From assembly GCF_900099695.1 (NCBI RefSeq), contig NZ_FNCY01000003.1:124001-188000 (forward strand): a stretch of DNA of 64,000 nt, read 5' to 3'. The notes under the pieces were generated by a model that worked only from the letters and a program-made list of their open reading frames with translations, was not told the DNA's origin and made no database searches. Origin of the DNA: Propionivibrio dicarboxylicus (lineage in GTDB: Bacteria; Pseudomonadota; Gammaproteobacteria; Burkholderiales; Rhodocyclaceae). Made by a program: the position numbers and the translations under genes. Positions 1-64,000 of the stretch are shown here, piece after piece (the first letter of the stretch is position 1; every line of letters starts with the position of its first letter).

Positions 1-47
1 CGGCCTACCGCCTCGAAGCCGTCGTCATTGCCGCGCGCGCCGGCTAG
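1..47 (+). CDS. C-terminal tail of an unidentified gene (partial)
   Basis: An open frame enters the window and ends at a TAG at 45-47, giving the tail AYRLEAVVIAARAG. Its stop overlaps the stop of the convergent diguanylate cyclase gene within the bases CTAG. Fourteen residues are too few to name a family. The convergent abutting ends fit the compact packing of the rest of the window, but the frame could also be open by chance in this GC-rich DNA. Confidence 0.35.
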   Translation, partial: AYRLEAVVIAARAG

Positions 48-3000
48 CCGACAGCTTCGACCTGGGCGATGACGTAGCGGTTCTTGCCGCCGGTCTTGGC
101 CTGATACATCGCGTTGTCGGCCTCGCGCAGCAGCTGGTCGGCATCGACCGGCCGATGCTGCGGATAGAAAGTCACACCGAGGCTGACCGACACCTGCAGT
201 TCGAATCCGCCGACATGCGTCGGCTGAGCCACGGCCCGGATCAGGCGTTCGATCGTCGGCAGCGCCGCCTTTTCGTCGGGCAAGTCCATCAGCACGGCAA
301 CGAACTCGTCACCGCCGATCCGCGCCAGCGTATCCGACTCCCGCAGCGTCTGCTTCATCTGCCCTGACAGGGCGACCAGCAGTTGATCGCCAATGGCATG
401 GCCATAACGGTCGTTGACCTGCTTGAAACCGTCGAGATCGAGGTAACACACGGCGATGCGCTGCGCCCGGCGCTGCGCCTGCACCATCGCCTGATGCAGG
501 CGGTCGGACAGCAAGGTCCGGTTGGGCAGGCCGCAGAGCGGGTCGTAGTGCGCCATGCGCTCGAGCTTCTGCTGTTGTTCCTTGATCTCGGTGATATCGG
601 AAAACAGCGCGACATATTGCTGCGTCTTCCCGTCACGATCGCGCACCACGCTGATCGTCAGCATTTCCGGGAAAATGCTTCCGTCCTTGCGGCGGTTCCA
701 CACTTCGCCCGACCAGTGGCCTTTGCGTTCGAGATCGCGCCACATGCCGGCATAGAAGGCGCGCGAATGGCGACCGGACCCGAGCAGGCGCGGGTTGCGG
801 CCGAGCACCTCCTCGCGCGTGTAGCCGGTGAGATCGCCGAAGGCCTGATTGACATCGAGGATATTGCCATCGGCATCGGTAATCATGATGCCTTCGCGCG
901 CCACTGCAAACACGGTGGCGGCCAGACGCTGCGCCTCTTCCGCCTGCTGGCGGGCGGAAATATCGACCAGCGAGATGATGTGTGCCCCGTGCGAGACGCC
1001 ACGAACCGGTTCAGCCGACACCAAGGCCAGACGCCGCTCGCCGTTCTTGCAGCGAATGTCGATCTCGACCGGGTCGACCGGATGCGCGCCGCGGCGGACC
1101 GCATCGACATGCGCCTGCCATTTTTCGTCGACCTCCGCCCGGTAGGCGTCGTCGGGACAGGCCTTACACCACCAGTCGGCAACGCTGCCCAAATCCTCGC
1201 GCGCGTAGCCGAAGGTCTTGACGAAGGCATCATTGACGTAGGCGACGTCGGCATTCTCCCCGCACAGAAGATAGGACACCGGCGACGACTGGATCACCGC
1301 CCGGAAGCGCGCCTCACTCTCACGCAAGGCCAGGTCGGCCTGTTTGCGCGCCGAGATGTCGCGACACAGGCAAAAGGAGAACGACTGATCGGACCACGTC
1401 ACCCGCGAAATGCTGATCTCGACGTCATATTCCGAACCATCCTTGCGCCGGTGCCGGGATTCGATCGTCTGGTTGTCCATGTCGGACGCCAGCAAGGTCT
1501 CCAGATCGTGGCGCGAGAAGCGCGCATCCCAGTCAAAAACGCTGAGCCAGCCGATTTCGGTCTCCGAATAGCCAAGCATCTTGGCAAAGGCCGGATTCCA
1601 TTCGACCAGACGCCCGTCGGCAGCGACCACCGCCACGCCTTCACTGGCCTTGTCGAGGAAGAGCCGCCGACGCTGCTCTTCCTGTTCCAGCACTTCGAGG
1701 AAGATCCGTCGTTCGGTGACATCGCTGACCACGCCGAAAACAATTCCCTTATCATAATCCCGGAAGGCCAGGGCCCGGACGTCCTTGACTTCGCCGATAT
1801 CGGCGGCGACGATCTTGAAGCGGACGTCATAAGGCAGCCCCTGCTGCACGAGTGCGGCGAAGGCCGCGTCGAGCATCTCCCGATATTCCGGCAAGCTCTG
1901 TCGCTGCAGGGTCGCCAACGGCGTCTGCGCCTCGGTCACGCCGTAGATATTGCGCGCGCCGATCGAGGCGGTGACGACCATGCTGCCGAGATCGACCTCC
2001 CAGTTGCCGGTCTTCGAGATCAGTTCGGCGCGCGACAAACGATCTTCGCTGCGCCGCAGGGCTTCGGTCGAACGCATCCGCTGTTCGGCGAGCGCATTGA
2101 AGCTCTCGGCCAGTTCGCAGACCTCGCGCGGCCCGGCGATGGGAAGGGCGGTACCTCCGGCCGGATCGCCCGCCATGCGCCGCACCGCGGCGGTGACTTC
2201 GTCGAGAGGCCGCAGCAGGCGACCGAGGAACAACCAGACGCCGACCAGCGACAACAGCGTCAGCCCGCCGGCAACGGCATAGACCATGCGCCGCATGTGA
2301 CGGATCGGCTGGAAGGCTTCGGCCACCGGCAAAACGACCTGGACCGACCACCCCTGGTCCGGAACCATCCGGGTCGACACCAGCACCTCGCGTCCGTCGG
2401 GATGGCGCGCCAGGCGTGCGCGCTCGATGCCGGCGATGGCGTCGTCGAAAAGGCTTTCGGACGCCGGGTAAGGCTTCATCACCTCGTCAGGCCAGGTCGA
2501 TGAAACGACCACGCCGAAACGCGCGTCGCTGACGAGCACGCTCCCGGCATAACCGGCGGTGCCGCGCTGGATCGGACCGAAGAGGCCCGTGCCGGAAAGC
2601 GCCGCCAGACCGACGAGGACGCGAGCGCGCTCGCCGTTCGGCCCGACGACCGGGGCGCCAAAAGGCAGCACCGGAGGGCCGCCATCGGCACCGGGCATCG
2701 CTTTGCCGACGGCTGCCTTTCCGTGTTCGCGCACGTTGCGGACGAGGTCGACGATTTCCGGCGGCAGCCTGCCGCCCGTCGCCGGAGCGCGAGGATTGCC
2801 GAGCCGCCGTGCATCGCCACGATCATCGACGAGGAAGATCCCCGCACTGAAAAGATGCGAAATCCCGGCATGATGCCCCGCCACGGCATGCAATTGCGCC
2901 ATCGCATCGGCATGTCGGCCGAGCAAGGCGGCCGTTTCGCCGATAAGGTCGAGATGCTGCCCCAGCTTGCCATCGACCTCGGCGGCGATCGATGCGGCTG

Positions 3001-3163
3001 CCGCGTTGTTCTGCGCCTCGATCAGGCGGGCGATATCGCGCTCAAGATTGCGGGTAATGGCCAGCGTCATCAGCCAGATGCAGCCAAGCAGCATCAGCAG
3101 GACGACGCCGGCGAGGCGCGTCTTGATGCTGTTCGATTGCCGACTCAGTCGCTGTTCCAGCAC
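44..3163 (-). CDS. Membrane-bound diguanylate cyclase with Cache, HAMP and multiple PAS domains
   Basis: A 1039-residue sensor predicted to make cyclic di-GMP from GTP at the inner membrane. It has a membrane helix near residues 18-40, a periplasmic Cache-like domain to about 285, a second helix near 290-313, and a HAMP segment. Three to four PAS domains follow between about 370 and 870, and a GGDEF domain closes the protein. The catalytic motif is intact (ARIGGDEF). An RxxD inhibitory site (RESD) lies five residues before it, so product inhibition is expected. There is no EAL domain. The first ATG follows a weak purine stretch. The ligand is unknown. The gene stands alone, convergent with the partial gene at the window edge. 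Confidence 0.93.
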   Translation of the reverse strand: MLEQRLSRQSNSIKTRLAGVVLLMLLGCIWLMTLAITRNLERDIARLIEAQNNAAAASIAAEVDGKLGQHLDLIGETAALLGRHADAMAQLHAVAGHHAGISHLFSAGIFLVDDRGDARRLGNPRAPATGGRLPPEIVDLVRNVREHGKAAVGKAMPGADGGPPVLPFGAPVVGPNGERARVLVGLAALSGTGLFGPIQRGTAGYAGSVLVSDARFGVVVSSTWPDEVMKPYPASESLFDDAIAGIERARLARHPDGREVLVSTRMVPDQGWSVQVVLPVAEAFQPIRHMRRMVYAVAGGLTLLSLVGVWLFLGRLLRPLDEVTAAVRRMAGDPAGGTALPIAGPREVCELAESFNALAEQRMRSTEALRRSEDRLSRAELISKTGNWEVDLGSMVVTASIGARNIYGVTEAQTPLATLQRQSLPEYREMLDAAFAALVQQGLPYDVRFKIVAADIGEVKDVRALAFRDYDKGIVFGVVSDVTERRIFLEVLEQEEQRRRLFLDKASEGVAVVAADGRLVEWNPAFAKMLGYSETEIGWLSVFDWDARFSRHDLETLLASDMDNQTIESRHRRKDGSEYDVEISISRVTWSDQSFSFCLCRDISARKQADLALRESEARFRAVIQSSPVSYLLCGENADVAYVNDAFVKTFGYAREDLGSVADWWCKACPDDAYRAEVDEKWQAHVDAVRRGAHPVDPVEIDIRCKNGERRLALVSAEPVRGVSHGAHIISLVDISARQQAEEAQRLAATVFAVAREGIMITDADGNILDVNQAFGDLTGYTREEVLGRNPRLLGSGRHSRAFYAGMWRDLERKGHWSGEVWNRRKDGSIFPEMLTISVVRDRDGKTQQYVALFSDITEIKEQQQKLERMAHYDPLCGLPNRTLLSDRLHQAMVQAQRRAQRIAVCYLDLDGFKQVNDRYGHAIGDQLLVALSGQMKQTLRESDTLARIGGDEFVAVLMDLPDEKAALPTIERLIRAVAQPTHVGGFELQVSVSLGVTFYPQHRPVDADQLLREADNAMYQAKTGGKNRYVIAQVEAVG

Positions 3164-3555
3164 ACTTTATCCTTTGATCATATCAGCCGCCCCGCCGCTG
3201 CGGGACGCGTGCCACAAGAGGACCGCAAAGGACGCTGCCATTGAGCCATTGCATCAACTGGCCCCGAACGCACTGACTTCACCTTATCTACCCGATACTT
3301 GTTTGGCAACCGCTTTTTCCGCCCCAGTCCACCTGCTGTCGGCGATTTTCGGTATTGGACGCCGGCATCGGCCAAAAGTGCCGGCCCGGCACCAAAAAAT
3401 GGCGGCAACGGCAAGGAAAAGGCGACCTGAAACGGCCGTTGTGACGGCCAGATTCGCGACCCGGCCCCGATCCCCGTTAAAATGCCGGGTATGAAACTTT
3501 CCTGTTCTTCCCGCCTTTCCGCTTCTTTCACCCCCTTCCGCCCGGGAGCACCGCG
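3164..3555. other. Intergenic region between the diguanylate cyclase and murI
   Basis: About 390 bases separate the two divergent genes, so promoters for both should lie here. A perfect GC-rich inverted repeat sits at 3378-3392 (GTGCCGGCCCGGCAC) with no matching gene end. A TAAAAT at 3478-3483 is a possible -10 element for murI, without a good -35. A 22-codon open frame (3491-3559) overlaps the murI start. I see no other gene. Confidence 0.5.
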
Positions 3556-4341
3556 ATGATCGGCGTCTTCGACAGCGGCCTCGGCGGCCTCTCGGTGCTG
3601 GCCGCCATCGCCGAACGCCTGCCGGACGCCGATCTCGCCTATCTCGCCGACACTGCCCACGTCCCTTACGGCAACAAGGGCGACGACTACATCAGCGCCC
3701 GCGTGCTCGCCACCGGCCGCTTTCTCGTCGACCAGGGCTGCACGCTGCTCGTCCTCGCCTGCAACACCGCCACTGCAGCCGCCGCCATCGCCCTGCGCGA
3801 GGCCCTGCCCGGCATTCCCGTCATCGGGATCGAACCGGGCGTCAAGCCGGCCGCAGCCAGTTCGTGCAAGAAGCATATCGCCGTACTGGCGACCGAATCG
3901 ACGGCGCGCAGCGAGCGCCTCGCCCGCCTGATCCGCGAACATGCCGGCAGCGTGCGCGTCGACGTGCTCGCCTGTCCCGGCTGGGCGACCAAGGTCGAGA
4001 CCTTGAAACTCGACGATGCCGATTTCATCGCCTCGGTGCAGCGCCATCTCGCGCCGGTCCTCGACGCCGGCGCCGACCGCATCGTGCTCGGCTGCACCCA
4101 CTACAGTTTTCTCGCGCCGCAACTGGCGCCGATCGTCGCCGGACGGGCCACGCTCGTCGACGTCGCCGATGCCGTCGCGCGTCAATGCGAACGGCTGGCC
4201 GGCCCCGCCGCACGCGGTCAAGGGCGACTGGCGCTGTGGGCCACCGCCCATCCCGAACGCTTGCCGGCGGCGCTGTCGGCGCTCGGCCTGCAGCACCTGC
4301 ACGCCCGCCTCTCCGGTCCGGCCGGACGCGCGGCCGCCTGA
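3556..4341 (+). CDS. murI: Glutamate racemase
   Basis: A 261-residue cytoplasmic racemase converting L-glutamate to D-glutamate for peptidoglycan. The N-terminal FDSGLGG motif and both catalytic cysteines are present, in LACNTA (Cys69) and LGCTHYSF (near residue 179). Length matches the family. GGGAG about nine bases before the ATG serves as ribosome binding site. The stop lies four bases before the epd-like gene, and the next two junctions are ATGA overlaps, so the four genes probably form one operon. The functional link between cell-wall D-glutamate and the following genes is not obvious. Confidence 0.96.
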   Translation: MIGVFDSGLGGLSVLAAIAERLPDADLAYLADTAHVPYGNKGDDYISARVLATGRFLVDQGCTLLVLACNTATAAAAIALREALPGIPVIGIEPGVKPAAASSCKKHIAVLATESTARSERLARLIREHAGSVRVDVLACPGWATKVETLKLDDADFIASVQRHLAPVLDAGADRIVLGCTHYSFLAPQLAPIVAGRATLVDVADAVARQCERLAGPAARGQGRLALWATAHPERLPAALSALGLQHLHARLSGPAGRAAA

Positions 4342-4345
4342 CCCC

Positions 4346-5407
4346 ATGCCTGCCACCTCGACCATGAACCGACCTTTCCGTCTCGCCATCAACGGCTACG
4401 GCCGCATCGGCCGCAGCCTTCTCCGCGCCATCCACGCCTCGCCGCTCGGCGCCCAGGTCGAGATCGTCGCCATCAACGAACCGGCGGCACTCGAAACGAT
4501 GGCCTACCTGACGCGCTACGACTCGACCCACGGCGTCTTTCCCGGCGATGTCGCCATCGATGACGATCACTTGCGCGTCGACGGCCGGCCGATCCGGATC
4601 AGCCACGCGACGACGCCCGAAGACGTGGACTGGCGCGCACTCGACCTCGACCTCGTCGTCGAATGCTCGGGCCGCTACAGCAAGCGACCGGATCTCGAAC
4701 GCTTCCTCGCCGCCGGTTGCCCGCGCGTGCTCGTCTCGCAGCCCTGCGCCAACGCCGAAGCGATCGACCGAACGATCGTCCAGGGACTCAACCAGCAGAC
4801 CCTAGACGGCAGCGAACGACTCGTCTCGAACGCTTCCTGCACGACCAACGCCGTCGTCCCGGTGCTCGACCGCCTGCACCGGGCGTTTGGCGTCGACCGC
4901 GCCTTCATCACGACGCTGCACTCGGTCATGAACGACCAGCCGCTGATCGACGGCTACAACCACCCGGACCTGCGCCGGACCCGCTCGGCGATGCAGTCGA
5001 TCATTCCCGTGTCCACCGGCCTCGCCCACGGCGTCGAACGCCTGCTGCCGGAACTGCGCGGACGCGTCGATGCCAAGGCCATCCGCGTACCGATCGTCAA
5101 CGTCTCGACCATCGACCTCACCGTCACGCTGCGGCATGACGTCGATGCCGCCGGAATCAACGCGCTGATGGCCGCGGCGGCCGCCGAGTTGCCCGACATT
5201 TTCGGCTACTGCGACCACCCGAGCGCCTCGATCGATTTCAACCACGACCCCCACTCGGCTGTCATCGACGCCAGCGTCACACGCTGCAACGGCGGACGGC
5301 TCGCCAACCTGCTGATCTGGTTCGACAACGAGTGGGCCTTCGCCAACCGCCTGCTCGACGTTGCCACGCACTGGTGCGCGGTGGCGCACACGGCCCGCCG
5401 GCCATGA
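4346..5407 (+). CDS. epd: Erythrose-4-phosphate / glyceraldehyde-3-phosphate dehydrogenase family protein
   Basis: An NAD-dependent aldehyde dehydrogenase of the GapA/Epd fold, about 353 residues. The Rossmann start (LAINGYGRIGRSLLR) and catalytic cysteine in SNASCTTN (near residue 165) are intact. HPDLRRTRSAMQSIIPV and SIDFNHDPHSAVID resemble E. coli erythrose-4-phosphate dehydrogenase more than glycolytic GapA. That enzyme makes 4-phosphoerythronate for pyridoxal phosphate synthesis, so this role is preferred. An internal ATG at 4364 is an alternative start, giving 347 residues. The gene is not beside pgk or other glycolytic genes, which argues against the main GAPDH. The stop overlaps the next start as ATGA. 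Confidence 0.82.
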   Translation: MPATSTMNRPFRLAINGYGRIGRSLLRAIHASPLGAQVEIVAINEPAALETMAYLTRYDSTHGVFPGDVAIDDDHLRVDGRPIRISHATTPEDVDWRALDLDLVVECSGRYSKRPDLERFLAAGCPRVLVSQPCANAEAIDRTIVQGLNQQTLDGSERLVSNASCTTNAVVPVLDRLHRAFGVDRAFITTLHSVMNDQPLIDGYNHPDLRRTRSAMQSIIPVSTGLAHGVERLLPELRGRVDAKAIRVPIVNVSTIDLTVTLRHDVDAAGINALMAAAAAELPDIFGYCDHPSASIDFNHDPHSAVIDASVTRCNGGRLANLLIWFDNEWAFANRLLDVATHWCAVAHTARRP

Positions 5408-6672
5408 CCGCGCGCGTCGCCGTCATCGGCGGCGGCCCGGCCGGGCTGATGGCCGCCGAGGTCCTTGCCGCCGCCGGCCAGCCGGTCGATCTCTATGACG
5501 CGATGCCCTCGGTCGGCCGCAAGTTCCTGATGGCCGGCAAGGGCGGCATGAACATCACCCACGCCGAAGCCTTCGCCGATTTCTGCGGCCGCTACGGCGA
5601 GGCACAAGCGACGCTGGCCCCCCTGCTCGGTCGTTTCGGTCCCGACGCCGTGCGCGCCTGGATGCAGGGACTCGGCATCGACAGCTTCGTCGGTTCTTCC
5701 CGCCGCGTCTTTCCCATCGGCATGAGGGCGGCGCCGCTGTTGCGCGCCTGGTTGCACCGGCTGCGGCAAAGCGGCGTGCGCATCCACGTCCGGCATCGCT
5801 GGCTCGGTATCGACCCGCTCGCCGAAGGTGGCTACCGGCTCGGCTTTGCCGGCGCCGACGGCGAACGCCAGCACGACGTCGATGCCGTGGTGTTCGCGCT
5901 CGGCGGCGGCAGCTGGGCCAAACTCGGCAGCGACGGTGCCTGGATGGCGCCCTTCGCCCGGCTCGGTATCGCCACCACGCCGCTGCGTCCGGCCAACTGC
6001 GGCTTCGACTGCGACTGGAGCGCCGTGCTGCGCGAACGCTTCGCCGGCCAGCCGCTCAAGAACATCGGCGCCTGCGTCGCCGGCCCCGACGGCGTCCCGA
6101 CCGGCGACTGGCGACGCGGCGAAATCATGGTCACCACCACCGGCATCGAGGGGACGCTCGTCTATGCGCTCTCCGCCACCTTGCGCAAAGCCATCGAAAC
6201 CCATGGCGAAGCGACGCTGCTGATCGACCTGCTGCCGCAGCACGATCACGACAGTGTCATTGCCGCCGTCGCTCGTCCGCGCGGCTCGCGTTCGCTGGCG
6301 AGCCACCTGCAGGGGACGCTCGGCCTGAAGGGCCTCAAGATGGCGCTGCTGCACGAAGGCCTGTCCAAGGCGACGCTGGCCGACCCGGCCGCGCTTGGCG
6401 CAGCGATCAAGGCGCTGCCGCTGCGGCTCGCCGCGCCGCGGCCGCTCGACGAGGCGATCAGCAGCGCCGGCGGTGTCCGGTTCGACGCGGTCGATCCGCA
6501 GCTCATGCTGAAACAATACCCAGGCCTCTTCTGCGCCGGCGAAATGCTCGACTGGGAAGCGCCGACCGGCGGCTACCTGCTCACCGCCTGCCTATCCACC
6601 GGTCATGCGGCTGGGCAAGGCGCGCTGGCATGGCTACAATCGCCCCATCGCCATCCACCGACATCGTCATGA
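5404..6672 (+). CDS. BaiN/HI0933-like FAD-dependent oxidoreductase
   Basis: A 422-residue flavoprotein. The N-terminus carries the FAD-binding signature VAVIGGGPAGLMAAE, followed by GRKFLMAGKGGMNITH, typical of the HI0933/YhiN group. The C-terminus has the family FAD contact LFCAGEMLDWEAPTGGY. The substrate is unknown for most members; some relatives reduce bile acids, which is unlikely here. The ATG at 5404 overlaps the preceding stop (ATGA), which fixes the start better than the longer upstream frame. The stop again overlaps the next gene, so translation is probably coupled. Confidence 0.88.
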   Translation: MTARVAVIGGGPAGLMAAEVLAAAGQPVDLYDAMPSVGRKFLMAGKGGMNITHAEAFADFCGRYGEAQATLAPLLGRFGPDAVRAWMQGLGIDSFVGSSRRVFPIGMRAAPLLRAWLHRLRQSGVRIHVRHRWLGIDPLAEGGYRLGFAGADGERQHDVDAVVFALGGGSWAKLGSDGAWMAPFARLGIATTPLRPANCGFDCDWSAVLRERFAGQPLKNIGACVAGPDGVPTGDWRRGEIMVTTTGIEGTLVYALSATLRKAIETHGEATLLIDLLPQHDHDSVIAAVARPRGSRSLASHLQGTLGLKGLKMALLHEGLSKATLADPAALGAAIKALPLRLAAPRPLDEAISSAGGVRFDAVDPQLMLKQYPGLFCAGEMLDWEAPTGGYLLTACLSTGHAAGQGALAWLQSPHRHPPTSS

Positions 6673-7682
6673 CGCCCACTGGAAAGCCCTCCGCCAGCGA
6701 CATCACCTCGTGGATCGCGGCCGTGCTCGGCATGATCTTCGTCCTCCACTTCCGGCTGTTCGGTGCGCTGGTCGCCGGCCTGCTGATCTGCGAACTCGTC
6801 CATGCCCTCTATCCGCTGCTGATCCGGCGGCTGAACAGCCGCGAAGCCAAGGGCATCGCGCTCGGTCTGGTACTGCTGGCGGTGCTTGGTACGGTCAGCC
6901 TCGCCATCATCGGCGTCATCGCCTTCATGCGCAGCGAAGGCGGCAGCCTGTCGGTGCTGCTCGCCAAGATGGCCGAAATCGTCGAGCAGTCGCGCGCCCA
7001 ACTCCCGGCCTGGATCAGCCAGGCCCTGCCGCCCAACGTCGAGGTGCTGCGCGACACCCTGGGCAACTGGCTGCGCAGCAATGCCTCGGAACTTCAGCGC
7101 ATCGGCAAGGAGACCGGCCATTCGCTCGCGCACCTGCTGATCGGCATGATCATCGGCGCCATCGTCTCGGTGCGCGAAGCCTCGCCGTCCGAGGTGCGCG
7201 GCCCGCTTGCCCGCGCCCTCGGCGAACGCTGCTTCAGGCTGGCCGAATCGTTCCGCCGCGTCGTCTTCGCGCAAGTCCGGATTTCGGCGCTCAACACCTT
7301 CTTCACCTTCTGTTACCTGGCAATCATGCTGCCGGCTTTCGACATCTCGCTACCGTTGGTCAAGACGATGATCGTCGTCACCTTCGTTGCCGGCCTGCTG
7401 CCGGTGATCGGCAACCTGATCTCGAACACCGTCATCTTCGTTGTCAGCCTGGCGCACTCGCCGCTCGTCGCCGTCACTTCGCTCGGTTATCTGATCGTCA
7501 TCCACAAGCTCGAATACTTCCTCAACGCCCGCATCGTCGGCTCACAGATCCGGGCCAAGGCCTGGGAACTGCTCACCGCGATGCTGGTGATGGAAAGCGC
7601 CTTCGGCCTCGCCGGTCTCGCGGCGGCGCCGATCTGCTACGCCTGGCTCAAGGATGAATTGCGGCAACGCCGCCTGGTGTGA
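6669..7682 (+). CDS. AI-2E family (PerM-like) membrane protein
   Basis: An integral inner-membrane protein of about 337 residues with hydrophobic pairs at the N-terminus, a central soluble segment, and a membrane-rich C-terminal half. The late segment ATSLGYLIVIHKLEYFLNARIVGSQI matches the AI-2E/PerM family pattern; members export small molecules, or ions in Na+/H+ antiporter cases. The substrate cannot be read from sequence. The ATG at 6669 overlaps the upstream stop; a start at 6630 would add 13 polar residues and a longer overlap, and is less likely. It is the last gene of the murI run. A GC hairpin between it and the convergent stress protein has no T-run. Confidence 0.85.
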   Translation: MTPTGKPSASDITSWIAAVLGMIFVLHFRLFGALVAGLLICELVHALYPLLIRRLNSREAKGIALGLVLLAVLGTVSLAIIGVIAFMRSEGGSLSVLLAKMAEIVEQSRAQLPAWISQALPPNVEVLRDTLGNWLRSNASELQRIGKETGHSLAHLLIGMIIGAIVSVREASPSEVRGPLARALGERCFRLAESFRRVVFAQVRISALNTFFTFCYLAIMLPAFDISLPLVKTMIVVTFVAGLLPVIGNLISNTVIFVVSLAHSPLVAVTSLGYLIVIHKLEYFLNARIVGSQIRAKAWELLTAMLVMESAFGLAGLAAAPICYAWLKDELRQRRLV

Positions 7683-7712
7683 ACAGCCGCCGCCGCATCG
7701 GCGGCGTCCCGC

Positions 7713-8159
7713 TCAGCGGTACACCAGCACCGGGATCTTCGAATGCGTCAGCACCTTGTGGGTTTCGCTGCCGAGCAGCAAGGCCTTGATGCCGCTGCGT
7801 CCGTGCGAGGCCATGAAGATCAGGTCGCAGCCGCTCTGCGTCGCCGCGTCGATGATCCCTTCATAAATCAGCGCGCTGGTCAGCGTCTTCGTATGACAGG
7901 TCACACCGGCTTCGCGACACAGATCCTCGACGAAACTCAGCACCTTCCGGGCATAGGCTTCGGAACGCGCGTCATCTTCCTCGATGGCTTTGGCGAGGAT
8001 CACGGCACCTTCACCGTAATAGCCGGTCGCCGAAAAATCGGGTTTGGCAAAGAACGCCGTGATTTCGGCGCCTGCCTCCTTCGCGAACGACACCGCACGC
8101 TTCACCGTCTCCGTCGAGAACTCGGAACCATCGGTCGGTACGAGAATGTGCTTGAACAT
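7713..8159 (-). CDS. Universal stress protein UspA family
   Basis: A single-domain Usp protein of 148 residues (MFKHILVPTDGSEFS at the start). The ATP-binding motif G-2x-G-9x-G(S/T) is visible near the C-terminus as MASHGRSGIKALLLGSETHKVL, so it is probably the nucleotide-binding type. The start at 8159 is chosen over 8189 because AAAGGAGT lies just upstream and the protein then begins at the conserved strand. A well-formed sigma70-type promoter precedes it. Convergent with the AI-2E gene. Exact stress role unknown. Confidence 0.93.
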   Translation of the reverse strand: MFKHILVPTDGSEFSTETVKRAVSFAKEAGAEITAFFAKPDFSATGYYGEGAVILAKAIEEDDARSEAYARKVLSFVEDLCREAGVTCHTKTLTSALIYEGIIDAATQSGCDLIFMASHGRSGIKALLLGSETHKVLTHSKIPVLVYR

Positions 8160-8209
8160 GTCGGACTCCTTTCTGCCGGGATCGGGCACCCGCCCACCCG
8201 TGCACTTCC

Positions 8210-8237
8210 ACTATAGTTCACCCCGACCGGAGTACAA
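8210..8237 (-). promoter_or_regulatory. Sigma70-type promoter for the universal stress protein gene
   Basis: Read on the minus strand, TTGTAC (8237-8232) is followed after 16 bases by TATAGT (8215-8210). Transcription would start near 8203, leaving a leader of about 44 bases before the ATG at 8159. Confidence 0.55.
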
Positions 8238-8254
8238 CATCCGAAACTCCGTGC

Positions 8255-8755
8255 TCAGTCCGTAGTCATATTCGCGTCGGCTTCGTAGCGGTTGATGTGC
8301 GATTCGAAATCCGGCAGCGCCCGCTCGTATTCGGACGACATCAGCGGCGACGAAATCAGGAAGTCGGCGGTCGCGCGGTTGCAGGCGACCGGCACGTTCC
8401 AGACCACGGCGAGGCGCAGCAAGGCCTTGACGTCGGGATCGTGGGGCTGCGGTTCGAGCGGATCCCAGAAGAAGATGATGAAGTCGACCAGGCCCTCGGC
8501 AATCAGCGCGCCGATCTGCTGGTCGCCGCCCAGCGGGCCGCTCTTGAACTTCTGCACCTCGACGCCGAGCACACGCTCGAGCAGAGTACCGGTCGTGCCC
8601 GTCGCACAGAGATCGTGCGCGGTCAGCGAGCCCTTGTTGAAGCGCGCCCACTCCATCAGGTCCTTTTTCTTGTTGTCGTGCGCCACCAGCGCGATGCGCT
8701 TGCGCGGAAGAATCGCCTTCTTGGCCGGTGCTGTCGCGGGGTTCGTCGTTGCCAT
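8255..8755 (-). CDS. mgsA: Methylglyoxal synthase
   Basis: Converts dihydroxyacetone phosphate to methylglyoxal and phosphate, a bypass of lower glycolysis that relieves sugar-phosphate stress. The 166-residue protein starts at 8755 after GGAGAAACAAGC; a longer open frame upstream is an artefact of the opposing prfC gene. Family motifs are present: KRIALVAHDNKKKDLMEWA, LCATGTTGTLLE, SGPLGGDQQIGALI and FFWDPLEPQPHDPDVKAL. The N-terminal 18 residues are Ala/Thr/Lys-rich and lie outside the core fold. The methylglyoxal produced could be a substrate for the YqhD-type aldehyde reductase encoded near 41 kb. Confidence 0.94.
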   Translation of the reverse strand: MATTNPATAPAKKAILPRKRIALVAHDNKKKDLMEWARFNKGSLTAHDLCATGTTGTLLERVLGVEVQKFKSGPLGGDQQIGALIAEGLVDFIIFFWDPLEPQPHDPDVKALLRLAVVWNVPVACNRATADFLISSPLMSSEYERALPDFESHINRYEADANMTTD

Positions 8756-8924
8756 GCTTGTTTCTCCTTGTCGAAATCGGCTGCCGTCATGATCGCAGCC
8801 AAATATTATGCGCGCATGACAGTCCGCCTTAGCGTCGTCTCCGAGCAAATTCTGCGCCATGCGCCGCCGCCATCTTCGGTATACTTCGCCCCTTGAGTTT
8901 TTTGCCGCCGAAAGATTTACGACG

Positions 8925-10544
8925 ATGAGCACCACCGATTCCAGCGCCTTTCCGCCCGACATTCTGCGCGACGTGCAGAAGCGCCGCACCTTCGCGATCA
9001 TTTCCCACCCCGACGCCGGCAAGACGACGCTGACCGAAAAGCTGCTGCTCTTCGGCGGCGCCATCCAGATGGCCGGCACGGTCAAGAGCCGCAAGAGCGC
9101 GCGCCACGCCACCTCGGACTGGATGGAAGTCGAGAAGCAGCGCGGCATCTCGGTGACCAGCTCGGTCATGCAGTTCGAATACCAGGGGCACACCGTCAAC
9201 CTGCTCGACACGCCGGGCCACGAGGATTTCTCGGAAGACACCTACCGCGTGCTGACCGCCGTCGACGCGGCGGTGATGGTCATCGACGCGGCCAAGGGCG
9301 TCGAGGCGCAGACGATCAAGCTGCTCAACGTCTGCCGCATGCGCAACACGCCGATCATCACCTTCGTGAACAAGCTCGACCGCGAAGTGCGCGAGCCCTT
9401 CGAACTGCTCGAGGAAATCGAGTCGGTGCTCAACATCGAGTGCGCGCCGGTGACCTGGCCGATCGGCATGGGCAAGACCTTCCGCGGCGTCTATCACCTT
9501 GGCAACGACAGCCTGCTGCGTTTCACGCCGGGCGAGGAAAAGCGCACCGAGGCCGAGAAGATCGACGGCATCGACAACCCGGTGCTCGACCAGGACTTCC
9601 CGCTCGAAGTCGGCAAGCTGCGCGAGGACGTCGATCTGATCCGCAGCGCCAGCAGCCCGTTCTCGCTCGTCGACTTTCTCGCCGGCCTGCAGACGCCGGT
9701 CTTCTTCGGCTCCGGGATCAACAATTTCGGCGTCCAGGAAATCCTGCAGGCGCTGCTCGACTGGGCGCCGCCGCCGCAACCGCGCGACGCCGGCAGCCGC
9801 CAGGTGCAGCCGGCCGAAGCGCCGTTCACCGGCTTCGTCTTCAAGATCCAGGCCAACATGGACCCGAAGCACCGCGACCGCATCGCCTTCTTCCGCGTCT
9901 GCTCGGGCCGATACAGCACGGGCATGAAGGTCCGGCACGTGCGCATGGACCGCGAGATGAAGCTCGCCAACGCGCTGACCTTCATGGCCAACGAGCGCGT
10001 GCTGATGGAGGACGCCGTCGCCGGCGACATCATCGGCATCCACAACCACGGCCAGCTGCACATCGGCGACACACTGACCGAAGGCGAAACGCTCGGTTTC
10101 AAGGGCATCCCGTACTTCTCGCCGGAACTCTTCCGCGTCGCCCGCCTGCGCGACCCGCTCAAGAGCAAGCAACTGCAGAAAGGCTTGCAGGAGCTCGGCG
10201 AGGAAGGCGCCATCCAGGTCTTCGAGAACCTCGCTTCCGGCGCGCTGCTGCTCGGCGCCGTCGGTACGCTGCAGTTCGAGGTCGTCGCCCAGCGCCTGCA
10301 GACCGAATACAAGGTCGATGCGATCTTCGAGCCGGCCGAGATCCACACCGCCCGCTGGCTGACCTTCCCGGACGAGACGACGCGCAAGAACTTCGAGCGC
10401 GAGCAGCAGCACCGCATGGCCAAGGACGTCGACGGCAACCTCGTCTATCTCGCCAGCACCCGCTACAACCTCGACGTAACGCGCGAGAAATGGACCAAGG
10501 TCGGCTTCCACGCCAGCCGCGAACACGGTCAGAAGATGGCGTGA
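8925..10544 (+). CDS. prfC: Peptide chain release factor 3
   Basis: A 539-residue translational GTPase that releases RF1/RF2 from the ribosome after termination. G1 ([12 protein letters not shown]), G3 ([14 protein letters not shown]) and G4 (FVNKLDR) are intact, and length matches E. coli RF3. The ATG at 8925 is chosen over an upstream in-frame start at 8859 because the protein then begins just before the conserved [31 protein letters not shown] at 8880-8885 is a likely -10 element. Single gene, divergent from mgsA. Confidence 0.97.
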
Positions 10545-10650
10545 TCACCGTCTGGTGCGGCGGACGCGCAGACCGCGGCCGCCGCATGACGTACAATGAC
10601 GGATGCTTGCCGATCCGGCGCGCCCGCCCGTACGCTGACAGACCAACTTC

Positions 10651-11460
10651 ATGATTCCTCGCATCTTTTTCTTCGACATCGACAACACGCTGCTCGATCA
10701 CCGTACCCTGACCATCCCGGCGTCGGCGCTTGAGGCCATCGCCGGACTCAAACGCAGCGGCCATACCGTCGTCGTTGCCACCGGTCGCAGCTACGGCCAC
10801 GCCCGACCCTTCGTCGAGCAGGTCGAACCCGATTACCTGATCACCCAGAACGGCGCCCGCATCCTGCACGGCGAGCGCGAAGTGCTGTCGGTGCCGTTGC
10901 ACCTGCCCTCGCTCGTCTCGCTCTTCGACTGGATCGCGGCGCAGGGCATTCCCTTCGGATCCAACCTCGGCGACATCGGCTACATCAGCGCCGCCGACCC
11001 CTGCGTCGTCGTGCCGATGGACTCGGTCGACATGCCCTACCAGACCGAGGACCCGGCCTACCTGCGGCAACCGACGCACCAGGCCTGGCTGTTTTTCGAC
11101 GAAGCGCGCGACGCCGAACTCTTTCCGGCAATCCGCGCACGTTATCCCGAATTCGAACTCGTCCGTTGGCACCACACCGGCGTCGACATCATGCCGCGCA
11201 GCGTCAACAAATGGACCGCCTGCCAGTGGGTCCTCAAGGAGACCGGTTTCACCGCGGCGCAAGCCGTCGCTTTCGGTGACGGGCTCAACGACCTGCAGAT
11301 GCTGCAGGGCGTCGGCCTCGGCATCGCCATGGACAATGGACACCCCGAACTCAAGGCCGTCGCCGACCGCATCGCGCCGGCCCTGCACCTCGACGGCATC
11401 GCCGTCATGCTCGAGCAGCTGACACGCTCACCCACCCCTCACCCTACCACCGGAGATTGA
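10651..11460 (+). CDS. HAD-superfamily (Cof-type) phosphatase
   Basis: A 269-residue phosphohydrolase with the DxDxT nucleophile motif (FDIDNTLLD, Asp9 and Asp11), the motif II threonine in VVATGRSYG and motif IV GDGLNDLQML, giving a complete active site of the HAD class IIB (Cof) type. Such enzymes usually dephosphorylate sugar phosphates, FMN precursors or PLP. A TACAAT at 10592-10597 is a possible -10 element. The stop is one base from the start of the DapA-family gene, so the two are almost certainly cotranscribed, suggesting a substrate linked to a keto-acid aldol pathway (inference). Confidence 0.9.
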   Translation: MIPRIFFFDIDNTLLDHRTLTIPASALEAIAGLKRSGHTVVVATGRSYGHARPFVEQVEPDYLITQNGARILHGEREVLSVPLHLPSLVSLFDWIAAQGIPFGSNLGDIGYISAADPCVVVPMDSVDMPYQTEDPAYLRQPTHQAWLFFDEARDAELFPAIRARYPEFELVRWHHTGVDIMPRSVNKWTACQWVLKETGFTAAQAVAFGDGLNDLQMLQGVGLGIAMDNGHPELKAVADRIAPALHLDGIAVMLEQLTRSPTPHPTTGD

Positions 11461-11461
11461 A

Positions 11462-12370
11462 ATGTCATTCCAACTGCGCGGCGTCATTCCTCCCGTTCCC
11501 ACCATCGTCGGCCCTGACGGCCGCTTCGATCCGCAAGGCATGGGACGTCTGATCGACCGCCTGCTCGACTCGGACGTCAACGGTTTCCTCTTCCTCGGCA
11601 GCGCCGGCGAATTCGCCCAGCTCGCCAATGCCGACCGCCGCCGCATCGCCGAATTCTGCGTCCAGCGCGTCGCCGGCAAGCGTCCGGTCATCATCGGCAC
11701 CGCCTCCTGCTCGACCGAGGAAGTCATCGAACTCTCGCGCCATGCCGGCGACATCGGCGCCGACGCGGTGATGGTCGTCAACCCGTACTACTCGCAACTC
11801 ACCGACGAGCGCATCTACCAGCATTACCGCAAGATCGCCGAAGCCTCGCCGCTGCCGGTGCTGCTCTACAACTTCCCGGCGCTGACCGGCCAGGACCTGT
11901 CGAGCGCGCTGGTGACCCGCCTGGCGACCGACTGCCCGAACATCGTCGGCATCAAGGACACCGTCGACTGCATGAGCCACATCCGCACCATGATCCAGGA
12001 CGTCAAGGCTGTCCGCCCCGACTTCCTGGTCTTCTGCGGCTATGACGAGTACATGCTCGACACACTGCTCGCCGGCGGCGACGGCGGCATTCCGGCGACC
12101 TCGAACTTCGCCCCGCAGATCACCTGCGGCATCTACCACGCTTATTGCGACGGCGATCTCGGCGCGCTGCAGACGCTGCTGCGCAAGCTCGGCACGCTCT
12201 CACGCCTGTATGCGATGGACCGCCCCTTCACCGGCCTGATCAAGGAGTCGATCCGTCTCTGCGGCCTCGACATCTCGACCGCACTGGTCGCCCCGGCGAC
12301 GCCGCCGACGCCGCAACTCATCAATGAGGCCCGCCAACTGCTCGTCCGCGCCGGAGTAATCGCCGGCTGA
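11462..12370 (+). CDS. DapA/NAL family aldolase or synthase
   Basis: A 302-residue class I aldolase of the dihydrodipicolinate synthase superfamily. The Schiff-base lysine lies in IVGIKDT (near residue 164) and the catalytic tyrosine in LLYNFPALTG (near 135). The substrate loop reads GSAGEFAQL instead of the GTTGE usual in true DapA, which points to a 2-keto-3-deoxy-sugar-acid aldolase or another pyruvate-forming or pyruvate-using enzyme. The RBS GGAG lies eight bases before the ATG. Position between a sugar-phosphate-type phosphatase and LrgAB suggests pyruvate release; this is inference. Confidence 0.85.
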   Translation: MSFQLRGVIPPVPTIVGPDGRFDPQGMGRLIDRLLDSDVNGFLFLGSAGEFAQLANADRRRIAEFCVQRVAGKRPVIIGTASCSTEEVIELSRHAGDIGADAVMVVNPYYSQLTDERIYQHYRKIAEASPLPVLLYNFPALTGQDLSSALVTRLATDCPNIVGIKDTVDCMSHIRTMIQDVKAVRPDFLVFCGYDEYMLDTLLAGGDGGIPATSNFAPQITCGIYHAYCDGDLGALQTLLRKLGTLSRLYAMDRPFTGLIKESIRLCGLDISTALVAPATPPTPQLINEARQLLVRAGVIAG

Positions 12371-12389
12371 TCGTTTTTTCAGGAAGTTT

Positions 12390-12743
12390 ATGGTTGCAAC
12401 GTTTTCCCTGCTGCTGCTCTACCAACTCGCCGGCGAACTGCTGGTGCATGCCTTCGGCTGGCCCTTCCCGGGGCCGGTCATCGGCATGAGTCTGTTCTTC
12501 CTGACGCTGCTCGCCCGCGGCACGGTCAGCCATGAACTGCGCAACGGCACCAACGCGTTGCTGCAGCACCTGTCGCTGCTCTTCGTGCCGGCCGGTGCCG
12601 GTGTCATGGTGCACCTGCACCGCATCGCCGACGAATGGCTGCCGATCGCCGTCGCGCTCGTCGCCAGCACCCTCATCGGACTGGCGGTGACGGCGCTGGT
12701 GATCCGGGCGATGGCCGGCGACAGCGAAAAGGAGCGGACATGA
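12390..12743 (+). CDS. lrgA: CidA/LrgA family holin-like membrane protein
   Basis: A 117-residue protein with four predicted membrane helices and the family signature FPGPVIGMSLFFLTLL near residues 26-41. LrgA-type proteins act with LrgB in murein hydrolase control, and in some Gram-positive bacteria the pair has been reported as a pyruvate uptake system. The ATG follows AGGAAGTTT. The stop overlaps the lrgB start (ATGA at 12740-12743). Lies 19 bases after the DapA-family gene in the same direction. Confidence 0.9.
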   Translation: MVATFSLLLLYQLAGELLVHAFGWPFPGPVIGMSLFFLTLLARGTVSHELRNGTNALLQHLSLLFVPAGAGVMVHLHRIADEWLPIAVALVASTLIGLAVTALVIRAMAGDSEKERT

Positions 12744-13447
12744 AAGCGCTGCTCGACCTCTGGTCCTATCTCCTTGCCTCGCCGCTGCTCGGTCTGACGG
12801 CGACGTTGCTCGCCTACCAGGCCGGCGTCGTGCTCTTCAAGCGAACCGGCCAGCAAGCCTGGGCCAACCCGGTGCTCATCGCCATCATCCTGATCGGGCT
12901 GTTCCTCTGGTTCAGCGGCGTGCCCTACGAACGCTATTTCGACAGCGCCCGCATCATCCATTTCCTGCTCGGCCCGGCCACGGTCGCCCTCGCCGTGCCG
13001 CTGTTCACGCAATGGCGCAACCTGAAGCGCATGGCGATGCCGCTGATCGTCGGGCTCTTCGCCGGCTCGGCCGCCGCCGCCTTCTCGGCGATGGCGATCG
13101 CTTCCTGGCTCGGCGCCTCGCCGGAAACCGTGCGTTCGCTGGCGCCCAAGTCGGTAACGACGCCGATCGCCATGGGCGTCGCCGAAAAAATCGGCGGTCT
13201 GCCCTCGCTCACCGCCGTCCTCGTCGTCCTCACCGGCATCCTCGGCGCCGCCTGCTTCCCGACGCTGTTCCGCCTGCTTGGCATCAAGCGCCACGCCACC
13301 CAGGGCTTCGCTGTCGGTCTCGCCGCGCACGGCCTCGGTACCGCCCGCGCCTTCATGGTGAGTGAGGAAATGGGCGCCTTCGCCGCGTTGGCGATGGGCC
13401 TCAACGGCATCGTGACGGCGCTGCTGCTACCCCTGCTGCTGCACTGA
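12740..13447 (+). CDS. lrgB: LrgB family membrane protein
   Basis: A 235-residue polytopic inner-membrane protein. The conserved region [20 protein letters not shown] and the C-terminal [20 protein letters not shown] are the hallmark LrgB/YohK motifs. It partners LrgA, with which it shares an ATGA overlap. Its 3-prime end runs 21 bases into the convergent glucokinase gene. There is no adjacent LytTR-type regulator, so control differs from the Staphylococcus system. Confidence 0.93.
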
Positions 13448-14212
13448 ACCTGACTCGGCGCCGGCCCGGCGCTGCAGTTCCGCCTCGGCGAACAAGGCGG
13501 CGCCGACGATGCCGGCCTGATTGAGGAAACTCGCGGCGACGACCGGTGCCTGCGTCGTCAGCGACGCGGCGTATTTGTACAGTTTGGCGCTGACGCCGCC
13601 GCCGAGAATGATGCGATCCGGCCAGAACAACTGCTCCATCGTCAGCAGATAGAGATTGAGGCGATCGCCCCAGGGCCGCCACTTGAGCTCCTTGTTCACG
13701 CGCACCGCTTCCGACGCGTAATGCTCGGCCTCCTGCCCGTTGCGCAGCAGGATATGACCGAGTTCGGTATTCGGCAGCAGGTGACCGTCGCTGAACAAGG
13801 CGGTCCCTAGCCCGGTGCCGATCGTCACGATCAGCACCACGCCGGCTTGCCCGCGCCCGGCGCCGAAGCGCATCTCGGCGAGCCCGGCGACGTCGGCGTC
13901 GTTGGCAACGAAGACCTCGCATCCGGTCGCCTGCGAAAAATGATCGGCGGCCGACAGGCCGATGAAGGACGCATCGATATTGGCGGCCGTGCGAACGACG
14001 CCGTGCTGGATCGCGGCCGGAAAACCGAGGCCGACCGGTCCCTTCCAGCCGATGTGCCCGACCAGTTCGGCCAGTGCCTCGGCAACGGACGCTGGCGTCG
14101 CCGGACGCGGCGTCCTGAAGCGGATACGTTCGCTCAGGAGCGTGCCGTCCGCCGTTTCGATGATCGCCGCCTTGATGCCGGTCCCGCCCACATCCACGCC
14201 CAGTATCTGCAC
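13427..14212 (-). CDS. ppgK: Polyphosphate glucokinase (ROK family)
   Basis: A 261-residue sugar kinase. [17 protein letters not shown] at the N-terminus is the ROK phosphate-binding loop, and [11 protein letters not shown] carries the catalytic aspartate. The C-terminal half ([52 protein letters not shown]-like) matches polyphosphate glucokinases more than ordinary ROK glucokinases, implying glucose phosphorylation with polyphosphate or ATP. The start is a GTG at 14212; the upstream in-frame ATG at 14419 would add 69 poorly conserved residues overlapping the ferritin gene. This suggests the organism stores polyphosphate. Confidence 0.85.
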
Positions 14213-14380
14213 GCCTTTTCCTTGCTTGTCCCGATAGCCCCGAGTCTCGCGCTTTATGCCGCGCAAATCAAGGCGGCACGGCACAGACCCGCACAACCCG
14301 CGGACCGTCGGGAAATGAACTTCCCCGCGTGCCCCCGGTCGACCCGACATGATTCCCTGAATGTCCACACGGAGGTCAAC

Positions 14381-14884
14381 ATGCTCAGCAGCGATATGGT
14401 CGAACGCCTCAACAAGCAAATCAATCTCGAGCAGTATTCATCCAACCTCTACCTGCAGATGAGCGCCTGGTGCGACCATCAGGGCTACGTCGGCAGCGCC
14501 GCCTTCCTCAAGGAGCACGCCGCCGAAGAACTGACGCACATGCACAAGCTCTTCGACTACGTCTCGGAAACCGGCGCGCTCGCCGTCCTTGGCGCGCTCA
14601 AGGCGCCGCCGGCCAAGTACAAGTCGCTGGGCGAGGTCTTCAAGACCACCTACGAACACGAACTGGCGATCACCAAGGCGATCAACGGCCTCGTCGCCTC
14701 GGCCCTCGCCGAACAGGACTTCGCCAGCTTCCAGTTCCTGCAGTGGTACGTCAGCGAGCAGCACGAGGAAGAACGCCTGTTCAAGAGCATTCTCGACAAG
14801 ATCGAAATCATCGGCGTCGAAGGCAAGGGCCTGTACTTCGTCGACAAGGAAATCGGCAAGCTCGCCGGCAAGAGCGGCAGCTAA
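14381..14884 (+). CDS. ftnA: Non-heme ferritin
   Basis: A 167-residue iron-storage protein forming 24-mers. Ferroxidase ligands are visible: the first glutamate in [14 protein letters not shown], the E-x2-H pair in [11 protein letters not shown], and Glu residues in [11 protein letters not shown] and EQHEEERLF. The ATG at 14381 follows a strong GGAGG five bases upstream. Divergent from the glucokinase, with about 170 bases between. I see no obvious Fur box. A hairpin with a T-run follows. Confidence 0.95.
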
Positions 14885-14933
14885 GCGTCACCCCCGCCCC
14901 GCCGGACGGTTCGCCGCCCGGCCGTGTGCCATC

Positions 14934-14968
14934 CTGTCCACAGAAGCCGTCGACAAGTCTGTGGACAA
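14934..14968. repeat. Inverted pair of DnaA-box-like sequences downstream of ftnA
   Basis: TGTCCACAG (14935-14943) and CTGTGGACA (14959-14967) form a perfect 9-base inverted repeat with a 15-base spacer. The right half read on the minus strand is TTGTCCACA, a one-base variant of the DnaA box TTATCCACA; the left half is CTGTCCACA. It could bind DnaA or simply form a 3-prime UTR hairpin. Confidence 0.4.
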
Positions 14969-14981
14969 GGACTGGATTCAC

Positions 14982-15011
14982 GCCTTAGCCCCTTCTGGCA
15001 TAAGGCTTTTT
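14982..15011 (+). terminator. Rho-independent terminator after ftnA
   Basis: GCCTTA (14982-14987) pairs with TAAGGC (15001-15006) across a 13-base loop and is followed by TTTTT. The stem is short, so efficiency is uncertain. Confidence 0.5.
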
Positions 15012-15062
15012 AACCCGTGCTCAATTCAGAGGCAGCGGTGTTTCACCACGCGCTGCGGCGCC

Positions 15063-16028
15063 TCATTCGGCGCGCCGCCACCAGGCCCGATACTGCGCCG
15101 GACTCAGCCCGACCTGCCGCTGGAACAGGCGACGAAACGCCGGCGCGTCGCTGTAACCGACCGCGGCGACGATCTCGTCGAAACCCTTCGATGTCGCCTC
15201 GAGCAAGGCCTTGGCCTGCTCGACGCGCAGTTCCTGCAGATAGGCGAGCGGCGGCATGCCGACCGCCGCACGGAAGCGGCGGTGCAGGGTGCGATAGCTG
15301 ACATGCAGCGCCTCGGCGAGTGCCGACGTCGTCAGCGCCGTCGCCGCATGCCGCGCCAGCCAGTCGGCTGCCTGCTGGACGAGGCGGTCGTCGAACTGGC
15401 GCCGCACCGACATGAACGGACGCTGTGACACGCGCAAGCCATCGATCAGCATGATGCCGGCAACGGCACGCGCCAATGCCGCGCCGAACAGCCGGCGCAG
15501 CACCTGCAGGCAGAGGTTGGCATGCGCCGTCATCGCGCCGGCCGTCAGGCAGCGTCCGTTATCGACGACCGCCGGACCGGCGTCGAGCCGCACCGCCGGA
15601 TAACGCTGCCGGAAGGCATCGGCCAGCCACCAGGTCGTCGTCGCGTCGCCGCCGTCGAGCAAGCCGCTCTCGCCGAGCACGAAAGTGCCGTAGCAACTGG
15701 CGGCGACCAGCGTCTCCGCCGGCAGGGCGCGCAACCGGGCGATCACCGGCGGCCAGTGCGTCGCCAATGACTCAACCAGCGCCGGGAGATCCTCGGCAAA
15801 GAACCCCGGAACGATGACCGCCGCATAGCCGTCGAGGCGCTCGGGCAGTAGCTCGGTCTCCACTGTCACCCGCGACGAAAGCGACACCGGACCGCCGTGC
15901 TGCGAGAACACATCGAGACGGCAGGCGGCCGCCTCGGGATAGCGCTGGGCGATGCCGACCATGTCGAGCGTCAAGGTAACGCTCGACGGCGTGGCGCCGG
16001 GTTCGACGATCAGGGCAAGACGAGGCAT
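15063..16028 (-). CDS. GlxA family transcriptional regulator (DJ-1/PfpI domain plus AraC HTH)
   Basis: A 321-residue regulator. Residues 1 to about 180 form a DJ-1/PfpI-like domain (LALIVEPGATPSSVTLTLD, ASCYGTFVLGESGLL), here a ligand-sensing module. The C-terminal 100 residues are an AraC-type double helix-turn-helix (ALAEALHVSYRTLHRRFRAA and GFDEIVAAVGYSDAPAFRRL). The start at 16028 is tentative; MDKKHAESA upstream (16055) would add nine residues but would put an 8-base inverted repeat over its ribosome-binding region. Divergent from an isochorismatase-type gene, its probable target. Confidence 0.9.
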   Translation of the reverse strand: MPRLALIVEPGATPSSVTLTLDMVGIAQRYPEAAACRLDVFSQHGGPVSLSSRVTVETELLPERLDGYAAVIVPGFFAEDLPALVESLATHWPPVIARLRALPAETLVAASCYGTFVLGESGLLDGGDATTTWWLADAFRQRYPAVRLDAGPAVVDNGRCLTAGAMTAHANLCLQVLRRLFGAALARAVAGIMLIDGLRVSQRPFMSVRRQFDDRLVQQAADWLARHAATALTTSALAEALHVSYRTLHRRFRAAVGMPPLAYLQELRVEQAKALLEATSKGFDEIVAAVGYSDAPAFRRLFQRQVGLSPAQYRAWWRRAE

Positions 16029-16056
16029 GGCAGATTCCGCATGTTTTTTGTCCATT

Positions 16057-16089
16057 ATGCCACTCGGCAACGCGCCCTCGCAGTGGCAT
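16057..16089. promoter_or_regulatory. Inverted repeat, candidate operator of the GlxA-type regulator
   Basis: ATGCCACT (16057-16064) and AGTGGCAT (16082-16089) are perfect 8-base arms separated by 17 bases, inside the short divergent region between regulator and hydrolase. Placement suits control of both genes. No functional proof. Confidence 0.45.
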
Positions 16090-16119
16090 CCTCGGCAGCA
16101 ATCACTCACGGAGATCGCC

Positions 16120-16722
16120 ATGCCCGCCCCTGTTCCCCAGACCTTGCTTGCCCGGCTCGGCGCCACGCCGCCCATTGCCCGACTCGCCGACGCGACGCTG
16201 CTCGTCATCGACGCCCAGCGCGAATACGTCGACGGCGCCCTGCCGCTCGCCGGCATCGATGTCGCCCTCGCGGTCGGCGGCGCGTTACTGACCCGCGCCC
16301 GGCGCGCCGGTACGCCGGTCATCCACATCCTGCATCGCGGCGCCGGTCCGCTGTTCGCGCCGGGCACGCCGGGCTTCGACCCGGCCGCGCCGCTGATTCC
16401 GCAGGCCGGCGAAACGGTCATCGAGAAGACTTTCGCCAACGCCTTCAACGCCACCGGTCTCGACGCCGCGCTGGCCGCCGCCGGACGCCAACAACTGATC
16501 GTCATCGGTTTCATGACGCACAACTGCGTGAGTTCCACCGTCCGCGCCGCGCGTGAACTCGGTTACGTCTGCACCGTGCTGGCGCCGGCAACGGCCACGC
16601 GCGACCTACCGGACGGACGCGGCGGCGTCATCCCGGCCGAAGTGCTTCAGTCGGCCTGCCTCGTCGGGCTGTCCGATACCATGGCGCGCATTGCGTGGCA
16701 TGCTGACGACATTGAAGATTGA
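16120..16722 (+). CDS. Isochorismatase-family cysteine hydrolase
   Basis: A 200-residue hydrolase of the isochorismatase/nicotinamidase superfamily. The catalytic triad is present: Asp in LLVIDAQREY, Lys in VIEKTFANAFN, and Cys in GFMTHNCVSST. The family cleaves amide or ester bonds of small metabolites (nicotinamide, carbamates, ureidoacrylate) or enol ethers. The substrate is not identifiable; the preserved AQREYVDG start resembles YcaC-type members. GGAG precedes the ATG. Followed after 10 bases by an NTF2-like gene. Confidence 0.9.
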   Translation: MPAPVPQTLLARLGATPPIARLADATLLVIDAQREYVDGALPLAGIDVALAVGGALLTRARRAGTPVIHILHRGAGPLFAPGTPGFDPAAPLIPQAGETVIEKTFANAFNATGLDAALAAAGRQQLIVIGFMTHNCVSSTVRAARELGYVCTVLAPATATRDLPDGRGGVIPAEVLQSACLVGLSDTMARIAWHADDIED

Positions 16723-16732
16723 GAGGCCGACA

Positions 16733-17137
16733 ATGGAAACGACATTCACCGATCCGACCGAACGCGACATCTGGGCCACCGTCCGCGCACTCAACGTCGC
16801 CTGGACGCGAGGCAATCCCGACGCGCTTGAACGCTACTTTCATGCACGGATGATTGCCGTCACCCCGGTCGACCGTCAGCGGCTGGACGGCCAGGCAGCC
16901 TGCCTCGCCGGGTGGAAAGGTTTCGTTGCCGCCGCGCAGGTTCATGACTGGCAGGAAATCGACCCTGCAATTCGCGTGTATGGCGCGGCCGCCGTCGTCT
17001 CCTATGACTATGACATCGACTATGAGATATCGGGACGGCGCTACCAGGACCGCGGCCGCGACCTGATGTTCCTGGTCCGCGCCGACGACCGCTGGCAGGT
17101 CGTCGGCGACCAGTTCTCGTCAATGCCGGGAGCATGA
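16733..17137 (+). CDS. NTF2-like / DUF4440-type small protein
   Basis: A 134-residue protein with a cone-shaped NTF2-like fold signature: an N-terminal helix (TVRALNVAWTRGNPDALERYF), a central strand region, and a C-terminal sheet (RGRDLMFLVRADDRWQVVGDQFS). Such proteins are ketosteroid-isomerase-like enzymes or ligand-binding proteins; catalytic residues cannot be assigned. The ATG at 16733 lies 10 bases after the isochorismatase-type stop, so they are probably cotranscribed. Ends 13 bases from the convergent TRAP permease gene. Confidence 0.72.
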   Translation: METTFTDPTERDIWATVRALNVAWTRGNPDALERYFHARMIAVTPVDRQRLDGQAACLAGWKGFVAAAQVHDWQEIDPAIRVYGAAAVVSYDYDIDYEISGRRYQDRGRDLMFLVRADDRWQVVGDQFSSMPGA

Positions 17138-17150
17138 TCCCCGGCAGTCG

Positions 17151-18830
17151 CTACATCATGCCAAGCACTTTGGGCAGCCAGATCGACAGCCCCGGCCAGT
17201 AGGTCACCAGCACCAGGAAGCCGAGCATCGACAGGAGCCACGGCCAGACCGCGACGGTCAGTTCGGTGATGCCCATGCGCGTGATGCCGGAGGCGACGTA
17301 GAGATTGAGCCCGACCGGCGGGTGGCACATGCCGACCTCCATGTTGACGACCATGATGATGCCGAAATGCACCGGATCGATGCCAAGCTTCGTCGCCACC
17401 GGGAAGAGGATCGGCGCGAAGATCAGCACGATCGACGAGGGCTCCATGAAGTTGCCGGCGACCAGCAGGACGACGTTCACCGCCAGCAGGAAGGCGATGT
17501 GGCCGAGCCCGTTGCCGAGCATCCAGTCGGCCAGCGCCTGCGGGATATTCTCGTTCGTCATGATGAACGAGAAGAGCACGGCGTTGGTGATGATGTAGAG
17601 CAGCATCGCCGACATGTTCGCCGACGACAGCAGCACACGCGGCACGTCGGCCAGCTTGAGGTCCTTGTACACGAAGACCGCAACGACAAACGCATAGACC
17701 GCGCTCATCGCCGCCGCCTCGGTCGGCGTGAACAAACCGGCATAGATGCCGCCCATGACGACCAGGATCAGCAACAGGCCCCAGATGCTCTCCCAATAGA
17801 CGCGCCAGACTTCGAGCGACTCCCACATCAGCTCGAAGCGGAAGGTCGGCGCGATCTTCGAGTGCGCACCGCAGGCCTGGATCAGCAGGAGCCAGCCGAC
17901 CGTCACCGCCGTCGGCACGACCATCGCGATCGTCGGCGGCACGCCGTCGAGCAGATGGAGAATGCCGAGGCTGAGCGCCATCGGCACGCCGATGACATTG
18001 AGCACGACATAGACGAAGCGGATGACCCATTTGTTGCGCGTCGTCCACGGCGCCGCCAGCAACCAGCCAAAGCCGGCAATCAGGTAGGAAAGCCCGCTGC
18101 TCGGCAAGACTTCGGCGAGCAGGCTGCCGACGATGAGCGGCGGCACCGCCGTGAAGATCAGCGCGAAGTACGCCCCGAACAAGGCGCCGATCGACGCCTG
18201 CGAATTGCTGCGTTCGGCGAAAAGCTTGGCGCGCGGATAGCCGAATTTCCAGGCCCGGTACCAGGTCACCAGACCCAGCACCAGCGCCAGCAGCAGGCCG
18301 GGGAGCACGCCTGCCATGAACAGCGCGCCGACCGACGTGTTGGTCGCCACCGAATACATGACCATGACGATCGACGGCGGGATCAGGATGCCGAGCGCGC
18401 CCGAGGTGGTGATGACACCGGCGCCGAACTTGTTCGGGAAGCCCGCCTTGACCATCGCCGGCAACAGGATCGAACCGATCGCGACGACGGTCGCCGGACT
18501 CGATCCCGAGATCGCCGCGAACAGGGCGCAGGCGAGCACGCCGGCCAGCCCGAGACCGCCCGGCCAGTGCCCGACGAGCGCGGTGGCGAAGCGGATCATG
18601 CGCCGCGCGACGCCGCCGTGCGTGAGGAAATTGCCGGCGAGGATGAAGAAGGGAATCGCCATGATCTCGAATTTCTCGATCCCCGTGAACAGCTTGAGCG
18701 CCACCGATTCGAGCGGCACCTGGGTGAACAGGAAGAGGAAGCTGAGCACGGTGAGGCCGAGCGATATGCTGATCGGCATGCCGGTCAGCATGAGCCCGAG
18801 CAACAGCAGAAAAATGATCGTCGCATTCAT
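17151..18830 (-). CDS. dctM: TRAP transporter large permease (DctM), long form
   Basis: The ion-coupled membrane component of a TRAP uptake system, 559 residues against about 425 for common DctM. The ends match the family (MPISISLGLTVLSFLFLF near the start; FTPTEAAAMSAVYAFVVAVF; VNMEVGMCHPPVGLNLYVASG near the C-terminus). The extra length is a hydrophobic insert of about 130 residues near positions 210-340, holding several further helices. No frameshift is seen. Its start overlaps the DctQ stop (ATGA at 18827-18830). The substrate is probably an organic acid, set by the DctP protein. Confidence 0.93.
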   Translation of the reverse strand: MNATIIFLLLLGLMLTGMPISISLGLTVLSFLFLFTQVPLESVALKLFTGIEKFEIMAIPFFILAGNFLTHGGVARRMIRFATALVGHWPGGLGLAGVLACALFAAISGSSPATVVAIGSILLPAMVKAGFPNKFGAGVITTSGALGILIPPSIVMVMYSVATNTSVGALFMAGVLPGLLLALVLGLVTWYRAWKFGYPRAKLFAERSNSQASIGALFGAYFALIFTAVPPLIVGSLLAEVLPSSGLSYLIAGFGWLLAAPWTTRNKWVIRFVYVVLNVIGVPMALSLGILHLLDGVPPTIAMVVPTAVTVGWLLLIQACGAHSKIAPTFRFELMWESLEVWRVYWESIWGLLLILVVMGGIYAGLFTPTEAAAMSAVYAFVVAVFVYKDLKLADVPRVLLSSANMSAMLLYIITNAVLFSFIMTNENIPQALADWMLGNGLGHIAFLLAVNVVLLVAGNFMEPSSIVLIFAPILFPVATKLGIDPVHFGIIMVVNMEVGMCHPPVGLNLYVASGITRMGITELTVAVWPWLLSMLGFLVLVTYWPGLSIWLPKVLGMM

Positions 18831-19429
18831 CGCGCCGCCTCCTCGTCGTCGATGCCATCGACATGACCGTGATCGTGATGCGGCAGGTCACCGGTCTGCA
18901 GGAATCGCCACGCCACCTGCAGGAAGCGGAAACACATCAGCGAGGAACCAAGCGGAATCGCGCTATAGACGATCCAGGTCTGCCATTCGAGGTCGGGCGT
19001 CGTCGGCCCTGCCGACAGCGCCGAGACGTCGGCGCCGATACGGCTCAGCAGCGCGTAGTGAAAACCGTTCTCCCAGACGAAAATGGCGCCGAAGCTGGCG
19101 ACGAGGCCGGTGAAGAGCGCGCCGGCGAGCAGCCCGAAGATGACGAAGCGGGCGCGTACCTCCGGCCGCAGCCGGTTGATCAGCACATCGACGCCGACGT
19201 GGATGCCGGTGCGTACGCCGTAGGCTGCGCCGAACTTGGCCATCCACACGAACATGATGATGCACAGCTCCTGCGCCCAGGAAAAATCGAGCGAGATCAG
19301 CCAGTCCTGCAGACCCGGAATGGCGACGCCCGACAGATAGCGATGCATGACGGCGGCAAAAATGATCAGCGTCGCCCCGCCCATGAGGAAGGCGATCAGC
19401 CACTCCTCGAGATGATCCAGAAACTTCAT
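18827..19429 (-). CDS. dctQ: TRAP transporter small permease (DctQ)
   Basis: A 200-residue four-helix membrane protein. The family segment SWAQELCIIMFVWMAKFGAAYGVRTGIHVGVD is clear (only its order is quoted here; it lies near residues 48-80). The start at 19429 is chosen because GGAGGGG lies six bases upstream; the longer frame to 19486 has no conserved residues. The C-terminus ends in a His/Asp/Glu-rich tail (HHDHGHVDGIDDEE). Overlaps dctM by four bases. Confidence 0.9.
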   Translation of the reverse strand: MKFLDHLEEWLIAFLMGGATLIIFAAVMHRYLSGVAIPGLQDWLISLDFSWAQELCIIMFVWMAKFGAAYGVRTGIHVGVDVLINRLRPEVRARFVIFGLLAGALFTGLVASFGAIFVWENGFHYALLSRIGADVSALSAGPTTPDLEWQTWIVYSAIPLGSSLMCFRFLQVAWRFLQTGDLPHHDHGHVDGIDDEEAAR

Positions 19430-19485
19430 GACCCCTCCTCCTGCGGCCGGCTGCCCGACACCGGGCCGGGCAGCGGCACGGCACA

Positions 19486-20499
19486 TTAGAGTTTCGCCGG
19501 ATCGAAACCGGTCGCCTTGTAGATCGCCTCGATCGTTTCCTTGCCGACGCGCGCTTCCATCTTCTTATGCACGCCGACCAGCACCTTCTTGAAGGCCGCC
19601 CGCTCTTCCTTGGTCGGCACATAGACGGTCGTCTTGCCGCTCTTCTTCACCGCCTCGAGCGCGTTGTCGTTCTCCACCTGGGCAATCTGGTTGGCATAGC
19701 GCGTGGCCTGCGCCATGGCCTCTTCGAGCGACTTGCGAACATCCGGCGGCAAGCCTTCCCAGAACTTCTTATTGACGATGACGGCATAGCCGAGATAGCC
19801 GTGATCGGTCACCGTCACGTACTTCTGCACCTCATGCATCTTCTGCGTATAGAGGTTCGAGTGCGGATTCTCGGTGCCATCGACGACGCCGGTCTGCAAG
19901 GCCTGATAGGTCTCGCCGAAGGCCATCACCTGCGGCAGCGCGCCGAGTTCGCGCATCTGCGTCTTGAGCACGTCGGACGACTGGATACGCATCTTCAGCC
20001 CCTTCAGGTCGGCCGGCGTGCGGATCGGCTTGTTCGCCGAAAAGGACTTGAATCCGTTATCCCAATAGGCCAGGCCGAGGATGCCCTTGGGCTGGAGCTT
20101 GTCGAACAACTGCTTGCCGAGCGGCCCGTTGGTGACCTTGCGCAGATCGTCGACGCCGTCGAAGATGAAGGGCAGGTCGAAGGCCTCGAACTCCTTGACG
20201 CCGAGCGGCCCGAACTTTGACAACGACGGCGCCAGCATCTGCACCGAACCGAGCTGCAGCGCCTCGATCTCCTCCTTGTCCTTATACAGCGTCGAGTTTG
20301 GATAGACCTCGACCTTGACGCGCCCGCCGGTCAGCTCCGCCGCTTTCGCGGCAAAAAAATCGGCGGCCTTGCCTTTCGGCGTATTGGCCGCCACGACGTG
20401 ACTGAATTTAATGACAATCGGCTGCTGCGCCCAAACCATCTGCGACGCCAGCAGCGCCAGCCCGGCACTCAGGCCGGCCAACAGAACTCTCAGTTTCAT
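19486..20499 (-). CDS. dctP: TRAP transporter solute-binding protein (DctP)
   Basis: A periplasmic binding protein of 337 residues with a Sec signal peptide (cleavage after MVWAQ, near residue 25). DctP motifs are visible: VEVYPNSTLYKDKEEIEAL, FDLPFIFDG, LKGLKMRIQSSDVL with the conserved arginine contacting the substrate carboxylate, and GVVDGTENPHSNLY. It likely delivers C4-dicarboxylates or related organic acids to DctQM. GAGGAGGGT precedes the ATG. It is first in a dctP-dctQ-dctM order with 56 bases before dctQ. Confidence 0.94.
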   Translation of the reverse strand: MKLRVLLAGLSAGLALLASQMVWAQQPIVIKFSHVVAANTPKGKAADFFAAKAAELTGGRVKVEVYPNSTLYKDKEEIEALQLGSVQMLAPSLSKFGPLGVKEFEAFDLPFIFDGVDDLRKVTNGPLGKQLFDKLQPKGILGLAYWDNGFKSFSANKPIRTPADLKGLKMRIQSSDVLKTQMRELGALPQVMAFGETYQALQTGVVDGTENPHSNLYTQKMHEVQKYVTVTDHGYLGYAVIVNKKFWEGLPPDVRKSLEEAMAQATRYANQIAQVENDNALEAVKKSGKTTVYVPTKEERAAFKKVLVGVHKKMEARVGKETIEAIYKATGFDPAKL

Positions 20500-20611
20500 G
20501 GCACCCTCCTCAAGCGTGTCACTGCGAAAAACCGGAAAGCCGGTGCAGTAGTTGACAACCGTAGTCGGATTTAGTGCCCACTGATGGAAAAAACCCTCCG
20601 CTGCCGAACCG

Positions 20612-21490
20612 TCAGGTCCGGCGCAGCGCCAGCATCTCGTTGAAGACGAGCGCGATGATGACGAGACCGCCGCCGAGCAGCGTCGATGCCGACGGCGTTT
20701 CGCCGCCCCAGAGCCAGGCCCAGGTGACGCCGAAGATCACTTCGAGCAGGTCGTAGAGACTGATTTCGGCGGCCGGCAGTTCGCGCGACAGGCGCACGAC
20801 GATGAGGCAGGGAATCGCGAGCTGGACGACGCCGAGCAGTGCCAGCCAGGCGACGTCGTGCAGCGAGGCCTGCAGCGGCAGCGCCACCGGCAGGGTCGCC
20901 GCCGCCGACAGCGTGGCGCCGATCAGCACGGCCGGCATCATGTCCGGCATGTCGGCGCCGGACTGCGAACGCGAGGCGACGAACTGCAAGACGATCCAGT
21001 TCACCGCCGCCGCCAGCGGCACGACACCGGCCACCACGGTGCCGACCAGCGACGCCCCGGAGAGCGCCTCGGCGCCGTACATCCAGGCGATGCCGCCACC
21101 GGCCAGCACGATCGCCGCCCAGGTCCGCCAGGGCAGGCGGTGGTCGAGAACCGCGCGGGAAAAAAGCGCCGTCACCAGCGGCCCGAGCGCGATCATGACG
21201 AGCACATTGGCGACGGTGGTCAAGGTCATCGCCACCATGAACGCCGTATACATCAGCGCCCAGCAGACGCCGGAGATCCAGACCGGCCAGCGCGCCCGGC
21301 GGAAACCGCCCCAGAACCCGGCGCCGCGCATGACGCTCAAGGCGAGCACCAGCGCCAGCGCGTTGAACAGGCTGCGCCAGAAAGTCACCTCGAAGCTGCG
21401 CGCCGCGTCGAGCTGACGCGTCACCACCCCGGCAATGCTCCAGAGCAGGGTCGCCAGGATCAACAGGCTGACGGCGCGGCGATGTGTCAT
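20612..21490 (-). CDS. EamA/DMT family transporter
   Basis: A 292-residue inner-membrane protein with ten predicted helices in two EamA repeats (about residues 5-135 and 150-288). The first repeat starts with LLILATLLWSIAGVVTRQLD and the second ends with GGETPSASTLLGGGLVIIALVFNE, both typical. Members usually export metabolites or amino acids; the substrate is unknown. It lies upstream of dctP on the same strand with about 110 bases between and a small CCGG hairpin plus T-run, so it is probably a separate unit. Confidence 0.9.
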   Translation of the reverse strand: MTHRRAVSLLILATLLWSIAGVVTRQLDAARSFEVTFWRSLFNALALVLALSVMRGAGFWGGFRRARWPVWISGVCWALMYTAFMVAMTLTTVANVLVMIALGPLVTALFSRAVLDHRLPWRTWAAIVLAGGGIAWMYGAEALSGASLVGTVVAGVVPLAAAVNWIVLQFVASRSQSGADMPDMMPAVLIGATLSAAATLPVALPLQASLHDVAWLALLGVVQLAIPCLIVVRLSRELPAAEISLYDLLEVIFGVTWAWLWGGETPSASTLLGGGLVIIALVFNEMLALRRT

Positions 21491-21595
21491 GAGGTCTCGG
21501 GGCTAGGAAAAGTGGGTGAGTATCGGCGAGGGCCGGGGTGACGTCAATGACATATCGAGGCAAAGGAAACTTTTCCCGGTGACCGCAATCCAATC

Positions 21596-21610
21596 TGGCA
21601 TCGATCTTGC
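21596..21610 (+). promoter_or_regulatory. Sigma54 (-24/-12) promoter
   Basis: TGGCATCGATCTTGC matches the RpoN consensus TGGCAC-N5-TTGC with exact spacing and a single C-to-T change. The start point would be near 21621-21622, about 27 bases before the 44-codon gene. Palindromes TGACGTCA (21539-21546) and GGAAACTTTTCC (21565-21576) lie upstream, where an enhancer-binding protein would bind; their role is unproven. Confidence 0.75.
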
Positions 21611-21648
21611 GTAAGGTCGCTTGTCACTCGATTTAAAAGGAGGCCATC

Positions 21649-21783
21649 ATGGAATGGGACGAAGTCTTTGCCTTGCTCACCGTAGGCGCCACCGCACCGT
21701 ATGCCATCGAGTTGGCCACCAACTGGATTCGCGACACCTGGCAAGTGAACCATCACAACAATGGTGCGAACGCCCGCGGCTGA
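21649..21783 (+). CDS. 44-residue putative membrane protein under a sigma54-type promoter
   Basis: A short gene beginning MEWDEVFALLTVGATAPYAI and ending in a polar, Asn/His-rich tail (VNHHNNGANARG). AAAAGGAGG (21635-21643) sits five bases before the ATG, one of the best ribosome binding sites in the window. Residues 6-27 are largely hydrophobic and could form one membrane helix with an acidic N-terminus. I recognise no family. The combination of an exact-spacing sigma54 promoter, a short leader and a strong RBS makes translation likely. Regulation by nitrogen or another RpoN-dependent signal is inferred. Confidence 0.7.
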   Translation: MEWDEVFALLTVGATAPYAIELATNWIRDTWQVNHHNNGANARG

Positions 21784-22031
21784 GTGCCAGCGTGGGGCAT
21801 CGAAGCGCGGATCGCGGAGCGCCGGACGAGGCGATGGAAGCACCCGAAACGGGTAGCACAATCGGGTGACGGGGCTGGCGTGCGCGTCATGCAAATGTTA
21901 TGGTGCGCACTCCCGCCGGACACTGCGGCGGGACGCTTCCCGACGATGACCGGACACAATCCGGCAGTCATCCGACCGGGTGGCGGTGGGCAGACCCAAG
22001 CATTGCCAACCATTGCGCGAGGATTTCTCCG

Positions 22032-22241
22032 ATGATGCCGGACACCGAACACGACACGATCGACGTGACGCTCAAGCTCGACCCGCAGGTACACGAATTC
22101 TTTTCCAAGAAAGCACGCAAGGCCGGCGTCGGCCTCGAAACCTACCTCAGCAGCACGCTCTCGCTCGTCCTCGGCTGCAAGGCCTTCGAGCAGATGACCG
22201 GGCTGCCGCACAAGGCACAGCACGGCGAAAAGTGCTGCTGA
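22032..22241 (+). CDS. 69-residue protein with a ribbon-helix-helix-like segment
   Basis: A small protein starting MMPDTEHDTIDVTLKLDPQV. The segment DVTLKLDPQVHEFFSKKARK followed by AGVGLETYLSSTL resembles a CopG/Arc-type strand-helix-helix, the DNA-binding unit of antitoxins and small repressors, but no partner toxin is adjacent. It ends in a Cys-Cys pair after EK, with another Cys near residue 50, so metal binding is possible. GAGGA lies about nine bases before the first ATG; the second ATG at 22035 is equally possible. Codon use looks typical of the genome. Confidence 0.6.
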   Translation: MMPDTEHDTIDVTLKLDPQVHEFFSKKARKAGVGLETYLSSTLSLVLGCKAFEQMTGLPHKAQHGEKCC

Positions 22242-22385
22242 GCCGCGCTTGATCGGGGCAAGGTCCGCCAGCCCCGAATGGCATAACGCCGCGCAAGACA
22301 CTGTCGTTCCTGCAGGCCCCTGACAGGCCGGTCCCGCTTTGCCCGATATAAAAACAACATTCACCCACATAAAAACAAAGTCTTC

Positions 22386-23123
22386 ATGCATTTCCTCCGC
22401 TCGACCCTGCTCGCGGCGCTGCTGGCGCTTGCCGCCGGCGCCGCCCAGGCGGCCTTCGAGGCCTGCCGCGATTTCTTCCCGAACCGCACGCCGCCGGTCA
22501 TCGCCGACAGCGACCGCCTGATTGCCCGTGACCTCTGCTACGACGCCTTCGCGATCCTGCATTCGGGCCTGCGCAAGACGCCGATCTTCGTCGTCGAACG
22601 GCTGAGTCCCGAACAGATCGACGACGCCGGCGACGAGACCCGCACGAACCGCTTCTTCGCCGACGCCCGCCTGCGCGCCGCCGAGCGCGCGACGCTGGCC
22701 GACTACAAGGGTTCGGGCTACGACCGCGGCCACATGGCGCCGGCCGGCGATATGCCGACAGCACAAGCGATGGCACAGTCGTTCTCGCTCGCCAACATGG
22801 TGCCGCAGGCGCCCGAGCACAATCGCGGTCTGTGGGCCAAGGTCGTCGAGAAAGGCACGCGGCAATATGTCAAACGTAGCGGGCATACCGTCTACGTCTT
22901 TACCGGCCCGGTCTTTCCGGCGACGCCGAAGACCATCGGCCCCGGGCGCGTCTGGGTGCCCGCGGCGCTCTTCAAGCTCATCTACGATCCGCAGGCGGGG
23001 CGCGCCTGGGCGCACTGGAGCGACAACCGCGACGACGCCCAACCGACCCGGCCGCTCTCTTACGAAGAACTGCAGCGGCGCACCGGCATCGATTTCCTGC
23101 CCGGCATCACGCCGGGGTACTAG
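22386..23123 (+). CDS. Secreted DNA/RNA non-specific endonuclease (NucA/EndA type)
   Basis: A 245-residue exported nuclease with a signal peptide (residues 1-22, ending AAQA). The catalytic DRGH motif is intact (YDRGHMAPAGDM), and the metal-binding asparagine lies downstream in SLANMVPQAPEHNRGLW, as in Serratia nuclease. It should cleave DNA and RNA in the periplasm or outside, for scavenging or biofilm DNA turnover. No immunity gene is adjacent, fitting export of a Sec substrate. Its stop overlaps the stop of the convergent oxidase by four bases. A TATAAA at about 22346 may be its -10. Confidence 0.93.
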   Translation: MHFLRSTLLAALLALAAGAAQAAFEACRDFFPNRTPPVIADSDRLIARDLCYDAFAILHSGLRKTPIFVVERLSPEQIDDAGDETRTNRFFADARLRAAERATLADYKGSGYDRGHMAPAGDMPTAQAMAQSFSLANMVPQAPEHNRGLWAKVVEKGTRQYVKRSGHTVYVFTGPVFPATPKTIGPGRVWVPAALFKLIYDPQAGRAWAHWSDNRDDAQPTRPLSYEELQRRTGIDFLPGITPGY

Positions 23124-24298
23124 CCGGCCGCCGGACGGTAGAGAAAACCCGGATCGAGTTCGTCGAGGCGGTTGATGCCGATCAGTCCCATGTCGGCATG
23201 GACTTCGTCACGCAGCAGCGCGATGGCATGCGCGACACCGGCCTCGCCGGCGACCGCGGCGGCGTAATTGAAGGGCCGGCCAACGAAGACAAAACGCGCG
23301 CCGAGCGCCATCGCCTTGAGGATGTCGGTACCGCGCCGGAAACCGCTGTCGATCATCACCACCTGCGATCCGGCCGCCGCGACGATGGCCGGCAAGGCGC
23401 GCATCGGCGACAGCGAACCGTCGAGCTGCCGACCGCCGTGATTCGAGACGATGATGCCGTCGGCGCCGATCTCGCCGGCACGGCGGGCATCGTCGGGATG
23501 CAGGATGCCCTTGAGCACGAGCTTGCCGCGCCAGCGCGCACGGATGCGGCGTAGCGCCGCCCAGTCGAGATACTCGCGTCCGCTGAAGTCGCGTTCGACG
23601 TTGCGGGCGATCAGCGAGGTGCCGCGTTCGGCGGTGTTGTTCTCGAAATGCGGCACACCATGGCGGAGGATCGTGCGCATGAAGGTGCCGAGCGACCATG
23701 ACGGATGGCTGACGCCTTCCCAGAGCAGGCGCAGACTGGGTTCGAGCGGCGTCTTGAAGCCGTTGCGCACATTGTTCTCGCGATTCGGCACGACGGCCGA
23801 ATCGACGGTCACCACCAGCACCTCGACGCCGGCGCGCGCGACCCGGTCGATCAGCGCATCGACGGCCTGCTCGTGGCGCGGCACATAGAGCTGGAACCAG
23901 GCGCCGGGCGCCGCCGCGACGACGTCCTCGAGGCGGATCAGCGACGAGGAACTCAACACCATCGGCACCCCGGCCGCGTGCGCGGCGGCGGCCTGGGCGA
24001 TGTCGCCGCGATAGCCGGTGAGCGAACAGATGCCCATCGGCGCAATGCCGAAAGGCGCGCGATAGCGTGTGCCGAACAGCTCGACCGACGGGTCGCGCCC
24101 GGCCACATTGACCAGCACGCGCGGCTGGAACAGGATCTCCTCGAACACCTTGCGGTTGTCGCGCAGGCTCAGGTTGTTTTCGGTCGCGCCCTCGACATAG
24201 CCGAAAAGCGAGCGCGGCAATTTGCGCCGCGCCGCGTGCTCGAAATCGTCGAGACTGAGGTAACGGGCACGGCAACGCTGGGCGGCACGGGAATTCAT
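23120..24298 (-). CDS. FMN-dependent alpha-hydroxy-acid oxidase/dehydrogenase
   Basis: A 392-residue TIM-barrel flavoprotein of the lactate dehydrogenase (LldD)/glycolate oxidase/mandelate dehydrogenase family. The active-site histidine is in VSNHGGRQLDGS, with the phosphate-binding MIDSGFRRGTDILKAMALGA. FGYVEGATENN replaces the usual FDYIDGGAEDE. It oxidises an L-2-hydroxy acid to the 2-keto acid; the substrate is not resolved. No adjacent lldEFG or lldP. It lies 35 bases downstream of the LacI-type regulator on the same strand, so the two may be cotranscribed and the substrate related to aldaric acids (inference). Confidence 0.9.
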   Translation of the reverse strand: MNSRAAQRCRARYLSLDDFEHAARRKLPRSLFGYVEGATENNLSLRDNRKVFEEILFQPRVLVNVAGRDPSVELFGTRYRAPFGIAPMGICSLTGYRGDIAQAAAAHAAGVPMVLSSSSLIRLEDVVAAAPGAWFQLYVPRHEQAVDALIDRVARAGVEVLVVTVDSAVVPNRENNVRNGFKTPLEPSLRLLWEGVSHPSWSLGTFMRTILRHGVPHFENNTAERGTSLIARNVERDFSGREYLDWAALRRIRARWRGKLVLKGILHPDDARRAGEIGADGIIVSNHGGRQLDGSLSPMRALPAIVAAAGSQVVMIDSGFRRGTDILKAMALGARFVFVGRPFNYAAAVAGEAGVAHAIALLRDEVHADMGLIGINRLDELDPGFLYRPAAG

Positions 24299-24333
24299 GG
24301 CGGTATCGTCAAAGGGAAGGATGAAAGAAAGCG

Positions 24334-25371
24334 TCAGGCAGACTCCCGCGCCACCAGCGTAAAGCCGACGTCGATGATCGGCGTGGCGAGCGGGCGTCCG
24401 GCGATGCGGGCGAGCAGCGCGTCGGCCGCCTGTCGGCCGATGGCGCGCTTGTCGATGTGGACCGACGAGATCGACGGCACGGTATGCGCAGCGAAATCGA
24501 GGTCGCCGAAGCCCATGACGGCGAGATCGCCGGGCACCGACAGGCCGCGCACGCGCGCCTCGGTCAGCACGCCCTGCGCCAGCGCGTCGGAGCTGCAGAC
24601 GATGGCGTCGAAGGCCTGGCCGCTGTCGAGCAGCGTCGCCAGGCCGCGACGTCCGAGTTCGAGCGTCGTCGGCAAGGGTTCCTCGCAGGCCGGCGGCGAC
24701 GCCAGGCCCTGTTCGGCGAGCACCGACTCGAAGCCCTGACGGCGCACGGCAGCGCGCTCGTCGTCGGCCCAGACGAGGCCGAAGCGGCGATAGCCCTTGC
24801 CCAGCAGATAGCGTGCGATCGTCTCGCCGATGCGGAAATGCGAAAACCCGACCAGCATATCGACCGGCGTCGGCGTGAGGTCCCAGGTCTCGACCACCGG
24901 CACCGAGGCGGAGAGCAGGCGCTTGCGCGTTTCCGGCGCATGGTTGATGCCGGTCAGCACGATGCCGTCGGGCTTGCGGCTGAGAATCGCGGCGACGAGT
25001 TCGCTCTCGCGCTGCGGCGAGTATTCGCTCAGGCTGAGCAGCAACTGGTAACCGTGGGCGGCGAGTTGGTCGCCGAGCCCCTGGACGGTTTCGGCGAACA
25101 TCGCGTTGGAAAGCTGCGGCACGATCGCGGCGACAAGACGGCTGCGCTTCGACGCCAATCCGCCGGCCAGCAGATTCGGGATGTAGCCGGTCAGTTCGAC
25201 CGCCGCACGCACGCGCGCCACGGTTTGAGGCCGGACGATGTCCGGCGTACTCAGGGCCCGCGACACGGTGATCGGCGACAGCCCGGCGACGCGCGCGACA
25301 TCCTTGAGCGTGACGCTGCGCGGCGCGTCGCTGGACGATGGCGGAAACACATCAGCGGCGGAAGAAGGCAT
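24334..25371 (-). CDS. LacI family transcriptional repressor
   Basis: A 345-residue repressor. The helix-turn-helix and hinge (VTLKDVARVAGLSPITVSRA, then VRPQTVARVRAAVELTGYIPN) lie at residues 19-66 and a periplasmic-binding-protein-like effector domain follows. The start at 25371 is preceded by GGAGTGCCG; a start at 25431 would add 20 unconserved residues. It resembles the gluconate-type LacI regulators. It is divergent from the galactarate/talarate dehydratase, whose promoter holds a matching palindrome, so the inducer is probably an aldarate or its dehydration product. Confidence 0.93.
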   Translation of the reverse strand: MPSSAADVFPPSSSDAPRSVTLKDVARVAGLSPITVSRALSTPDIVRPQTVARVRAAVELTGYIPNLLAGGLASKRSRLVAAIVPQLSNAMFAETVQGLGDQLAAHGYQLLLSLSEYSPQRESELVAAILSRKPDGIVLTGINHAPETRKRLLSASVPVVETWDLTPTPVDMLVGFSHFRIGETIARYLLGKGYRRFGLVWADDERAAVRRQGFESVLAEQGLASPPACEEPLPTTLELGRRGLATLLDSGQAFDAIVCSSDALAQGVLTEARVRGLSVPGDLAVMGFGDLDFAAHTVPSISSVHIDKRAIGRQAADALLARIAGRPLATPIIDVGFTLVARESA

Positions 25372-25483
25372 CGGCACTCCGGCGGCTATGGGCGATAAAA
25401 ACACGGGTTTCGACGCCTGATGATACCGCAACCGTCGTTCTATTTACAGCCTATGGCCATATTCAAAGCCACTAAGAATTATA

Positions 25484-25511
25484 TTGACGACAAAAATGAT
25501 TGCGCTATCAT
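25484..25511 (+). promoter_or_regulatory. Promoter of the dehydratase operon
   Basis: TTGACG (25484-25489), a 16-base spacer, and TATCAT (25506-25511) upstream of the dehydratase gene. The spacer and -10 lie inside the palindromic operator, as expected for repression by occlusion. Confidence 0.65.
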
Positions 25512-25514
25512 TTT
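25493..25514. promoter_or_regulatory. LacI-type operator
   Basis: Two perfect 8-base arms, AAAATGAT (25493-25500) and ATCATTTT (25507-25514), flank TGCGCT. The GCGC centre with ATGAT/ATCAT arms is the usual form of operators for gluconate-type LacI regulators. Covers the -10 region of the dehydratase promoter. Confidence 0.75.
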
Positions 25515-25568
25515 GGCAAGCATTCCGCGAAAAGCGATTTTTCAGCCCCGACACGAGAGGAATCGGCC

Positions 25569-26726
25569 ATGCCCGCAACCCCCATCACGCCCCCGATGCA
25601 GGACGACAAGATCGCCTGGGTCCGGGTCTCTTCCTGCTTCCTGCCGCTGGCGACGCCGATCAGCGACGCCAAGGTGCTGACCGGCCGGCAGAAGCCGATG
25701 ACCGAGATCGCCATCCTCTTTGCCGAAATCGAAACCACCGGCGGACACAGCGGCATCGGCTTCAGCTATTCGAAGCGCGCCGGTGGCCCGGGCCAGTTCG
25801 CCCATGCCAAGGAAATCGTCGATCGCCTGCTCGGCGAAGACCCGAACGACATCGCCCGCCTCTGGGACAAACTCTGCTGGGCCGGCGCCTCGGTCGGTCG
25901 CAGCGGCCTGTCGACGCAGGCGATCGGCGCCTTCGACGTGGCGCTCTGGGACATGAAAGCCAAGCGCGCCGGACTGCCGCTCGCCAAGCTGCTCGGCGCC
26001 CATCGCGACTCGGTGCGTTGCTACAACACCTCGGGCGGATTCCTGCACACGCCGCTCGAGCAACTGCTCGTCAACACCCGCCTGTCGCGTGAAAAGGGCA
26101 TCGGCGGCATCAAGCTCAAGGTCGGCCAACCCGACTGCGCGCTCGACATCCGTCGCGTCGAGGCGGTGCGCAAGCACCTCGGCGACGACTTCCCGCTGAT
26201 GGTCGATGCCAACCAGCAATGGGACCGCCCGACAGCGCAGCGCATGTGCCGCATCTTCGAGCAGTTCAACCTGATCTGGATCGAGGAGCCGCTCGACTGC
26301 TACGACAACGAGGGCCACGCCGCGCTCGCGGCGCAGTTCGACACGCCGATCGCCACCGGTGAAATGCTCACCAGCGCCGCCGAACACGCCGAACTGATCC
26401 GGCACCGCGCCGCCGACTACGTCATGCCCGACGCGCCGCGCGTCGGCGGCATCACGCCCTTCCTCAAGGTCGCCGGTCTCGCCGAGCACGCCGGCCTGAT
26501 GCTGGCGCCGCACTTCGCCATGGAACTGCACGTCCATCTCGCCGCCGCCTACCCGCGCGAACCCTGGGTCGAGCATTTTGAATGGCTCGAACCGCTCTTC
26601 AACGAACGCCTCGAGACTGCCGACGGCCGCATGCTGGTGCCAAAGCGCCCCGGCCTCGGCGTCAGCATCAGCGAGCAGGCGCGGCGCTGGACGCGCGAAC
26701 AGTTCGAGGTCGGCCAGCGCCCCTGA
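25569..26726 (+). CDS. L-talarate/galactarate dehydratase (enolase superfamily)
   Basis: A 385-residue enolase-superfamily acid-sugar dehydratase. Catalytic residues are visible: Lys in GIKLKVGQP, metal ligands in MVDANQQWD, WIEEPLD and ATGEML, and the His base in APHFAMELH. Long stretches, including ATPISDAKVLTGRQKPMTE, KRAGLPLAKLLGAHRDSV and VEHFEWLEPLFNE, follow the Salmonella L-talarate/galactarate dehydratase closely from memory. It removes water from galactarate or L-talarate to give 5-keto-4-deoxyglucarate. GAGAGGAA precedes the ATG. Followed by a Bug-type binding protein gene, likely for uptake of the same acid. Confidence 0.9.
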   Translation: MPATPITPPMQDDKIAWVRVSSCFLPLATPISDAKVLTGRQKPMTEIAILFAEIETTGGHSGIGFSYSKRAGGPGQFAHAKEIVDRLLGEDPNDIARLWDKLCWAGASVGRSGLSTQAIGAFDVALWDMKAKRAGLPLAKLLGAHRDSVRCYNTSGGFLHTPLEQLLVNTRLSREKGIGGIKLKVGQPDCALDIRRVEAVRKHLGDDFPLMVDANQQWDRPTAQRMCRIFEQFNLIWIEEPLDCYDNEGHAALAAQFDTPIATGEMLTSAAEHAELIRHRAADYVMPDAPRVGGITPFLKVAGLAEHAGLMLAPHFAMELHVHLAAAYPREPWVEHFEWLEPLFNERLETADGRMLVPKRPGLGVSISEQARRWTREQFEVGQRP

Positions 26727-26859
26727 TTCATTTGTCATCGTATCGACCGGATCGACGCGCTTCACCGGCGACGCTCCTTAGCTTTTTGCATTTGCGCGGC
26801 ATCCCGTGTCCCGAAGATGCCGCGCCCGACCCCGGGACATCCAGCAGGAGGTTCACTCG

Positions 26860-27822
26860 ATGAAAAAGCTTCTGACCGCGCTACTGACAGGCTGCGCGCT
26901 CGCCGCCGGCGCCCAGGCCGCCGGCTATCCCGACAAGCCGGTGACGATGATCGTCCCTTTCGCCCCCGGCGGTTCGACCGACATGGTGGCGCGGTTGATG
27001 ACGACGAAGATGGGCGAGAAACTCGGCCAGCCCTTCATCGTCGAAAACAAACCGGGCGCCACCGGCGCCATCGGCGCGACGCAGGTCAAACGTGCGGCGC
27101 CCGACGGTTACACGCTGCTCGTCGCCTCGATCGGCATCTACGCCACCAACCCCTTCCTGCAGAAGAATCTCTCGTACGACCCGATGAAGGATTTCGACCT
27201 GATGACGGTGGCCGTGCGTTCGCCGAACGTCCTCTTCGTCAATCCGAACATCCCGGTCAATAACGTTGCCGAACTGGTCGCCTACCTGAAGAAAAACCCG
27301 AACAAGATGAGCTTCGTCACCTCCGGCGCCGGGACTTCAGACCACCTTTCGGCCGCGCTCTTCTGGCAGAAGACCGGCACCAGCGGCATTCACGTCCCCT
27401 ACAAGGGCGGCGCCCCGGCCATTGCCGACGTCATCGCCGGCCACGCCGACGCCTCGTTCCAGAACCTCAATGTCGTCAGCGGCCACATCAAGGCCGGCAA
27501 GCTGAAGGCACTGGCGATCACGTCGGAAAAACGCTCGCCGCTGCTACCCGACGTGCCGACCATGGCCGAAGCCGGCATCGCCGACATGGTGGTCTATTCG
27601 TGGCAGGCGATCGCCGCGCCGAAGGGCCTGCCGGCGGACATCCGGAACGCGCTGCACGGCGCCATGGTGGCGACGCTGAAGGACGCCGAGATCGCCAAGA
27701 AGATGACCGACCCCGGCTTCGAAATCGTCGCCAATACGCCGCAGGAATTCGCGAGCTTCCTGCAGCAGGAACAGGCCCGCTGGAAGACCGTCATCGAGAC
27801 TGGCAAGATCACGCTCGACTAA
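26860..27822 (+). CDS. Bug/TctC family tripartite tricarboxylate transporter binding protein
   Basis: A 320-residue periplasmic binding protein with a signal peptide (MKKLLTALLTGCALAAGAQA). Family motifs: YPDKPVTMIVPFAPGGSTD, ENKPGATGAIGATQVKRAAPDGYTLL (near residues 59-84) and HVPYKGGAPAIADVIAGHAD. Bug proteins bind carboxylates; no TctAB permease genes are in the window, so it must use permeases encoded elsewhere or act as a sensor. AGGAGG lies eight bases before the ATG. It lies 133 bases after the dehydratase and is likely under the same LacI repressor. Confidence 0.92.
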   Translation: MKKLLTALLTGCALAAGAQAAGYPDKPVTMIVPFAPGGSTDMVARLMTTKMGEKLGQPFIVENKPGATGAIGATQVKRAAPDGYTLLVASIGIYATNPFLQKNLSYDPMKDFDLMTVAVRSPNVLFVNPNIPVNNVAELVAYLKKNPNKMSFVTSGAGTSDHLSAALFWQKTGTSGIHVPYKGGAPAIADVIAGHADASFQNLNVVSGHIKAGKLKALAITSEKRSPLLPDVPTMAEAGIADMVVYSWQAIAAPKGLPADIRNALHGAMVATLKDAEIAKKMTDPGFEIVANTPQEFASFLQQEQARWKTVIETGKITLD

Positions 27823-27824
27823 GC

Positions 27825-27870
27825 GCCTATTTGGCAGGGATCGTGGCCCGCGAGCCCGATCGAAATAGGC
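27825..27870 (+). terminator. Possible terminator after the Bug gene
   Basis: GCCTATTT (27825-27832) pairs perfectly with AAATAGGC (27863-27870) across a long GC-rich loop; a short T-run (CTTTTG) begins ten bases later. A weak candidate because of the loop length. Confidence 0.35.
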
Positions 27871-27888
27871 TCCGATCCCGCTTTTGCA

Positions 27889-27934
27889 ATAAAAACGCCG
27901 CCGATCGCCCGGTACAACCGGACAATCGGCGGCG
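27889..27934 (-). terminator. Rho-independent terminator after the LysR gene
   Basis: On the minus strand a 10-base stem (CGCCGCCGAT with ATCGGCGGCG, 27934-27896) containing an inner CCGG pair is followed by TTTTTATT. It lies 26 bases beyond the LysR stop. Confidence 0.75.
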
Positions 27935-27960
27935 CGTCGTGATCGACGGCGCGATGCCCT

Positions 27961-28878
27961 TCAGTTGGTTTCGGTTTCGCGGTAGGCCGCCGCCTGCTCG
28001 TGCAGCCACTTGCTGAAGACCTGCAGCGAGGCCGAGCCGGCGTGATCCTCGGGATAGACGAGGTAGTACGCGCGCTTGCTGCGCAGCGCATACGGACACG
28101 GGCAGACGAGTTCGCCCGAAGCGATTTCCTTCTGCACGAAGAAGCGCGGCACGAGTGCGACGCCCAGCCCGGCCTGCGCCGCCGGAATCAGCATCGAAAA
28201 GAGTTCGTAGCGCGCACCGCCCATGACGTTGACGCCGCTGACACCGACCATCTCGAACCATTGCCGCCAGGCATCCGAACGCGCCGACTGATGCAGGAGT
28301 TCCATCGTCGCCAGTTCCTGCGGCTCGACCAGGACGCGCCCCTTGAGCAGGTCGGGACTGCAGACCGGCACCATCTCCTCGCCGAACAGGTATTCGATCA
28401 CCGCACCGGGCCAGATCGGATCGCCGAAATGGATCGCCGCATCGAAGGGCGTGTCGTTGAACATGAAGGGTTCGGCACGCGTCGCAAGATCGATGCTGAT
28501 GCCGGGATGATGGGCGCGAAAATCGGTCAGGCGCGGGATCAGCCAGCGCGAGGCGAAGGTCGGGATCGCCGCGAGTTCGAGCACGCCGCCGGCGCCGCGA
28601 TGCGCCATCAGCGACAGCGTGTCGTGCTCCAGACGATTGAGGTTCTCGCGCACCTGCCGCGCATAGAGCTGCCCCGCCTCGGAAAGCGTCACCCGCTTCT
28701 TGATGCGGTTGAACAGCGCAACGCCGAGATACTCCTCCAGCGCCGAAATCTGCCGGCAGACGGCACTCTGGGTCAGCGACAACTCCTCCGCGGCGCGCGT
28801 GAAGCTCTGGTGTCGCGCGGCCGTTTCGAAAGCAATCAGGAGCTCCGTCCCCGGAATTTTTCTTCTCATGGCATCCAT
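27961..28878 (-). CDS. LysR-type regulator, GcvA-like
   Basis: A regulator of about 305 residues with an N-terminal winged helix (LIAFETAARHQSFTRAAEEL, then LTQSAVCRQISALEEYLGVALF) and a C-terminal substrate-binding domain. The RAAEEL-SLTQSAVCRQI pattern places it near the GcvA/AmpR group. The start is uncertain: 28878, 28869 and 28896 are all in frame and none has a good RBS. Its targets are unknown; it is convergent with the Bug gene and faces away from the Nfn operon, across about 430 bases. Confidence 0.85.
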   Translation of the reverse strand: MDAMRRKIPGTELLIAFETAARHQSFTRAAEELSLTQSAVCRQISALEEYLGVALFNRIKKRVTLSEAGQLYARQVRENLNRLEHDTLSLMAHRGAGGVLELAAIPTFASRWLIPRLTDFRAHHPGISIDLATRAEPFMFNDTPFDAAIHFGDPIWPGAVIEYLFGEEMVPVCSPDLLKGRVLVEPQELATMELLHQSARSDAWRQWFEMVGVSGVNVMGGARYELFSMLIPAAQAGLGVALVPRFFVQKEIASGELVCPCPYALRSKRAYYLVYPEDHAGSASLQVFSKWLHEQAAAYRETETN

Positions 28879-29314
28879 TCCAGAATTGCACAACATTGTT
28901 ACTATACCTTGATAAAGCCGCCAGATATATGAAAAGGCAATAGCACGGCAGTAAAAAATGCCGGCCCCCGGGCGCAAAACAGACACTCCACCGACACCCG
29001 CGAGGCGACTGAGGCCGCAGCACCAACTCGCCTGCCCTCTTTGCGCCGAAGCGGCTCGCTACCTGGCCTTGTTTTTCGAGCGACGGCTGAGATCGTTCCG
29101 CAATCGCATCACGTTGTAACAAGACAGCGATTTCTTCGGCGCCAGAAATGTGCAAAATGACCCGGACGTCGTTGCGGATATAAACAAGAAAACCCCAACA
29201 CAAAACACCAGCGCGACGACGTCACCACCGCCCGAAACAACAGCCGGGTCGTCCTGCCGCTGTCGGTGTCCGGGCTTTGATCACCAGAACAATCAGGGTA
29301 AGGAAGCAAGCACC
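28879..29314. other. Divergent intergenic region between the LysR gene and the Nfn-Kor operon
   Basis: About 430 bases with no convincing gene. Near the LysR start is a small dyad, ACAACATTGTT, possibly an autoregulatory LysR site. Before the operon, ATGACC (29157-29162), 16 bases, then TATAAA (29179-29184) is a weak sigma70 candidate leaving a leader of about 125 bases. I looked for a sigma54 or FNR box and found none with correct spacing. Confidence 0.4.
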
Positions 29315-30277
29315 ATGGCAAATTTCGAAATCGTGGCGCGCGAGGACTTCTCCGACGTCACGTACCTGCTTGAAGTACGTCACCCGTTAATGGCCAAGGC
29401 GGCCAAGCCCGGACAGTTCGTCATCGTCATGCTCCACGAGCACGGTGAACGCATCCCGCTGACCATCGCCGACTATGACGTCGACAAAGGCACGATCACG
29501 CTGGTGATCCAGGCCGTCGGCAAGACCACGCGCGAAATGCAGGACGCCTGCAAGGTCGGCACCTCGCTCTACGCGCTGGTCGGCCCGATGGGCGTGCCGA
29601 GCACCATCGGCCACGCGCGCAAGGTCGTCTGCGTCGGTGGCGGCCTCGGCGTCGCCCCGGTCTATCCGCAGGCCCGCGCCTACAAGGAATCCGGCGCTTA
29701 TGTCATCGGCGTCGTCGGTTTCCGCAACAAGGACCTGGTCTTCTGGGACGACAAGTTCCGCGCCTGCTGCGATGAATTCATCATCTGTTCCGACGACGGC
29801 TCGGTCGGCATCAAGGGCCTCGTCACGCTCGGCCTCGAACAGGCGATCCAGCGCCACCGCGACATCGACGAAGTCGTCGCCATCGGCCCGATGATCATGA
29901 TGAAGGGATGCGCCGACACGACGCGGCCCTACGGCATCAAGACCATGGTCAGCCTCAACCCGCTGATGGTCGATGGAACCGGCATGTGCGGCGGTTGCCG
30001 CGTCAAGGTCGGCGACAAGGTCAAGTTCGCCTGCGTCGACGGCCCCGACTTCGACGGCCACAAGGTCGACTTCCTCGACATGATGACCCGCCTGCGCCGC
30101 TACTCGAAGGAAGAGCGCATGGCGCTCGACCACTGGAACGAGGACAAGGCCTGTCGTATGCAGAAAGCGGCCGAGGCCGCGGTCAACGCGGCGATGGGCA
30201 CCGAATCTGCCGCCAAACCGGCCAACGAATCTGCCAAAAAGCCGGCCGCCAAGCGCGCCCGGCCGGCCAAGGCCTGA
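29315..30277 (+). CDS. nfnA: NfnA/SudB-type ferredoxin:NADP oxidoreductase small subunit
   Basis: A 320-residue FAD/NAD-binding reductase of the ferredoxin-NADP reductase superfamily. Features in order: FAD-binding barrel, nucleotide-binding domain (VVCVGGGLGVAPVYPQARAY), and a C-terminal [2Fe-2S] motif with cysteines in GTGMCGGCRVKVGDKVKFAC. In NfnAB this subunit takes electrons from NADH, and the pair bifurcates between NADPH, NAD and ferredoxin. The last 30 residues are an Ala/Lys-rich tail absent from typical NfnA. AAGGAAG precedes the ATG. First gene of the operon. Confidence 0.9.
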   Translation: MANFEIVAREDFSDVTYLLEVRHPLMAKAAKPGQFVIVMLHEHGERIPLTIADYDVDKGTITLVIQAVGKTTREMQDACKVGTSLYALVGPMGVPSTIGHARKVVCVGGGLGVAPVYPQARAYKESGAYVIGVVGFRNKDLVFWDDKFRACCDEFIICSDDGSVGIKGLVTLGLEQAIQRHRDIDEVVAIGPMIMMKGCADTTRPYGIKTMVSLNPLMVDGTGMCGGCRVKVGDKVKFACVDGPDFDGHKVDFLDMMTRLRRYSKEERMALDHWNEDKACRMQKAAEAAVNAAMGTESAAKPANESAKKPAAKRARPAKA

Positions 30278-30334
30278 GCGGCAGCAGCGACCAACGCAGT
30301 CCCCTTTCACGCACTTATATCAAGGCAGGACCCC

Positions 30335-31828
30335 ATGGCGAAAAAGAAAACCATCCGGACGATTCCCCAGGAACGCACGCCGATGCCCGAACAGGCACCG
30401 GCGATCCGGGCGAAGAACTTTGAAGAAGTGGCATGCGGTTATCATCCCGACGACGCCCTGCGCGAATCCGAGCGCTGCCTCGTCTGCCCCGACCAGCCCT
30501 GCGTCTCGGGCTGCCCGGTCGGCATCAACATCCCCGGCTTCATCCAGAAGATCAACGCGAAGGACCTGCGCGGCGCCTACGACATCCTGACCCAGACCAG
30601 CCTGCTGCCGGCGATCTGCGGCCGCGTCTGCCCGCAGGAAAACCAGTGCGAAGGCGTGTGCACGGTCGGCGAATCGCTCGAAGCCGTCGCCATCGGCCGG
30701 CTCGAACGCTTCGTCGGCGACACCGCCATCCGCGAAGGCTGGGCCAACATTCCCTACATCGAGAAGAACGGCTTCAAGGTCGGCGTCGTCGGTTCCGGCC
30801 CAGCCGGCATGGCCTGCGCCGCCGACATGGCCAAGGCCGGTTGTGAGGTCACCGTCTTCGAGGCCTTCCACCAGGCCGGCGGTGTGCTCAAGTACGGCAT
30901 CCCCGACTTCCGCCTGCCGAACACGGTGATCGACGCTGAAATCGCCAACCTCATCAAACTCGGCGTCAAGTTCGAATGCAACACCCTCGTCGGTCGCCTG
31001 TTCACGCTTGAGCAGATGATTTCCGAGATGGGTTTCGACGCGGTCTTCGTCGGCGTCGGCGCCGGCTACCCGACGACGCTCGGCATCCCCGGCGACTCGC
31101 TCAACGGCGTGCTCTCGGCCAACGAACTCCTGACGCGCTGCAACCTGATGCGCGCCCGCGACTTCCCGAACTTCGACACGCCGCAGCCGATCGGCAAGCG
31201 CGTCGCCGTCGTCGGCGCCGGCAACACGGCGATGGACGCGACGCGCGTCTCCGTCCGCCTCGGCGCCGAGAAGGTCTATTGCGTCTATCGCCGCTCGCAG
31301 AAGGAAGCGCCGGCCCGCGCCGAAGAACTGCACCACGCCACCGAGGAAGGCGTCGAATTCCACTGGCTGACCCATCCGATCGCCATCCTCAACGACGGCG
31401 AAGGCAAGGTGCGCGGCATGCGCTGCGTGCGCATGGAACTCGGCGAACCCGACGAGTCCGGCCGGCGTCGCCCGGTGCCCGTACCCGGCAGCGAATTCGA
31501 CTTCGAAGTCGACATGGTCGTCTATGCCATTGGCACCAACGCCAACCCGATCATGGGCCAGACCTCGGGGTTGCGGCTCAACAAGTGGGGCTACATCGAC
31601 ACCGATGAAACGCTGGCGACCTCGCTGGCCGGCGTCTTCGCCGGCGGCGACATCGTCACCGGCGCCGCCACCGTCATCGAAGCGATGGGCGCCGGACGGC
31701 GCGCCGCCAAGAGCATGAAGGCCTACCTCGGCCTGCGTGACGACGACGCCCCCTACGACGCCGGCGCCGACACCTTGTTCGGCATCGACAGCGGAGAACG
31801 CGCCTTCGTGCGGTTGAAGACCGCCTGA
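30335..31828 (+). CDS. nfnB: NfnB/GltD-like NADPH oxidoreductase large subunit
   Basis: A 497-residue iron-sulfur flavoprotein. Cysteines for two [4Fe-4S] clusters lie near residues 48-60 (CLVCPDQPCVSGCPVG) and 95-109 (CGRVCPQENQCEGVC). FAD binding follows (VGVVGSGPAGMACAADMAKA), then NADPH binding (RVAVVGAGNTAMDATRVSVR), and the C-terminal FAD motif GVFAGGDIVTGAATVIEAMG. It pairs with NfnA rather than a glutamate synthase large subunit, which is absent here. It lies 57 bases after nfnA. Confidence 0.9.
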   Translation: MAKKKTIRTIPQERTPMPEQAPAIRAKNFEEVACGYHPDDALRESERCLVCPDQPCVSGCPVGINIPGFIQKINAKDLRGAYDILTQTSLLPAICGRVCPQENQCEGVCTVGESLEAVAIGRLERFVGDTAIREGWANIPYIEKNGFKVGVVGSGPAGMACAADMAKAGCEVTVFEAFHQAGGVLKYGIPDFRLPNTVIDAEIANLIKLGVKFECNTLVGRLFTLEQMISEMGFDAVFVGVGAGYPTTLGIPGDSLNGVLSANELLTRCNLMRARDFPNFDTPQPIGKRVAVVGAGNTAMDATRVSVRLGAEKVYCVYRRSQKEAPARAEELHHATEEGVEFHWLTHPIAILNDGEGKVRGMRCVRMELGEPDESGRRRPVPVPGSEFDFEVDMVVYAIGTNANPIMGQTSGLRLNKWGYIDTDETLATSLAGVFAGGDIVTGAATVIEAMGAGRRAAKSMKAYLGLRDDDAPYDAGADTLFGIDSGERAFVRLKTA

Positions 31829-31878
31829 CGACCGCACCGATCCAATCCCTCGAACGGAAATCTTTGGAAATTCCCGAC

Positions 31879-33792
31879 ATGAGCGCACAGAAAACAAGCA
31901 AGAAGACAACCGGCAAGAGCGCCGGCAAGAGCAGCGCAAAGGCGGCCGGCCCGGCCGTCACCGAGCTCAAGGAACACATCGTCGAAATCATCAGCGACTC
32001 GGGTGAAGGCGCCCAGCGCTGCGGCCAGTCGCTCGGCTCGATCGCCGCGCGCATGGGCAACGGCATCTGGACGACCGAGATCATCCCGGCCGAGATCCGG
32101 CCGCCGGCCCGCAGCGTCGCCGGCGCCAGCGGCAACCGCATCCGCATCGGCTCGGGCTACATCACCAACGGCGGCGACCAGACCGACCTCGTCGTCGCCT
32201 TCAACGAACAGGTGCTGCTCGGCCGCGTCCGCGCCCGCGAACTCAAGCCGAACTGCATCATCCTGCTCGAAAGCATGTGGCGCACGCACAATGACATCAA
32301 CATCGCGATGGCCTACAAGGAAACCTACAGCCGTCTCGTCGAAGCCGGCTATCAGGTGCGCGAAGTGCCGATGGAGCAGGAGTGCCTGAAGCTGACGCCG
32401 GACGCCAAGCGCGGCAAGAACATGTTCGCGCTCGGCATGCTCTGCTACCTGTACAGCTTCGACCTGCAGGCGGCGCGCGACCAGATCGCGCTGACCTTCG
32501 GCAAGAAGGCGCAGACCATCATTGATGCCAATGTCGTACTTCTCGAAGCCGGGCACAAGTGGGCGTCGGAGAACTTCGACTATCGCTTCTGCATTCCGGC
32601 GACGCCGGCCAAGCAGGCTCAGATCGCCACCAACGGCAACACCGCACTGGCGCTGGGCGTCATGGCCTCGGGCATGGAACTGTGCGCGATGTACCCGATC
32701 ACGCCGGCGACTTCGGCCTCGCACTACCTCTCCGATGTCTTCGAGAAAGTCGGCGGCCTCGTGCATCAGGCCGAAGACGAAATCGCCGCCTGCGCCTTCG
32801 CCGTCGGCGCCTCGTATGCGAGCAAGTGCACGGTGACGATCACCTCGGGACCGGGCTATTCGCTCAAGCAGGAAGCCATCGGCCTCGCCGTCATGGCCGA
32901 GATTCCTCTTGTCGTCGTCAACGTCCAGCGCGGCGGCCCGAGCACCGGCCAGCCGACCAAGTCCGAACAGGGCGACCTGATGACTGCCATCTACGGCAGC
33001 CACGGCGACGCGCCGAAGGTCGTCATGGCGCCGGCGACGATCGAGGAATGCTTCTACTCGATGATCACCGCGCGCAAGATCGCCGAATCCTTCAACACCG
33101 TCGTCGTCGTGCTCACCGACGCCATGCTCGCCACCTCGCAGCAGCCCTTCGCGCGGCCACAATTCAACGAAGCCTGGCTGGCGCCCCCCATCGACCAGAG
33201 CGCCGTCCCCGACGGCGCCAAGCCCTACGACTGGGACGCGACGACCGGCATCGCCCGCCGCTTCATCCCCGGCCAACCCGGCGGCATGCACACCGTCACC
33301 GGCCTCGCACACGACCGCCAGAGCCACGTCGCCTATGACCCCGACATCAACCAGGAAGGCCTGCGTGCGCGCAGCCTGAAGATCGCGGCGCTGCAGAAGA
33401 CGTTGCTGCCGCCGGAAGTCGTCGGCGACGACAAGGGCGACCTGCTCGTCGTCGGCTGGGGCAGCACCAAGGGCGCCATCGAGGAAGCCGCCGCGGCGCT
33501 GCGCGCCGAAGGCAAGAAGGTTTCGAGCGTGCATCTGCGCTTCCTGCAGCCGATGCAGCCCGGCATCAAGGAAATCCTGCAGCGTTTCAAGAAGGTCATG
33601 ACGATCGAGACGAACTGGAGCGACGATCCGGCCGACGAGATCATCGACGAAACCAACCGCCGCTACTCGGCGCTGGCGACGCTCCTGCGCGCCCGTTACC
33701 TCGTCGATGTCGATTGCTGGACCGAGGTCAAGGGACAACCCGTCAAGCCCAGCACCATTCGCCGCGTTCTCCTCGACAAGCTGCAAAAATAA
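31879..33792 (+). CDS. korA: 2-oxoacid:ferredoxin oxidoreductase, fused gamma-alpha subunit
   Basis: A 637-residue subunit. Residues about 35-220 are a gamma domain (SDSGEGAQRCGQSLGSIAAR) and about 250-630 the alpha domain (CAMYPITPATSASHYLSDVF; NVQRGGPSTGQPTKSEQGDL), the gamma-alpha fusion of KorA/VorA enzymes. It oxidises a 2-oxoacid-CoA couple, most likely 2-oxoglutarate to succinyl-CoA, reducing ferredoxin. The start at 31879 is an ATG with GGAAA upstream. The first 25 residues are Lys/Ser/Ala-rich and disordered-looking. Twelve bases before korB. Confidence 0.9.
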   Translation: MSAQKTSKKTTGKSAGKSSAKAAGPAVTELKEHIVEIISDSGEGAQRCGQSLGSIAARMGNGIWTTEIIPAEIRPPARSVAGASGNRIRIGSGYITNGGDQTDLVVAFNEQVLLGRVRARELKPNCIILLESMWRTHNDINIAMAYKETYSRLVEAGYQVREVPMEQECLKLTPDAKRGKNMFALGMLCYLYSFDLQAARDQIALTFGKKAQTIIDANVVLLEAGHKWASENFDYRFCIPATPAKQAQIATNGNTALALGVMASGMELCAMYPITPATSASHYLSDVFEKVGGLVHQAEDEIAACAFAVGASYASKCTVTITSGPGYSLKQEAIGLAVMAEIPLVVVNVQRGGPSTGQPTKSEQGDLMTAIYGSHGDAPKVVMAPATIEECFYSMITARKIAESFNTVVVVLTDAMLATSQQPFARPQFNEAWLAPPIDQSAVPDGAKPYDWDATTGIARRFIPGQPGGMHTVTGLAHDRQSHVAYDPDINQEGLRARSLKIAALQKTLLPPEVVGDDKGDLLVVGWGSTKGAIEEAAAALRAEGKKVSSVHLRFLQPMQPGIKEILQRFKKVMTIETNWSDDPADEIIDETNRRYSALATLLRARYLVDVDCWTEVKGQPVKPSTIRRVLLDKLQK

Positions 33793-33804
33793 GGAACCGA
33801 GATC

Positions 33805-34758
33805 ATGAAATTTTCATCGACTGAATGCCTGCTCGATCTCTACGAAGAGAAGCTGGAACTCGAGGACTACCAGAGCGGCGTGCCGCGCTGGTGCACGGGC
33901 TGCGGCGACAACGCCATCCTGACCGCGGTGCAGCGCCTCTGCCGCGACGAAGGCCTGCGCCCCGAGAAGACCGTCTTCGTCTCCGGCATCGGCTGTTCGA
34001 GCCGCTTCCCGCACTACATGAAGACCTACGGCTTCCACGGCATCCACGGCCGCGCGCTGCCGATCGCCGAAGGCATCCGCCTCGCCCGCCCGGACCTGAC
34101 GATCTTCGTCAATACCGGTGACGGCGACTGCTGCAGCATCGGCGCGGCGCACTGGATCCACGCGCTGCGCTACAACATGAACCTGACCGTCTTCCTTCAT
34201 GACAACCAGATTTATGGCCTGACCAAGAAACAGGCGTCACCGACCTCGCCGATCGGCACCAAGAGCAACACGACGCCGCGCGGCAGCTATCTCGACGCGC
34301 TCAATCCGCTCAGCGTCGCGCTCGGCGTCGCGAACGCCTCGTTCATCGCCCAGGCTGTCGACTGGATTCCCGAAAGCCTGTTTGAAATCGTCAAGGCGGC
34401 CTATCACCACAAGGGCTTCTCCTTCGTGCGCATCCTGCAGCGCTGCCCGGAATGGCTGCCGAAGCTGCATGAAGCCGACATGCAGGAACCGGACGCGGTC
34501 CAGTTGCTGCATCACGAGAATGCGCTGCAGATCAGCCCGAACCTCGCCAAGGTCTACAAGAACCAGCTGAAGCACGACCCGCTCGACATCCACCGGGCGC
34601 GCGAAATCGCCTCGAGTACCGATGTCGTGCCGGTCGGCATCCTCTACCAGAACCGCGAGATTCCCTGCTACGAGGACACCCGTCAGACCGGCATCCTGCG
34701 CACGCCGGACATCGTGCGCAAGGGGCTGGAGGCCGAATTCGACAAGTACGAGGTCTGA
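33805..34758 (+). CDS. korB: 2-oxoacid:ferredoxin oxidoreductase beta subunit
   Basis: A 317-residue TPP-binding subunit. Cluster cysteines lie in RWCTGCGDNAIL and SGIGCSSRFPHY. The TPP/Mg motif is NTGDGDCCSIGAAHWIHALR followed by DNQIYGLTKKQASPTSPIGT. With KorA it makes the catalytic heterodimer. The specificity of KorAB (2-oxoglutarate, pyruvate or branched chain) cannot be settled by eye; 2-oxoglutarate is favoured by resemblance to the Thauera/Azoarcus enzymes. GGAACC precedes the ATG. Confidence 0.92.
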   Translation: MKFSSTECLLDLYEEKLELEDYQSGVPRWCTGCGDNAILTAVQRLCRDEGLRPEKTVFVSGIGCSSRFPHYMKTYGFHGIHGRALPIAEGIRLARPDLTIFVNTGDGDCCSIGAAHWIHALRYNMNLTVFLHDNQIYGLTKKQASPTSPIGTKSNTTPRGSYLDALNPLSVALGVANASFIAQAVDWIPESLFEIVKAAYHHKGFSFVRILQRCPEWLPKLHEADMQEPDAVQLLHHENALQISPNLAKVYKNQLKHDPLDIHRAREIASSTDVVPVGILYQNREIPCYEDTRQTGILRTPDIVRKGLEAEFDKYEV

Positions 34759-34778
34759 TCCGTTACACCATGCGACAC

Positions 34779-34800
34779 CCTCCGCCGTGCGCGGCGGAGG
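34779..34800 (+). repeat. Intercistronic hairpin between korB and the iron-sulfur fusion gene
   Basis: CCTCCGCC and GGCGGAGG pair perfectly across a six-base loop and no T-run follows. It could stabilise upstream mRNA or mark a processing site, allowing a different level of the downstream protein. Confidence 0.5.
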
Positions 34801-34861
34801 CCACCGATAAACAGCGTTCCGCCGCACCACCCGGCGAAACCCTTTGAGATGGCAGGATATT

Positions 34862-37048
34862 ATGGAAGCTGATCTGCAATCCTTCGTTGCGTTCTACCTG
34901 ACCGGCAAGAAGCAGGCGACCCGGCTTGACGACATCGGGCGACTCGGCCTGCGGCCGGCGCTCTTCGCCGGCTACGGCGACCTGACGCGCATGCGTTACG
35001 ACTTTCCGCTGGTACTGATCGAGGACGCCGCCGGCGAGCGCTTCGCCGAACCACTCTCCGGCCTCGTCGACGTCATCCTCGGCAAAGTCGCGCAAGGTCC
35101 CGACGGCGACCGCATCCGCAAGCACGTGCTGCGCCTCGAACAGGCGATCCGCGCGCTCGCCGCCGGCGGCACCCAGGGCCTCTTCTCGGAACTCTGGGAC
35201 CGCGCCGCGGCACCGCTCGCCAAGGAAGACGCGCTCATCGCCGACAGCCTTCGCCGCGCCCGCGCCAACCTCGCCGTCGACGGCGAACTGCTCGACTGCA
35301 ATGGCGACCTGCCGGCGCGCCTCTTCGGCCACGCCTGGAGCCTGACGCAGATGCGCCGCGCCCAGCGCTTCAACGAAGACCTCAACCGCCTGATCCTCAA
35401 GCTCTCGGACATCATCCAGGCCGACTACATCAACTCCGACGCCGCCAAAAGCGCCGCCAACCTGCGCGACTCCTTCGGCGCCGGCGCGCTCAACAACTTC
35501 AATTTCGACACGATGTCGTCGATCCTGAAGAAGGTCTCGGTGCGCGACGCGCTGCCCAAGCGCCGCCGCCAGCGCATCCTCGGCCTGATCTCGACGCTGC
35601 AGGCGCAGAAGTTCTTCCCGACCGGCATCAGCAAGGCCGGTGCCGGCAACCGACCGTACTCCTTTGCCTTCGACAGTTGCGTCGCTGCCCTCAAGGCCTA
35701 TCGCGACCGCCTGCCGAAAGCCATCGAACTGGCCCGCGCCGTCGCCATGGCCGAACTCGAAGTCCGCGGCGAATACAGCGAAGCCCGCCATGACGCGCTC
35801 TTCGACGCCTTCGGCGAAAACGGCCTCGATCCCGAAGCGCTGGCGCTCTTCCCCGATTATCTGATCCGCATCAATGCCAGCGCGTTGTCGGGCGCCGAAC
35901 AGAGCACGCTGACCGAGATCCTCTCGGCCGACCTGCCGTTCAAGATCGTCGTCCAGAGCGACGACATCCTCGAGAAATCGCTGATCGAGCACGGCCACAT
36001 GGCCTTCACGCTGCGCAACAAGCAGCTCGCGCGCATGACCATGGGCCTCGGCTGCTTCGTCATGCAGGCGCCGTCGGCCAGCCTCGTGCGCATGCGTCAG
36101 CAGATGCAGCTCGGCCTCGACTACGGCGGCTCGGCGGTGTTCAGCATCTACTCGGGCGATTCGCCCAATACCACCGGCATCCCGCCCTACCTGGTCGCCG
36201 CCGCCGCGCGCGAATCGCGCCTGTTCCCGTCCTTCACCTTCAACCCGGCGGCCGGCCGCAACTGGTCGGCGCGTTTCTCGATCTCGGAGAACCCGCAGGT
36301 CGAGTGCGACTGGTCGACGCGCGAACTCGCCTACCAGGACGAGCACTGCCAGACGGTGAAGCTGCCGACGCCCTTCACGCTGATCGACTTCGTCGCCATG
36401 GACACGCGCTACAGCAAGCACTTCGCCTGCGTGCCGAAAGAGCACTGGAGCAAGGACATGGTGCCGGTCGGCGAATTCATCGCCGGCGAACGCCGCAGCC
36501 AGGTGGACACGGTGCCTTACCTGCTGATGACGGATGCATCGAACATCCTCTACCGCGTGATCGTCGCCGAGAAGCTCGTGCGTGAAGCACGGCGCTGCCG
36601 GACGATGTGGAACAGCCTGCAGGAGCTCGGCGGTATCCACAACTCGCACGCCGAAGCCCTGCTGGCACGCGAGAAGGCCATCTGGGAAGCCAGCCGCGCG
36701 GTCAGCGTGCCGTCCGCCGCCGTGTCGCCCCTTGCACCGGCAGCCGCGCCGGCAGCGCAACCGGCCAGCGCCGCCCCGGTCGAGGAAGCCGAAAAATCGA
36801 GCGACGAGGCCTACATCGAGACGCCCCGCTGCGCCTCGTGCAACGAGTGCATCCAGATCAACGACAAGATGTTCGCTTATGACGGCAACAAACAGGCGTA
36901 TATCGCCGACGTCAGCGCCGGCACTTTTGCGCAACTCGTCGATGCCGCCGAAAACTGCCAGGTCGCGATCATCCATCCGGGCAAGCCGCGCAATCCGGCC
37001 GAACCGGGTCTCGACGATCTGATCAAGCGAGCTGAAGCCTTCCAGTAA
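34862..37048 (+). CDS. 728-residue protein of unknown function with a C-terminal ferredoxin-like iron-sulfur domain
   Basis: Cotranscribed with nfnAB-korAB and ended by a strong terminator. Residues 1 to about 610 match no family I recognise: mostly soluble, helical, with no membrane segment, nucleotide-binding loop or cysteine cluster that I can see. An Ala/Pro-rich linker (about 612-650) leads to a C-terminal domain with CASCNECI (Cys657, 660, 663) and Cys699 before IIHPGKP, a ferredoxin-like single [4Fe-4S] or [3Fe-4S] site. It may be an electron-transfer subunit or scaffold for the Kor/Nfn enzymes (inference). The start at 34862 has AGGA four bases upstream; the longer frame begins with TTG. 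Confidence 0.85.
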   Translation: MEADLQSFVAFYLTGKKQATRLDDIGRLGLRPALFAGYGDLTRMRYDFPLVLIEDAAGERFAEPLSGLVDVILGKVAQGPDGDRIRKHVLRLEQAIRALAAGGTQGLFSELWDRAAAPLAKEDALIADSLRRARANLAVDGELLDCNGDLPARLFGHAWSLTQMRRAQRFNEDLNRLILKLSDIIQADYINSDAAKSAANLRDSFGAGALNNFNFDTMSSILKKVSVRDALPKRRRQRILGLISTLQAQKFFPTGISKAGAGNRPYSFAFDSCVAALKAYRDRLPKAIELARAVAMAELEVRGEYSEARHDALFDAFGENGLDPEALALFPDYLIRINASALSGAEQSTLTEILSADLPFKIVVQSDDILEKSLIEHGHMAFTLRNKQLARMTMGLGCFVMQAPSASLVRMRQQMQLGLDYGGSAVFSIYSGDSPNTTGIPPYLVAAAARESRLFPSFTFNPAAGRNWSARFSISENPQVECDWSTRELAYQDEHCQTVKLPTPFTLIDFVAMDTRYSKHFACVPKEHWSKDMVPVGEFIAGERRSQVDTVPYLLMTDASNILYRVIVAEKLVREARRCRTMWNSLQELGGIHNSHAEALLAREKAIWEASRAVSVPSAAVSPLAPAAAPAAQPASAAPVEEAEKSSDEAYIETPRCASCNECIQINDKMFAYDGNKQAYIADVSAGTFAQLVDAAENCQVAIIHPGKPRNPAEPGLDDLIKRAEAFQ

Positions 37049-37087
37049 GCCCTGGCTCCGGGAATTCCCGGGCGTTCATAGCGCACA

Positions 37088-37119
37088 CAGGCCGGCCTCG
37101 ACAGCCGGCCTGTTTTTTT
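37088..37119 (+). terminator. Rho-independent terminator of the Nfn-Kor operon
   Basis: CAGGCCGGC (37088-37096) pairs with GCCGGCCTG (37104-37112) across seven bases, followed by seven T. One of the strongest terminators in the window, 40 bases after the fusion gene. Confidence 0.9.
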
Positions 37120-37157
37120 CCGGGGATCACGCCCGCAGCGTCGTCGATGCAAACGTA

Positions 37158-38579
37158 TTAACGCCCGCGCGTCGCCGCCAGGTCGTTGACGAGGCGGGAG
37201 ACCAGCCCCTCCGAGACCTTGTTCAATTCAGTGTCGATGTCGCTGTCCCAGGCGGAACAGGTGCAGCAGGACGCATATTTGTGGGCGCTGCGCTCCTCAT
37301 AGGTCTTTCGCATGAGGACCTGTCCGCCGCTGGAGAGTGCCGCCTCGACCACCAGCCTCATTGCATAGACCGAATCGGAATCGGCGCCCGGCACTTTGGC
37401 GAGATTGGCCGCGACGGGACGAATATCCAGCACCGTATCGGCCGAATCGAGGCCCCACTCGACGCGCGGCATCCGTTCGGCAGCGGCGCGCCTCAGGATG
37501 CCATCCAGCACGGAAGAGACCGGACGCGAATAATCGCAAATCATCATCGGGAAGAGCGAGACCTTGTCGAGTTGCTCGCCAATCTTGAGCTGAATCGTCC
37601 GCGCCGTATCCGACGGCGGGCTGTCTGGACGACTCGTGCCGAGCACCCGGATGCGGGCCGTGGCCAGCACGGCAAAACGCCCATTCGGATAGTGCGCGAG
37701 ATAGTCCTGAAAGACCTCGGCACGCTCGCTGTCGCGGATGCCATCCCAGATCTCCTGTTCGATTTCCGCATCGGTACGTACCCGGCTCGCCGGCACTTCG
37801 GCAACGCCGCTCCCACCAAAAAAGAAATCGCCGGTCAGCGAGGAGGACTCCCAGGGAATCTGGGCGTCTCCCGTGACGCGCGCCACATTGGCCCGAACGC
37901 GCTTGAACGCTTTCTCGACTTCGAGCCCGGGCATGCGGATCACCTTGAGCAGTTCCTGCGTATACAGCCCATTGCGGCCGCTCCCGTCGGACGCGACCTT
38001 GCCCGGCGAGGTCGCATAGGCGATCAGCGTCCCCTTCGGCGCGTCCATTTGCGCCAGTCCGCCACCGACCCCGCGAAAACGCCGCTCGAACGGATTGTTG
38101 CGACAGGCATCCAGGATGACGATATTCAGCGTGCTGGCATTGAGCTGGTCGAGCACGGCATCGACGTCGACCGTTTCCGTCCGGACCGCGGTCTCGCCGT
38201 CGATCTGCGCATCGATCGGAACCAGGTAGTTTTTGCCGCGGACCTGAATGCCGTGTCCGGCAAAATAGAAAACCGCCACACTATCCGCCGCCAGCCGGGA
38301 ACCGAACTGCGTGATGGCGCGATTCATTTCCTTCTGTGTCACGTCGATCCGTTCGATCACGTCGAAACCCAATTGCCGGAATGCCTGTGCGACATCCCGC
38401 GCATCATTGGCCGGATTTTTCAGCGGCGCTCCCGGATACGCCGCGTTACCGATCACCAGCGCGACTTTCGCGCTCCCGGCCCGCGTCGGTGGAGCGTTGC
38501 GCCCACTCTCGGCAGCCGAGGCCGGAACACACACGAGCAGGCAGAGACCAAGGCAGAAAGCGAGGACGGAACGTCCCAT
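37158..38579 (-). CDS. Exported caspase-like (C14 / metacaspase family) protein
   Basis: A protein of about 473 residues with a signal peptide (LAFCLGLCLLVCVPASAAES). Residues 35-260 form a caspase p20-like domain: KVALVIGNAAYPGAPLKNPA at the start, the catalytic His in VFYFAGHGIQVRGKNYLVP and the catalytic Cys in IVILDACRNNPF, both present. Prokaryotic members cleave after Arg or Lys; the targets here are unknown. The C-terminal 200 residues have no family I recognise and include a CCTCSAW cysteine cluster. The start at 38579 is preferred; 38609 and 38603 are in frame. No partner gene is adjacent. Confidence 0.88.
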   Translation of the reverse strand: MGRSVLAFCLGLCLLVCVPASAAESGRNAPPTRAGSAKVALVIGNAAYPGAPLKNPANDARDVAQAFRQLGFDVIERIDVTQKEMNRAITQFGSRLAADSVAVFYFAGHGIQVRGKNYLVPIDAQIDGETAVRTETVDVDAVLDQLNASTLNIVILDACRNNPFERRFRGVGGGLAQMDAPKGTLIAYATSPGKVASDGSGRNGLYTQELLKVIRMPGLEVEKAFKRVRANVARVTGDAQIPWESSSLTGDFFFGGSGVAEVPASRVRTDAEIEQEIWDGIRDSERAEVFQDYLAHYPNGRFAVLATARIRVLGTSRPDSPPSDTARTIQLKIGEQLDKVSLFPMMICDYSRPVSSVLDGILRRAAAERMPRVEWGLDSADTVLDIRPVAANLAKVPGADSDSVYAMRLVVEAALSSGGQVLMRKTYEERSAHKYASCCTCSAWDSDIDTELNKVSEGLVSRLVNDLAATRGR

Positions 38580-38692
38580 GAGCTGACATCCGAATGAAGA
38601 CATGGTCATTTTAGTCGCTGCCCTCTTCGGAGGAAACCGCGACGACGCGGCACCCGCGGCGCACCCCGGCCTCGATCGCTATCGGCGGCGAC

Positions 38693-39841
38693 TCACCAGG
38701 GGAAACACAGCTGTCCGCCGATGCCCGCATCCGGGCCCTCGGTCATCGGCGCCAGGCCGCTCGCCCGCACGCCGAGCAGACGGATGCGCCGGTCGAGCGC
38801 GACGCGTTTCAGGCACTCCCCGGCGGCACGCCGGATACGCGGCCCGTCGCTGACCGAAAATGGCAAGGTGATATCCCGGGTCACCGACTGGAAATCGGCA
38901 TAACGCAACTTGATGCCGACCGTCCGGCAACCATAGCCCATGCGCCCGAGATCCTCGGCCACCCGCACGCACAAGCCGGTGAAGATCTCCGTCAGCGCCT
39001 CGCGATCGTGGCGCGCATGCAGATCGCGTTCGAAGGTGCTCTCGCGACTGACCGACTTGGGCTCGGATTCCGTCACGACCGGTCTTGGATCGATGCCATT
39101 GGCCACCTGATGCATCCAGCGCCCGCTCGCCTCGCCGAAGTGGCTGACAAGGAAGGCCTCGGGCGCCGCCGCCAGCTGGCCGATGCTTTCGATGCCGAGC
39201 CGCGTCAGGCGCTCGGCCGACTTGGGGCCGACCCCGTTGATCTTGCGCGCCGGCAGCGGCCAGATGCGTTCGCGCCATCCATCGTCGCTCAACACGGTGA
39301 CTCCCCCGGGCTTGTCGAGATCGGAAGCGATCTTCGCCAGCATCTTGTTCGGCGCGATGCCGATCGAGCAACTCAGCCCGGTCGCTGCGAACACGGCCGC
39401 GCGCAAACGATCGGCCAGCGCCCGCGATTCGCCGTCGACGTCGCCAAGATCGATGTAGATCTCGTCGATACCGCGGTCCTCGATGCGCGGCGCAATCTCG
39501 GCGACCGCCGCCTTGAAGCGACGCGAATTATTCCGGTAGGCCTCGAAATTGGCCGGCAGCAGCACCGCCTCCGGCGCCAGTTGCGCCGATTTCATCAGCC
39601 CCATGCCGGAAAACACGCCGAACGCGCGTGCCTCGTAGGTCGAGGTGGTAACGACGCCGCGCCCGACATAATCGGCAAGACGCGCAAACTGCCGCTCGCC
39701 GCCCGTTGTCGGGCACGCCGGCACGGCTCCGCGACCGCCGACAACGACCGCCCGGCCGCGTAGCTCGGGGTACGACAGCAACTCGACCGACGCAAAAAAG
39801 GCGTCCATGTCGAGATGCGCGATGCGGCGCGTGGTATTCAT
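38693..39841 (-). CDS. dinB: DNA polymerase IV (Y family)
   Basis: A 382-residue translesion polymerase. Catalytic acidic residues lie in IAHLDMDAFFASVELL and in RGIDEIYIDL, where the Asp-Glu pair is kept. Thumb HhH and little-finger regions follow. A segment near residues 38-58 (GAVPACPTTGGERQFARLAD) is an insertion relative to E. coli DinB. The start at 39841 begins just before the conserved core. It lies 46 bases after the 58-residue gene and downstream of a LexA box, so it is expected to be DNA-damage-inducible. There is no beta-clamp QL-x2-LF tail; GGQLCFPW may serve. Confidence 0.93.
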   Translation of the reverse strand: MNTTRRIAHLDMDAFFASVELLSYPELRGRAVVVGGRGAVPACPTTGGERQFARLADYVGRGVVTTSTYEARAFGVFSGMGLMKSAQLAPEAVLLPANFEAYRNNSRRFKAAVAEIAPRIEDRGIDEIYIDLGDVDGESRALADRLRAAVFAATGLSCSIGIAPNKMLAKIASDLDKPGGVTVLSDDGWRERIWPLPARKINGVGPKSAERLTRLGIESIGQLAAAPEAFLVSHFGEASGRWMHQVANGIDPRPVVTESEPKSVSRESTFERDLHARHDREALTEIFTGLCVRVAEDLGRMGYGCRTVGIKLRYADFQSVTRDITLPFSVSDGPRIRRAAGECLKRVALDRRIRLLGVRASGLAPMTEGPDAGIGGQLCFPW

Positions 39842-39887
39842 GTCGATTGCGGAAGCATTGCGGGCCTCCCGGCCCGACCGCGCCTGC

Positions 39888-40064
39888 CTATGCCATCCGC
39901 CGCCAGCGCAGCGCACCGGTCCGGCGGCGCCAGCAGGCGGGTTTCTCGAAGGCCGCCGGATCGAAACTTGGCCGCCCGTACAACTCCCGGGCAAACGCCA
40001 GCCGTTCGCGCTCTTCCTGGGTGATGCCGGCAATCCGCTCAAACCATGCCTGAATCGCATTCAT
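39888..40064 (-). CDS. 58-residue protein upstream of dinB
   Basis: A short gene beginning MNAIQAWFERIAGITQEERE and ending in an Arg/Trp-rich tail (CWRRRTGALRWRRMA). GAGGAG lies nine bases before the ATG. The N-terminal half is an amphipathic helix rich in Glu/Arg; the C-terminus is strongly basic and could bind nucleic acid. No family recognised. It sits between the LexA box and dinB on the same strand with a 46-base gap, so the two are probably cotranscribed in the SOS response. Confidence 0.65.
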   Translation of the reverse strand: MNAIQAWFERIAGITQEERERLAFARELYGRPSFDPAAFEKPACWRRRTGALRWRRMA

Positions 40065-40137
40065 GATGCTTCACTCCTCGTCAAAACGTGATTCAATACG
40101 CGGGTACGACACTGTAATTACCTCGCCGCCCCTACTA

Positions 40138-40153
40138 CTGTATGAATATACAG
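40138..40153. promoter_or_regulatory. LexA (SOS) box
   Basis: CTGTATGAATATACAG matches the LexA consensus CTGT-N8-ACAG with an AT-rich centre. It lies 74 bases upstream of the 58-residue gene/dinB unit and 43 bases upstream of the dgoK start on the other strand, so it could repress one or both. Confidence 0.88.
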
Positions 40154-40196
40154 TATGCCGGCAGCCTTGTCCACTTCCCTGTCTTCGCCCTCCGTC

Positions 40197-41156
40197 ATGA
40201 CGACATCGTCCCCTATCGCCCCCGCGCTGCTCGCGCTCGACTGGGGCACCTCGAGCCTGCGCGCTTTCCTCATGCAGGACAGCCGCATTCTAGATACGCG
40301 CCAGTCGGCGCACGGCATCCAGCACCTGCCGGCGCCCGGCGTCGCCGGCTACCGCCAGGCCTTCGCCGAACTCGTCGGCGACTGGATCGACCAGTGGCCG
40401 CAACTTCCCGTCGTTGCCAGCGGCATGGTCGGTAGCGCCCAGGGCTGGCGCGAAGCGCCGTATGTCCGTTGTCCTGCCGACATCGCCGATCTCGCCAGCC
40501 AGAGCGTCGGTGTTGACAGCGGTATGGGGCCGGAGATCCTGATCGCACCGGGCGTACTCTTCGACCAGGCCAACGCCCTCCCGGACGTCATGCGCGGCGA
40601 GGAAATCCAGATCGCCGGCGCGCTGCTCGCCAACCCCGGCTGGCGCCAACGCGCCTGCATGCTTTTGCCCGGGACCCATTCGAAGTGGGCGCAGATCGAG
40701 GACGGCAAGATCGTCCGCTTCACGTCCTATCTGACCGGAGAACTCTTTTCGGTACTCTGCCGGCATTCGATCCTCGGCCGCCTGATGCCGGATGCAGCAG
40801 TCCCGGCCGATGACCCGGAGGCCTTTGCGCTCGGACTCGACACGGCGGCACGCAGCGGCCCGGGAGATCTCTCGCATCAGATCTTCGGCACGCGCACGCT
40901 GGGACTGACCGGCCGACTGCCGCCGCCGGCGCTGGCCGACTACCTCTCCGGACTGCTGATCGGCCACGAACTGGTTTCCGGCCTGGCGACCGCGGCGAGC
41001 ACGGGACCGCTGGTGATGATCGGCGCGCCGGCGCTTTGCCGACGTTATGCCGATGCGCTGGCGCGCCTGCAACGACCGGTCGATGCCATGCTCGACAACA
41101 CCGCGCCGGCCGGCTTGTGGCACCTGGCCACAGCCGCCGGTCTGGTCCGAAGTTAA
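40197..41156 (+). CDS. dgoK: 2-dehydro-3-deoxygalactonokinase
   Basis: A 319-residue ASKHA-fold sugar-acid kinase. ALLALDWGTSSLRAFLMQ carries the phosphate-1 motif and LLPGTHSKWAQIEDGKIVRF (near residues 158-177) the DgoK signature. It phosphorylates 2-keto-3-deoxygalactonate for the DgoA aldolase, in galactonate catabolism. An upstream ATG at 40155 lies two bases after the LexA box and would leave no room for an RBS, so 40197 is preferred. No dgoA or dgoD is adjacent. Confidence 0.88.
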   Translation: MTTSSPIAPALLALDWGTSSLRAFLMQDSRILDTRQSAHGIQHLPAPGVAGYRQAFAELVGDWIDQWPQLPVVASGMVGSAQGWREAPYVRCPADIADLASQSVGVDSGMGPEILIAPGVLFDQANALPDVMRGEEIQIAGALLANPGWRQRACMLLPGTHSKWAQIEDGKIVRFTSYLTGELFSVLCRHSILGRLMPDAAVPADDPEAFALGLDTAARSGPGDLSHQIFGTRTLGLTGRLPPPALADYLSGLLIGHELVSGLATAASTGPLVMIGAPALCRRYADALARLQRPVDAMLDNTAPAGLWHLATAAGLVRS

Positions 41157-41163
41157 GAAAAGC

Positions 41164-41189
41164 CCCGTCCCGGCATACGCACGGACGGG
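41164..41189 (-). terminator. Terminator between the convergent dgoK and yqhD genes
   Basis: CCCGTCC (41164-41170) and GGACGGG (41183-41189) pair across 12 bases. On the minus strand GGGCTTTTC follows, a weak U-tract, so it probably serves yqhD. Confidence 0.5.
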
Positions 41190-41201
41190 TTCACGCCGGC
41201 C

Positions 41202-42356
41202 TCAGAGCGCGGCTTCGAGCACCTGCCGGCTCACCGTCGGCGTCACTTCGCGCGATTCGCCGAGCTTGACCATGCCATGCGCTTCGAGTTGGGCGACGAT
41301 CGCCGGAATCGCGTCGGCGCCGATCCCGTAGGCCGACAGGCGCGTCGGCAGGCCGAGACTCTCGAAGAAGGCGCGCGTCCGGGCGATTGCCGCGTCGATG
41401 CGCTCGTCATCGCTCCCGGCCGTCACTCCCCACACGCGATCCGCATATTGCAGCAGCTTGTCGCGCTTGGCCTCGCGCCGCACCTGCATCATCGCCGGCA
41501 GGACGACGGCCAGCGTGCGCGCGTGATCGATGTCGAACTTGACGGTCAACTCGTGACCGATCATGTGCGTCGACCAGTCCTGCGCAACCCCGGCGCCGAT
41601 CAGGCCGTTGAGCGCCAGCGTCGCCGTCCACATCAGGTTGGCGCGCGCCTGGTAATCGCTGCTCTTCACCGCCGCCGGCCCGTGCTCGATCAGCGTCAGC
41701 AACAGTCCCTCGGAAAAGCGATCCTGGACGTGCGCGCCGGCACAGGTGGTCAGGTACTGCTCCATGACGTGCACATAGGCATCGACGACGCCGTTGGCGA
41801 GCTGGCGCTCGGGTAGCGAATTGGTCCGCGTCGGATCGAGCAGCGAGAAGCGCGGGAATACCGCCGGACTCGAGAACGGCAGCTTGGCGCCCTCGGCCTT
41901 GATCGTGATGACGCCGCCATTGTTCATCTCGGAGCCGGTCGCCGGCAGCGTCAGCACGGTGCCGATCGGCAGCGCCTGCTCCACGTTGCGGCCAAACTTG
42001 GCGAGGATGTCGCGCGGATTGCCGTCGAAGCAGGCCGCCGCGGCAACGAACTTGGTGCCGTCGAGCACCGAACCGCCGCCGACGGCGAGCAGGAAATCGA
42101 GCTTCTCGACGGCGATGACGGCAACGGCGCGCATCAGCGTCTCGAAGGTCGGATTCGGCTCGATGCCGCCAAACTCGACGACATGGCGGGCGCCCAGCGC
42201 CGCCTTGACCTCGTCGAGCGTCCCGTTCTGGCGGACGCTGCCGCCGCCGAACAGCACCAGCACCCGCGCCTCGGCCGGGATCAGGCCATCCAGCTCGCCG
42301 GTACGGCCGGCGCCGAACACGATGCGCGTCGGATTGAAGAAATCGAAATTCTGCAT
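41202..42356 (-). CDS. yqhD: NADPH-dependent aldehyde reductase, iron-containing alcohol dehydrogenase family
   Basis: A 384-residue group III metal-dependent alcohol dehydrogenase. Cofactor loops GGGSVLDGTKFVAAAA and LPATGSEMNNGGVI, and metal-ligand segments VVDAYVHVMEQYL and HMIGHELTVKFDIDHARTL, follow E. coli YqhD closely. YqhD reduces short aldehydes including acrolein, malondialdehyde and methylglyoxal with NADPH, detoxifying peroxidation products. GGAGCGAAAC precedes the ATG at 42356. The neighbouring mgsA (8 kb) produces one of its known substrates. Confidence 0.93.
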   Translation of the reverse strand: MQNFDFFNPTRIVFGAGRTGELDGLIPAEARVLVLFGGGSVRQNGTLDEVKAALGARHVVEFGGIEPNPTFETLMRAVAVIAVEKLDFLLAVGGGSVLDGTKFVAAAACFDGNPRDILAKFGRNVEQALPIGTVLTLPATGSEMNNGGVITIKAEGAKLPFSSPAVFPRFSLLDPTRTNSLPERQLANGVVDAYVHVMEQYLTTCAGAHVQDRFSEGLLLTLIEHGPAAVKSSDYQARANLMWTATLALNGLIGAGVAQDWSTHMIGHELTVKFDIDHARTLAVVLPAMMQVRREAKRDKLLQYADRVWGVTAGSDDERIDAAIARTRAFFESLGLPTRLSAYGIGADAIPAIVAQLEAHGMVKLGESREVTPTVSRQVLEAAL

Positions 42357-42519
42357 GTTTCGCTCCTTGGTCTTCAGATCGGAAAATGAGGCTGAAACCT
42401 CGATTCTACGCATGCTCGGGTCATCATGCTGCACGACGCGCCGCCGCCGATCGCCCGCGCAAAAAAAATCGCCGGCGCGGCGTCATCCCGCATCCGGCGA
42501 AACTGCCAATGAAAGGGGG

Positions 42520-42945
42520 TCAGGCGCGCGCGGCGCGCAGCCGATACCAGGCTGCATACGCCCAGCAGGCGGCGCAGAAGCCGGTCGTTGCGTCGAGGAA
42601 GGCAAAAATCAGGATTGCGGTCGCCGGAATGGCGCCGACATCCGATCCCATCGCGGCGGTCACGACCATCGCGGTTCCGGCAATCGCGGCGATCTTGTCG
42701 GCGAACATCTTGGAGCCGGCATTCACTTTCTTGGTCTTGCCGAGGCGCGCGCTGATCCGCTCGAACAGCTTGTACGACGGGCAACGGTGCGGCGACACGA
42801 AGCCGCGGAGAAAACCGCCCAACGCCAGCACCAGCGCCACCCACGGATAGGGCGAAAACAGATACAGCGCGGCAACGATAAAACTCAGCGTGGCGACGCC
42901 GCGATAGGCATTCGAATCGACCGGGGCAATATCAAAACGCAGCAT
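42520..42945 (-). CDS. DUF4395 family membrane protein
   Basis: A 141-residue protein with about four hydrophobic segments. FLRGFVSPHRCPSYKLFERI in the middle and the C-terminal DATTGFCAACWAYAAWYRL carry conserved cysteines of the DUF4395 family. The function is unknown; relatives sit near thioredoxin or rhodanese genes, hinting at sulfur or redox chemistry (inference). The start at 42945 has TGGAGTG eight bases upstream. It is expressed from a consensus promoter directly behind the gltA terminator. Confidence 0.85.
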   Translation of the reverse strand: MLRFDIAPVDSNAYRGVATLSFIVAALYLFSPYPWVALVLALGGFLRGFVSPHRCPSYKLFERISARLGKTKKVNAGSKMFADKIAAIAGTAMVVTAAMGSDVGAIPATAILIFAFLDATTGFCAACWAYAAWYRLRAARA

Positions 42946-42974
42946 GGAACACTCCAGAAAATCAATACACCACA

Positions 42975-43002
42975 ATATTACCGTATTCTAATATATTGTC
43001 AA
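42975..43002 (-). promoter_or_regulatory. Consensus sigma70 promoter of the DUF4395 gene
   Basis: On the minus strand a perfect -35 TTGACA (43002-42997), 16 bases, then TAATAT (42980-42975). The start point would be near 42968. The spacer is AT-rich with a loose AATAT/ATATT dyad that could be a repressor site. Confidence 0.75.
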
Positions 43003-43077
43003 TAAGAAAGGAGCGCGGGCCAAACCCAACGCTCCTTCTTCGTTCCCTATCCCGCCGGGCGCATTGCCCGACGGCGG
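43001..43077 (-). terminator. Hairpins and terminator downstream of gltA
   Basis: Two hairpins in series after the citrate synthase stop. The first (43077-43052) is a GC-rich CCGCCG/CGGCGG stem. The second pairs AAGGAGCG with CGCTCCTT (43037-43008) and is followed on the minus strand by TCTTATT. The second is the likely terminator. Confidence 0.6.
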
Positions 43078-43086
43078 TCATGCGCG

Positions 43087-44397
43087 TCAGTCGGCCTCGG
43101 GACGGCGGGTCGGCGGCACGCCGCGCCGGGGCTCGCCGACATAAACCTGGCGAGGACGTCCGATCTTGTATTCGGGGTCCATCACCATTTCTTCCCACTG
43201 CACCATCCAGCCGACCGTCCGGGCCAGCGCGAAGATACAGGTGAACATCTCGGTCGGGATGCCGATCGCCTTCTGCACGATACCCGAGTAGAAATCGACG
43301 TTCGGATACAGTTTCTTCTCGACAAAGTAGTCGTCCTCGAGCGCGATCCGTTCGAGTTCCTTGGCCAGCTTGAAGAGCGGATCGTTTTCGAGGCCGAGTT
43401 CGCGCAGGACGTCGTCGCAGATCTTGCGCATGATCTTGGCGCGCGGGTCGAAGTTCTTGTAGACCCGGTGGCCGAAGCCCATGAGCTTGAACGAATCGTT
43501 CTTGTCCTTGGCGCGCTTGATGTACTCGGGCACGCGCGACACGTCGCCGATCTCGGCCAGCATCTTCAGGCAGGCCTCGTTGGCACCGCCGTGCGCCGGC
43601 CCCCACAGACAGCCGATACCGGCGGAAATACAGGCATACGGATTGGCGCCGGACGAGCCGGCCAGCCGCACCGTCGAGGTCGAGGCGTTCTGCTCGTGAT
43701 CGGCATGCAGCGTGAAAATCGTGTCGAGCGCATGCACGATCACCGGATTCGGTACGTATTCCTCACAGGGCGTGCCGAACATCATATGCATGAAGTTGGC
43801 GGTATAGCCGAGGTCGTTGCGCGGATACATGAAGGGCTTGCCGCGCGAGTAGCGGTAGGCGAGCGCGACGATCGTCGGCATCTTGGCGACGATGCGGTTG
43901 AAGTTGACGTTGCGCGCCTTCGGATCCAGGAAGCCTTCCTCGGCTTCGTGATAGAACGCCGACAGGGCGCCGACGACACCGACCATGACCGCCATCGGGT
44001 GCGCGTCACGGCGGAAACCCTGATAGAACTTGGCCATCTGCTCGTGGATCATCGTATGCCGCTTGATGATCTTGACGAAATCGATCTTCTGTTCGGAGGT
44101 CGGCAGATCGCCATGCTTGAGCAGGTAGGCGACATCCAGGAAGTTGCAGTGTTCGGCGAGTTCCTCGATCGGATAGCCGCGATACAGAAGTTCGCCCTTG
44201 TCGCCGTCGATGAACGTGATCTTCGATTTGCACGACGCCGTCGATAGGAATCCGGCGTCATAGGTGAACAGACCGGTTTTGGCCGTCAAAGACCGCACAT
44301 CGACACAGTCGTTGCCGTGTACCGGACTCATGATCGGAAATTCGACCGGCTCCTTGCCGTCGATCGTCAGCAACACCTTACGCCCTTCTGTCATCAT
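43087..44397 (-). CDS. gltA: Citrate synthase (type II, hexameric)
   Basis: A 436-residue TCA-cycle enzyme condensing acetyl-CoA and oxaloacetate. Family landmarks: [35 protein letters not shown] with the first catalytic His, [19 protein letters not shown] with the second, and [20 protein letters not shown] with the catalytic Asp. The N-terminal beta region typical of NADH-regulated Gram-negative enzymes is present. It lies 59 bases after sdhE on the same strand. Two adjacent ATG codons (44397, 44394) are possible starts. Confidence 0.97.
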
Positions 44398-44456
44398 TCG
44401 CTCCCAGTGAAAAACCTGTTATCCCTAGAAATTCGCCCATCACCTGCCGTCTCGAC

Positions 44457-44714
44457 TCACTTGACCCGGACATCGCGCAGCATGACCAGCATCGCCGCCA
44501 GCGCCGGATCGTCGCAGTTCTTGCGCCCGGAGACGAGCGGCCACAAATCGATGTCCTCCATCTCGGCGAGCCGGGTGAATGCCTCTGCCTGTTCGGGCGA
44601 CAGTTCGTGAAACCGCCGCTCGAGAAAGCCGCCAAGCACAACATCCATTTCCCGCATCGAACGCTGGTTGCAGATCCAGCGCAACCGGTTGTAGGCCGTT
44701 TCATCCGTCGTCAA
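44457..44714 (-). CDS. sdhE: Succinate dehydrogenase flavinylation factor SdhE
   Basis: An 85-residue helical protein that helps attach FAD to SdhA. The family motif appears as RSMREMDVVLGGFLERRF (normally RGMRE), then LSPEQAEAFTRLAEMEDIDLW. The start is read as TTG at 44714, with AAGGAG six bases upstream; no ATG gives the expected length. Usually sdhE follows sdhCDAB, but here no sdh genes are adjacent: upstream is a 320-base gap and divergent mdh. Confidence 0.85.
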   Translation of the reverse strand: MTTDETAYNRLRWICNQRSMREMDVVLGGFLERRFHELSPEQAEAFTRLAEMEDIDLWPLVSGRKNCDDPALAAMLVMLRDVRVK

Positions 44715-45035
44715 AGCCGTCTCCTTGCTGAGTATTCCGGCATCCGCAGACGCCAGTTTCGACTCGGACCGATTGTGAAAGTTCAAGCCCGAGCCCAAAG
44801 GGGTGTGTTGCCGGGGGTCGACATTACCAGAACGTTCCGAAAAACGAGTCAACGGTTCTCCACAATTTATCCGCCGGGCGCCTGACAAGGCGCGCCGGCA
44901 TTAAACCCGCAAGACCTGTCATTTTTGACGGAACCCTGCCGATTTTCGACGGCATGAGGTTAGAATAGCGCGCAAACAAATTTAAATTGATCGAATCGAA
45001 TTGTCTTGTTTTTTCAATGTGAGAGGAGTCGTAAG
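44715..45035. other. Divergent regulatory region between sdhE-gltA and mdh
   Basis: About 320 bases with no gene. TAGAAT (44961-44966) is a likely -10 for mdh. TTTTTGACGG (44922-44931) and TTTTCGACGG (44943-44952) are near-identical repeats 21 bases apart on the same face of the helix, just upstream, and could bind a regulator. Stretches near 44870-44900 form a GC hairpin. Confidence 0.45.
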
Positions 45036-46022
45036 ATGTCAAAAGCACCTGTACGTGTTGCTGTCACCGGCGCCGCCGGCCAAATCGGTTACGCGCTGCT
45101 GTTCCGCATTGCCTCGGGCGAAATGCTCGGCAAAGACCAGCCGGTCATTCTTCAGCTGCTCGATCTGCCGCAAGCCCAGAAGGCCTGCCAGGGCGTCATC
45201 ATGGAACTCGACGACTGCGCCTTCCCGCTGCTCGCCGGCGTATTCGCCACCGATAACCCCGACGTCGCCTTCAAGGACGCCGACATCTGCATGCTCGTCG
45301 GTGCGCGTCCGCGCGGCCCGGGCATGGAACGTGCCGAACTGCTCTCGGCCAACGGCGCCATCTTCACCGTGCAAGGCAAGTCGATCGCTGAAAACGCCAA
45401 GGAAGACGTCAAGGTGCTGGTCGTCGGCAACCCGGCCAACACCAACGCCTACATTGCCCGCAAGTCGGCGATGAAGGTCGGCCGCACCAACCCGGCCAAC
45501 TACCACGGCATGCTGCGCCTCGACCACAACCGTGCCCTGTCGATGGCTGCCGCCAAGATCGGCCGTCCGGTCTCCAGCCTGCGCAAGATGGCCGTCTGGG
45601 GCAACCACAGCCCGACGATGTACACCGACTATCGCAACGCCACGTCGAACGGCGACAGCGTCAAGGCGCTGATCAACGACGCCGCCTGGAACAACGACGT
45701 CTTCCTGCCGACTGTCGCCAAGCGCGGCGCCGCGATCATCGAAGCGCGCGGCCTGTCCTCGGCAGCCTCTGCCGCCAACGCGGCGATCTGCCACGTGCGC
45801 GACTGGGTGCTCGGCACGGAAGACTGGGTCACGATGGGCGTTCCCAGCGACGGTTCCTACGGCGTTCCTGAAGGCATCATCTTCGGCTTCCCGTGCGAGT
45901 GCAAGAACGGCTCGTACAAGATCATCCAGGGTCTTGAAATCGATGCCTACTCGCAAGAGAAGATCGCCAAGACGCTGAAGGAACTTCAGGAAGAAGCCGA
46001 CGCCGTCAAGTCGATGCTCTGA
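45036..46022 (+). CDS. mdh: Malate dehydrogenase
   Basis: A 328-residue NAD-dependent enzyme of the type found in betaproteobacteria. The dinucleotide loop is [20 protein letters not shown], substrate arginines lie in [15 protein letters not shown], and the catalytic His in [29 protein letters not shown] precedes the ATG at 45036. Monocistronic, with a strong terminator. Divergent from sdhE-gltA, so three TCA functions share one control region. Confidence 0.97.
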
Positions 46023-46040
46023 TCGACCGGCTCACGCGCA

Positions 46041-46070
46041 AAAGCCGCAGGTCCGCCTGCGGCTTTTTTT
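46041..46070 (+). terminator. Rho-independent terminator of mdh
   Basis: AAAGCCGCAGG pairs with CCTGCGGCTTT across TCCG and runs into seven T. It begins 19 bases after the mdh stop. Confidence 0.92.
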
Positions 46071-46206
46071 GTCCACGCTGTGCGCGAGCCGGCACAGACT
46101 GTTACCAAGCATTGCACAACCACACTTGAAGCCGACGGGCAGCCTCCCTATCTTGCCTGTCAGGAATCGCCCGTCGGGCGCGTCCACCCAACATCAGGAG
46201 GATCCG

Positions 46207-47061
46207 ATGAAAAGATTCATGCTTGCCCTGCTGCTGCTCGCCACCGTCAGCCTGGGCCTGCCGGCATTCGCTGCCGAACCGACGCTGCACGAGGTCTATC
46301 AGACGGCCAACAACGGGCGCGTCGACGACGCCCGCGCCATGATGCGCGAGGTGCTTGCCGCTCACCCCAACAGCGGCAAGGCCCACTACGTCAATGCCGA
46401 ACTGCTGGCCCGCCAGGGCGAACTGAAGCAGGCCGCGGATGAACTCGCGACCGCCGAAAAACTCGCGCCGGGCTTGCCTTTCGCCAGCCCCGAGTCGGTC
46501 TCCGGACTGAAAAATGCCGTGCACCGTACGCCCACCGCCCACGCCGCCTCACCGCTGGCCGGCGCTCCGTCGGCGGCGGCGGGAATCCCCTGGGGTCTGC
46601 TCGCCGGCGGCCTTGGTCTCGTCGCCTTCATCGCCTGGGCGGCACGCTTCATGACCCGCCGTAACGCGACCGCACCGAACGACTACGGCGCCAGCGCCCG
46701 CACCGGCACCGTCTACCCCGCCCCGACGCCGGCCCCCTATGGCACCGCGGGCACCCCCGCCTACGGCAACGCCGCGCCGGCCGCCAGCGCGCCCGGGTTC
46801 GGATCGCAGATGCTCGGCGGCCTCGCCACCGGCGTCGCCGTCGGTGCCGGCGTTGCCGCCGGCGAAGCGCTGATGCATCGCGTACTCGACGGTCACCGGA
46901 ATTCGTCCTCCGGCTTCTCCGACCTCGGCCCGAGCGGATTCGGCGACGATCGCGTCAACACAGACTCCAGCGCCTTCGACATGGGCGGCGATGATTTTGG
47001 CATCAGCGACACCGCCTCCTGGGACGACGGCGGCAGCAGCGGCGACAGCGACTGGAATTAG
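46207..47061 (+). CDS. TPR-containing membrane protein with an acidic Gly/Ser-rich tail
   Basis: A 284-residue protein. A signal peptide (residues 1-22) is followed by a tetratricopeptide-like region (about 28-90: DDARAMMREVLAAHPNSGKA, AELLARQGELKQAADELA). A membrane helix lies near 127-148, and a Pro/Ala-rich stretch leads to a small-residue segment (GGLATGVAVGAGVAAGEALM). The last 50 residues are Asp/Gly/Ser-rich, ending GSSGDSDWN. The layout suggests a periplasmic TPR domain anchored by one helix with a flexible tail on the other side. Function unknown. AGGAGGATCCG precedes the ATG; terminators flank it, so it is monocistronic. Confidence 0.75.
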   Translation: MKRFMLALLLLATVSLGLPAFAAEPTLHEVYQTANNGRVDDARAMMREVLAAHPNSGKAHYVNAELLARQGELKQAADELATAEKLAPGLPFASPESVSGLKNAVHRTPTAHAASPLAGAPSAAAGIPWGLLAGGLGLVAFIAWAARFMTRRNATAPNDYGASARTGTVYPAPTPAPYGTAGTPAYGNAAPAASAPGFGSQMLGGLATGVAVGAGVAAGEALMHRVLDGHRNSSSGFSDLGPSGFGDDRVNTDSSAFDMGGDDFGISDTASWDDGGSSGDSDWN

Positions 47062-47074
47062 CCTTGTTTTTCGG

Positions 47075-47103
47075 AAAGCCGCAGCCCCGCTGCGGCTTTT
47101 TTT
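47075..47103 (+). terminator. Rho-independent terminator after the TPR protein gene
   Basis: AAAGCCGCAGC pairs with GCTGCGGCTTT across a three-base loop and is followed by a run of T. Its stem is nearly identical to the mdh terminator. Confidence 0.9.
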
Positions 47104-47164
47104 CGGCCATACTTGATCAATTAAAAAACACCCCAAGACTTATTTCGTATTACGGAGACCTGCC

Positions 47165-48148
47165 ATGCGCCATCCCAGCACCGTCCTTTTCCCCGGCGAA
47201 AAGCCCTTCCCGATCCTGCCCGCCGTCGATCATTACGCCGGCTCGGAAAAGCTGATGAAAAAGGCGCTGCAGTTGCAGAATGAACTCGGCCCGGTCTTCG
47301 ACATCACCTGCGATTGCGAGGACGGCGCCCGCGCCGGTGCCGAACGCGAACACGCCGAGATGTGCGCCGGCATCATCATGAGTACCGACAACCGCTTCGG
47401 GCGCGTCGCCGCACGCATTCACGATTTCACGCATGATCACTGGCGCGAAGACCTCGACATCCTGATCCCGGCCGCCGGCAGCCGACTGCCCTTCGTCACC
47501 GTGCCGAAACCGCGCGGCGTCGAGGACATCCGCACGCAGATCGCCTACCTGCGCGACGTCGAGAAGAAAGCCGGTCTGCAGCGCGAAATCCCGGTGCATG
47601 TACTCATCGAGACCTTCGGCGCGCTCCATGACGTCTGGGAGATCGCCGCACTGCCTGGCGTCGAATCGCTCGACTTCGGCCTGATGGACTTCGTTTCCGG
47701 CCACCACGGCGCCATTCCCGGCTCGGCGATGAAGAGCCCCGGTCAGTTCGAACACCCGCTCGTCACCCGCGCCAAGTGCGAAATCAGCACGGCGGCATTG
47801 GCCAACGGCGTCGTACCGACCCACAACGTCACCACCGAACTCAAGGATCTCGACGTCATCCGCCACGACGCCCGCCGCGCGCGCAACGAATTCGGCTTCC
47901 TGCGCATGTGGAGCATCCACCCGAACCAGATCATGCCGATCGTCGAGGCGATGCGCCCGGACTTCTCCGAGGTCGAATTGGGGACGGCGATCCTGCTCAA
48001 GGCACAGGACAGCGACTGGGGCCCGATCTCGCACGAAGGCCTGCTGCACGACCGCGCCTCGTACCGCTATTACTGGGAACTGCTCGCTCGCGCCGATGCG
48101 ACCGGCATGACCCTGCCGGCCGAAGCGAAACAGCGTTTCTTCGCCTAG
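47165..48148 (+). CDS. HpcH/HpaI aldolase / CitE-like lyase
   Basis: A 327-residue TIM-barrel lyase of the citrate lyase beta/malyl-CoA lyase superfamily. Metal-binding acids appear in VFDITCDCEDGA and in PVHVLIETFGALHDV and SLDFGLMDFVSG. RMWSIHPNQIMPIVEAMRP is the C-terminal family motif. It probably cleaves or forms a beta-hydroxyacyl-CoA (malyl-CoA, citramalyl-CoA or similar). There are no citDF genes, so it is not part of citrate lyase. The next gene begins immediately after its stop. Confidence 0.85.
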   Translation: MRHPSTVLFPGEKPFPILPAVDHYAGSEKLMKKALQLQNELGPVFDITCDCEDGARAGAEREHAEMCAGIIMSTDNRFGRVAARIHDFTHDHWREDLDILIPAAGSRLPFVTVPKPRGVEDIRTQIAYLRDVEKKAGLQREIPVHVLIETFGALHDVWEIAALPGVESLDFGLMDFVSGHHGAIPGSAMKSPGQFEHPLVTRAKCEISTAALANGVVPTHNVTTELKDLDVIRHDARRARNEFGFLRMWSIHPNQIMPIVEAMRPDFSEVELGTAILLKAQDSDWGPISHEGLLHDRASYRYYWELLARADATGMTLPAEAKQRFFA

Positions 48149-48526
48149 ATGCCGCTCGCCGAACTGACCGAGGCCCTGCGCCGGTTCCGCGACGAGCGGA
48201 ACTGGGCGCAGTTCCACACGCTGCGCAACCTGATCGTCTCGCTCAACCTCGAAGCGTCTGAAATGCTGGAACTGACGCAGTGGAAGAACGATGCCGAAAT
48301 GCTCGCCCTGCTCGACGAACCGGCGCGGCGCGAAGCGCTCGCCGACGAATGCGCCGACGTGCTGCTTTACCTGCTGCTGATCGCCGATACCGCCGGCATC
48401 GATCTCGCCACGGCGGCACGCGAAAAACTCGGGAAGAACGCGGAAAAATACCCGGTCGACAAAGCCTGGGGGAGCAGCCGCAAATATACCGAACTCAGCG
48501 ATCCGGACACACCTAACCGCGCCTGA
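48149..48526 (+). CDS. MazG-like nucleotide pyrophosphohydrolase
   Basis: A 125-residue all-alpha NTP-PPase. The metal-binding pattern E-x2-E...E-x2-D is seen as LNLEASEMLELTQW and ALADECADVLLYLLLIAD. Short single-domain members hydrolyse dCTP or non-canonical dNTPs. The ATG directly follows the TAG of the CitE-like gene (TAGATG), so the two are translationally coupled, though no functional link is known. Confidence 0.88.
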   Translation: MPLAELTEALRRFRDERNWAQFHTLRNLIVSLNLEASEMLELTQWKNDAEMLALLDEPARREALADECADVLLYLLLIADTAGIDLATAAREKLGKNAEKYPVDKAWGSSRKYTELSDPDTPNRA

Positions 48527-48543
48527 TCAGCCCCGCAAAACGC

Positions 48544-49395
48544 TCACTTGCCGGCGTCTTCCGAGCGCTCGAGCACATAGCCGGCACCTGCGTCGGTGCC
48601 AAGCACCGAGACGAGATAAGGCATCACCTCGGCCAGCGTCTCGTGCAGCGTCCACGGCGGATTGATGACGAACATGCCGCTGCCGTGCATGCCAAAGCCA
48701 TCCTTGGCCGGCGTGCGCACGCGCAGCGCGACGTGCAGCCACTTGTCCGAGACGCGCTTCAGGCGCGCCGGCAATTCATGCGACTCAATGCGTGTCAGTT
48801 GCGGATACCACAGCGCATAGACGCCACCGGAAAAACGTTCGAGCGCATCCTTGAGCGCACGGATGACGCGATCATAATCCTGCTTTTCCTCGTAGGACGG
48901 ATCGATCAGGACCAGCCCGCGCCGCGTCGGTGGCGGCAGCACGGCCTTGAGCCCGGCAAAACCGTCGGCGGGCGCGACGATCACCTGTTTTCCCGCCGAC
49001 TCGAAATTGCCGGCGAGCAGGCGCGCGTCCTTGCTATGCAGTTCGAACAGGCGCAGGCGATCCTGTTCTCGCAACGTCCATAAGGCGAAGAACGGCGAGC
49101 CGGGATACGCCTTGAGCCCGCCGGTCGGATTCATCCTCCGCACGAAAGCCAGGTACTCGGCAAGCGCCGGCGGCAGATCCTTGCGTTCCCAAAGCCGGGC
49201 GACACCGTCGCGATATTCCTGCAATTTCCCGGCCTGGGCCGAATCGAGTGCATAAGCGCCAGCGCCGGCGTGGGTGTCGACCACCCAGAACGGTTTTTCC
49301 TTCTGACCGAGGTACTGCGTCAACTGGACGAGAACGAGATGCTTGAGCACATCGGCATGATTGCCGGCATGGAAGGCGTGGCGATAGCTGAGCAT
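48544..49395 (-). CDS. rlmJ: 23S rRNA (adenine-2030 N6) methyltransferase
   Basis: A 283-residue SAM-dependent methyltransferase. The N-terminus MLSYRHAFHAGNHADVLKHL is diagnostic for RlmJ. The SAM-binding region is WVVDTHAGAGAYAL and the catalytic motif DPSYEEKQDYDRV, a variant of the usual DPPYE with Ser for Pro. It methylates A2030 of 23S rRNA and was once called ComJ-like for growth on DNA as a nutrient. Single gene, convergent with the MazG-like gene. Confidence 0.94.
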   Translation of the reverse strand: MLSYRHAFHAGNHADVLKHLVLVQLTQYLGQKEKPFWVVDTHAGAGAYALDSAQAGKLQEYRDGVARLWERKDLPPALAEYLAFVRRMNPTGGLKAYPGSPFFALWTLREQDRLRLFELHSKDARLLAGNFESAGKQVIVAPADGFAGLKAVLPPPTRRGLVLIDPSYEEKQDYDRVIRALKDALERFSGGVYALWYPQLTRIESHELPARLKRVSDKWLHVALRVRTPAKDGFGMHGSGMFVINPPWTLHETLAEVMPYLVSVLGTDAGAGYVLERSEDAGK

Positions 49396-49439
49396 GGACG
49401 AAGGACCGGAAGAGATGAAGGGCGGCGACGCCGGAAATG

Positions 49440-49479
49440 AAAGGCGCCAGGCAACGGCCGCAACCGCCCACCTGGCGCC
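49440..49479 (-). terminator. Terminator after the nitronate monooxygenase gene
   Basis: GGCGCCAG and CTGGCGCC (49479-49443) form a perfect 8-base stem around a GC-rich loop; on the minus strand TTTCATTTCC follows. It lies 13 bases beyond the stop codon. Confidence 0.6.
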
Positions 49480-49492
49480 GTGTCACATACGA

Positions 49493-50734
49493 TCAGGCTG
49501 GCACGACAATCTTGTTGTCGGTGCTGAACTGATAGTCCTTGAAGATATGTTCGGCCGAAGGCAGCAGGTAGGTACCATCTTCGAGCTGGCGCGTGGTGTC
49601 CTTGAGGCGATAGGTGTAATGCCCGCAGGTCCACAGATCAAAATTGCGCATCTGCGTGCACAGACAGGTCTTGTCGGTGACGGTCACGCGCGCGACACCG
49701 GGATTGGCCGCTGCCTCGCGGTTGTAGGCATCGATGTAGGCACAGCGGCCGTTGCCGTCGAGCAGATAGCCGTAGGCCTCGCAGTTGGGACGCAAGCCAC
49801 TGCCGATCGCCGGGCTGCTCTTGAGCATGCGCATCGGATAACCGGTCGGCGAAATCTGGTTGACCTCGATGTCACCCTCGTTGGCGCGGAAGTATTCCTG
49901 CTTGACGTCCTCGGGCAGCCCGCATTCCTTCGAGATCGTGAAGCGCGTCGCCACCTGCACGGCCGAGGCGCCGTTCTGGAGGAAATTGACCGCATCGCTG
50001 CCGGTGAAAATGCCGCCGGCCGGGATCAGCGGGATATTGATCTTCTGGGCCGTCATCCACGCCTTGATCTCGGCAACGATCGTCGCCAGGTCGTATTTCG
50101 CCCAATCCATGCCGAAGCCGAGGTGGCCGCCGGCGAGCGGTCCTTCGACGACGACGTAGTCAGGCAGACGGTTGCAGCTTGCCGTCTTGCGCAGGAAAAG
50201 TTGCAGCGCGCGCAGCGACGAAACGATAACGCCAAGGAAGGCATGACGAAAACGCGGGTGATCCTCGATCAGCTGGAAGGAGCCGAGATGCAGGCCGGCC
50301 GCCAGCGTGATGCCGTCGATGCCGGCGTCGAGCGCGGCGCGCAGGCGCACACGCAGGGTTTCCTTCGGCGCGTTCATCGTCAGCTTTTCCATGCAGTTGA
50401 CGAAGATCATCCCGGCACCGCGCTTGGCTTCCATCGCCTTGCTGACATGCAGCTTGGTCGCCTCGGTCAGGTAACCGAGGTCGAACTTGACCTCCGACTT
50501 GTCCATACTGGCCGCTTGTGCCTTGTACTTCAAGATCTTGTCACGCACATACTTGGTGTTGAAACGGCGGTCGGTCACCGTCTTGATCATCGCGTCAGAA
50601 AGATGGCCGATGCCGCCAAGCCGCGCCGCTTCAAGTGCAAGCGAAGCCGTCGAGATATCGACGCCCATCCCACCTATGACAATGGGAACCAGCTCCTGCT
50701 TGCCGAACATCAACCGAAAATCATCAACACGCAT
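49493..50734 (-). CDS. Nitronate monooxygenase family flavoprotein
   Basis: A 413-residue FMN-dependent TIM-barrel enzyme of the 2-nitropropane dioxygenase family. VPIVIGGMGVDISTASLALE, VVVEGPLAGGHLGFGMDW (with the family His) and PLIPAGGIFTGSDAVNFLQN are characteristic. It is longer than typical members (about 320-360); the extra C-terminus has Cys residues (KTCLCTQMRNFDLWTCGHYT) that could hold a cofactor or metal. It may oxidise nitronates or act as an enoyl reductase-like protein; not resolved. A TAATAT within the palindrome GCGATATTATCGC (50798-50810) may be its -10 or operator. Confidence 0.87.
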   Translation of the reverse strand: MRVDDFRLMFGKQELVPIVIGGMGVDISTASLALEAARLGGIGHLSDAMIKTVTDRRFNTKYVRDKILKYKAQAASMDKSEVKFDLGYLTEATKLHVSKAMEAKRGAGMIFVNCMEKLTMNAPKETLRVRLRAALDAGIDGITLAAGLHLGSFQLIEDHPRFRHAFLGVIVSSLRALQLFLRKTASCNRLPDYVVVEGPLAGGHLGFGMDWAKYDLATIVAEIKAWMTAQKINIPLIPAGGIFTGSDAVNFLQNGASAVQVATRFTISKECGLPEDVKQEYFRANEGDIEVNQISPTGYPMRMLKSSPAIGSGLRPNCEAYGYLLDGNGRCAYIDAYNREAAANPGVARVTVTDKTCLCTQMRNFDLWTCGHYTYRLKDTTRQLEDGTYLLPSAEHIFKDYQFSTDNKIVVPA

Positions 50735-51010
50735 TATTCATATCCTCAAAAACCATAACCCCCGCCCAACGCGATTGCGTCAGCGGGGCCGCCAGGGGCG
50801 ATATTATCGCTCATTCGCGAACCCGCCGGAAAAATATCGCTTTCGACAACGGCAAACCACAATCCGTTCGCAATAATCGGAACGCATTGATCCGTCAATC
50901 AAAATCCGGCTGCCGGCACGGCGCCGACCGCCGTTCGGCGACGCTGGCGACCCCATGCCGACGGCGTGTATCATCGTCGAAGTCAGCGCACGCTTCCCGG
51001 AGAAACCACC

Positions 51011-51649
51011 ATGCCCGACTGCACCGACCACGACACCGCGCCAACCCGTACAAGCGGCGACGAAGCCACGCTTGGCATACCGCGCCAGCAGGCCTTCAAC
51101 GCGATCGCGTTCGAACGGGCGGTCGGCGACCTGCTCGCCGCCTGCGGCATCGCCCCCGATGCCGAACACATGGGCCGGACCGCCGTGCGCGTCAGGGAGC
51201 TCTGGCAGAAGCGCCTGCTCGGCGGCTACGACCTCGATCCGGCGCAGGCACTCGGCGACGGCTTCGAAGACCCGCGGCGCGACATGGTCGTCGTACGCGG
51301 CATCGCCATCCACGGCGTCTGCCCGCACCACCTCGTGCCGTTCCGCGGCGTCGCCCATGTCGCCTACCTGCCCGGCGGACGCCTGCACGGCTTCGGCCGT
51401 ATCGCCCGCATGGTCGACGCGATCGGACACCGCTTCACCTACCAGGAATGGCTGACGCGCGACATCGCCGACGCGCTGATGCGGCACGGCAAGGCGCGCG
51501 GCGCCGCCTGCCTGATCGAGGCGGAACAGCTCTGCCTGCTGCTGGGCGAAGACCGCCGCGGCGACGAGCGCGTCGTGACGCAGGCCTTTGCCGGCGAATT
51601 CGAGAGCGATCCGCAATGGCGCAACGAATTCCTGCGCGCCTGCGGCTGA
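51011..51649 (+). CDS. folE: GTP cyclohydrolase I family protein
   Basis: A 212-residue T-fold enzyme forming 7,8-dihydroneopterin triphosphate from GTP. Zinc ligands are seen in IHGVCPHHLVPFRG (Cys and His) and in EAEQLCLLLG (Cys). The core is AYLPGGRLHGFGRIARMVDA. The usual EHxCM is EQLC here and the N-terminus is short, so it is a divergent FolE, possibly a second copy serving another pterin product. GGAGAAACCACC precedes the ATG. Its stop abuts the convergent permease stop. Confidence 0.85.
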   Translation: MPDCTDHDTAPTRTSGDEATLGIPRQQAFNAIAFERAVGDLLAACGIAPDAEHMGRTAVRVRELWQKRLLGGYDLDPAQALGDGFEDPRRDMVVVRGIAIHGVCPHHLVPFRGVAHVAYLPGGRLHGFGRIARMVDAIGHRFTYQEWLTRDIADALMRHGKARGAACLIEAEQLCLLLGEDRRGDERVVTQAFAGEFESDPQWRNEFLRACG

Positions 51650-52585
51650 TCAGCCGCTCAGGGTCAGGACCAGCGGCGTCGTCAGCGCTGCCATCACCGT
51701 CGACAGGACGAGGCTGCTCGCCACCGGCCCTTCCAGGGCCTTGAACTGTTTGGCAACGAGATAGACATTGACGCCGAGGGCGATCGAGCCGAGCAGCACG
51801 ACCACCCGCGTTTCCATCGGCGGCAGGCCGAGCAGGCGGGCAAGCGCCCAGACCACCAGCGGTTGCACGATGAGCTTCATGAATGTGATTGCGCCGCTGA
51901 GTTTCCAGCCGCCGCGCACGCCATACTGCACGAGCCCCATACCGAGGGCGATCAGCGACAGCGGTGTGGCGATCTGGGCGATCATGCCGAGCGGAATATC
52001 GACGACCTCGGGCAATTCAATGCCGGTCAGACCGATGCCGGTGCCGAAAATGATCGCCAGGATCAGCGGATTGGTCAGCACGCTGCGCGCGGTCCGCGCA
52101 AAGCCATGGACCGACAGGCTGCCGTGGCGCGCCCATTCGACCGAAACGGTGACCATCGTCCACATCGTCAGCGAATTGAAGACCAGCACCATCGCCACCG
52201 ACGGCACGGCGGCGTCGCCGAGCACGATCTTGGCCAAAGGCAAGCCAAGCATCAGGTTGTTGGAGAAGACGCCGCCGAGCGCGAACACCGACTGCGACAC
52301 GCCGTCGAGGCCGAACAGTTTCCAGCCGACCAAGCGGCCGATGCCAAAAACGATGACGCAACTGCCGAAGAAGGCGATCAGCAGACGCGCATCGACCGGC
52401 GGCAGTTTCGACAAGCCGCACATCAGGCGGAACATCATCGCTGGCAGGGCGACGACGAAGACGAAGGAAGTCAGGCTTTCCGCCACCTCGGCGCGCCAAC
52501 GCGTCAGGCGCATGACGACGTAACCGACGAGAACGAGGGCAAACAACGGCGCGGCCAAAGCCACGTGGTGCAACAGCATATTCAT
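51650..52585 (-). CDS. AEC (auxin efflux carrier) family transporter
   Basis: A 311-residue membrane protein with about ten helices in two inverted halves; the crossover region reads FALGGVFSNNLMLGLPLAKIVLGD, with the Asn-Asn pair typical of the family. Bacterial AEC members export malonate, malate or similar acids; the substrate is unknown. The start at 52585 is chosen at MNMLLHHVALAAP; the RBS is weak. Immediately convergent with folE. Confidence 0.9.
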   Translation of the reverse strand: MNMLLHHVALAAPLFALVLVGYVVMRLTRWRAEVAESLTSFVFVVALPAMMFRLMCGLSKLPPVDARLLIAFFGSCVIVFGIGRLVGWKLFGLDGVSQSVFALGGVFSNNLMLGLPLAKIVLGDAAVPSVAMVLVFNSLTMWTMVTVSVEWARHGSLSVHGFARTARSVLTNPLILAIIFGTGIGLTGIELPEVVDIPLGMIAQIATPLSLIALGMGLVQYGVRGGWKLSGAITFMKLIVQPLVVWALARLLGLPPMETRVVVLLGSIALGVNVYLVAKQFKALEGPVASSLVLSTVMAALTTPLVLTLSG

Positions 52586-52738
52586 TGAAATAACCGGAGA
52601 ATCGCGGCGGAGCAAGGCAAGAACGGACAACCCCGCGCTCGGGAAAATCGTAGTGTATCAGCCAAATCTCCGCTGTCCGTCATGAAATCCCGGCAAAATC
52701 GCGCGACAATACGCGTTTTTCAAGCCCCCGCACTTGCC

Positions 52739-53398
52739 ATGTCCGTCGCCCCGCTCTCCGCCGACTCGTCCGGCTTCACCCTGATCCACGCCGACCGCGC
52801 GCTGCTCGTCGTGGCCAAGCCGCACCGCGTCCTCTCCGTGCCGGGACGGGGTGAAGACAAGCAGGACTGCCTGATCCGGCGGGTCCAGGCGGAATTCCCG
52901 GACGCCTTGATCGTCCATCGACTCGACTACGACACCTCGGGCCTGCTCGTCCTCGCGCGCGGCGCCGACATGCACCGTCGGCTCAGTATCCTTTTCCAGG
53001 AACGCCTGGTCGACAAGCGCTATATCGCCGTCGTTTCCGGGCGACCGGCCGAAGACGCCGGCATCGTCGACCTGCCGCTCATCGTCGACTGGCCGAATCG
53101 TCCGCTGCACATCGTCGACCCGGTGAACGGCAAACCCTCGCTCACCCGCTATCGCCTCCTCGCCTATGACGCCGAGACCGACAGCAGCCGCGTCGAACTG
53201 ATTCCGGAAACCGGCCGCACCCACCAGTTGCGCGTTCATATGCAGGCGCTCGGCCACGCGATCCTGGGCGACCCCCTCTATGCCGACGCGGTCGGCCGGG
53301 CCAAGGCCGACCGTCTGCTGCTGCATGCCGAATCGCTCGCCTTCGCCCATCCGCGGACGAACAAGCCGCTTGTCTTCCACTTCCCGCCCGCCTTCTGA
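52739..53398 (+). CDS. rluA: RluA family pseudouridine synthase
   Basis: A 219-residue enzyme, the same length as E. coli RluA, which modifies U746 of 23S rRNA and U32 of several tRNAs. The catalytic Asp lies in IVHRLDYDTSGLLVLAR, and the C-terminus has GRTHQLRVHMQALGHAILGDPLY. No S4 domain precedes it, as in RluA. The start at 52739 gives the family length; 52682 would add 19 residues. Single gene with a GACAAT-type -10 upstream. Confidence 0.92.
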   Translation: MSVAPLSADSSGFTLIHADRALLVVAKPHRVLSVPGRGEDKQDCLIRRVQAEFPDALIVHRLDYDTSGLLVLARGADMHRRLSILFQERLVDKRYIAVVSGRPAEDAGIVDLPLIVDWPNRPLHIVDPVNGKPSLTRYRLLAYDAETDSSRVELIPETGRTHQLRVHMQALGHAILGDPLYADAVGRAKADRLLLHAESLAFAHPRTNKPLVFHFPPAF

Positions 53399-53452
53399 CC
53401 CCGGCATTCCGCAAAAAGACCATCGTCTTGCGACATACGGACAATCGCTTTT

Positions 53453-53477
53453 CCAGGAATTTGTTCGCTTTTCCTGG
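53453..53477. repeat. Inverted repeat upstream of the signalling operon
   Basis: CCAGGAA (53453-53459) and TTCCTGG (53471-53477) are perfect 7-base arms with an 11-base spacer, about 20 bases upstream of TATAGT (53497-53502), a likely -10. It could be an operator for the operon that starts at 53594. Confidence 0.45.
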
Positions 53478-53593
53478 CAACCTGGATTTTTTGCACTATA
53501 GTCTCCATAGCATCGTCAATAGTACATAAAAGCCGCCGACGCAAAGACGATCAGCGGCAATAAGACAAAAGAATGCGAACTGGGGGGGGCTCC

Positions 53594-54754
53594 ATGGTCG
53601 ATACGCTCGATTTATGCGAGAAAGCGACGGTATTGGCGGTCGATGACACCGCTGACAATCTGGCGCTGATCGCCGGACTGCTCAAGGCAGATTACCGCGT
53701 CAAAATCGCCAACAGCGGCGAGAAGGCGCTGAAAATCATCCACGGCGACGCACCGCCGGATCTCATACTGCTCGACATCGTCATGCCTGGCATGAGCGGC
53801 CATGATGTCTGCAAGACATTGAAGGCCGACCCGGCGACGCGTGACATACCGGTCATATTCCTGACGGCAATGAGCGCCGCCGAGGATGAAAGGCACGGCC
53901 TCGATCTCGGCGCAATCGACTACATCACCAAACCGATAAGCCCGCCGATTCTCGAGGCTCGGGTCAAGACCCACCTGCACATCAAGGCAACCGCCGATTT
54001 CCTGCGCGACAAGAGCGCCTTCCTCGAAAACGAGGTCGCCAAACGCACGCGAGAAGTTTCCGCCATTCAGGACGTCACCATCCTGGCCATGGCGTCGCTG
54101 GCTGAAACGCGCGACAACGACACCGGCAACCACATCCGCCGTACCCAGTTCTACGTCAAGGCACTGGCTGAACATCTCCGGGACCACCCTCGCTTCCGTG
54201 CCGCGTTGACGCCGCCGGTCATCAACATGCTGTTCAAATCAGCGCCGCTCCACGACATCGGCAAGGTCGGCATTCCGGACCGAATCCTGCTCAAGCCGGG
54301 ACGTTTCGAACCCGAAGAGTTCGAAATCATGAAAACGCACACGACACTGGGCAAGGATGCGATCGAGCATGCCGAAAAGCGTCTCGGCATGGAGGTCGAA
54401 TTCCTCACCTATGCAAAGGACATTGCCTATTATCATCAGGAAAAATGGGATGGCAGCGGCTATCCGACGGGGGCCGCCGGCGACGCCATCCCGACCAGCG
54501 CGCGCCTGATGGCCGTCGCCGACGTCTATGATGCGCTGATCAGCCGTCGCATCTACAAGGATGGCATGCCACATGCACAAGCTGTCGGCATCATTCTCGA
54601 AGGTCGCGGAACGCATTTCGACCCCGACATGGTCGATGCCTTCGCTGTATTGACTGACGAATTCAAGACCATTGCGGAGAGGTTTGCCGACAGTGCCGAC
54701 GACCTGAGCAGAAAGGCCGAGCAGCTCAAACATCTCGCGGATCAACCGGCCTAG
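53594..54754 (+). CDS. HD-GYP response regulator (cyclic di-GMP phosphodiesterase)
   Basis: A 386-residue protein: an N-terminal receiver (acceptor Asp in LILLDIVMPGMSG; Lys in DYITKPISP), a coiled-coil linker (about 125-165) and an HD-GYP domain. Its key motifs are intact: LHDIGKVGIPDRILLKPG and YHQEKWDGSGYP. It should hydrolyse cyclic di-GMP when phosphorylated. The ATG at 53594 follows a run of eight G; an upstream start at 53573 is possible. First gene of a five-gene operon, 12 bases before a Cache-GAF protein; the kinase two genes on is the probable phosphodonor. Confidence 0.93.
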   Translation: MVDTLDLCEKATVLAVDDTADNLALIAGLLKADYRVKIANSGEKALKIIHGDAPPDLILLDIVMPGMSGHDVCKTLKADPATRDIPVIFLTAMSAAEDERHGLDLGAIDYITKPISPPILEARVKTHLHIKATADFLRDKSAFLENEVAKRTREVSAIQDVTILAMASLAETRDNDTGNHIRRTQFYVKALAEHLRDHPRFRAALTPPVINMLFKSAPLHDIGKVGIPDRILLKPGRFEPEEFEIMKTHTTLGKDAIEHAEKRLGMEVEFLTYAKDIAYYHQEKWDGSGYPTGAAGDAIPTSARLMAVADVYDALISRRIYKDGMPHAQAVGIILEGRGTHFDPDMVDAFAVLTDEFKTIAERFADSADDLSRKAEQLKHLADQPA

Positions 54755-54766
54755 GACGAGGATCGT

Positions 54767-56341
54767 ATGGAACGGATCGATCATTTCGTCACATGGCGAC
54801 CGGGTTTGACCTGGTCCTGTGCCGTCGCCAGTATCATCATGGCCACCGGCCTGGCGGCGTTGATTGGACGCGATTATTGGCAGAACAACCGCTTGTCGCA
54901 ACTCGAGACCAGCGTCGAACGCGTGGGCAACACCATCATGTCACAGACGATCTCCGGCACGCTGATGGGCGCGATCTCGCTGACCGGGTTGACCAATGAC
55001 GAAATCAAGTCGGACGGCATGAGCCGTACGATGCCAAACACGCCGAAGATCAACCGACTGTTCGAGACGATTTGCGCTGCATTCGATGCCGAAGGTGTCT
55101 TCGTCGGCGATGCCGACGCCATCATCCGTGCTTCATGGAACAGGAACGATGCCCCAGTAACCGGAGTAAATTTCACATATCGCCCCTATTTCCACGTAGC
55201 AATGCAAGGCACAGAAAATGTCTATGCGGCGGTGGGCACCACGATGAACCAACGGACACTCTATTTCGCTGCCCCCGTATTTGCCCAACCGACAAAAACC
55301 ACCCCGCCTATCGGCGTCATCATCGCTCGCACCTCGCTCAACCGAATTGACCGGATTCTCGCCGGCATTCCGCATATTGCGGTCCTGATTTCCCCACAAG
55401 GCGTCATCTTCGCGGCAAATCGGCAGGGATGGTTCGGGCAGATCATCGGCACGCTATCGCCAGAACGGCTCAAAGCAATCCGCAATTTCAAGCAATTCGG
55501 CAAGTTGTTCGAAATCAGCGAACCCACACCGCTGATGCTTCCAACGACGCATGGCATCCATTCCTTCGAGGGAAAGGAGTATGCCGTCGCCAGCACTCCG
55601 ATTCACTGGAACGACCCTCTCGGTGACTGGTCCCTGGTTTTCATGGAATCCCTGGAAGAAACGGTCTCCAAGCAGAGCATCCTGACGGCGGCGCTGCTGT
55701 CAGGGGCCATCACCGCAACCATCGCCCTATTACTCATCACGCTCCTGCGCAGTCACTATCGCCAACGCGAGGCAAGCGAAAAAATCCGCAACTACGCGCA
55801 GATTCAGGAAGCCCATGCCCGGCAGAAAGAGGTGATCGCAACGCTCTCGCTGCAGTTGCAACAGAGCGACAACACCGAGGCGCTCGCCCGAACATTCCTA
55901 AGCGGAGCGCACACACTGCTCGGCATATTGCAAGGAGTTCTGTACGCCAAGGATGCAGGCGGAAAACTGCAACTGGTCGCGAGCTATGCCTGCGAAACGC
56001 AACCGCCGGCGCGTCTCGACATCGGCGAGGGACTCGTCGGCCAGTGCGCGCTGCAACAATCACGCATCATGCTCGAGGCCACTGACGACGTGCACTGGCA
56101 GATCCATTCTGGACTTGGCGAAGCGCCACCGTCCTGCGTTGTCATCTGCCCCATAGAACTGAACAAAAACCTCGTCGGCGTCCTCGAAATGGCCTTGCCC
56201 GAACGCCCGAGCGATGATCAGGAAATATGCATCGAGACCATGCTGCCAATGCTCGCGATGAATCTTGAAATCAAGATTCGTCACGAGGCCGCTTACGTCT
56301 CGAAGCAAAATGAACCGCACCTCACGGAAGATTCCGCATGA
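54767..56341 (+). CDS. Membrane Cache-GAF protein without an output domain
   Basis: A 524-residue protein. One helix lies near residues 14-35, a periplasmic Cache-like domain to about 300 (FAAPVFAQPTKTTPPIGVII; VAVLISPQGVIFAANRQGW-like), a second helix near 306-328, a short coiled coil, and a GAF domain at about 360-500 (RLDIGEGLVGQCALQQSRIM). It ends after GAF: no kinase, cyclase, PAS or receiver. The GAF matches those of the hybrid kinase and the 672-residue protein in the same operon, so the three are paralogous inputs. It may modulate the kinase by coiled-coil pairing (inference). Stop overlaps the kinase start (ATGA). Confidence 0.85.
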   Translation: MERIDHFVTWRPGLTWSCAVASIIMATGLAALIGRDYWQNNRLSQLETSVERVGNTIMSQTISGTLMGAISLTGLTNDEIKSDGMSRTMPNTPKINRLFETICAAFDAEGVFVGDADAIIRASWNRNDAPVTGVNFTYRPYFHVAMQGTENVYAAVGTTMNQRTLYFAAPVFAQPTKTTPPIGVIIARTSLNRIDRILAGIPHIAVLISPQGVIFAANRQGWFGQIIGTLSPERLKAIRNFKQFGKLFEISEPTPLMLPTTHGIHSFEGKEYAVASTPIHWNDPLGDWSLVFMESLEETVSKQSILTAALLSGAITATIALLLITLLRSHYRQREASEKIRNYAQIQEAHARQKEVIATLSLQLQQSDNTEALARTFLSGAHTLLGILQGVLYAKDAGGKLQLVASYACETQPPARLDIGEGLVGQCALQQSRIMLEATDDVHWQIHSGLGEAPPSCVVICPIELNKNLVGVLEMALPERPSDDQEICIETMLPMLAMNLEIKIRHEAAYVSKQNEPHLTEDSA

Positions 56342-59300
56342 ACACGGACATCCTCTCCGCATTCAATCGCAGTTCGCTGGCGGCGAAACTGCTGTTCGGC
56401 TTCGGCATCGTACTCGTCATCACGCTGCTGATCGGGTTCCAGCACCATTACCATCTTGATGACATTAGGGAGACGAACCAGCGCATCCACGACCGTGATT
56501 ATGAGGCCATTACTCATCTCAATGAAGCGATCGTCGCGCTCACCGACATCGAACGCAAACTACGACGGATGCTATCGCCTCACCCGAACGCCCTGCGCGA
56601 ATCATTACGAAAAAGCGTGCTTGAAGCCGAAACTGTTTTCATCAATGAAATCCAGAATGCCAAGCGAACAGTCTCCACCGAAATGATCGAAAAGCAGATT
56701 TCCGACTTCGAAAGACACTTCGACGCCTATCGGAACGAAATCGCCATGGCGCTCCTGCTCGTTGAGAGAAGCAGCGAAAGGCCACAGGAAGCGACGGACT
56801 ACGCCAATCGCCGGGAATTCCTGGACTCTGCCCGAAGAGCAGAGGCGAGCGTGCGAGCGCTTCGCGCGCTGCAGGAAGACGAGTCGCGCACGAGCATGGA
56901 TGCCATCGCTCAACGTCTGGAGCAGAACCGTCGAGTCATGCTGGCGCTGCTCGCCGCCAATCTCGCCGTATTCGGATTACTCGGTTTTCTTTTCACAAGA
57001 GCCATTCGCGGCCCGTTCGAGAACATCGGCAGTGCCGTCCGGCTTCTGGCCGACGGAAAGCTTGACGAGACAATTCCTCACACGGATTTCGACAATGAAA
57101 TCGGTGAACTCGCGCGTTCGATCGTCATCCTGCAACAAGGCGCGCGTGAAATGGAAACACAGCGCTGGATCAAGAGCCATCAGGCGACCCTGTCGGCCGA
57201 GTTGCAAGCCGCAACGAGCTTCACCGATCTGTCGCAAAAATTCCTCTCCACGCTCGCACCACTGATCCATCTCGGCCAAGGCGTCTTCTACGTCTTCGAA
57301 GAAGAACAGAAGCTTCTGAGAATGCTCGGCAGTTACGCCTATCGGCAACGCAAGAATTTCGACCAGTATTTCCGGCTCGGGCAAGGACTGATCGGACAAT
57401 GCGCGATGGAGCGCACACCGATTATCCTGACGCAACCGCCCGCAGACTACGTGTGCATCGGTTCCTCGCTCGGAGAGGCAAGGCCACGGCGCATTGCCGT
57501 GCTTCCCGTGGTTCGCAACGAGCGCCTTCTCGCCGTCATTGAACTGGCCACCTTAGGCACCTTTGGCGATCGCGAGCAAGCCTTGCTCGAAAGCATCATG
57601 CCGATACTTGCGATGAGCGTGGAAATATTCGAGAGAAACACCCACACGCAACAATTGCTCGCCGAAACGCGCCGCCAGGCCGAGGACATGAAGCGGCAGG
57701 CGGCCTTGCTTGAAGAGCAGACGATAGAGCTTGAGGCACAGCAGGACGCCATCCGCGCCACCGAAGCATGGTACCGCGGCATCGTCGAATCGGCGCCGGA
57801 CGGCATGCTGGTCGCCGACGCCGACGGGCGAATCACGCTCGTCAATACCGAACTGGAAGCGATGTTCGCTTATGCAAAAGGCGAACTGATCGGCCGCGCA
57901 ATCGAAACGATCGTTCCGGATATCGGTGCAATTCCACGATCTGCCTGGCATGCTGCCAGCAGCGACACGAAAACCCATCGCAACGGAGGCGAGCATTCAT
58001 GGAATACGCATGGCATTCAACGAAGCGGCCTAGTTTTTCCGATAGAGCTCGGCATATCGCAACTTCCCTATGCCGATAGCAAGTGCTTGTCATACTGCGC
58101 ATCGATACGCGACATCAGCGAGCGCAAGGCGGCTGAAGCGAAACTGGCGGCACTCGAGGAGCGCAGCCGCCTGATCCTGAGCTCGGTCGACAACGGCATC
58201 GTCGGCCTCGACACCTCTGGAAGCATCACCTTTGCAAACCCGGCGGCTTCAAGCATGCTGGGCTATTCCGAAGAAGAATTCACCGCCGCCGACCTGCACT
58301 CGCTTGTGCACCACTCCCGTGCAGACGGAAGCCCTTTCCCGGCTGCCGAGTGCTCGATGTACCACACCTTGATCGATGGACGGTCCAGGACCATCGATGA
58401 CGAGGTGCTCTGGTGCAAGGATGGGACCGCGCTTCCCGTCGAATACTCGACGACGCCGATTCGCAAGGACGATCAGCTGATCGGCACGGTCATCGCGTAT
58501 CGGGACATTACCGAGAGAAAGCGGGCCGAAGACGCGATGCGCGAGGCAAAGCGCATCGCCGAAGACGCGACCAAGGCCAAGAGCGACTTCCTCGCCAACA
58601 TGAGCCATGAGATCCGCACACCGATGAATGCGATCATCGGCATGTCGCAACTGGCGCTGCAAACGGGACTCGACAAGCGCCAACGCAACTATATCGACAA
58701 GGTGCATCGCGCCGGCAAAAACCTGCTCGGCATCGTCAACGACATCCTCGATTTCTCCAAGATCGAAGCCGGGCGCTTGAGCATGGAGAGTATCAGTTTC
58801 CACCTTGAGGACGTCCTCGACAATCTCGCCAATCTGCTCGGTATCAAGGCGGTCGACAAAGGCATCGAACTATTGTTCGACATCGCGCCGGATGTTCCGT
58901 CCCTGCTCATCGGCGACCCCTTGCGCCTCGGACAGATACTGATCAATCTCGGTAATAACGCCGTCAAATTCACCGAAACCGGCGAAATCGTCATCGCTAT
59001 CCGGTGCCATGAAATCACCGCGGAAAGCATCGATCTGCATTTTTCTGTTCATGACACAGGCATTGGAATGACAACGAAACAGTGCGCCAGAATATTCCAA
59101 TCATTCAGCCAGGCGGACAGTTCGACGACACGCAAGTACGGGGGCACGGGACTCGGGCTCGCCATTTCCAAGAATCTCGTCGAACTCATGCATGGAAGCA
59201 TTTGGGCCGATAGCGCCCCCGGCAAAGGGGCGACCTTCCATTTCCTCGCCAAATTCGGATTACAGTCGGAAACGTCGCCCCGGCGCATGCTTTGCGCCGA

Positions 59301-60780
59301 AGAGTTTTCCGGATTGCGCGCGCTCATCGTCGACGACAACGCGAGTGCCTGCGAAATCCTGACCAACCTTGCGCAGCGGTTCTCGCTGGATACAGATACC
59401 GCTCTCGACGGCCAGCAAGCGCTCGAAAAAATCATCGAGGCCGACGCAGCGAATCAGGCTTTCGATCTGATCCTTCTCGACTGGAAAATGCCATTCATGG
59501 ATGGCATCGAAGTCCAGCAGGAGCTTCTCAAGCTGCCGCTTTCGCGCCGGCCGGCCGTCGTCATGATCACCGCACACGGACGGGAAGAGGCTCTGGACTC
59601 GATCGAAGGCGGCGGCGTCCGGCCCCAGGCCATCCTGACCAAGCCGGTCGCACCGTCGGCCCTGCTCGAGGCGATCGGCGCCGCGCTCGGCCGGGACTCG
59701 CTGGTCGAGACGCGCGCGCACCAAAAGGAAGGCTGCAATCACCAGACGATCGCTCGACTGGGTGGCGCGAGGCTGCTCCTCGTCGAAGACAACGAAATGA
59801 ACCAGGAATTGGCGACCGAACTTCTCAACCAGGTGGGTATTGAGGTCGTCGTCGCCGGGAACGGTCAGGCCGCACTCGACCAGCTTGCCGTCGACGCCGC
59901 GTTCGACGGCATTCTGATGGATTGCCAGATGCCGGTCATGGATGGCTACACCGCGACACGGGAAATCCGCAAGGATCCGCGCCATGCCGACATGCCGATC
60001 ATCGCGATGACGGCAAACGCCATGACAGGCGACCGGGAAAAAGTCCTCGCAGCCGGCATGAACGACCACATCGCCAAACCGATCAACACCCATGACATGT
60101 TCACCACGATAGCAAAATGGATAACGCCCAATAATGCGAACGCCTCGTCGACGCTACCCGAACATGACACCGAGACGACGCCTGCCCCGTGTCATTTTGA
60201 ATTGATCGGCATCGACGTGGGCGCGGGAATGGCAACGACGCTGAACAACGAAGCGCTTTACCTGCGCCTGCTGAGGAAATTCCATGACGGCCAGATGGCG
60301 TTCGGGGACAATTTCCGCGCTGCACTCACCAGTGACGATGCGACCGAGCCGGCACGACTCGCCCACACGCTCAAGGGAACCGCCGGCAACATCGGCGCAC
60401 ATGAGGTACAGGAAGCGGCGGCCGCGCTCGAAACGGCGTGCCGGGAAAATCCCGAGCCGAGCCGCATCGAGTCGGCGCTGGACAGGGTCGAGGCCCTGCT
60501 CACGCCGGTCACTCAGGACATCGGACGACTCCTCGCCGAATACGAGCCGGAGGCATCGCCCGCGAGCGAAGGCGCCGACGACGACAGCGACATCGAAGCC
60601 GATCTCGCCAAACTTCGCGAACTGCTGAAGGAAAGCGATGCGGCGGCCGGCGACCTGCTCGACCGCATCATTATCCGCTTACCGGAAAGTTCACGGCCAG
60701 CCGGATTCCTCGTCGTCCAGAAACATCTCGACAATTACGATTTTGATGCGGCACTCGAAGCACTGGACAAGGCAATATGA
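56338..60780 (+). CDS. Hybrid sensor histidine kinase with HAMP, GAF, PAS, two receivers and HPt
   Basis: A 1480-residue multi-step kinase. Order: membrane helix near 18-37, helical periplasmic domain, helix near 204-226, HAMP, GAF (about 290-430), coiled coil, PAS at about 478-600 and 605-735. Next come HisKA ([14 protein letters not shown], His757), HATPase ([28 protein letters not shown]), REC1 ([13 protein letters not shown]), REC2 ([13 protein letters not shown]) and HPt ([14 protein letters not shown], near residue 1343). The intact HPt lets phosphate leave to a separate receiver, most simply the HD-GYP protein at the operon head. Overlaps both neighbours by four bases. Confidence 0.93.
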
Positions 60781-61256
60781 TGAACATCATGATGCATAGC
60801 GACTTTTCGGAGATTCAGACAATGGAACAGAAACTCGACGGGCAAGTTTTCTGGCAACCTGAATTTGCTACCGGTATTCAGGTCATCGACGATCAACACC
60901 GCGTTTTGATCGCCATGCTTAACGAAGCCAACATGAAGATCAATGATCACAGCCCGTCATCGGAGCTCGATCTGATCGTGCAGGGGCTGCTCAACTACGC
61001 CGGCTACCATTTCGGCACCGAGGAGCGCTTCGCCGCCGACAGCGGCTACTTCGACAAGCAGCCCGAGGAGGCGTCCGCGCACCTTGCCCAACACCACGCG
61101 TTCGCCGACCGGGTGACTCAAATCAAGCAAGAACTCGGCAGCGGCCAGCGCATTTCAAAAGCCGATCTCGTCGCATTCCTGAAGAGCTGGCTGATCAATC
61201 ACATTCTCAATACCGACATGAAGCTCGGCGCCTACCTGCGCACAGCGACGGGCTGA
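60777..61256 (+). CDS. Bacteriohemerythrin
   Basis: A 159-residue four-helix protein binding a di-iron oxygen site. Ligands visible: His in VIDDQHRVLI, His and Glu in YHFGTEERF, the pair in AQHHAFADRV, and His/Asp in NHILNTDMKLG. It binds O2 reversibly and may sense or deliver it. ATGA overlap with the hybrid kinase stop argues for coupled translation and joint function. A second ATG follows at 60780. It lies 62 bases before the next sensor gene. Confidence 0.93.
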   Translation: MMNIMMHSDFSEIQTMEQKLDGQVFWQPEFATGIQVIDDQHRVLIAMLNEANMKINDHSPSSELDLIVQGLLNYAGYHFGTEERFAADSGYFDKQPEEASAHLAQHHAFADRVTQIKQELGSGQRISKADLVAFLKSWLINHILNTDMKLGAYLRTATG

Positions 61257-61318
61257 GCTTCGCGTCGGGTCGGGGTCGCAAACATCAAGAACGAAAACAA
61301 GTAGTCCGGGGGCCGACC

Positions 61319-63337
61319 ATGAATCGTTTCGAGCGCATGCTTCAACAGCATTGGCATATTGCCTGGGGGTTAGTCCTCCTCGGTGCGGCTGTCATCGGCG
61401 TGGCCGCCGGGCAGATGGCGCGCATGGCCAAAGAAAACGATCGTCTCGAGTTACTCCAGGGCACCGCGCGCAACGCCAGTAGGGAAATCACGGAGTACAT
61501 CATGAACGGCCAACTGGTCGCCTCAATTGGCGCCACCGGCATCCTTGAAATAGGACTTTGGCACGAGGGCAAGGATAACGGACTGCTCAACAAGATCGGC
61601 AAGGCTCTTAATGCCGACGGCGTTTTTGTCTTCAATCGCGGCGGCATCGTCGACGCCGCCTGGAACATGAACGGGAAGCAATCAGTCGGCATGAACGTCA
61701 GCGACCGGCCGTACTACCACGAAGCCATGGGCAATCGCAGCAGCGTCCATGTCGCGGTCAGCCCCTTTGCCGGCGAGCGCAGCCTCTATTTCTCGACGCC
61801 GCTGCGCGGATCGAGCGGCAATCCAATCAGCGCGCTGGTGGTTCGCACCGATATCGACCGTCTACAGAATCTATTGGCCAAACAAACCGACATCGCCCTC
61901 TTCGTTTCGCCGGATGGCATCGTTTTTGCGAGTAGTCGCGAAGACTGGATTGGTCGTCTTACGGTGGCGCTTCCAAGAAGTGGGGTCTTCGATCTGCAAA
62001 TGAATTCGCCGATCGGCGCCCTCATCGAACCGTCAAACACGGAGGCGCTACCGCTGCCAAATTGGAACCAGATCACGACCTTCGCCGGCGTACGTTATGC
62101 CGTCGCCAACGCCAGCGTCTACTGGAACGACAACCGTGAGAAATGGCGGCTAATTCTGGCCGAAGACCTGTCGCGTTCGCTACCGCTGTCGCATGAATGG
62201 CGACCTATCCTGTCTGCCGCGTTCGCCACATTCTTGACCGGAGCGATCATCCTCATTCTCCTGCGCCGCAAGCACGATCGCGATACAGCCACGCAGGAGA
62301 TGCAAGCAATTCTGGCACGCCAAGAAGCGCAGGCAATCAACAAGACTCACCTATCCCAAGCCTCGTTGCACTTCCAGCAGACGGGATCGGCCGAGGAACT
62401 CGGACAGGCATATCTCGACACGACACACGTTCTGCTCAATGTCCTGCAGGGCGCCGTCTATCGCATCACCGGCGAAAAACTCGACACACTGCAATTACTC
62501 GCCAGCTTCGGCTGTACGCGCGACATCCCCGCATCCTTCGCGGTCGGGGAAGGGCTACTTGGGCAATGCGCGCTGGAAAAGAAAAAGCTGATTATTGACG
62601 GCGTAAAACCCGAGTACTGGAAGATTACGTCCGTCCTGTCGGAAACCTTGCCAAGGGAAATCGTCCTGATCCCGGTCATGCGCCACGAGCGCCTCCTCGG
62701 CATCGTCGAGATCGCACAGTTATTGCCCCTCGACAGCCGTGCAAACGAGATGCTCGATGAATTGACCATGCTGCTCTCGCTCAATCTGGAGATTCACCTG
62801 CGCAATGCCAAGACACAGCAACTGCTCGACGAAACACAGTCGCAGTCACGTGAGCTCGAAGCACAGGCCACCCGAATCGAACAGACGGCGCTACGCCTCG
62901 CCGCGCACGAAGAAACCGAGAAGAACATCCGCGCCTGGCACGACAAGATAATGGCATCGATTCCCGATGGCATCGCCATCACCTCTGATGACGGAATCAT
63001 CATTGAGGCGAACACGGCGCTCGAAACCCTGTTCGGATATGCACCAGGCGAGATGAAGGGAGAACAGCTTAGGCGCCTGCTGGGCTACTGGCAATCGGCG
63101 GCCGTTTTCGGCCAGCGCGCGATCATGTCCGGCTCACACAAAAATGGCAGCGTAATGCCGGTGTCGGTGACACTGACCGAGTTGCCGGCGACAGATTCGC
63201 AGGGATCATGCCGATGCGCATTGATCCGCGCCGAAGCGCCAAGATCATCCGTCGCCATACCGCAGCGTCCCGACTTGATCGAGGCGGCCAATGCCATCGG
63301 GGCGGAAACCCCCGAGTGCCTGGCGACACCGGCATGA
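61319..63337 (+). CDS. Membrane Cache-GAF-PAS protein without an output domain
   Basis: A 672-residue paralogue of the 524-residue protein. One helix lies near 12-34, a Cache domain to about 285 (SVGMNVSDRPYYHEAMGNRS; FVSPDGIVFASSREDWIG), a helix near 296-318, GAF at about 345-495 (FAVGEGLLGQCALEKKKLII), a coiled coil (about 495-540) and one PAS (GIAITSDDGIIIEANTALET). It ends after the PAS with no catalytic domain. Presumably it signals by association with the hybrid kinase. The ATG follows GGGGGCCGACC. Last gene of the operon; no terminator seen behind it. Confidence 0.85.
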   Translation: MNRFERMLQQHWHIAWGLVLLGAAVIGVAAGQMARMAKENDRLELLQGTARNASREITEYIMNGQLVASIGATGILEIGLWHEGKDNGLLNKIGKALNADGVFVFNRGGIVDAAWNMNGKQSVGMNVSDRPYYHEAMGNRSSVHVAVSPFAGERSLYFSTPLRGSSGNPISALVVRTDIDRLQNLLAKQTDIALFVSPDGIVFASSREDWIGRLTVALPRSGVFDLQMNSPIGALIEPSNTEALPLPNWNQITTFAGVRYAVANASVYWNDNREKWRLILAEDLSRSLPLSHEWRPILSAAFATFLTGAIILILLRRKHDRDTATQEMQAILARQEAQAINKTHLSQASLHFQQTGSAEELGQAYLDTTHVLLNVLQGAVYRITGEKLDTLQLLASFGCTRDIPASFAVGEGLLGQCALEKKKLIIDGVKPEYWKITSVLSETLPREIVLIPVMRHERLLGIVEIAQLLPLDSRANEMLDELTMLLSLNLEIHLRNAKTQQLLDETQSQSRELEAQATRIEQTALRLAAHEETEKNIRAWHDKIMASIPDGIAITSDDGIIIEANTALETLFGYAPGEMKGEQLRRLLGYWQSAAVFGQRAIMSGSHKNGSVMPVSVTLTELPATDSQGSCRCALIRAEAPRSSVAIPQRPDLIEAANAIGAETPECLATPA

Positions 63338-63428
63338 ACGCGCCGACCAGCGGGCCGATCGATGCCAGGCCAGGGTCTGCTCGCTTGCCCGACGGCCTCG
63401 ACCAGCACCGACGCGATGGCGATGCGCG

Positions 63429-63971
63429 TCAACTCCCGGGAGGTGGTGGCGGCGGCGGATAGGGCGCTGCCATCGGTGCGGCCGGCGTCACGCTCGCGGG
63501 AACCGACAACGACGGCGCCTGCATCTGCATGCGCGCCATATTGCCCGACACCGGCACCTGCTGTCCTTTCGCGTACATGCACTGGACATAGGCATTGTCA
63601 TAACGGCGCTGCGCGGTCTGATTCGACTGCTGTGCCGCATCGGCGCCGCTCATGCTGCCGACAAGAAGACCGGCTCCTGCGCCCGCTCCGGCCCCCTGAT
63701 GCCCGCCGAAAGCGGCACCGGCGAGCGCGCCGACAAGGGTACCGATCGCCGCATTGCGCACGCCCGGATCGACCTCCGTGCCGGTATTGCCGCCAATTTG
63801 CAGCTGGGCGTACTGCCGGCACTCGGCGTCGTCGCCGCGGAATTGATCGAAAGTCTTGCCGGAGCCGGGCAGTGCCATGATGCTCGGCCCGGTCGGGACG
63901 GTCGCGCAACCGGCCAGCAGAAGCGCGGCGACGGCAGCCGCGAGCCCCATTCGTTTACGATTTGCAGACAT
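63429..63971 (-). CDS. Glycine-zipper outer-membrane lipoprotein
   Basis: A 180-residue lipoprotein: signal peptide with lipobox LLLAGC (Cys about 22), a soluble N-domain (FDQFRGDDAECRQYAQLQIG), a glycine-zipper region of small residues (LVGALAGAAFGGHQGAGAGA followed by GAGLLVGSM), a segment with tyrosine and cysteine (YDNAYVQCMYAKGQ) and a Pro-rich end (PYPPPPPPPGS). It belongs with YMGG-like/glycine-zipper proteins. Role probably in the envelope; unknown. Three ATGs follow GAGGA; 63971 has the best spacing, 63974, 63977 and 63989 are alternatives. Confidence 0.8.
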   Translation of the reverse strand: MSANRKRMGLAAAVAALLLAGCATVPTGPSIMALPGSGKTFDQFRGDDAECRQYAQLQIGGNTGTEVDPGVRNAAIGTLVGALAGAAFGGHQGAGAGAGAGLLVGSMSGADAAQQSNQTAQRRYDNAYVQCMYAKGQQVPVSGNMARMQMQAPSLSVPASVTPAAPMAAPYPPPPPPPGS

Positions 63972-64000
63972 CATCATTCCTCGCTTCATTGCGGCGCGGG

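Follow-up and report, generated by a model that had tools for sequence, protein, structure and literature searches.

The conserved unit at this locus is a set of three genes, encoding an HD-GYP regulator, an outputless Cache-GAF protein and a 4HB-HAMP-GAF hybrid kinase. In Propionivibrio dicarboxylicus, this core is joined by two accessories, a hemerythrin and a second Cache-GAF-PAS protein, within a window of 64,000 nucleotides (the whole stretch of DNA analysed; contig NZ_FNCY01000003.1, positions 124,001 to 188,000). The best explanation of the locus, to which we give a probability of about 0.5, is a multi-receptor phosphorelay that would switch an HD-GYP phosphodiesterase of c-di-GMP, a messenger that regulates biofilms. 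In the usual view of two-component systems, each kinase has a single input. At this locus, by contrast, several classes conserve outputless receptors next to a single kinase, three natural fusions reveal the kinase family of these receptors, and the question of how an outputless receptor signals becomes directly testable. Further, oxygen or redox sensing by a hemerythrin would be tied to an HD-GYP enzyme via a kinase, not by fusion.

Gene order and domain composition

An ORF check of the window finds all five genes on the same strand in one run (Table 1). From gene 1 to gene 5, they are separated by 12, -4, -4 and 62 bases, with ATGA overlaps at the gene 2/gene 3 and gene 3/gene 4 junctions. 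The ORFs and gap sizes bear out the preliminary description of five same-strand genes with two such overlaps, and its reading of one coherent sensory operon is supported. This arrangement is not a chance one, since the five-gene order recurs in a second genome of the genus, G397 (L081), and the exact 4-base overlap between genes 2 and 3 is conserved. Of 52 relatives with a related Cache-GAF gene, 33 have a 4HB/HAMP-GAF protein as the downstream neighbour, and 28 of these show the overlap. Six neighbours, four on the upstream side and two on the downstream side, encode NMO, GTP cyclohydrolase I, a membrane transporter, a pseudouridine synthase, a Gly-zipper protein and aconitase B. Scans for promoters (5 against 3.6 expected) and terminators (12 against 12.1 expected) were not used. 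An in-frame ATG at 53573 is a possible alternative start for gene 1, and G397 has eight G at the site matching the homopolymer of the window.

Table 1. Features of the five-gene locus, in window coordinates
Feature	Description	Position	Strand	Length
G8 homopolymer	just 5' of the gene 1 start codon	53582..53589	+	
Gene 1	REC-HD-GYP response regulator	53594..54754	+	386 aa
Gene 2	DctB-like dCache, two transmembrane helices, signalling helix, GAF	54767..56341	+	524 aa
Gene 3	hybrid histidine kinase	56338..60780	+	1480 aa
Gene 4	free-standing bacteriohemerythrin	60777..61256	+	159 aa
Gene 5	second outputless receptor, DctB-like dCache-TM-GAF-PAS	61319..63337	+	672 aa

Domains were called with Pfam and NCBIfam profiles. 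Gene 1 is a REC-HD_5 protein whose HDIGK and WDGSGYP motifs are intact, and from these motifs c-di-GMP phosphodiesterase activity is predicted. Gene 2 has no output domain. Gene 3 reads 4HB_MCP-TM-HAMP-GAF-PAS-PAS-HisKA-HATPase-REC-REC-HPt, with intact phosphorylation motifs. These calls agree with the earlier view that the kinase carries its own receivers and an HPt, and that no free receiver other than the HD-GYP protein has an output. Gene 4 matches the bacteriohemerythrin family NF033749 at 104.4 bits (cut-off 84) and has all the di-iron ligand motifs (H, HxxxE, HxxxH and HxxxxD). Gene 5 resembles gene 2 in its Cache-GAF part (31%) and gene 3 in its GAF-PAS part (31%).

The Cache assignments of genes 2 and 5 score 23.6 and 40.8 bits, under the Pfam dCache_1 cut-off of 45. 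In a sequence search of the PDB, both nevertheless match the sensor domain of DctB (3by9 for gene 5). For gene 2, 3by9 ranks first by sequence, and DctB (3by9) is also the best fold match of a structure model with a mean pLDDT of 92.5. Given DctB-like Cache domains, our best guess for the ligand is a carboxylate. Searches of open-licence PubMed Central gave no paper that, by its title, ties Propionivibrio to dicarboxylates, and no DctB ligand residues for a comparison. For the GAF region of the kinase, a sequence search matched no solved structure, and consequently no GAF ligand is proposed.

The GAF domains of genes 2, 3 and 5 match each other at 68-93 bits, whereas other GAF proteins of the same genome, taken from the loci of its 10 further GAF_2 matches, reach at most 10 bits against them. 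The claim that three proteins share one GAF module therefore holds, and generic GAF similarity is ruled out as its cause for this genome. The subfamily is not private to the locus: elsewhere, it is found in kinases that stand alone and in a distinct CheB/CheR cluster.

The conserved core and its accessories

Among 297 genomes of the family, the exact five-gene order is found only in P. dicarboxylicus and G397; G341, with a contig of 3.7 kb, was left out of this comparison. The proposed order thus recurs but is rare, its conserved part being three genes, and we reject the five-gene set as a conserved unit. Nor is the core peculiar to the Rhodocyclales. It occurs in Alpha- and Betaproteobacteria and in Magnetococcales, and is common to many freshwater and magnetotactic bacteria; Chitinilyticum aquatile and Deefgea rivuli are culturable relatives that have it. 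Scattered orthologues would have spoken against the preliminary reading; the core genes were found linked.

In 47 of the 52 relatives, the Cache-GAF gene adjoins a kinase of this type, or the 4HB-GAF part of one, or forms a fusion with it. The kinase lies directly downstream in 25 relatives, upstream in eight (some cut by a contig end) and behind a CheB-CheR gene in two. A cut, split or shortened 4HB-GAF protein stands beside the Cache-GAF gene in nine, the two are fused in three, and five have no kinase beside the gene. Minimal loci also occur: of 18 hand-picked kinase loci with no Cache-GAF gene in the examined stretch, 7 pair a 4HB-GAF-HPt kinase with a REC-HD-GYP. L209 and L220 look like loci of this kind, failed the domain filter and were left out. 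Over 16 loci, conservation stands at 85% for HisKA, 75% for HD-GYP and 68% for the REC of gene 1, against 42% for Cache and 20% for 4HB, the output being conserved and the input divergent.

Of the 52 relatives, 7 have a linked hemerythrin, which always lies in the same-strand run and never elsewhere in those loci. The seven in runs compare with 1.85 expected (Poisson P 0.003) under a null that uses one genome's density and related loci, and finding 7/7 in the run has P 0.028 on base fractions. On these modest statistics, a chance neighbour is judged unlikely. Two relatives, L113 and L090, carry the hemerythrin within the Cache-GAF protein itself, as part of a Cache-GAF-PAS-PocR receptor. With this linkage and these fusions, the hemerythrin is likely a real operon partner, as first described. 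It is not essential to the core, since 45 of the 52 relatives have none in the examined sequence. Two strongly supported groups in the hemerythrin tree indicate at least two separate origins, with L112 perhaps a third; the fused hemerythrins of L113 and L090 are sister rows and may represent one event. Hemerythrin thus entered the locus on at least two occasions and perhaps on three. The number of origins does not affect the odds of our reading, because this rests on linkage and fusion.

The hemerythrin might nevertheless be a local handler of oxygen or iron, either a scavenger or an iron donor to the metal-dependent HD-GYP, and not a sensor for the kinase. Gene 4 is free-standing, and the genome holds 17 hemerythrin matches. 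HD-GYP enzymes require metal, and Bhr-HD-GYP has iron in both domains, according to the accessible text of PMC9388753. We consider such a role unlikely, given the sensory position of the hemerythrin in L113 and L090 and a hemerythrin gene in L110 that overlaps a GAF gene by 4 bases.

Outputless receptors and the HD-GYP regulator

In three relatives (L131, L137 and L140), a Cache-GAF region at 34-35% to gene 2 lies on one chain with a HisKA domain that is 72-75% identical to that of gene 3, and a REC-HD-GYP is next or next but one. The receptor thus forms the front part of a kinase belonging to the gene 3 family, which points to where the outputless receptors signal.

An alternative is that genes 2 and 5 have no signalling role, as decayed receptors or decoys left over from kinase duplications, which is what rpfH seems to be. 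RpfH of Xanthomonas, the nearest analogue of an outputless receptor, resembles the input of RpfC and is described in the accessible text of PMC3749722 as having 'no apparent regulatory role'. Minimal loci manage without outputless receptors, and gene 5 looks like a receptor truncated behind its first PAS. However, many lineages have full-length outputless Cache-GAF proteins, and an alignment of 41 sequences shows 26 invariant columns (the WNDPxGxW columns and YAA stretch doubled as search patterns, biasing invariance there, and are also kept in 11 sequences found without the patterns). Decay would preserve neither these columns nor the 4-base overlap with the kinase, and is therefore disfavoured. 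Several relatives also extend the Cache-GAF protein by PAS, PocR or hemerythrin. Altogether, the loss of a signalling role seems improbable.

An HD-GYP gene lies in the same run in 23 of the 52 relatives. Another 22 runs reach the end of the available sequence before any HD-GYP, and seven end within it without one (two of these have an HD-GYP elsewhere in the stretch). In a tree, 26 of 32 locus HD-GYP rows, the window's included, form one group that contains 0 of 14 paralogues from the same genome, with support (90/89) under the tree tool's mark for strong, six locus rows outside and a long-branch warning. The genome has 15 other HD-GYP matches, in principle also possible targets of the kinase. 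Another regulator as the main target, with gene 1 merely an operon companion, would suit the extra single receiver or REC-REC-kinase protein in the runs of L112, L126 and L131 and the seven runs that end without an HD-GYP, yet we find this hard to credit when the locus HD-GYP regulators mostly form one group across classes and the kinase and HD-GYP pair persists where accessory receptors are absent.

The closest solved HD-GYP relative of gene 1 is 4r8z (E 8e-64), which we take to be PA4781, a REC-HD-GYP protein of Pseudomonas aeruginosa. Gene 1 has Ala where PA4781 has Glu314 (position read from the alignment). This glutamate is a non-consensus residue said to weaken c-di-GMP binding, and the unphosphorylated REC of PA4781 is described as masking the active site (PMC3774798, accessible text).

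Proposed mechanism and comparison with known systems

In the phosphorelay that we favour, the gene 3 kinase would be the only catalytic receptor, with genes 2 and 5 as receptor halves without a kinase. Small carboxylates would bind their periplasmic Cache domains, and the signal would cross the membrane into a GAF of the kinase's own subfamily. Contacts between GAF domains may allow genes 2 and 5 to hetero-oligomerise with the kinase, biasing its autophosphorylation. The hemerythrin, putatively coupled to the kinase in translation, would dock on the cytoplasmic GAF/PAS layer, its di-iron site reporting oxygen or redox state. Phosphate would pass from His to receiver to HPt and on to the gene 1 receiver. 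Phosphorylation of gene 1 would then unmask the HD-GYP active site, and c-di-GMP would fall, which we infer to be the sign of the response.

A literature search, in open-licence PubMed Central only, found no described system of this kind. The preliminary statement that none has this set is consistent with that result, but rpfG-rpfH-rpfC is closer than it assumed. This Xanthomonas RpfC/RpfG DSF operon encodes a REC-HD-GYP, an outputless receptor and a hybrid kinase with REC and HPt; genes 1-2-3 share its order, with the outputless receptor in the middle (PMC3749722, accessible text). As in RpfC/RpfG-type systems, a REC-HD-GYP with intact HD and GYP motifs stands alongside a HisKA-HATPase-REC-HPt kinase. 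None of the six neighbours listed above is a DSF synthase or ligase gene (rpfF, rpfB). The input of RpfC is a membrane domain of a different kind. The outputless receptors here differ from Rpf in sharing the kinase's GAF subfamily and carrying a DctB-like Cache, and a hemerythrin is added. By analogy, the locus probably works like RpfC/RpfG; it is not an Rpf system.

The NO-responsive HnoX/HnoK/HnoB system of Shewanella oneidensis offers another likeness: its gas-binding metalloprotein is likewise free-standing and acts in trans, on the kinase that controls a receiver-bearing c-di-GMP phosphodiesterase (PMC8846402). HnoX is an H-NOX haem protein, in contrast to the hemerythrin here, and the accessible text of that source names no membrane co-receptors. 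Pfam matches show no HNOB domain in any of the five proteins. Hemerythrin also controls c-di-GMP turnover in Bhr-HD-GYP (Ferrovum), where the reduced form is the active one, and in Bhr-DGC (Vibrio cholerae), as described in the accessible text of PMC9388753. In these, hemerythrin is on the enzyme chain, whereas genes 1 and 4 are separate and hemerythrin is either free or, as in L113 and L090, part of a membrane receptor. The C4-dicarboxylate sensor DctB has the same dCache type as genes 2 and 5 and is itself the kinase, with DctD as its regulator (PMC4077058, accessible text); genes 2 and 5, unlike DctB, have no kinase. CetBA-type aerotaxis receptors are likewise split, over two proteins described as working as one complex (PMC12442639, accessible text), but they are PAS-based and their output is chemotaxis.

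More tentatively, we speculate that one GAF-bearing hybrid kinase serves as a general platform, on which a shared GAF interface receives both an exchangeable set of membrane receptors that lack a kinase and a di-iron oxygen sensor that is free to diffuse. Lineages might then retune c-di-GMP breakdown by adding receptors and not kinases only, an arrangement that would be widespread in freshwater and magnetotactic proteobacteria; we think this possible, though somewhat doubtful. Receptors that could be added to such a platform include Cache, PocR, hemerythrin and perhaps methylated 4HB receptors served by CheB-CheR.

The five genes and their input modules

The five genes constitute a real, conserved and modular locus that probably controls cyclic di-GMP. 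All of the reading frames and domains claimed in the preliminary description are present as stated, including a kinase with its own receivers and HPt, and intergenic distances of 12, -4, -4 and 62 bases bear out its packed operon with two overlaps (genes 2/3 and 3/4). The catalytic motifs sought are intact in gene 1 (HDIGK, WDGSGYP) and gene 3 (SHEIRTP, DTGIG, LAHTLKG and the receiver motifs), as are the di-iron ligands of gene 4. None of the six flanking genes that were examined shows a relation to the locus.

Features of the five-gene locus in the window
Feature	Position	Strand	Product	Domains or context
G run	53582-53589			Eight G, directly 5' of the gene 1 start codon
Gene 1	53594-54754	+	HD-GYP regulator	REC-HD-GYP
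Gene 2	54767-56341	+	Receptor without output domain	dCache-GAF
Gene 3	56338-60780	+	Hybrid kinase, 1480 residues	4HB-HAMP-GAF-PAS-PAS-HisKA-HATPase-REC-REC-HPt
Gene 4	60777-61256	+	Bacteriohemerythrin	
Gene 5	61319-63337	+	Receptor without output domain	dCache-GAF-PAS

Genes 2 and 5 are homologous across ~500 residues (31% identity). Because the GAF-PAS half of gene 5 is just as similar to the kinase (31% across 342 aligned positions), gene 5 reads, at the sequence level, as a receptor truncated after its first PAS. The proposal that one GAF module is common to genes 2, 3 and 5 also holds, with mutual matches of 68-93 bits against at most 10 bits to other GAF proteins of the same genome. Both Cache domains are DctB-like: sequence searches matched the DctB sensor domain structure 3by9 (E 1.4e-13 for gene 2, 1.6e-7 for gene 5), and DctB is the best fold match to the gene 2 model (mean pLDDT 92.5), with succinate-bound DctB ranked third.

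The G run is the sole G or C run of at least 7 in the 64 kb, and G397, a genome of the same genus, also has eight G at this site. Slippage control of translation at the operon head is possible. Hemerythrin and HD-GYP are both heavily represented in the source genome (4.53 Mb, 44 contigs), with 17 and 16 matches, respectively.

Distribution and variation among relatives

The exact five-gene order, which had been proposed for a search in relatives, is intact in G397, where gene 3 is 80% identical. Searches with gene 2 found one strong full-length match beyond the source genome among 300 genomes of the order (G139; 39%, 504 residues). Among 297 family genomes, there were full-length matches at 37-58% in nine others and weaker ones (32%) in G432 and G474. 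Named genomes were also scanned and yielded 68 loci, with representatives in genera and groups including Paramagnetospirillum, Magnetospirillum, Magnetococcales, Chitinilyticum, Deefgea, Rhodoferax, Duganella, Terasakiella and Propionivibrio; 52 of the 68 carry a Cache-GAF reading frame by profiles.

Among these 52 relatives, the kinase lies directly downstream of the Cache-GAF gene in 25, downstream behind a CheB-CheR gene in two, upstream in eight and fused to Cache-GAF in three; nine have a downstream 4HB-GAF protein that is contig-cut, split or shortened, and five have no recognised kinase alongside. Cache-GAF-PAS homologues of Magnetospirillum molischianum and M. fulvum (L148, L149, L154) adjoin no recognised kinase. 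A 4HB/HAMP-GAF protein follows directly downstream in 33 of 52, and 28 of those 33 keep the exact 4-base overlap. HD-GYP occurs within the same-strand run in 23; the run reaches the end of available sequence before any HD-GYP in 22, and ends inside it without one in seven. In the HD-GYP tree, which carries a long-branch warning, 26 of 32 locus rows, the window's included, form one group with moderate support (90/89) that contains none of the 14 paralogues from the source genome. Three rows (L156, L168 and one of two in L130) fall just outside, joined by one such paralogue, and the remaining three are distant.

In three relatives (L131, L137, L140), Cache-GAF makes up the leading part of a kinase with a HisKA 72-75% identical to that of gene 3, and REC-HD-GYP is in the run; in the first two, a separate 4HB-GAF kinase adjoins the fusion. 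The outputless receptor therefore belongs to gene 3's kinase family and its HD-GYP output. The minimum looks like a two-gene pair, since 7 of 18 hand-picked solitary-kinase loci hold kinase and REC-HD-GYP without a Cache-GAF gene in the available stretch. Elsewhere, several Cache-GAF proteins are longer, adding PAS and PocR, some runs hold a second kinase, nine of 52 include a CheB-CheR gene, and 21 of 52 at least two further outputless GAF proteins. Over the 16 loci with all three core genes, identity to the window is 85% for HisKA and 75% for HD-GYP, against 42% for Cache and 20% for 4HB, which suggests a fixed output with changing inputs. For outputless receptors, the locus is an unusually clear natural experiment.

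CheB-CheR genes were seen in the expanded relatives L103, L105, L109, L111, L114, L117, L125, L127, L128, L139, L141 and L090. Methylation of their 4HB receptors is a possibility; one pattern, applied to all of these except L090, detected no MCP signalling motif. Another expanded locus has a Peripla_BP_4 (periplasmic-binding-protein) gene directly upstream of its first kinase (L086:1140-2774), which suggests an additional periplasmic input. A different cluster with the same GAF subfamily (L210, L215, L217, L219) has a GAF-HisKA-REC-REC-REC kinase, separate CheR genes and mostly CheB too, with hemerythrin genes nearby in L215 and L217.

Recruitment of hemerythrin

Hemerythrin lies in the run in the window, G397, the genome G362 and seven of the 52 loci, with no copy outside the runs of those loci; 1.85 would be expected in the runs at source-genome density, a rough null (Poisson P 0.003). 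The window and G397 copies cluster with L124, L117, three Magnetococcales and one paralogue from the source genome (95/99). In L113 and L090 the domain sits inside a Cache-GAF-PAS-HHE-PocR protein, and these copies are sisters placed elsewhere with another such paralogue (99/99); L112 has no resolved place. These separate groups argue for at least two recruitments to the locus, perhaps three. Di-iron ligands are kept in every copy complete in its reading frame.

Known systems and a possible signalling route

The preliminary description knew of no system with this set, and we found no published description in open-licence literature, although rpfG-rpfH-rpfC comes nearest in architecture. There, rpfH encodes a receptor without output that resembles the input of RpfC and has no apparent role (PMC3749722). 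HnoX-HnoK-HnoB offers a precedent in which a free gas sensor acts on a kinase (PMC8846402). The locus belongs to neither system: no DSF genes lie among the six flanking neighbours, and none of the five proteins carries an H-NOX domain.

In our best reading, contacts, ligands, phosphotransfer and the sign of the response are all inferred, as follows. The kinase-less Cache-GAF receptors and hemerythrin would act on the single kinase through the GAF/PAS layer; phosphate would pass from a gene 3 receiver via HPt to gene 1, unmasking HD-GYP, and cyclic di-GMP would fall. The nearest solved HD-GYP domain to that of gene 1 is 4r8z, which we take to be that of PA4781. The active site of PA4781 is blocked as long as its receiver is unphosphorylated (PMC3774798). 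Gene 1, as read from the alignment, has Ala at the position of Glu314 in PA4781. Bhr-HD-GYP, which breaks down cyclic di-GMP, is active in its reduced form, and redox control follows the same trend in Bhr-DGC, a producer of this messenger (PMC9388753); consequently, there is precedent for either sign of oxygen response. One locus (L164) encodes, in a 487 aa reading frame on the - strand, an HD-GYP protein whose hemerythrin domain is C-terminal; Ferrovum Bhr-HD-GYP is described with the two domains in the opposite order.
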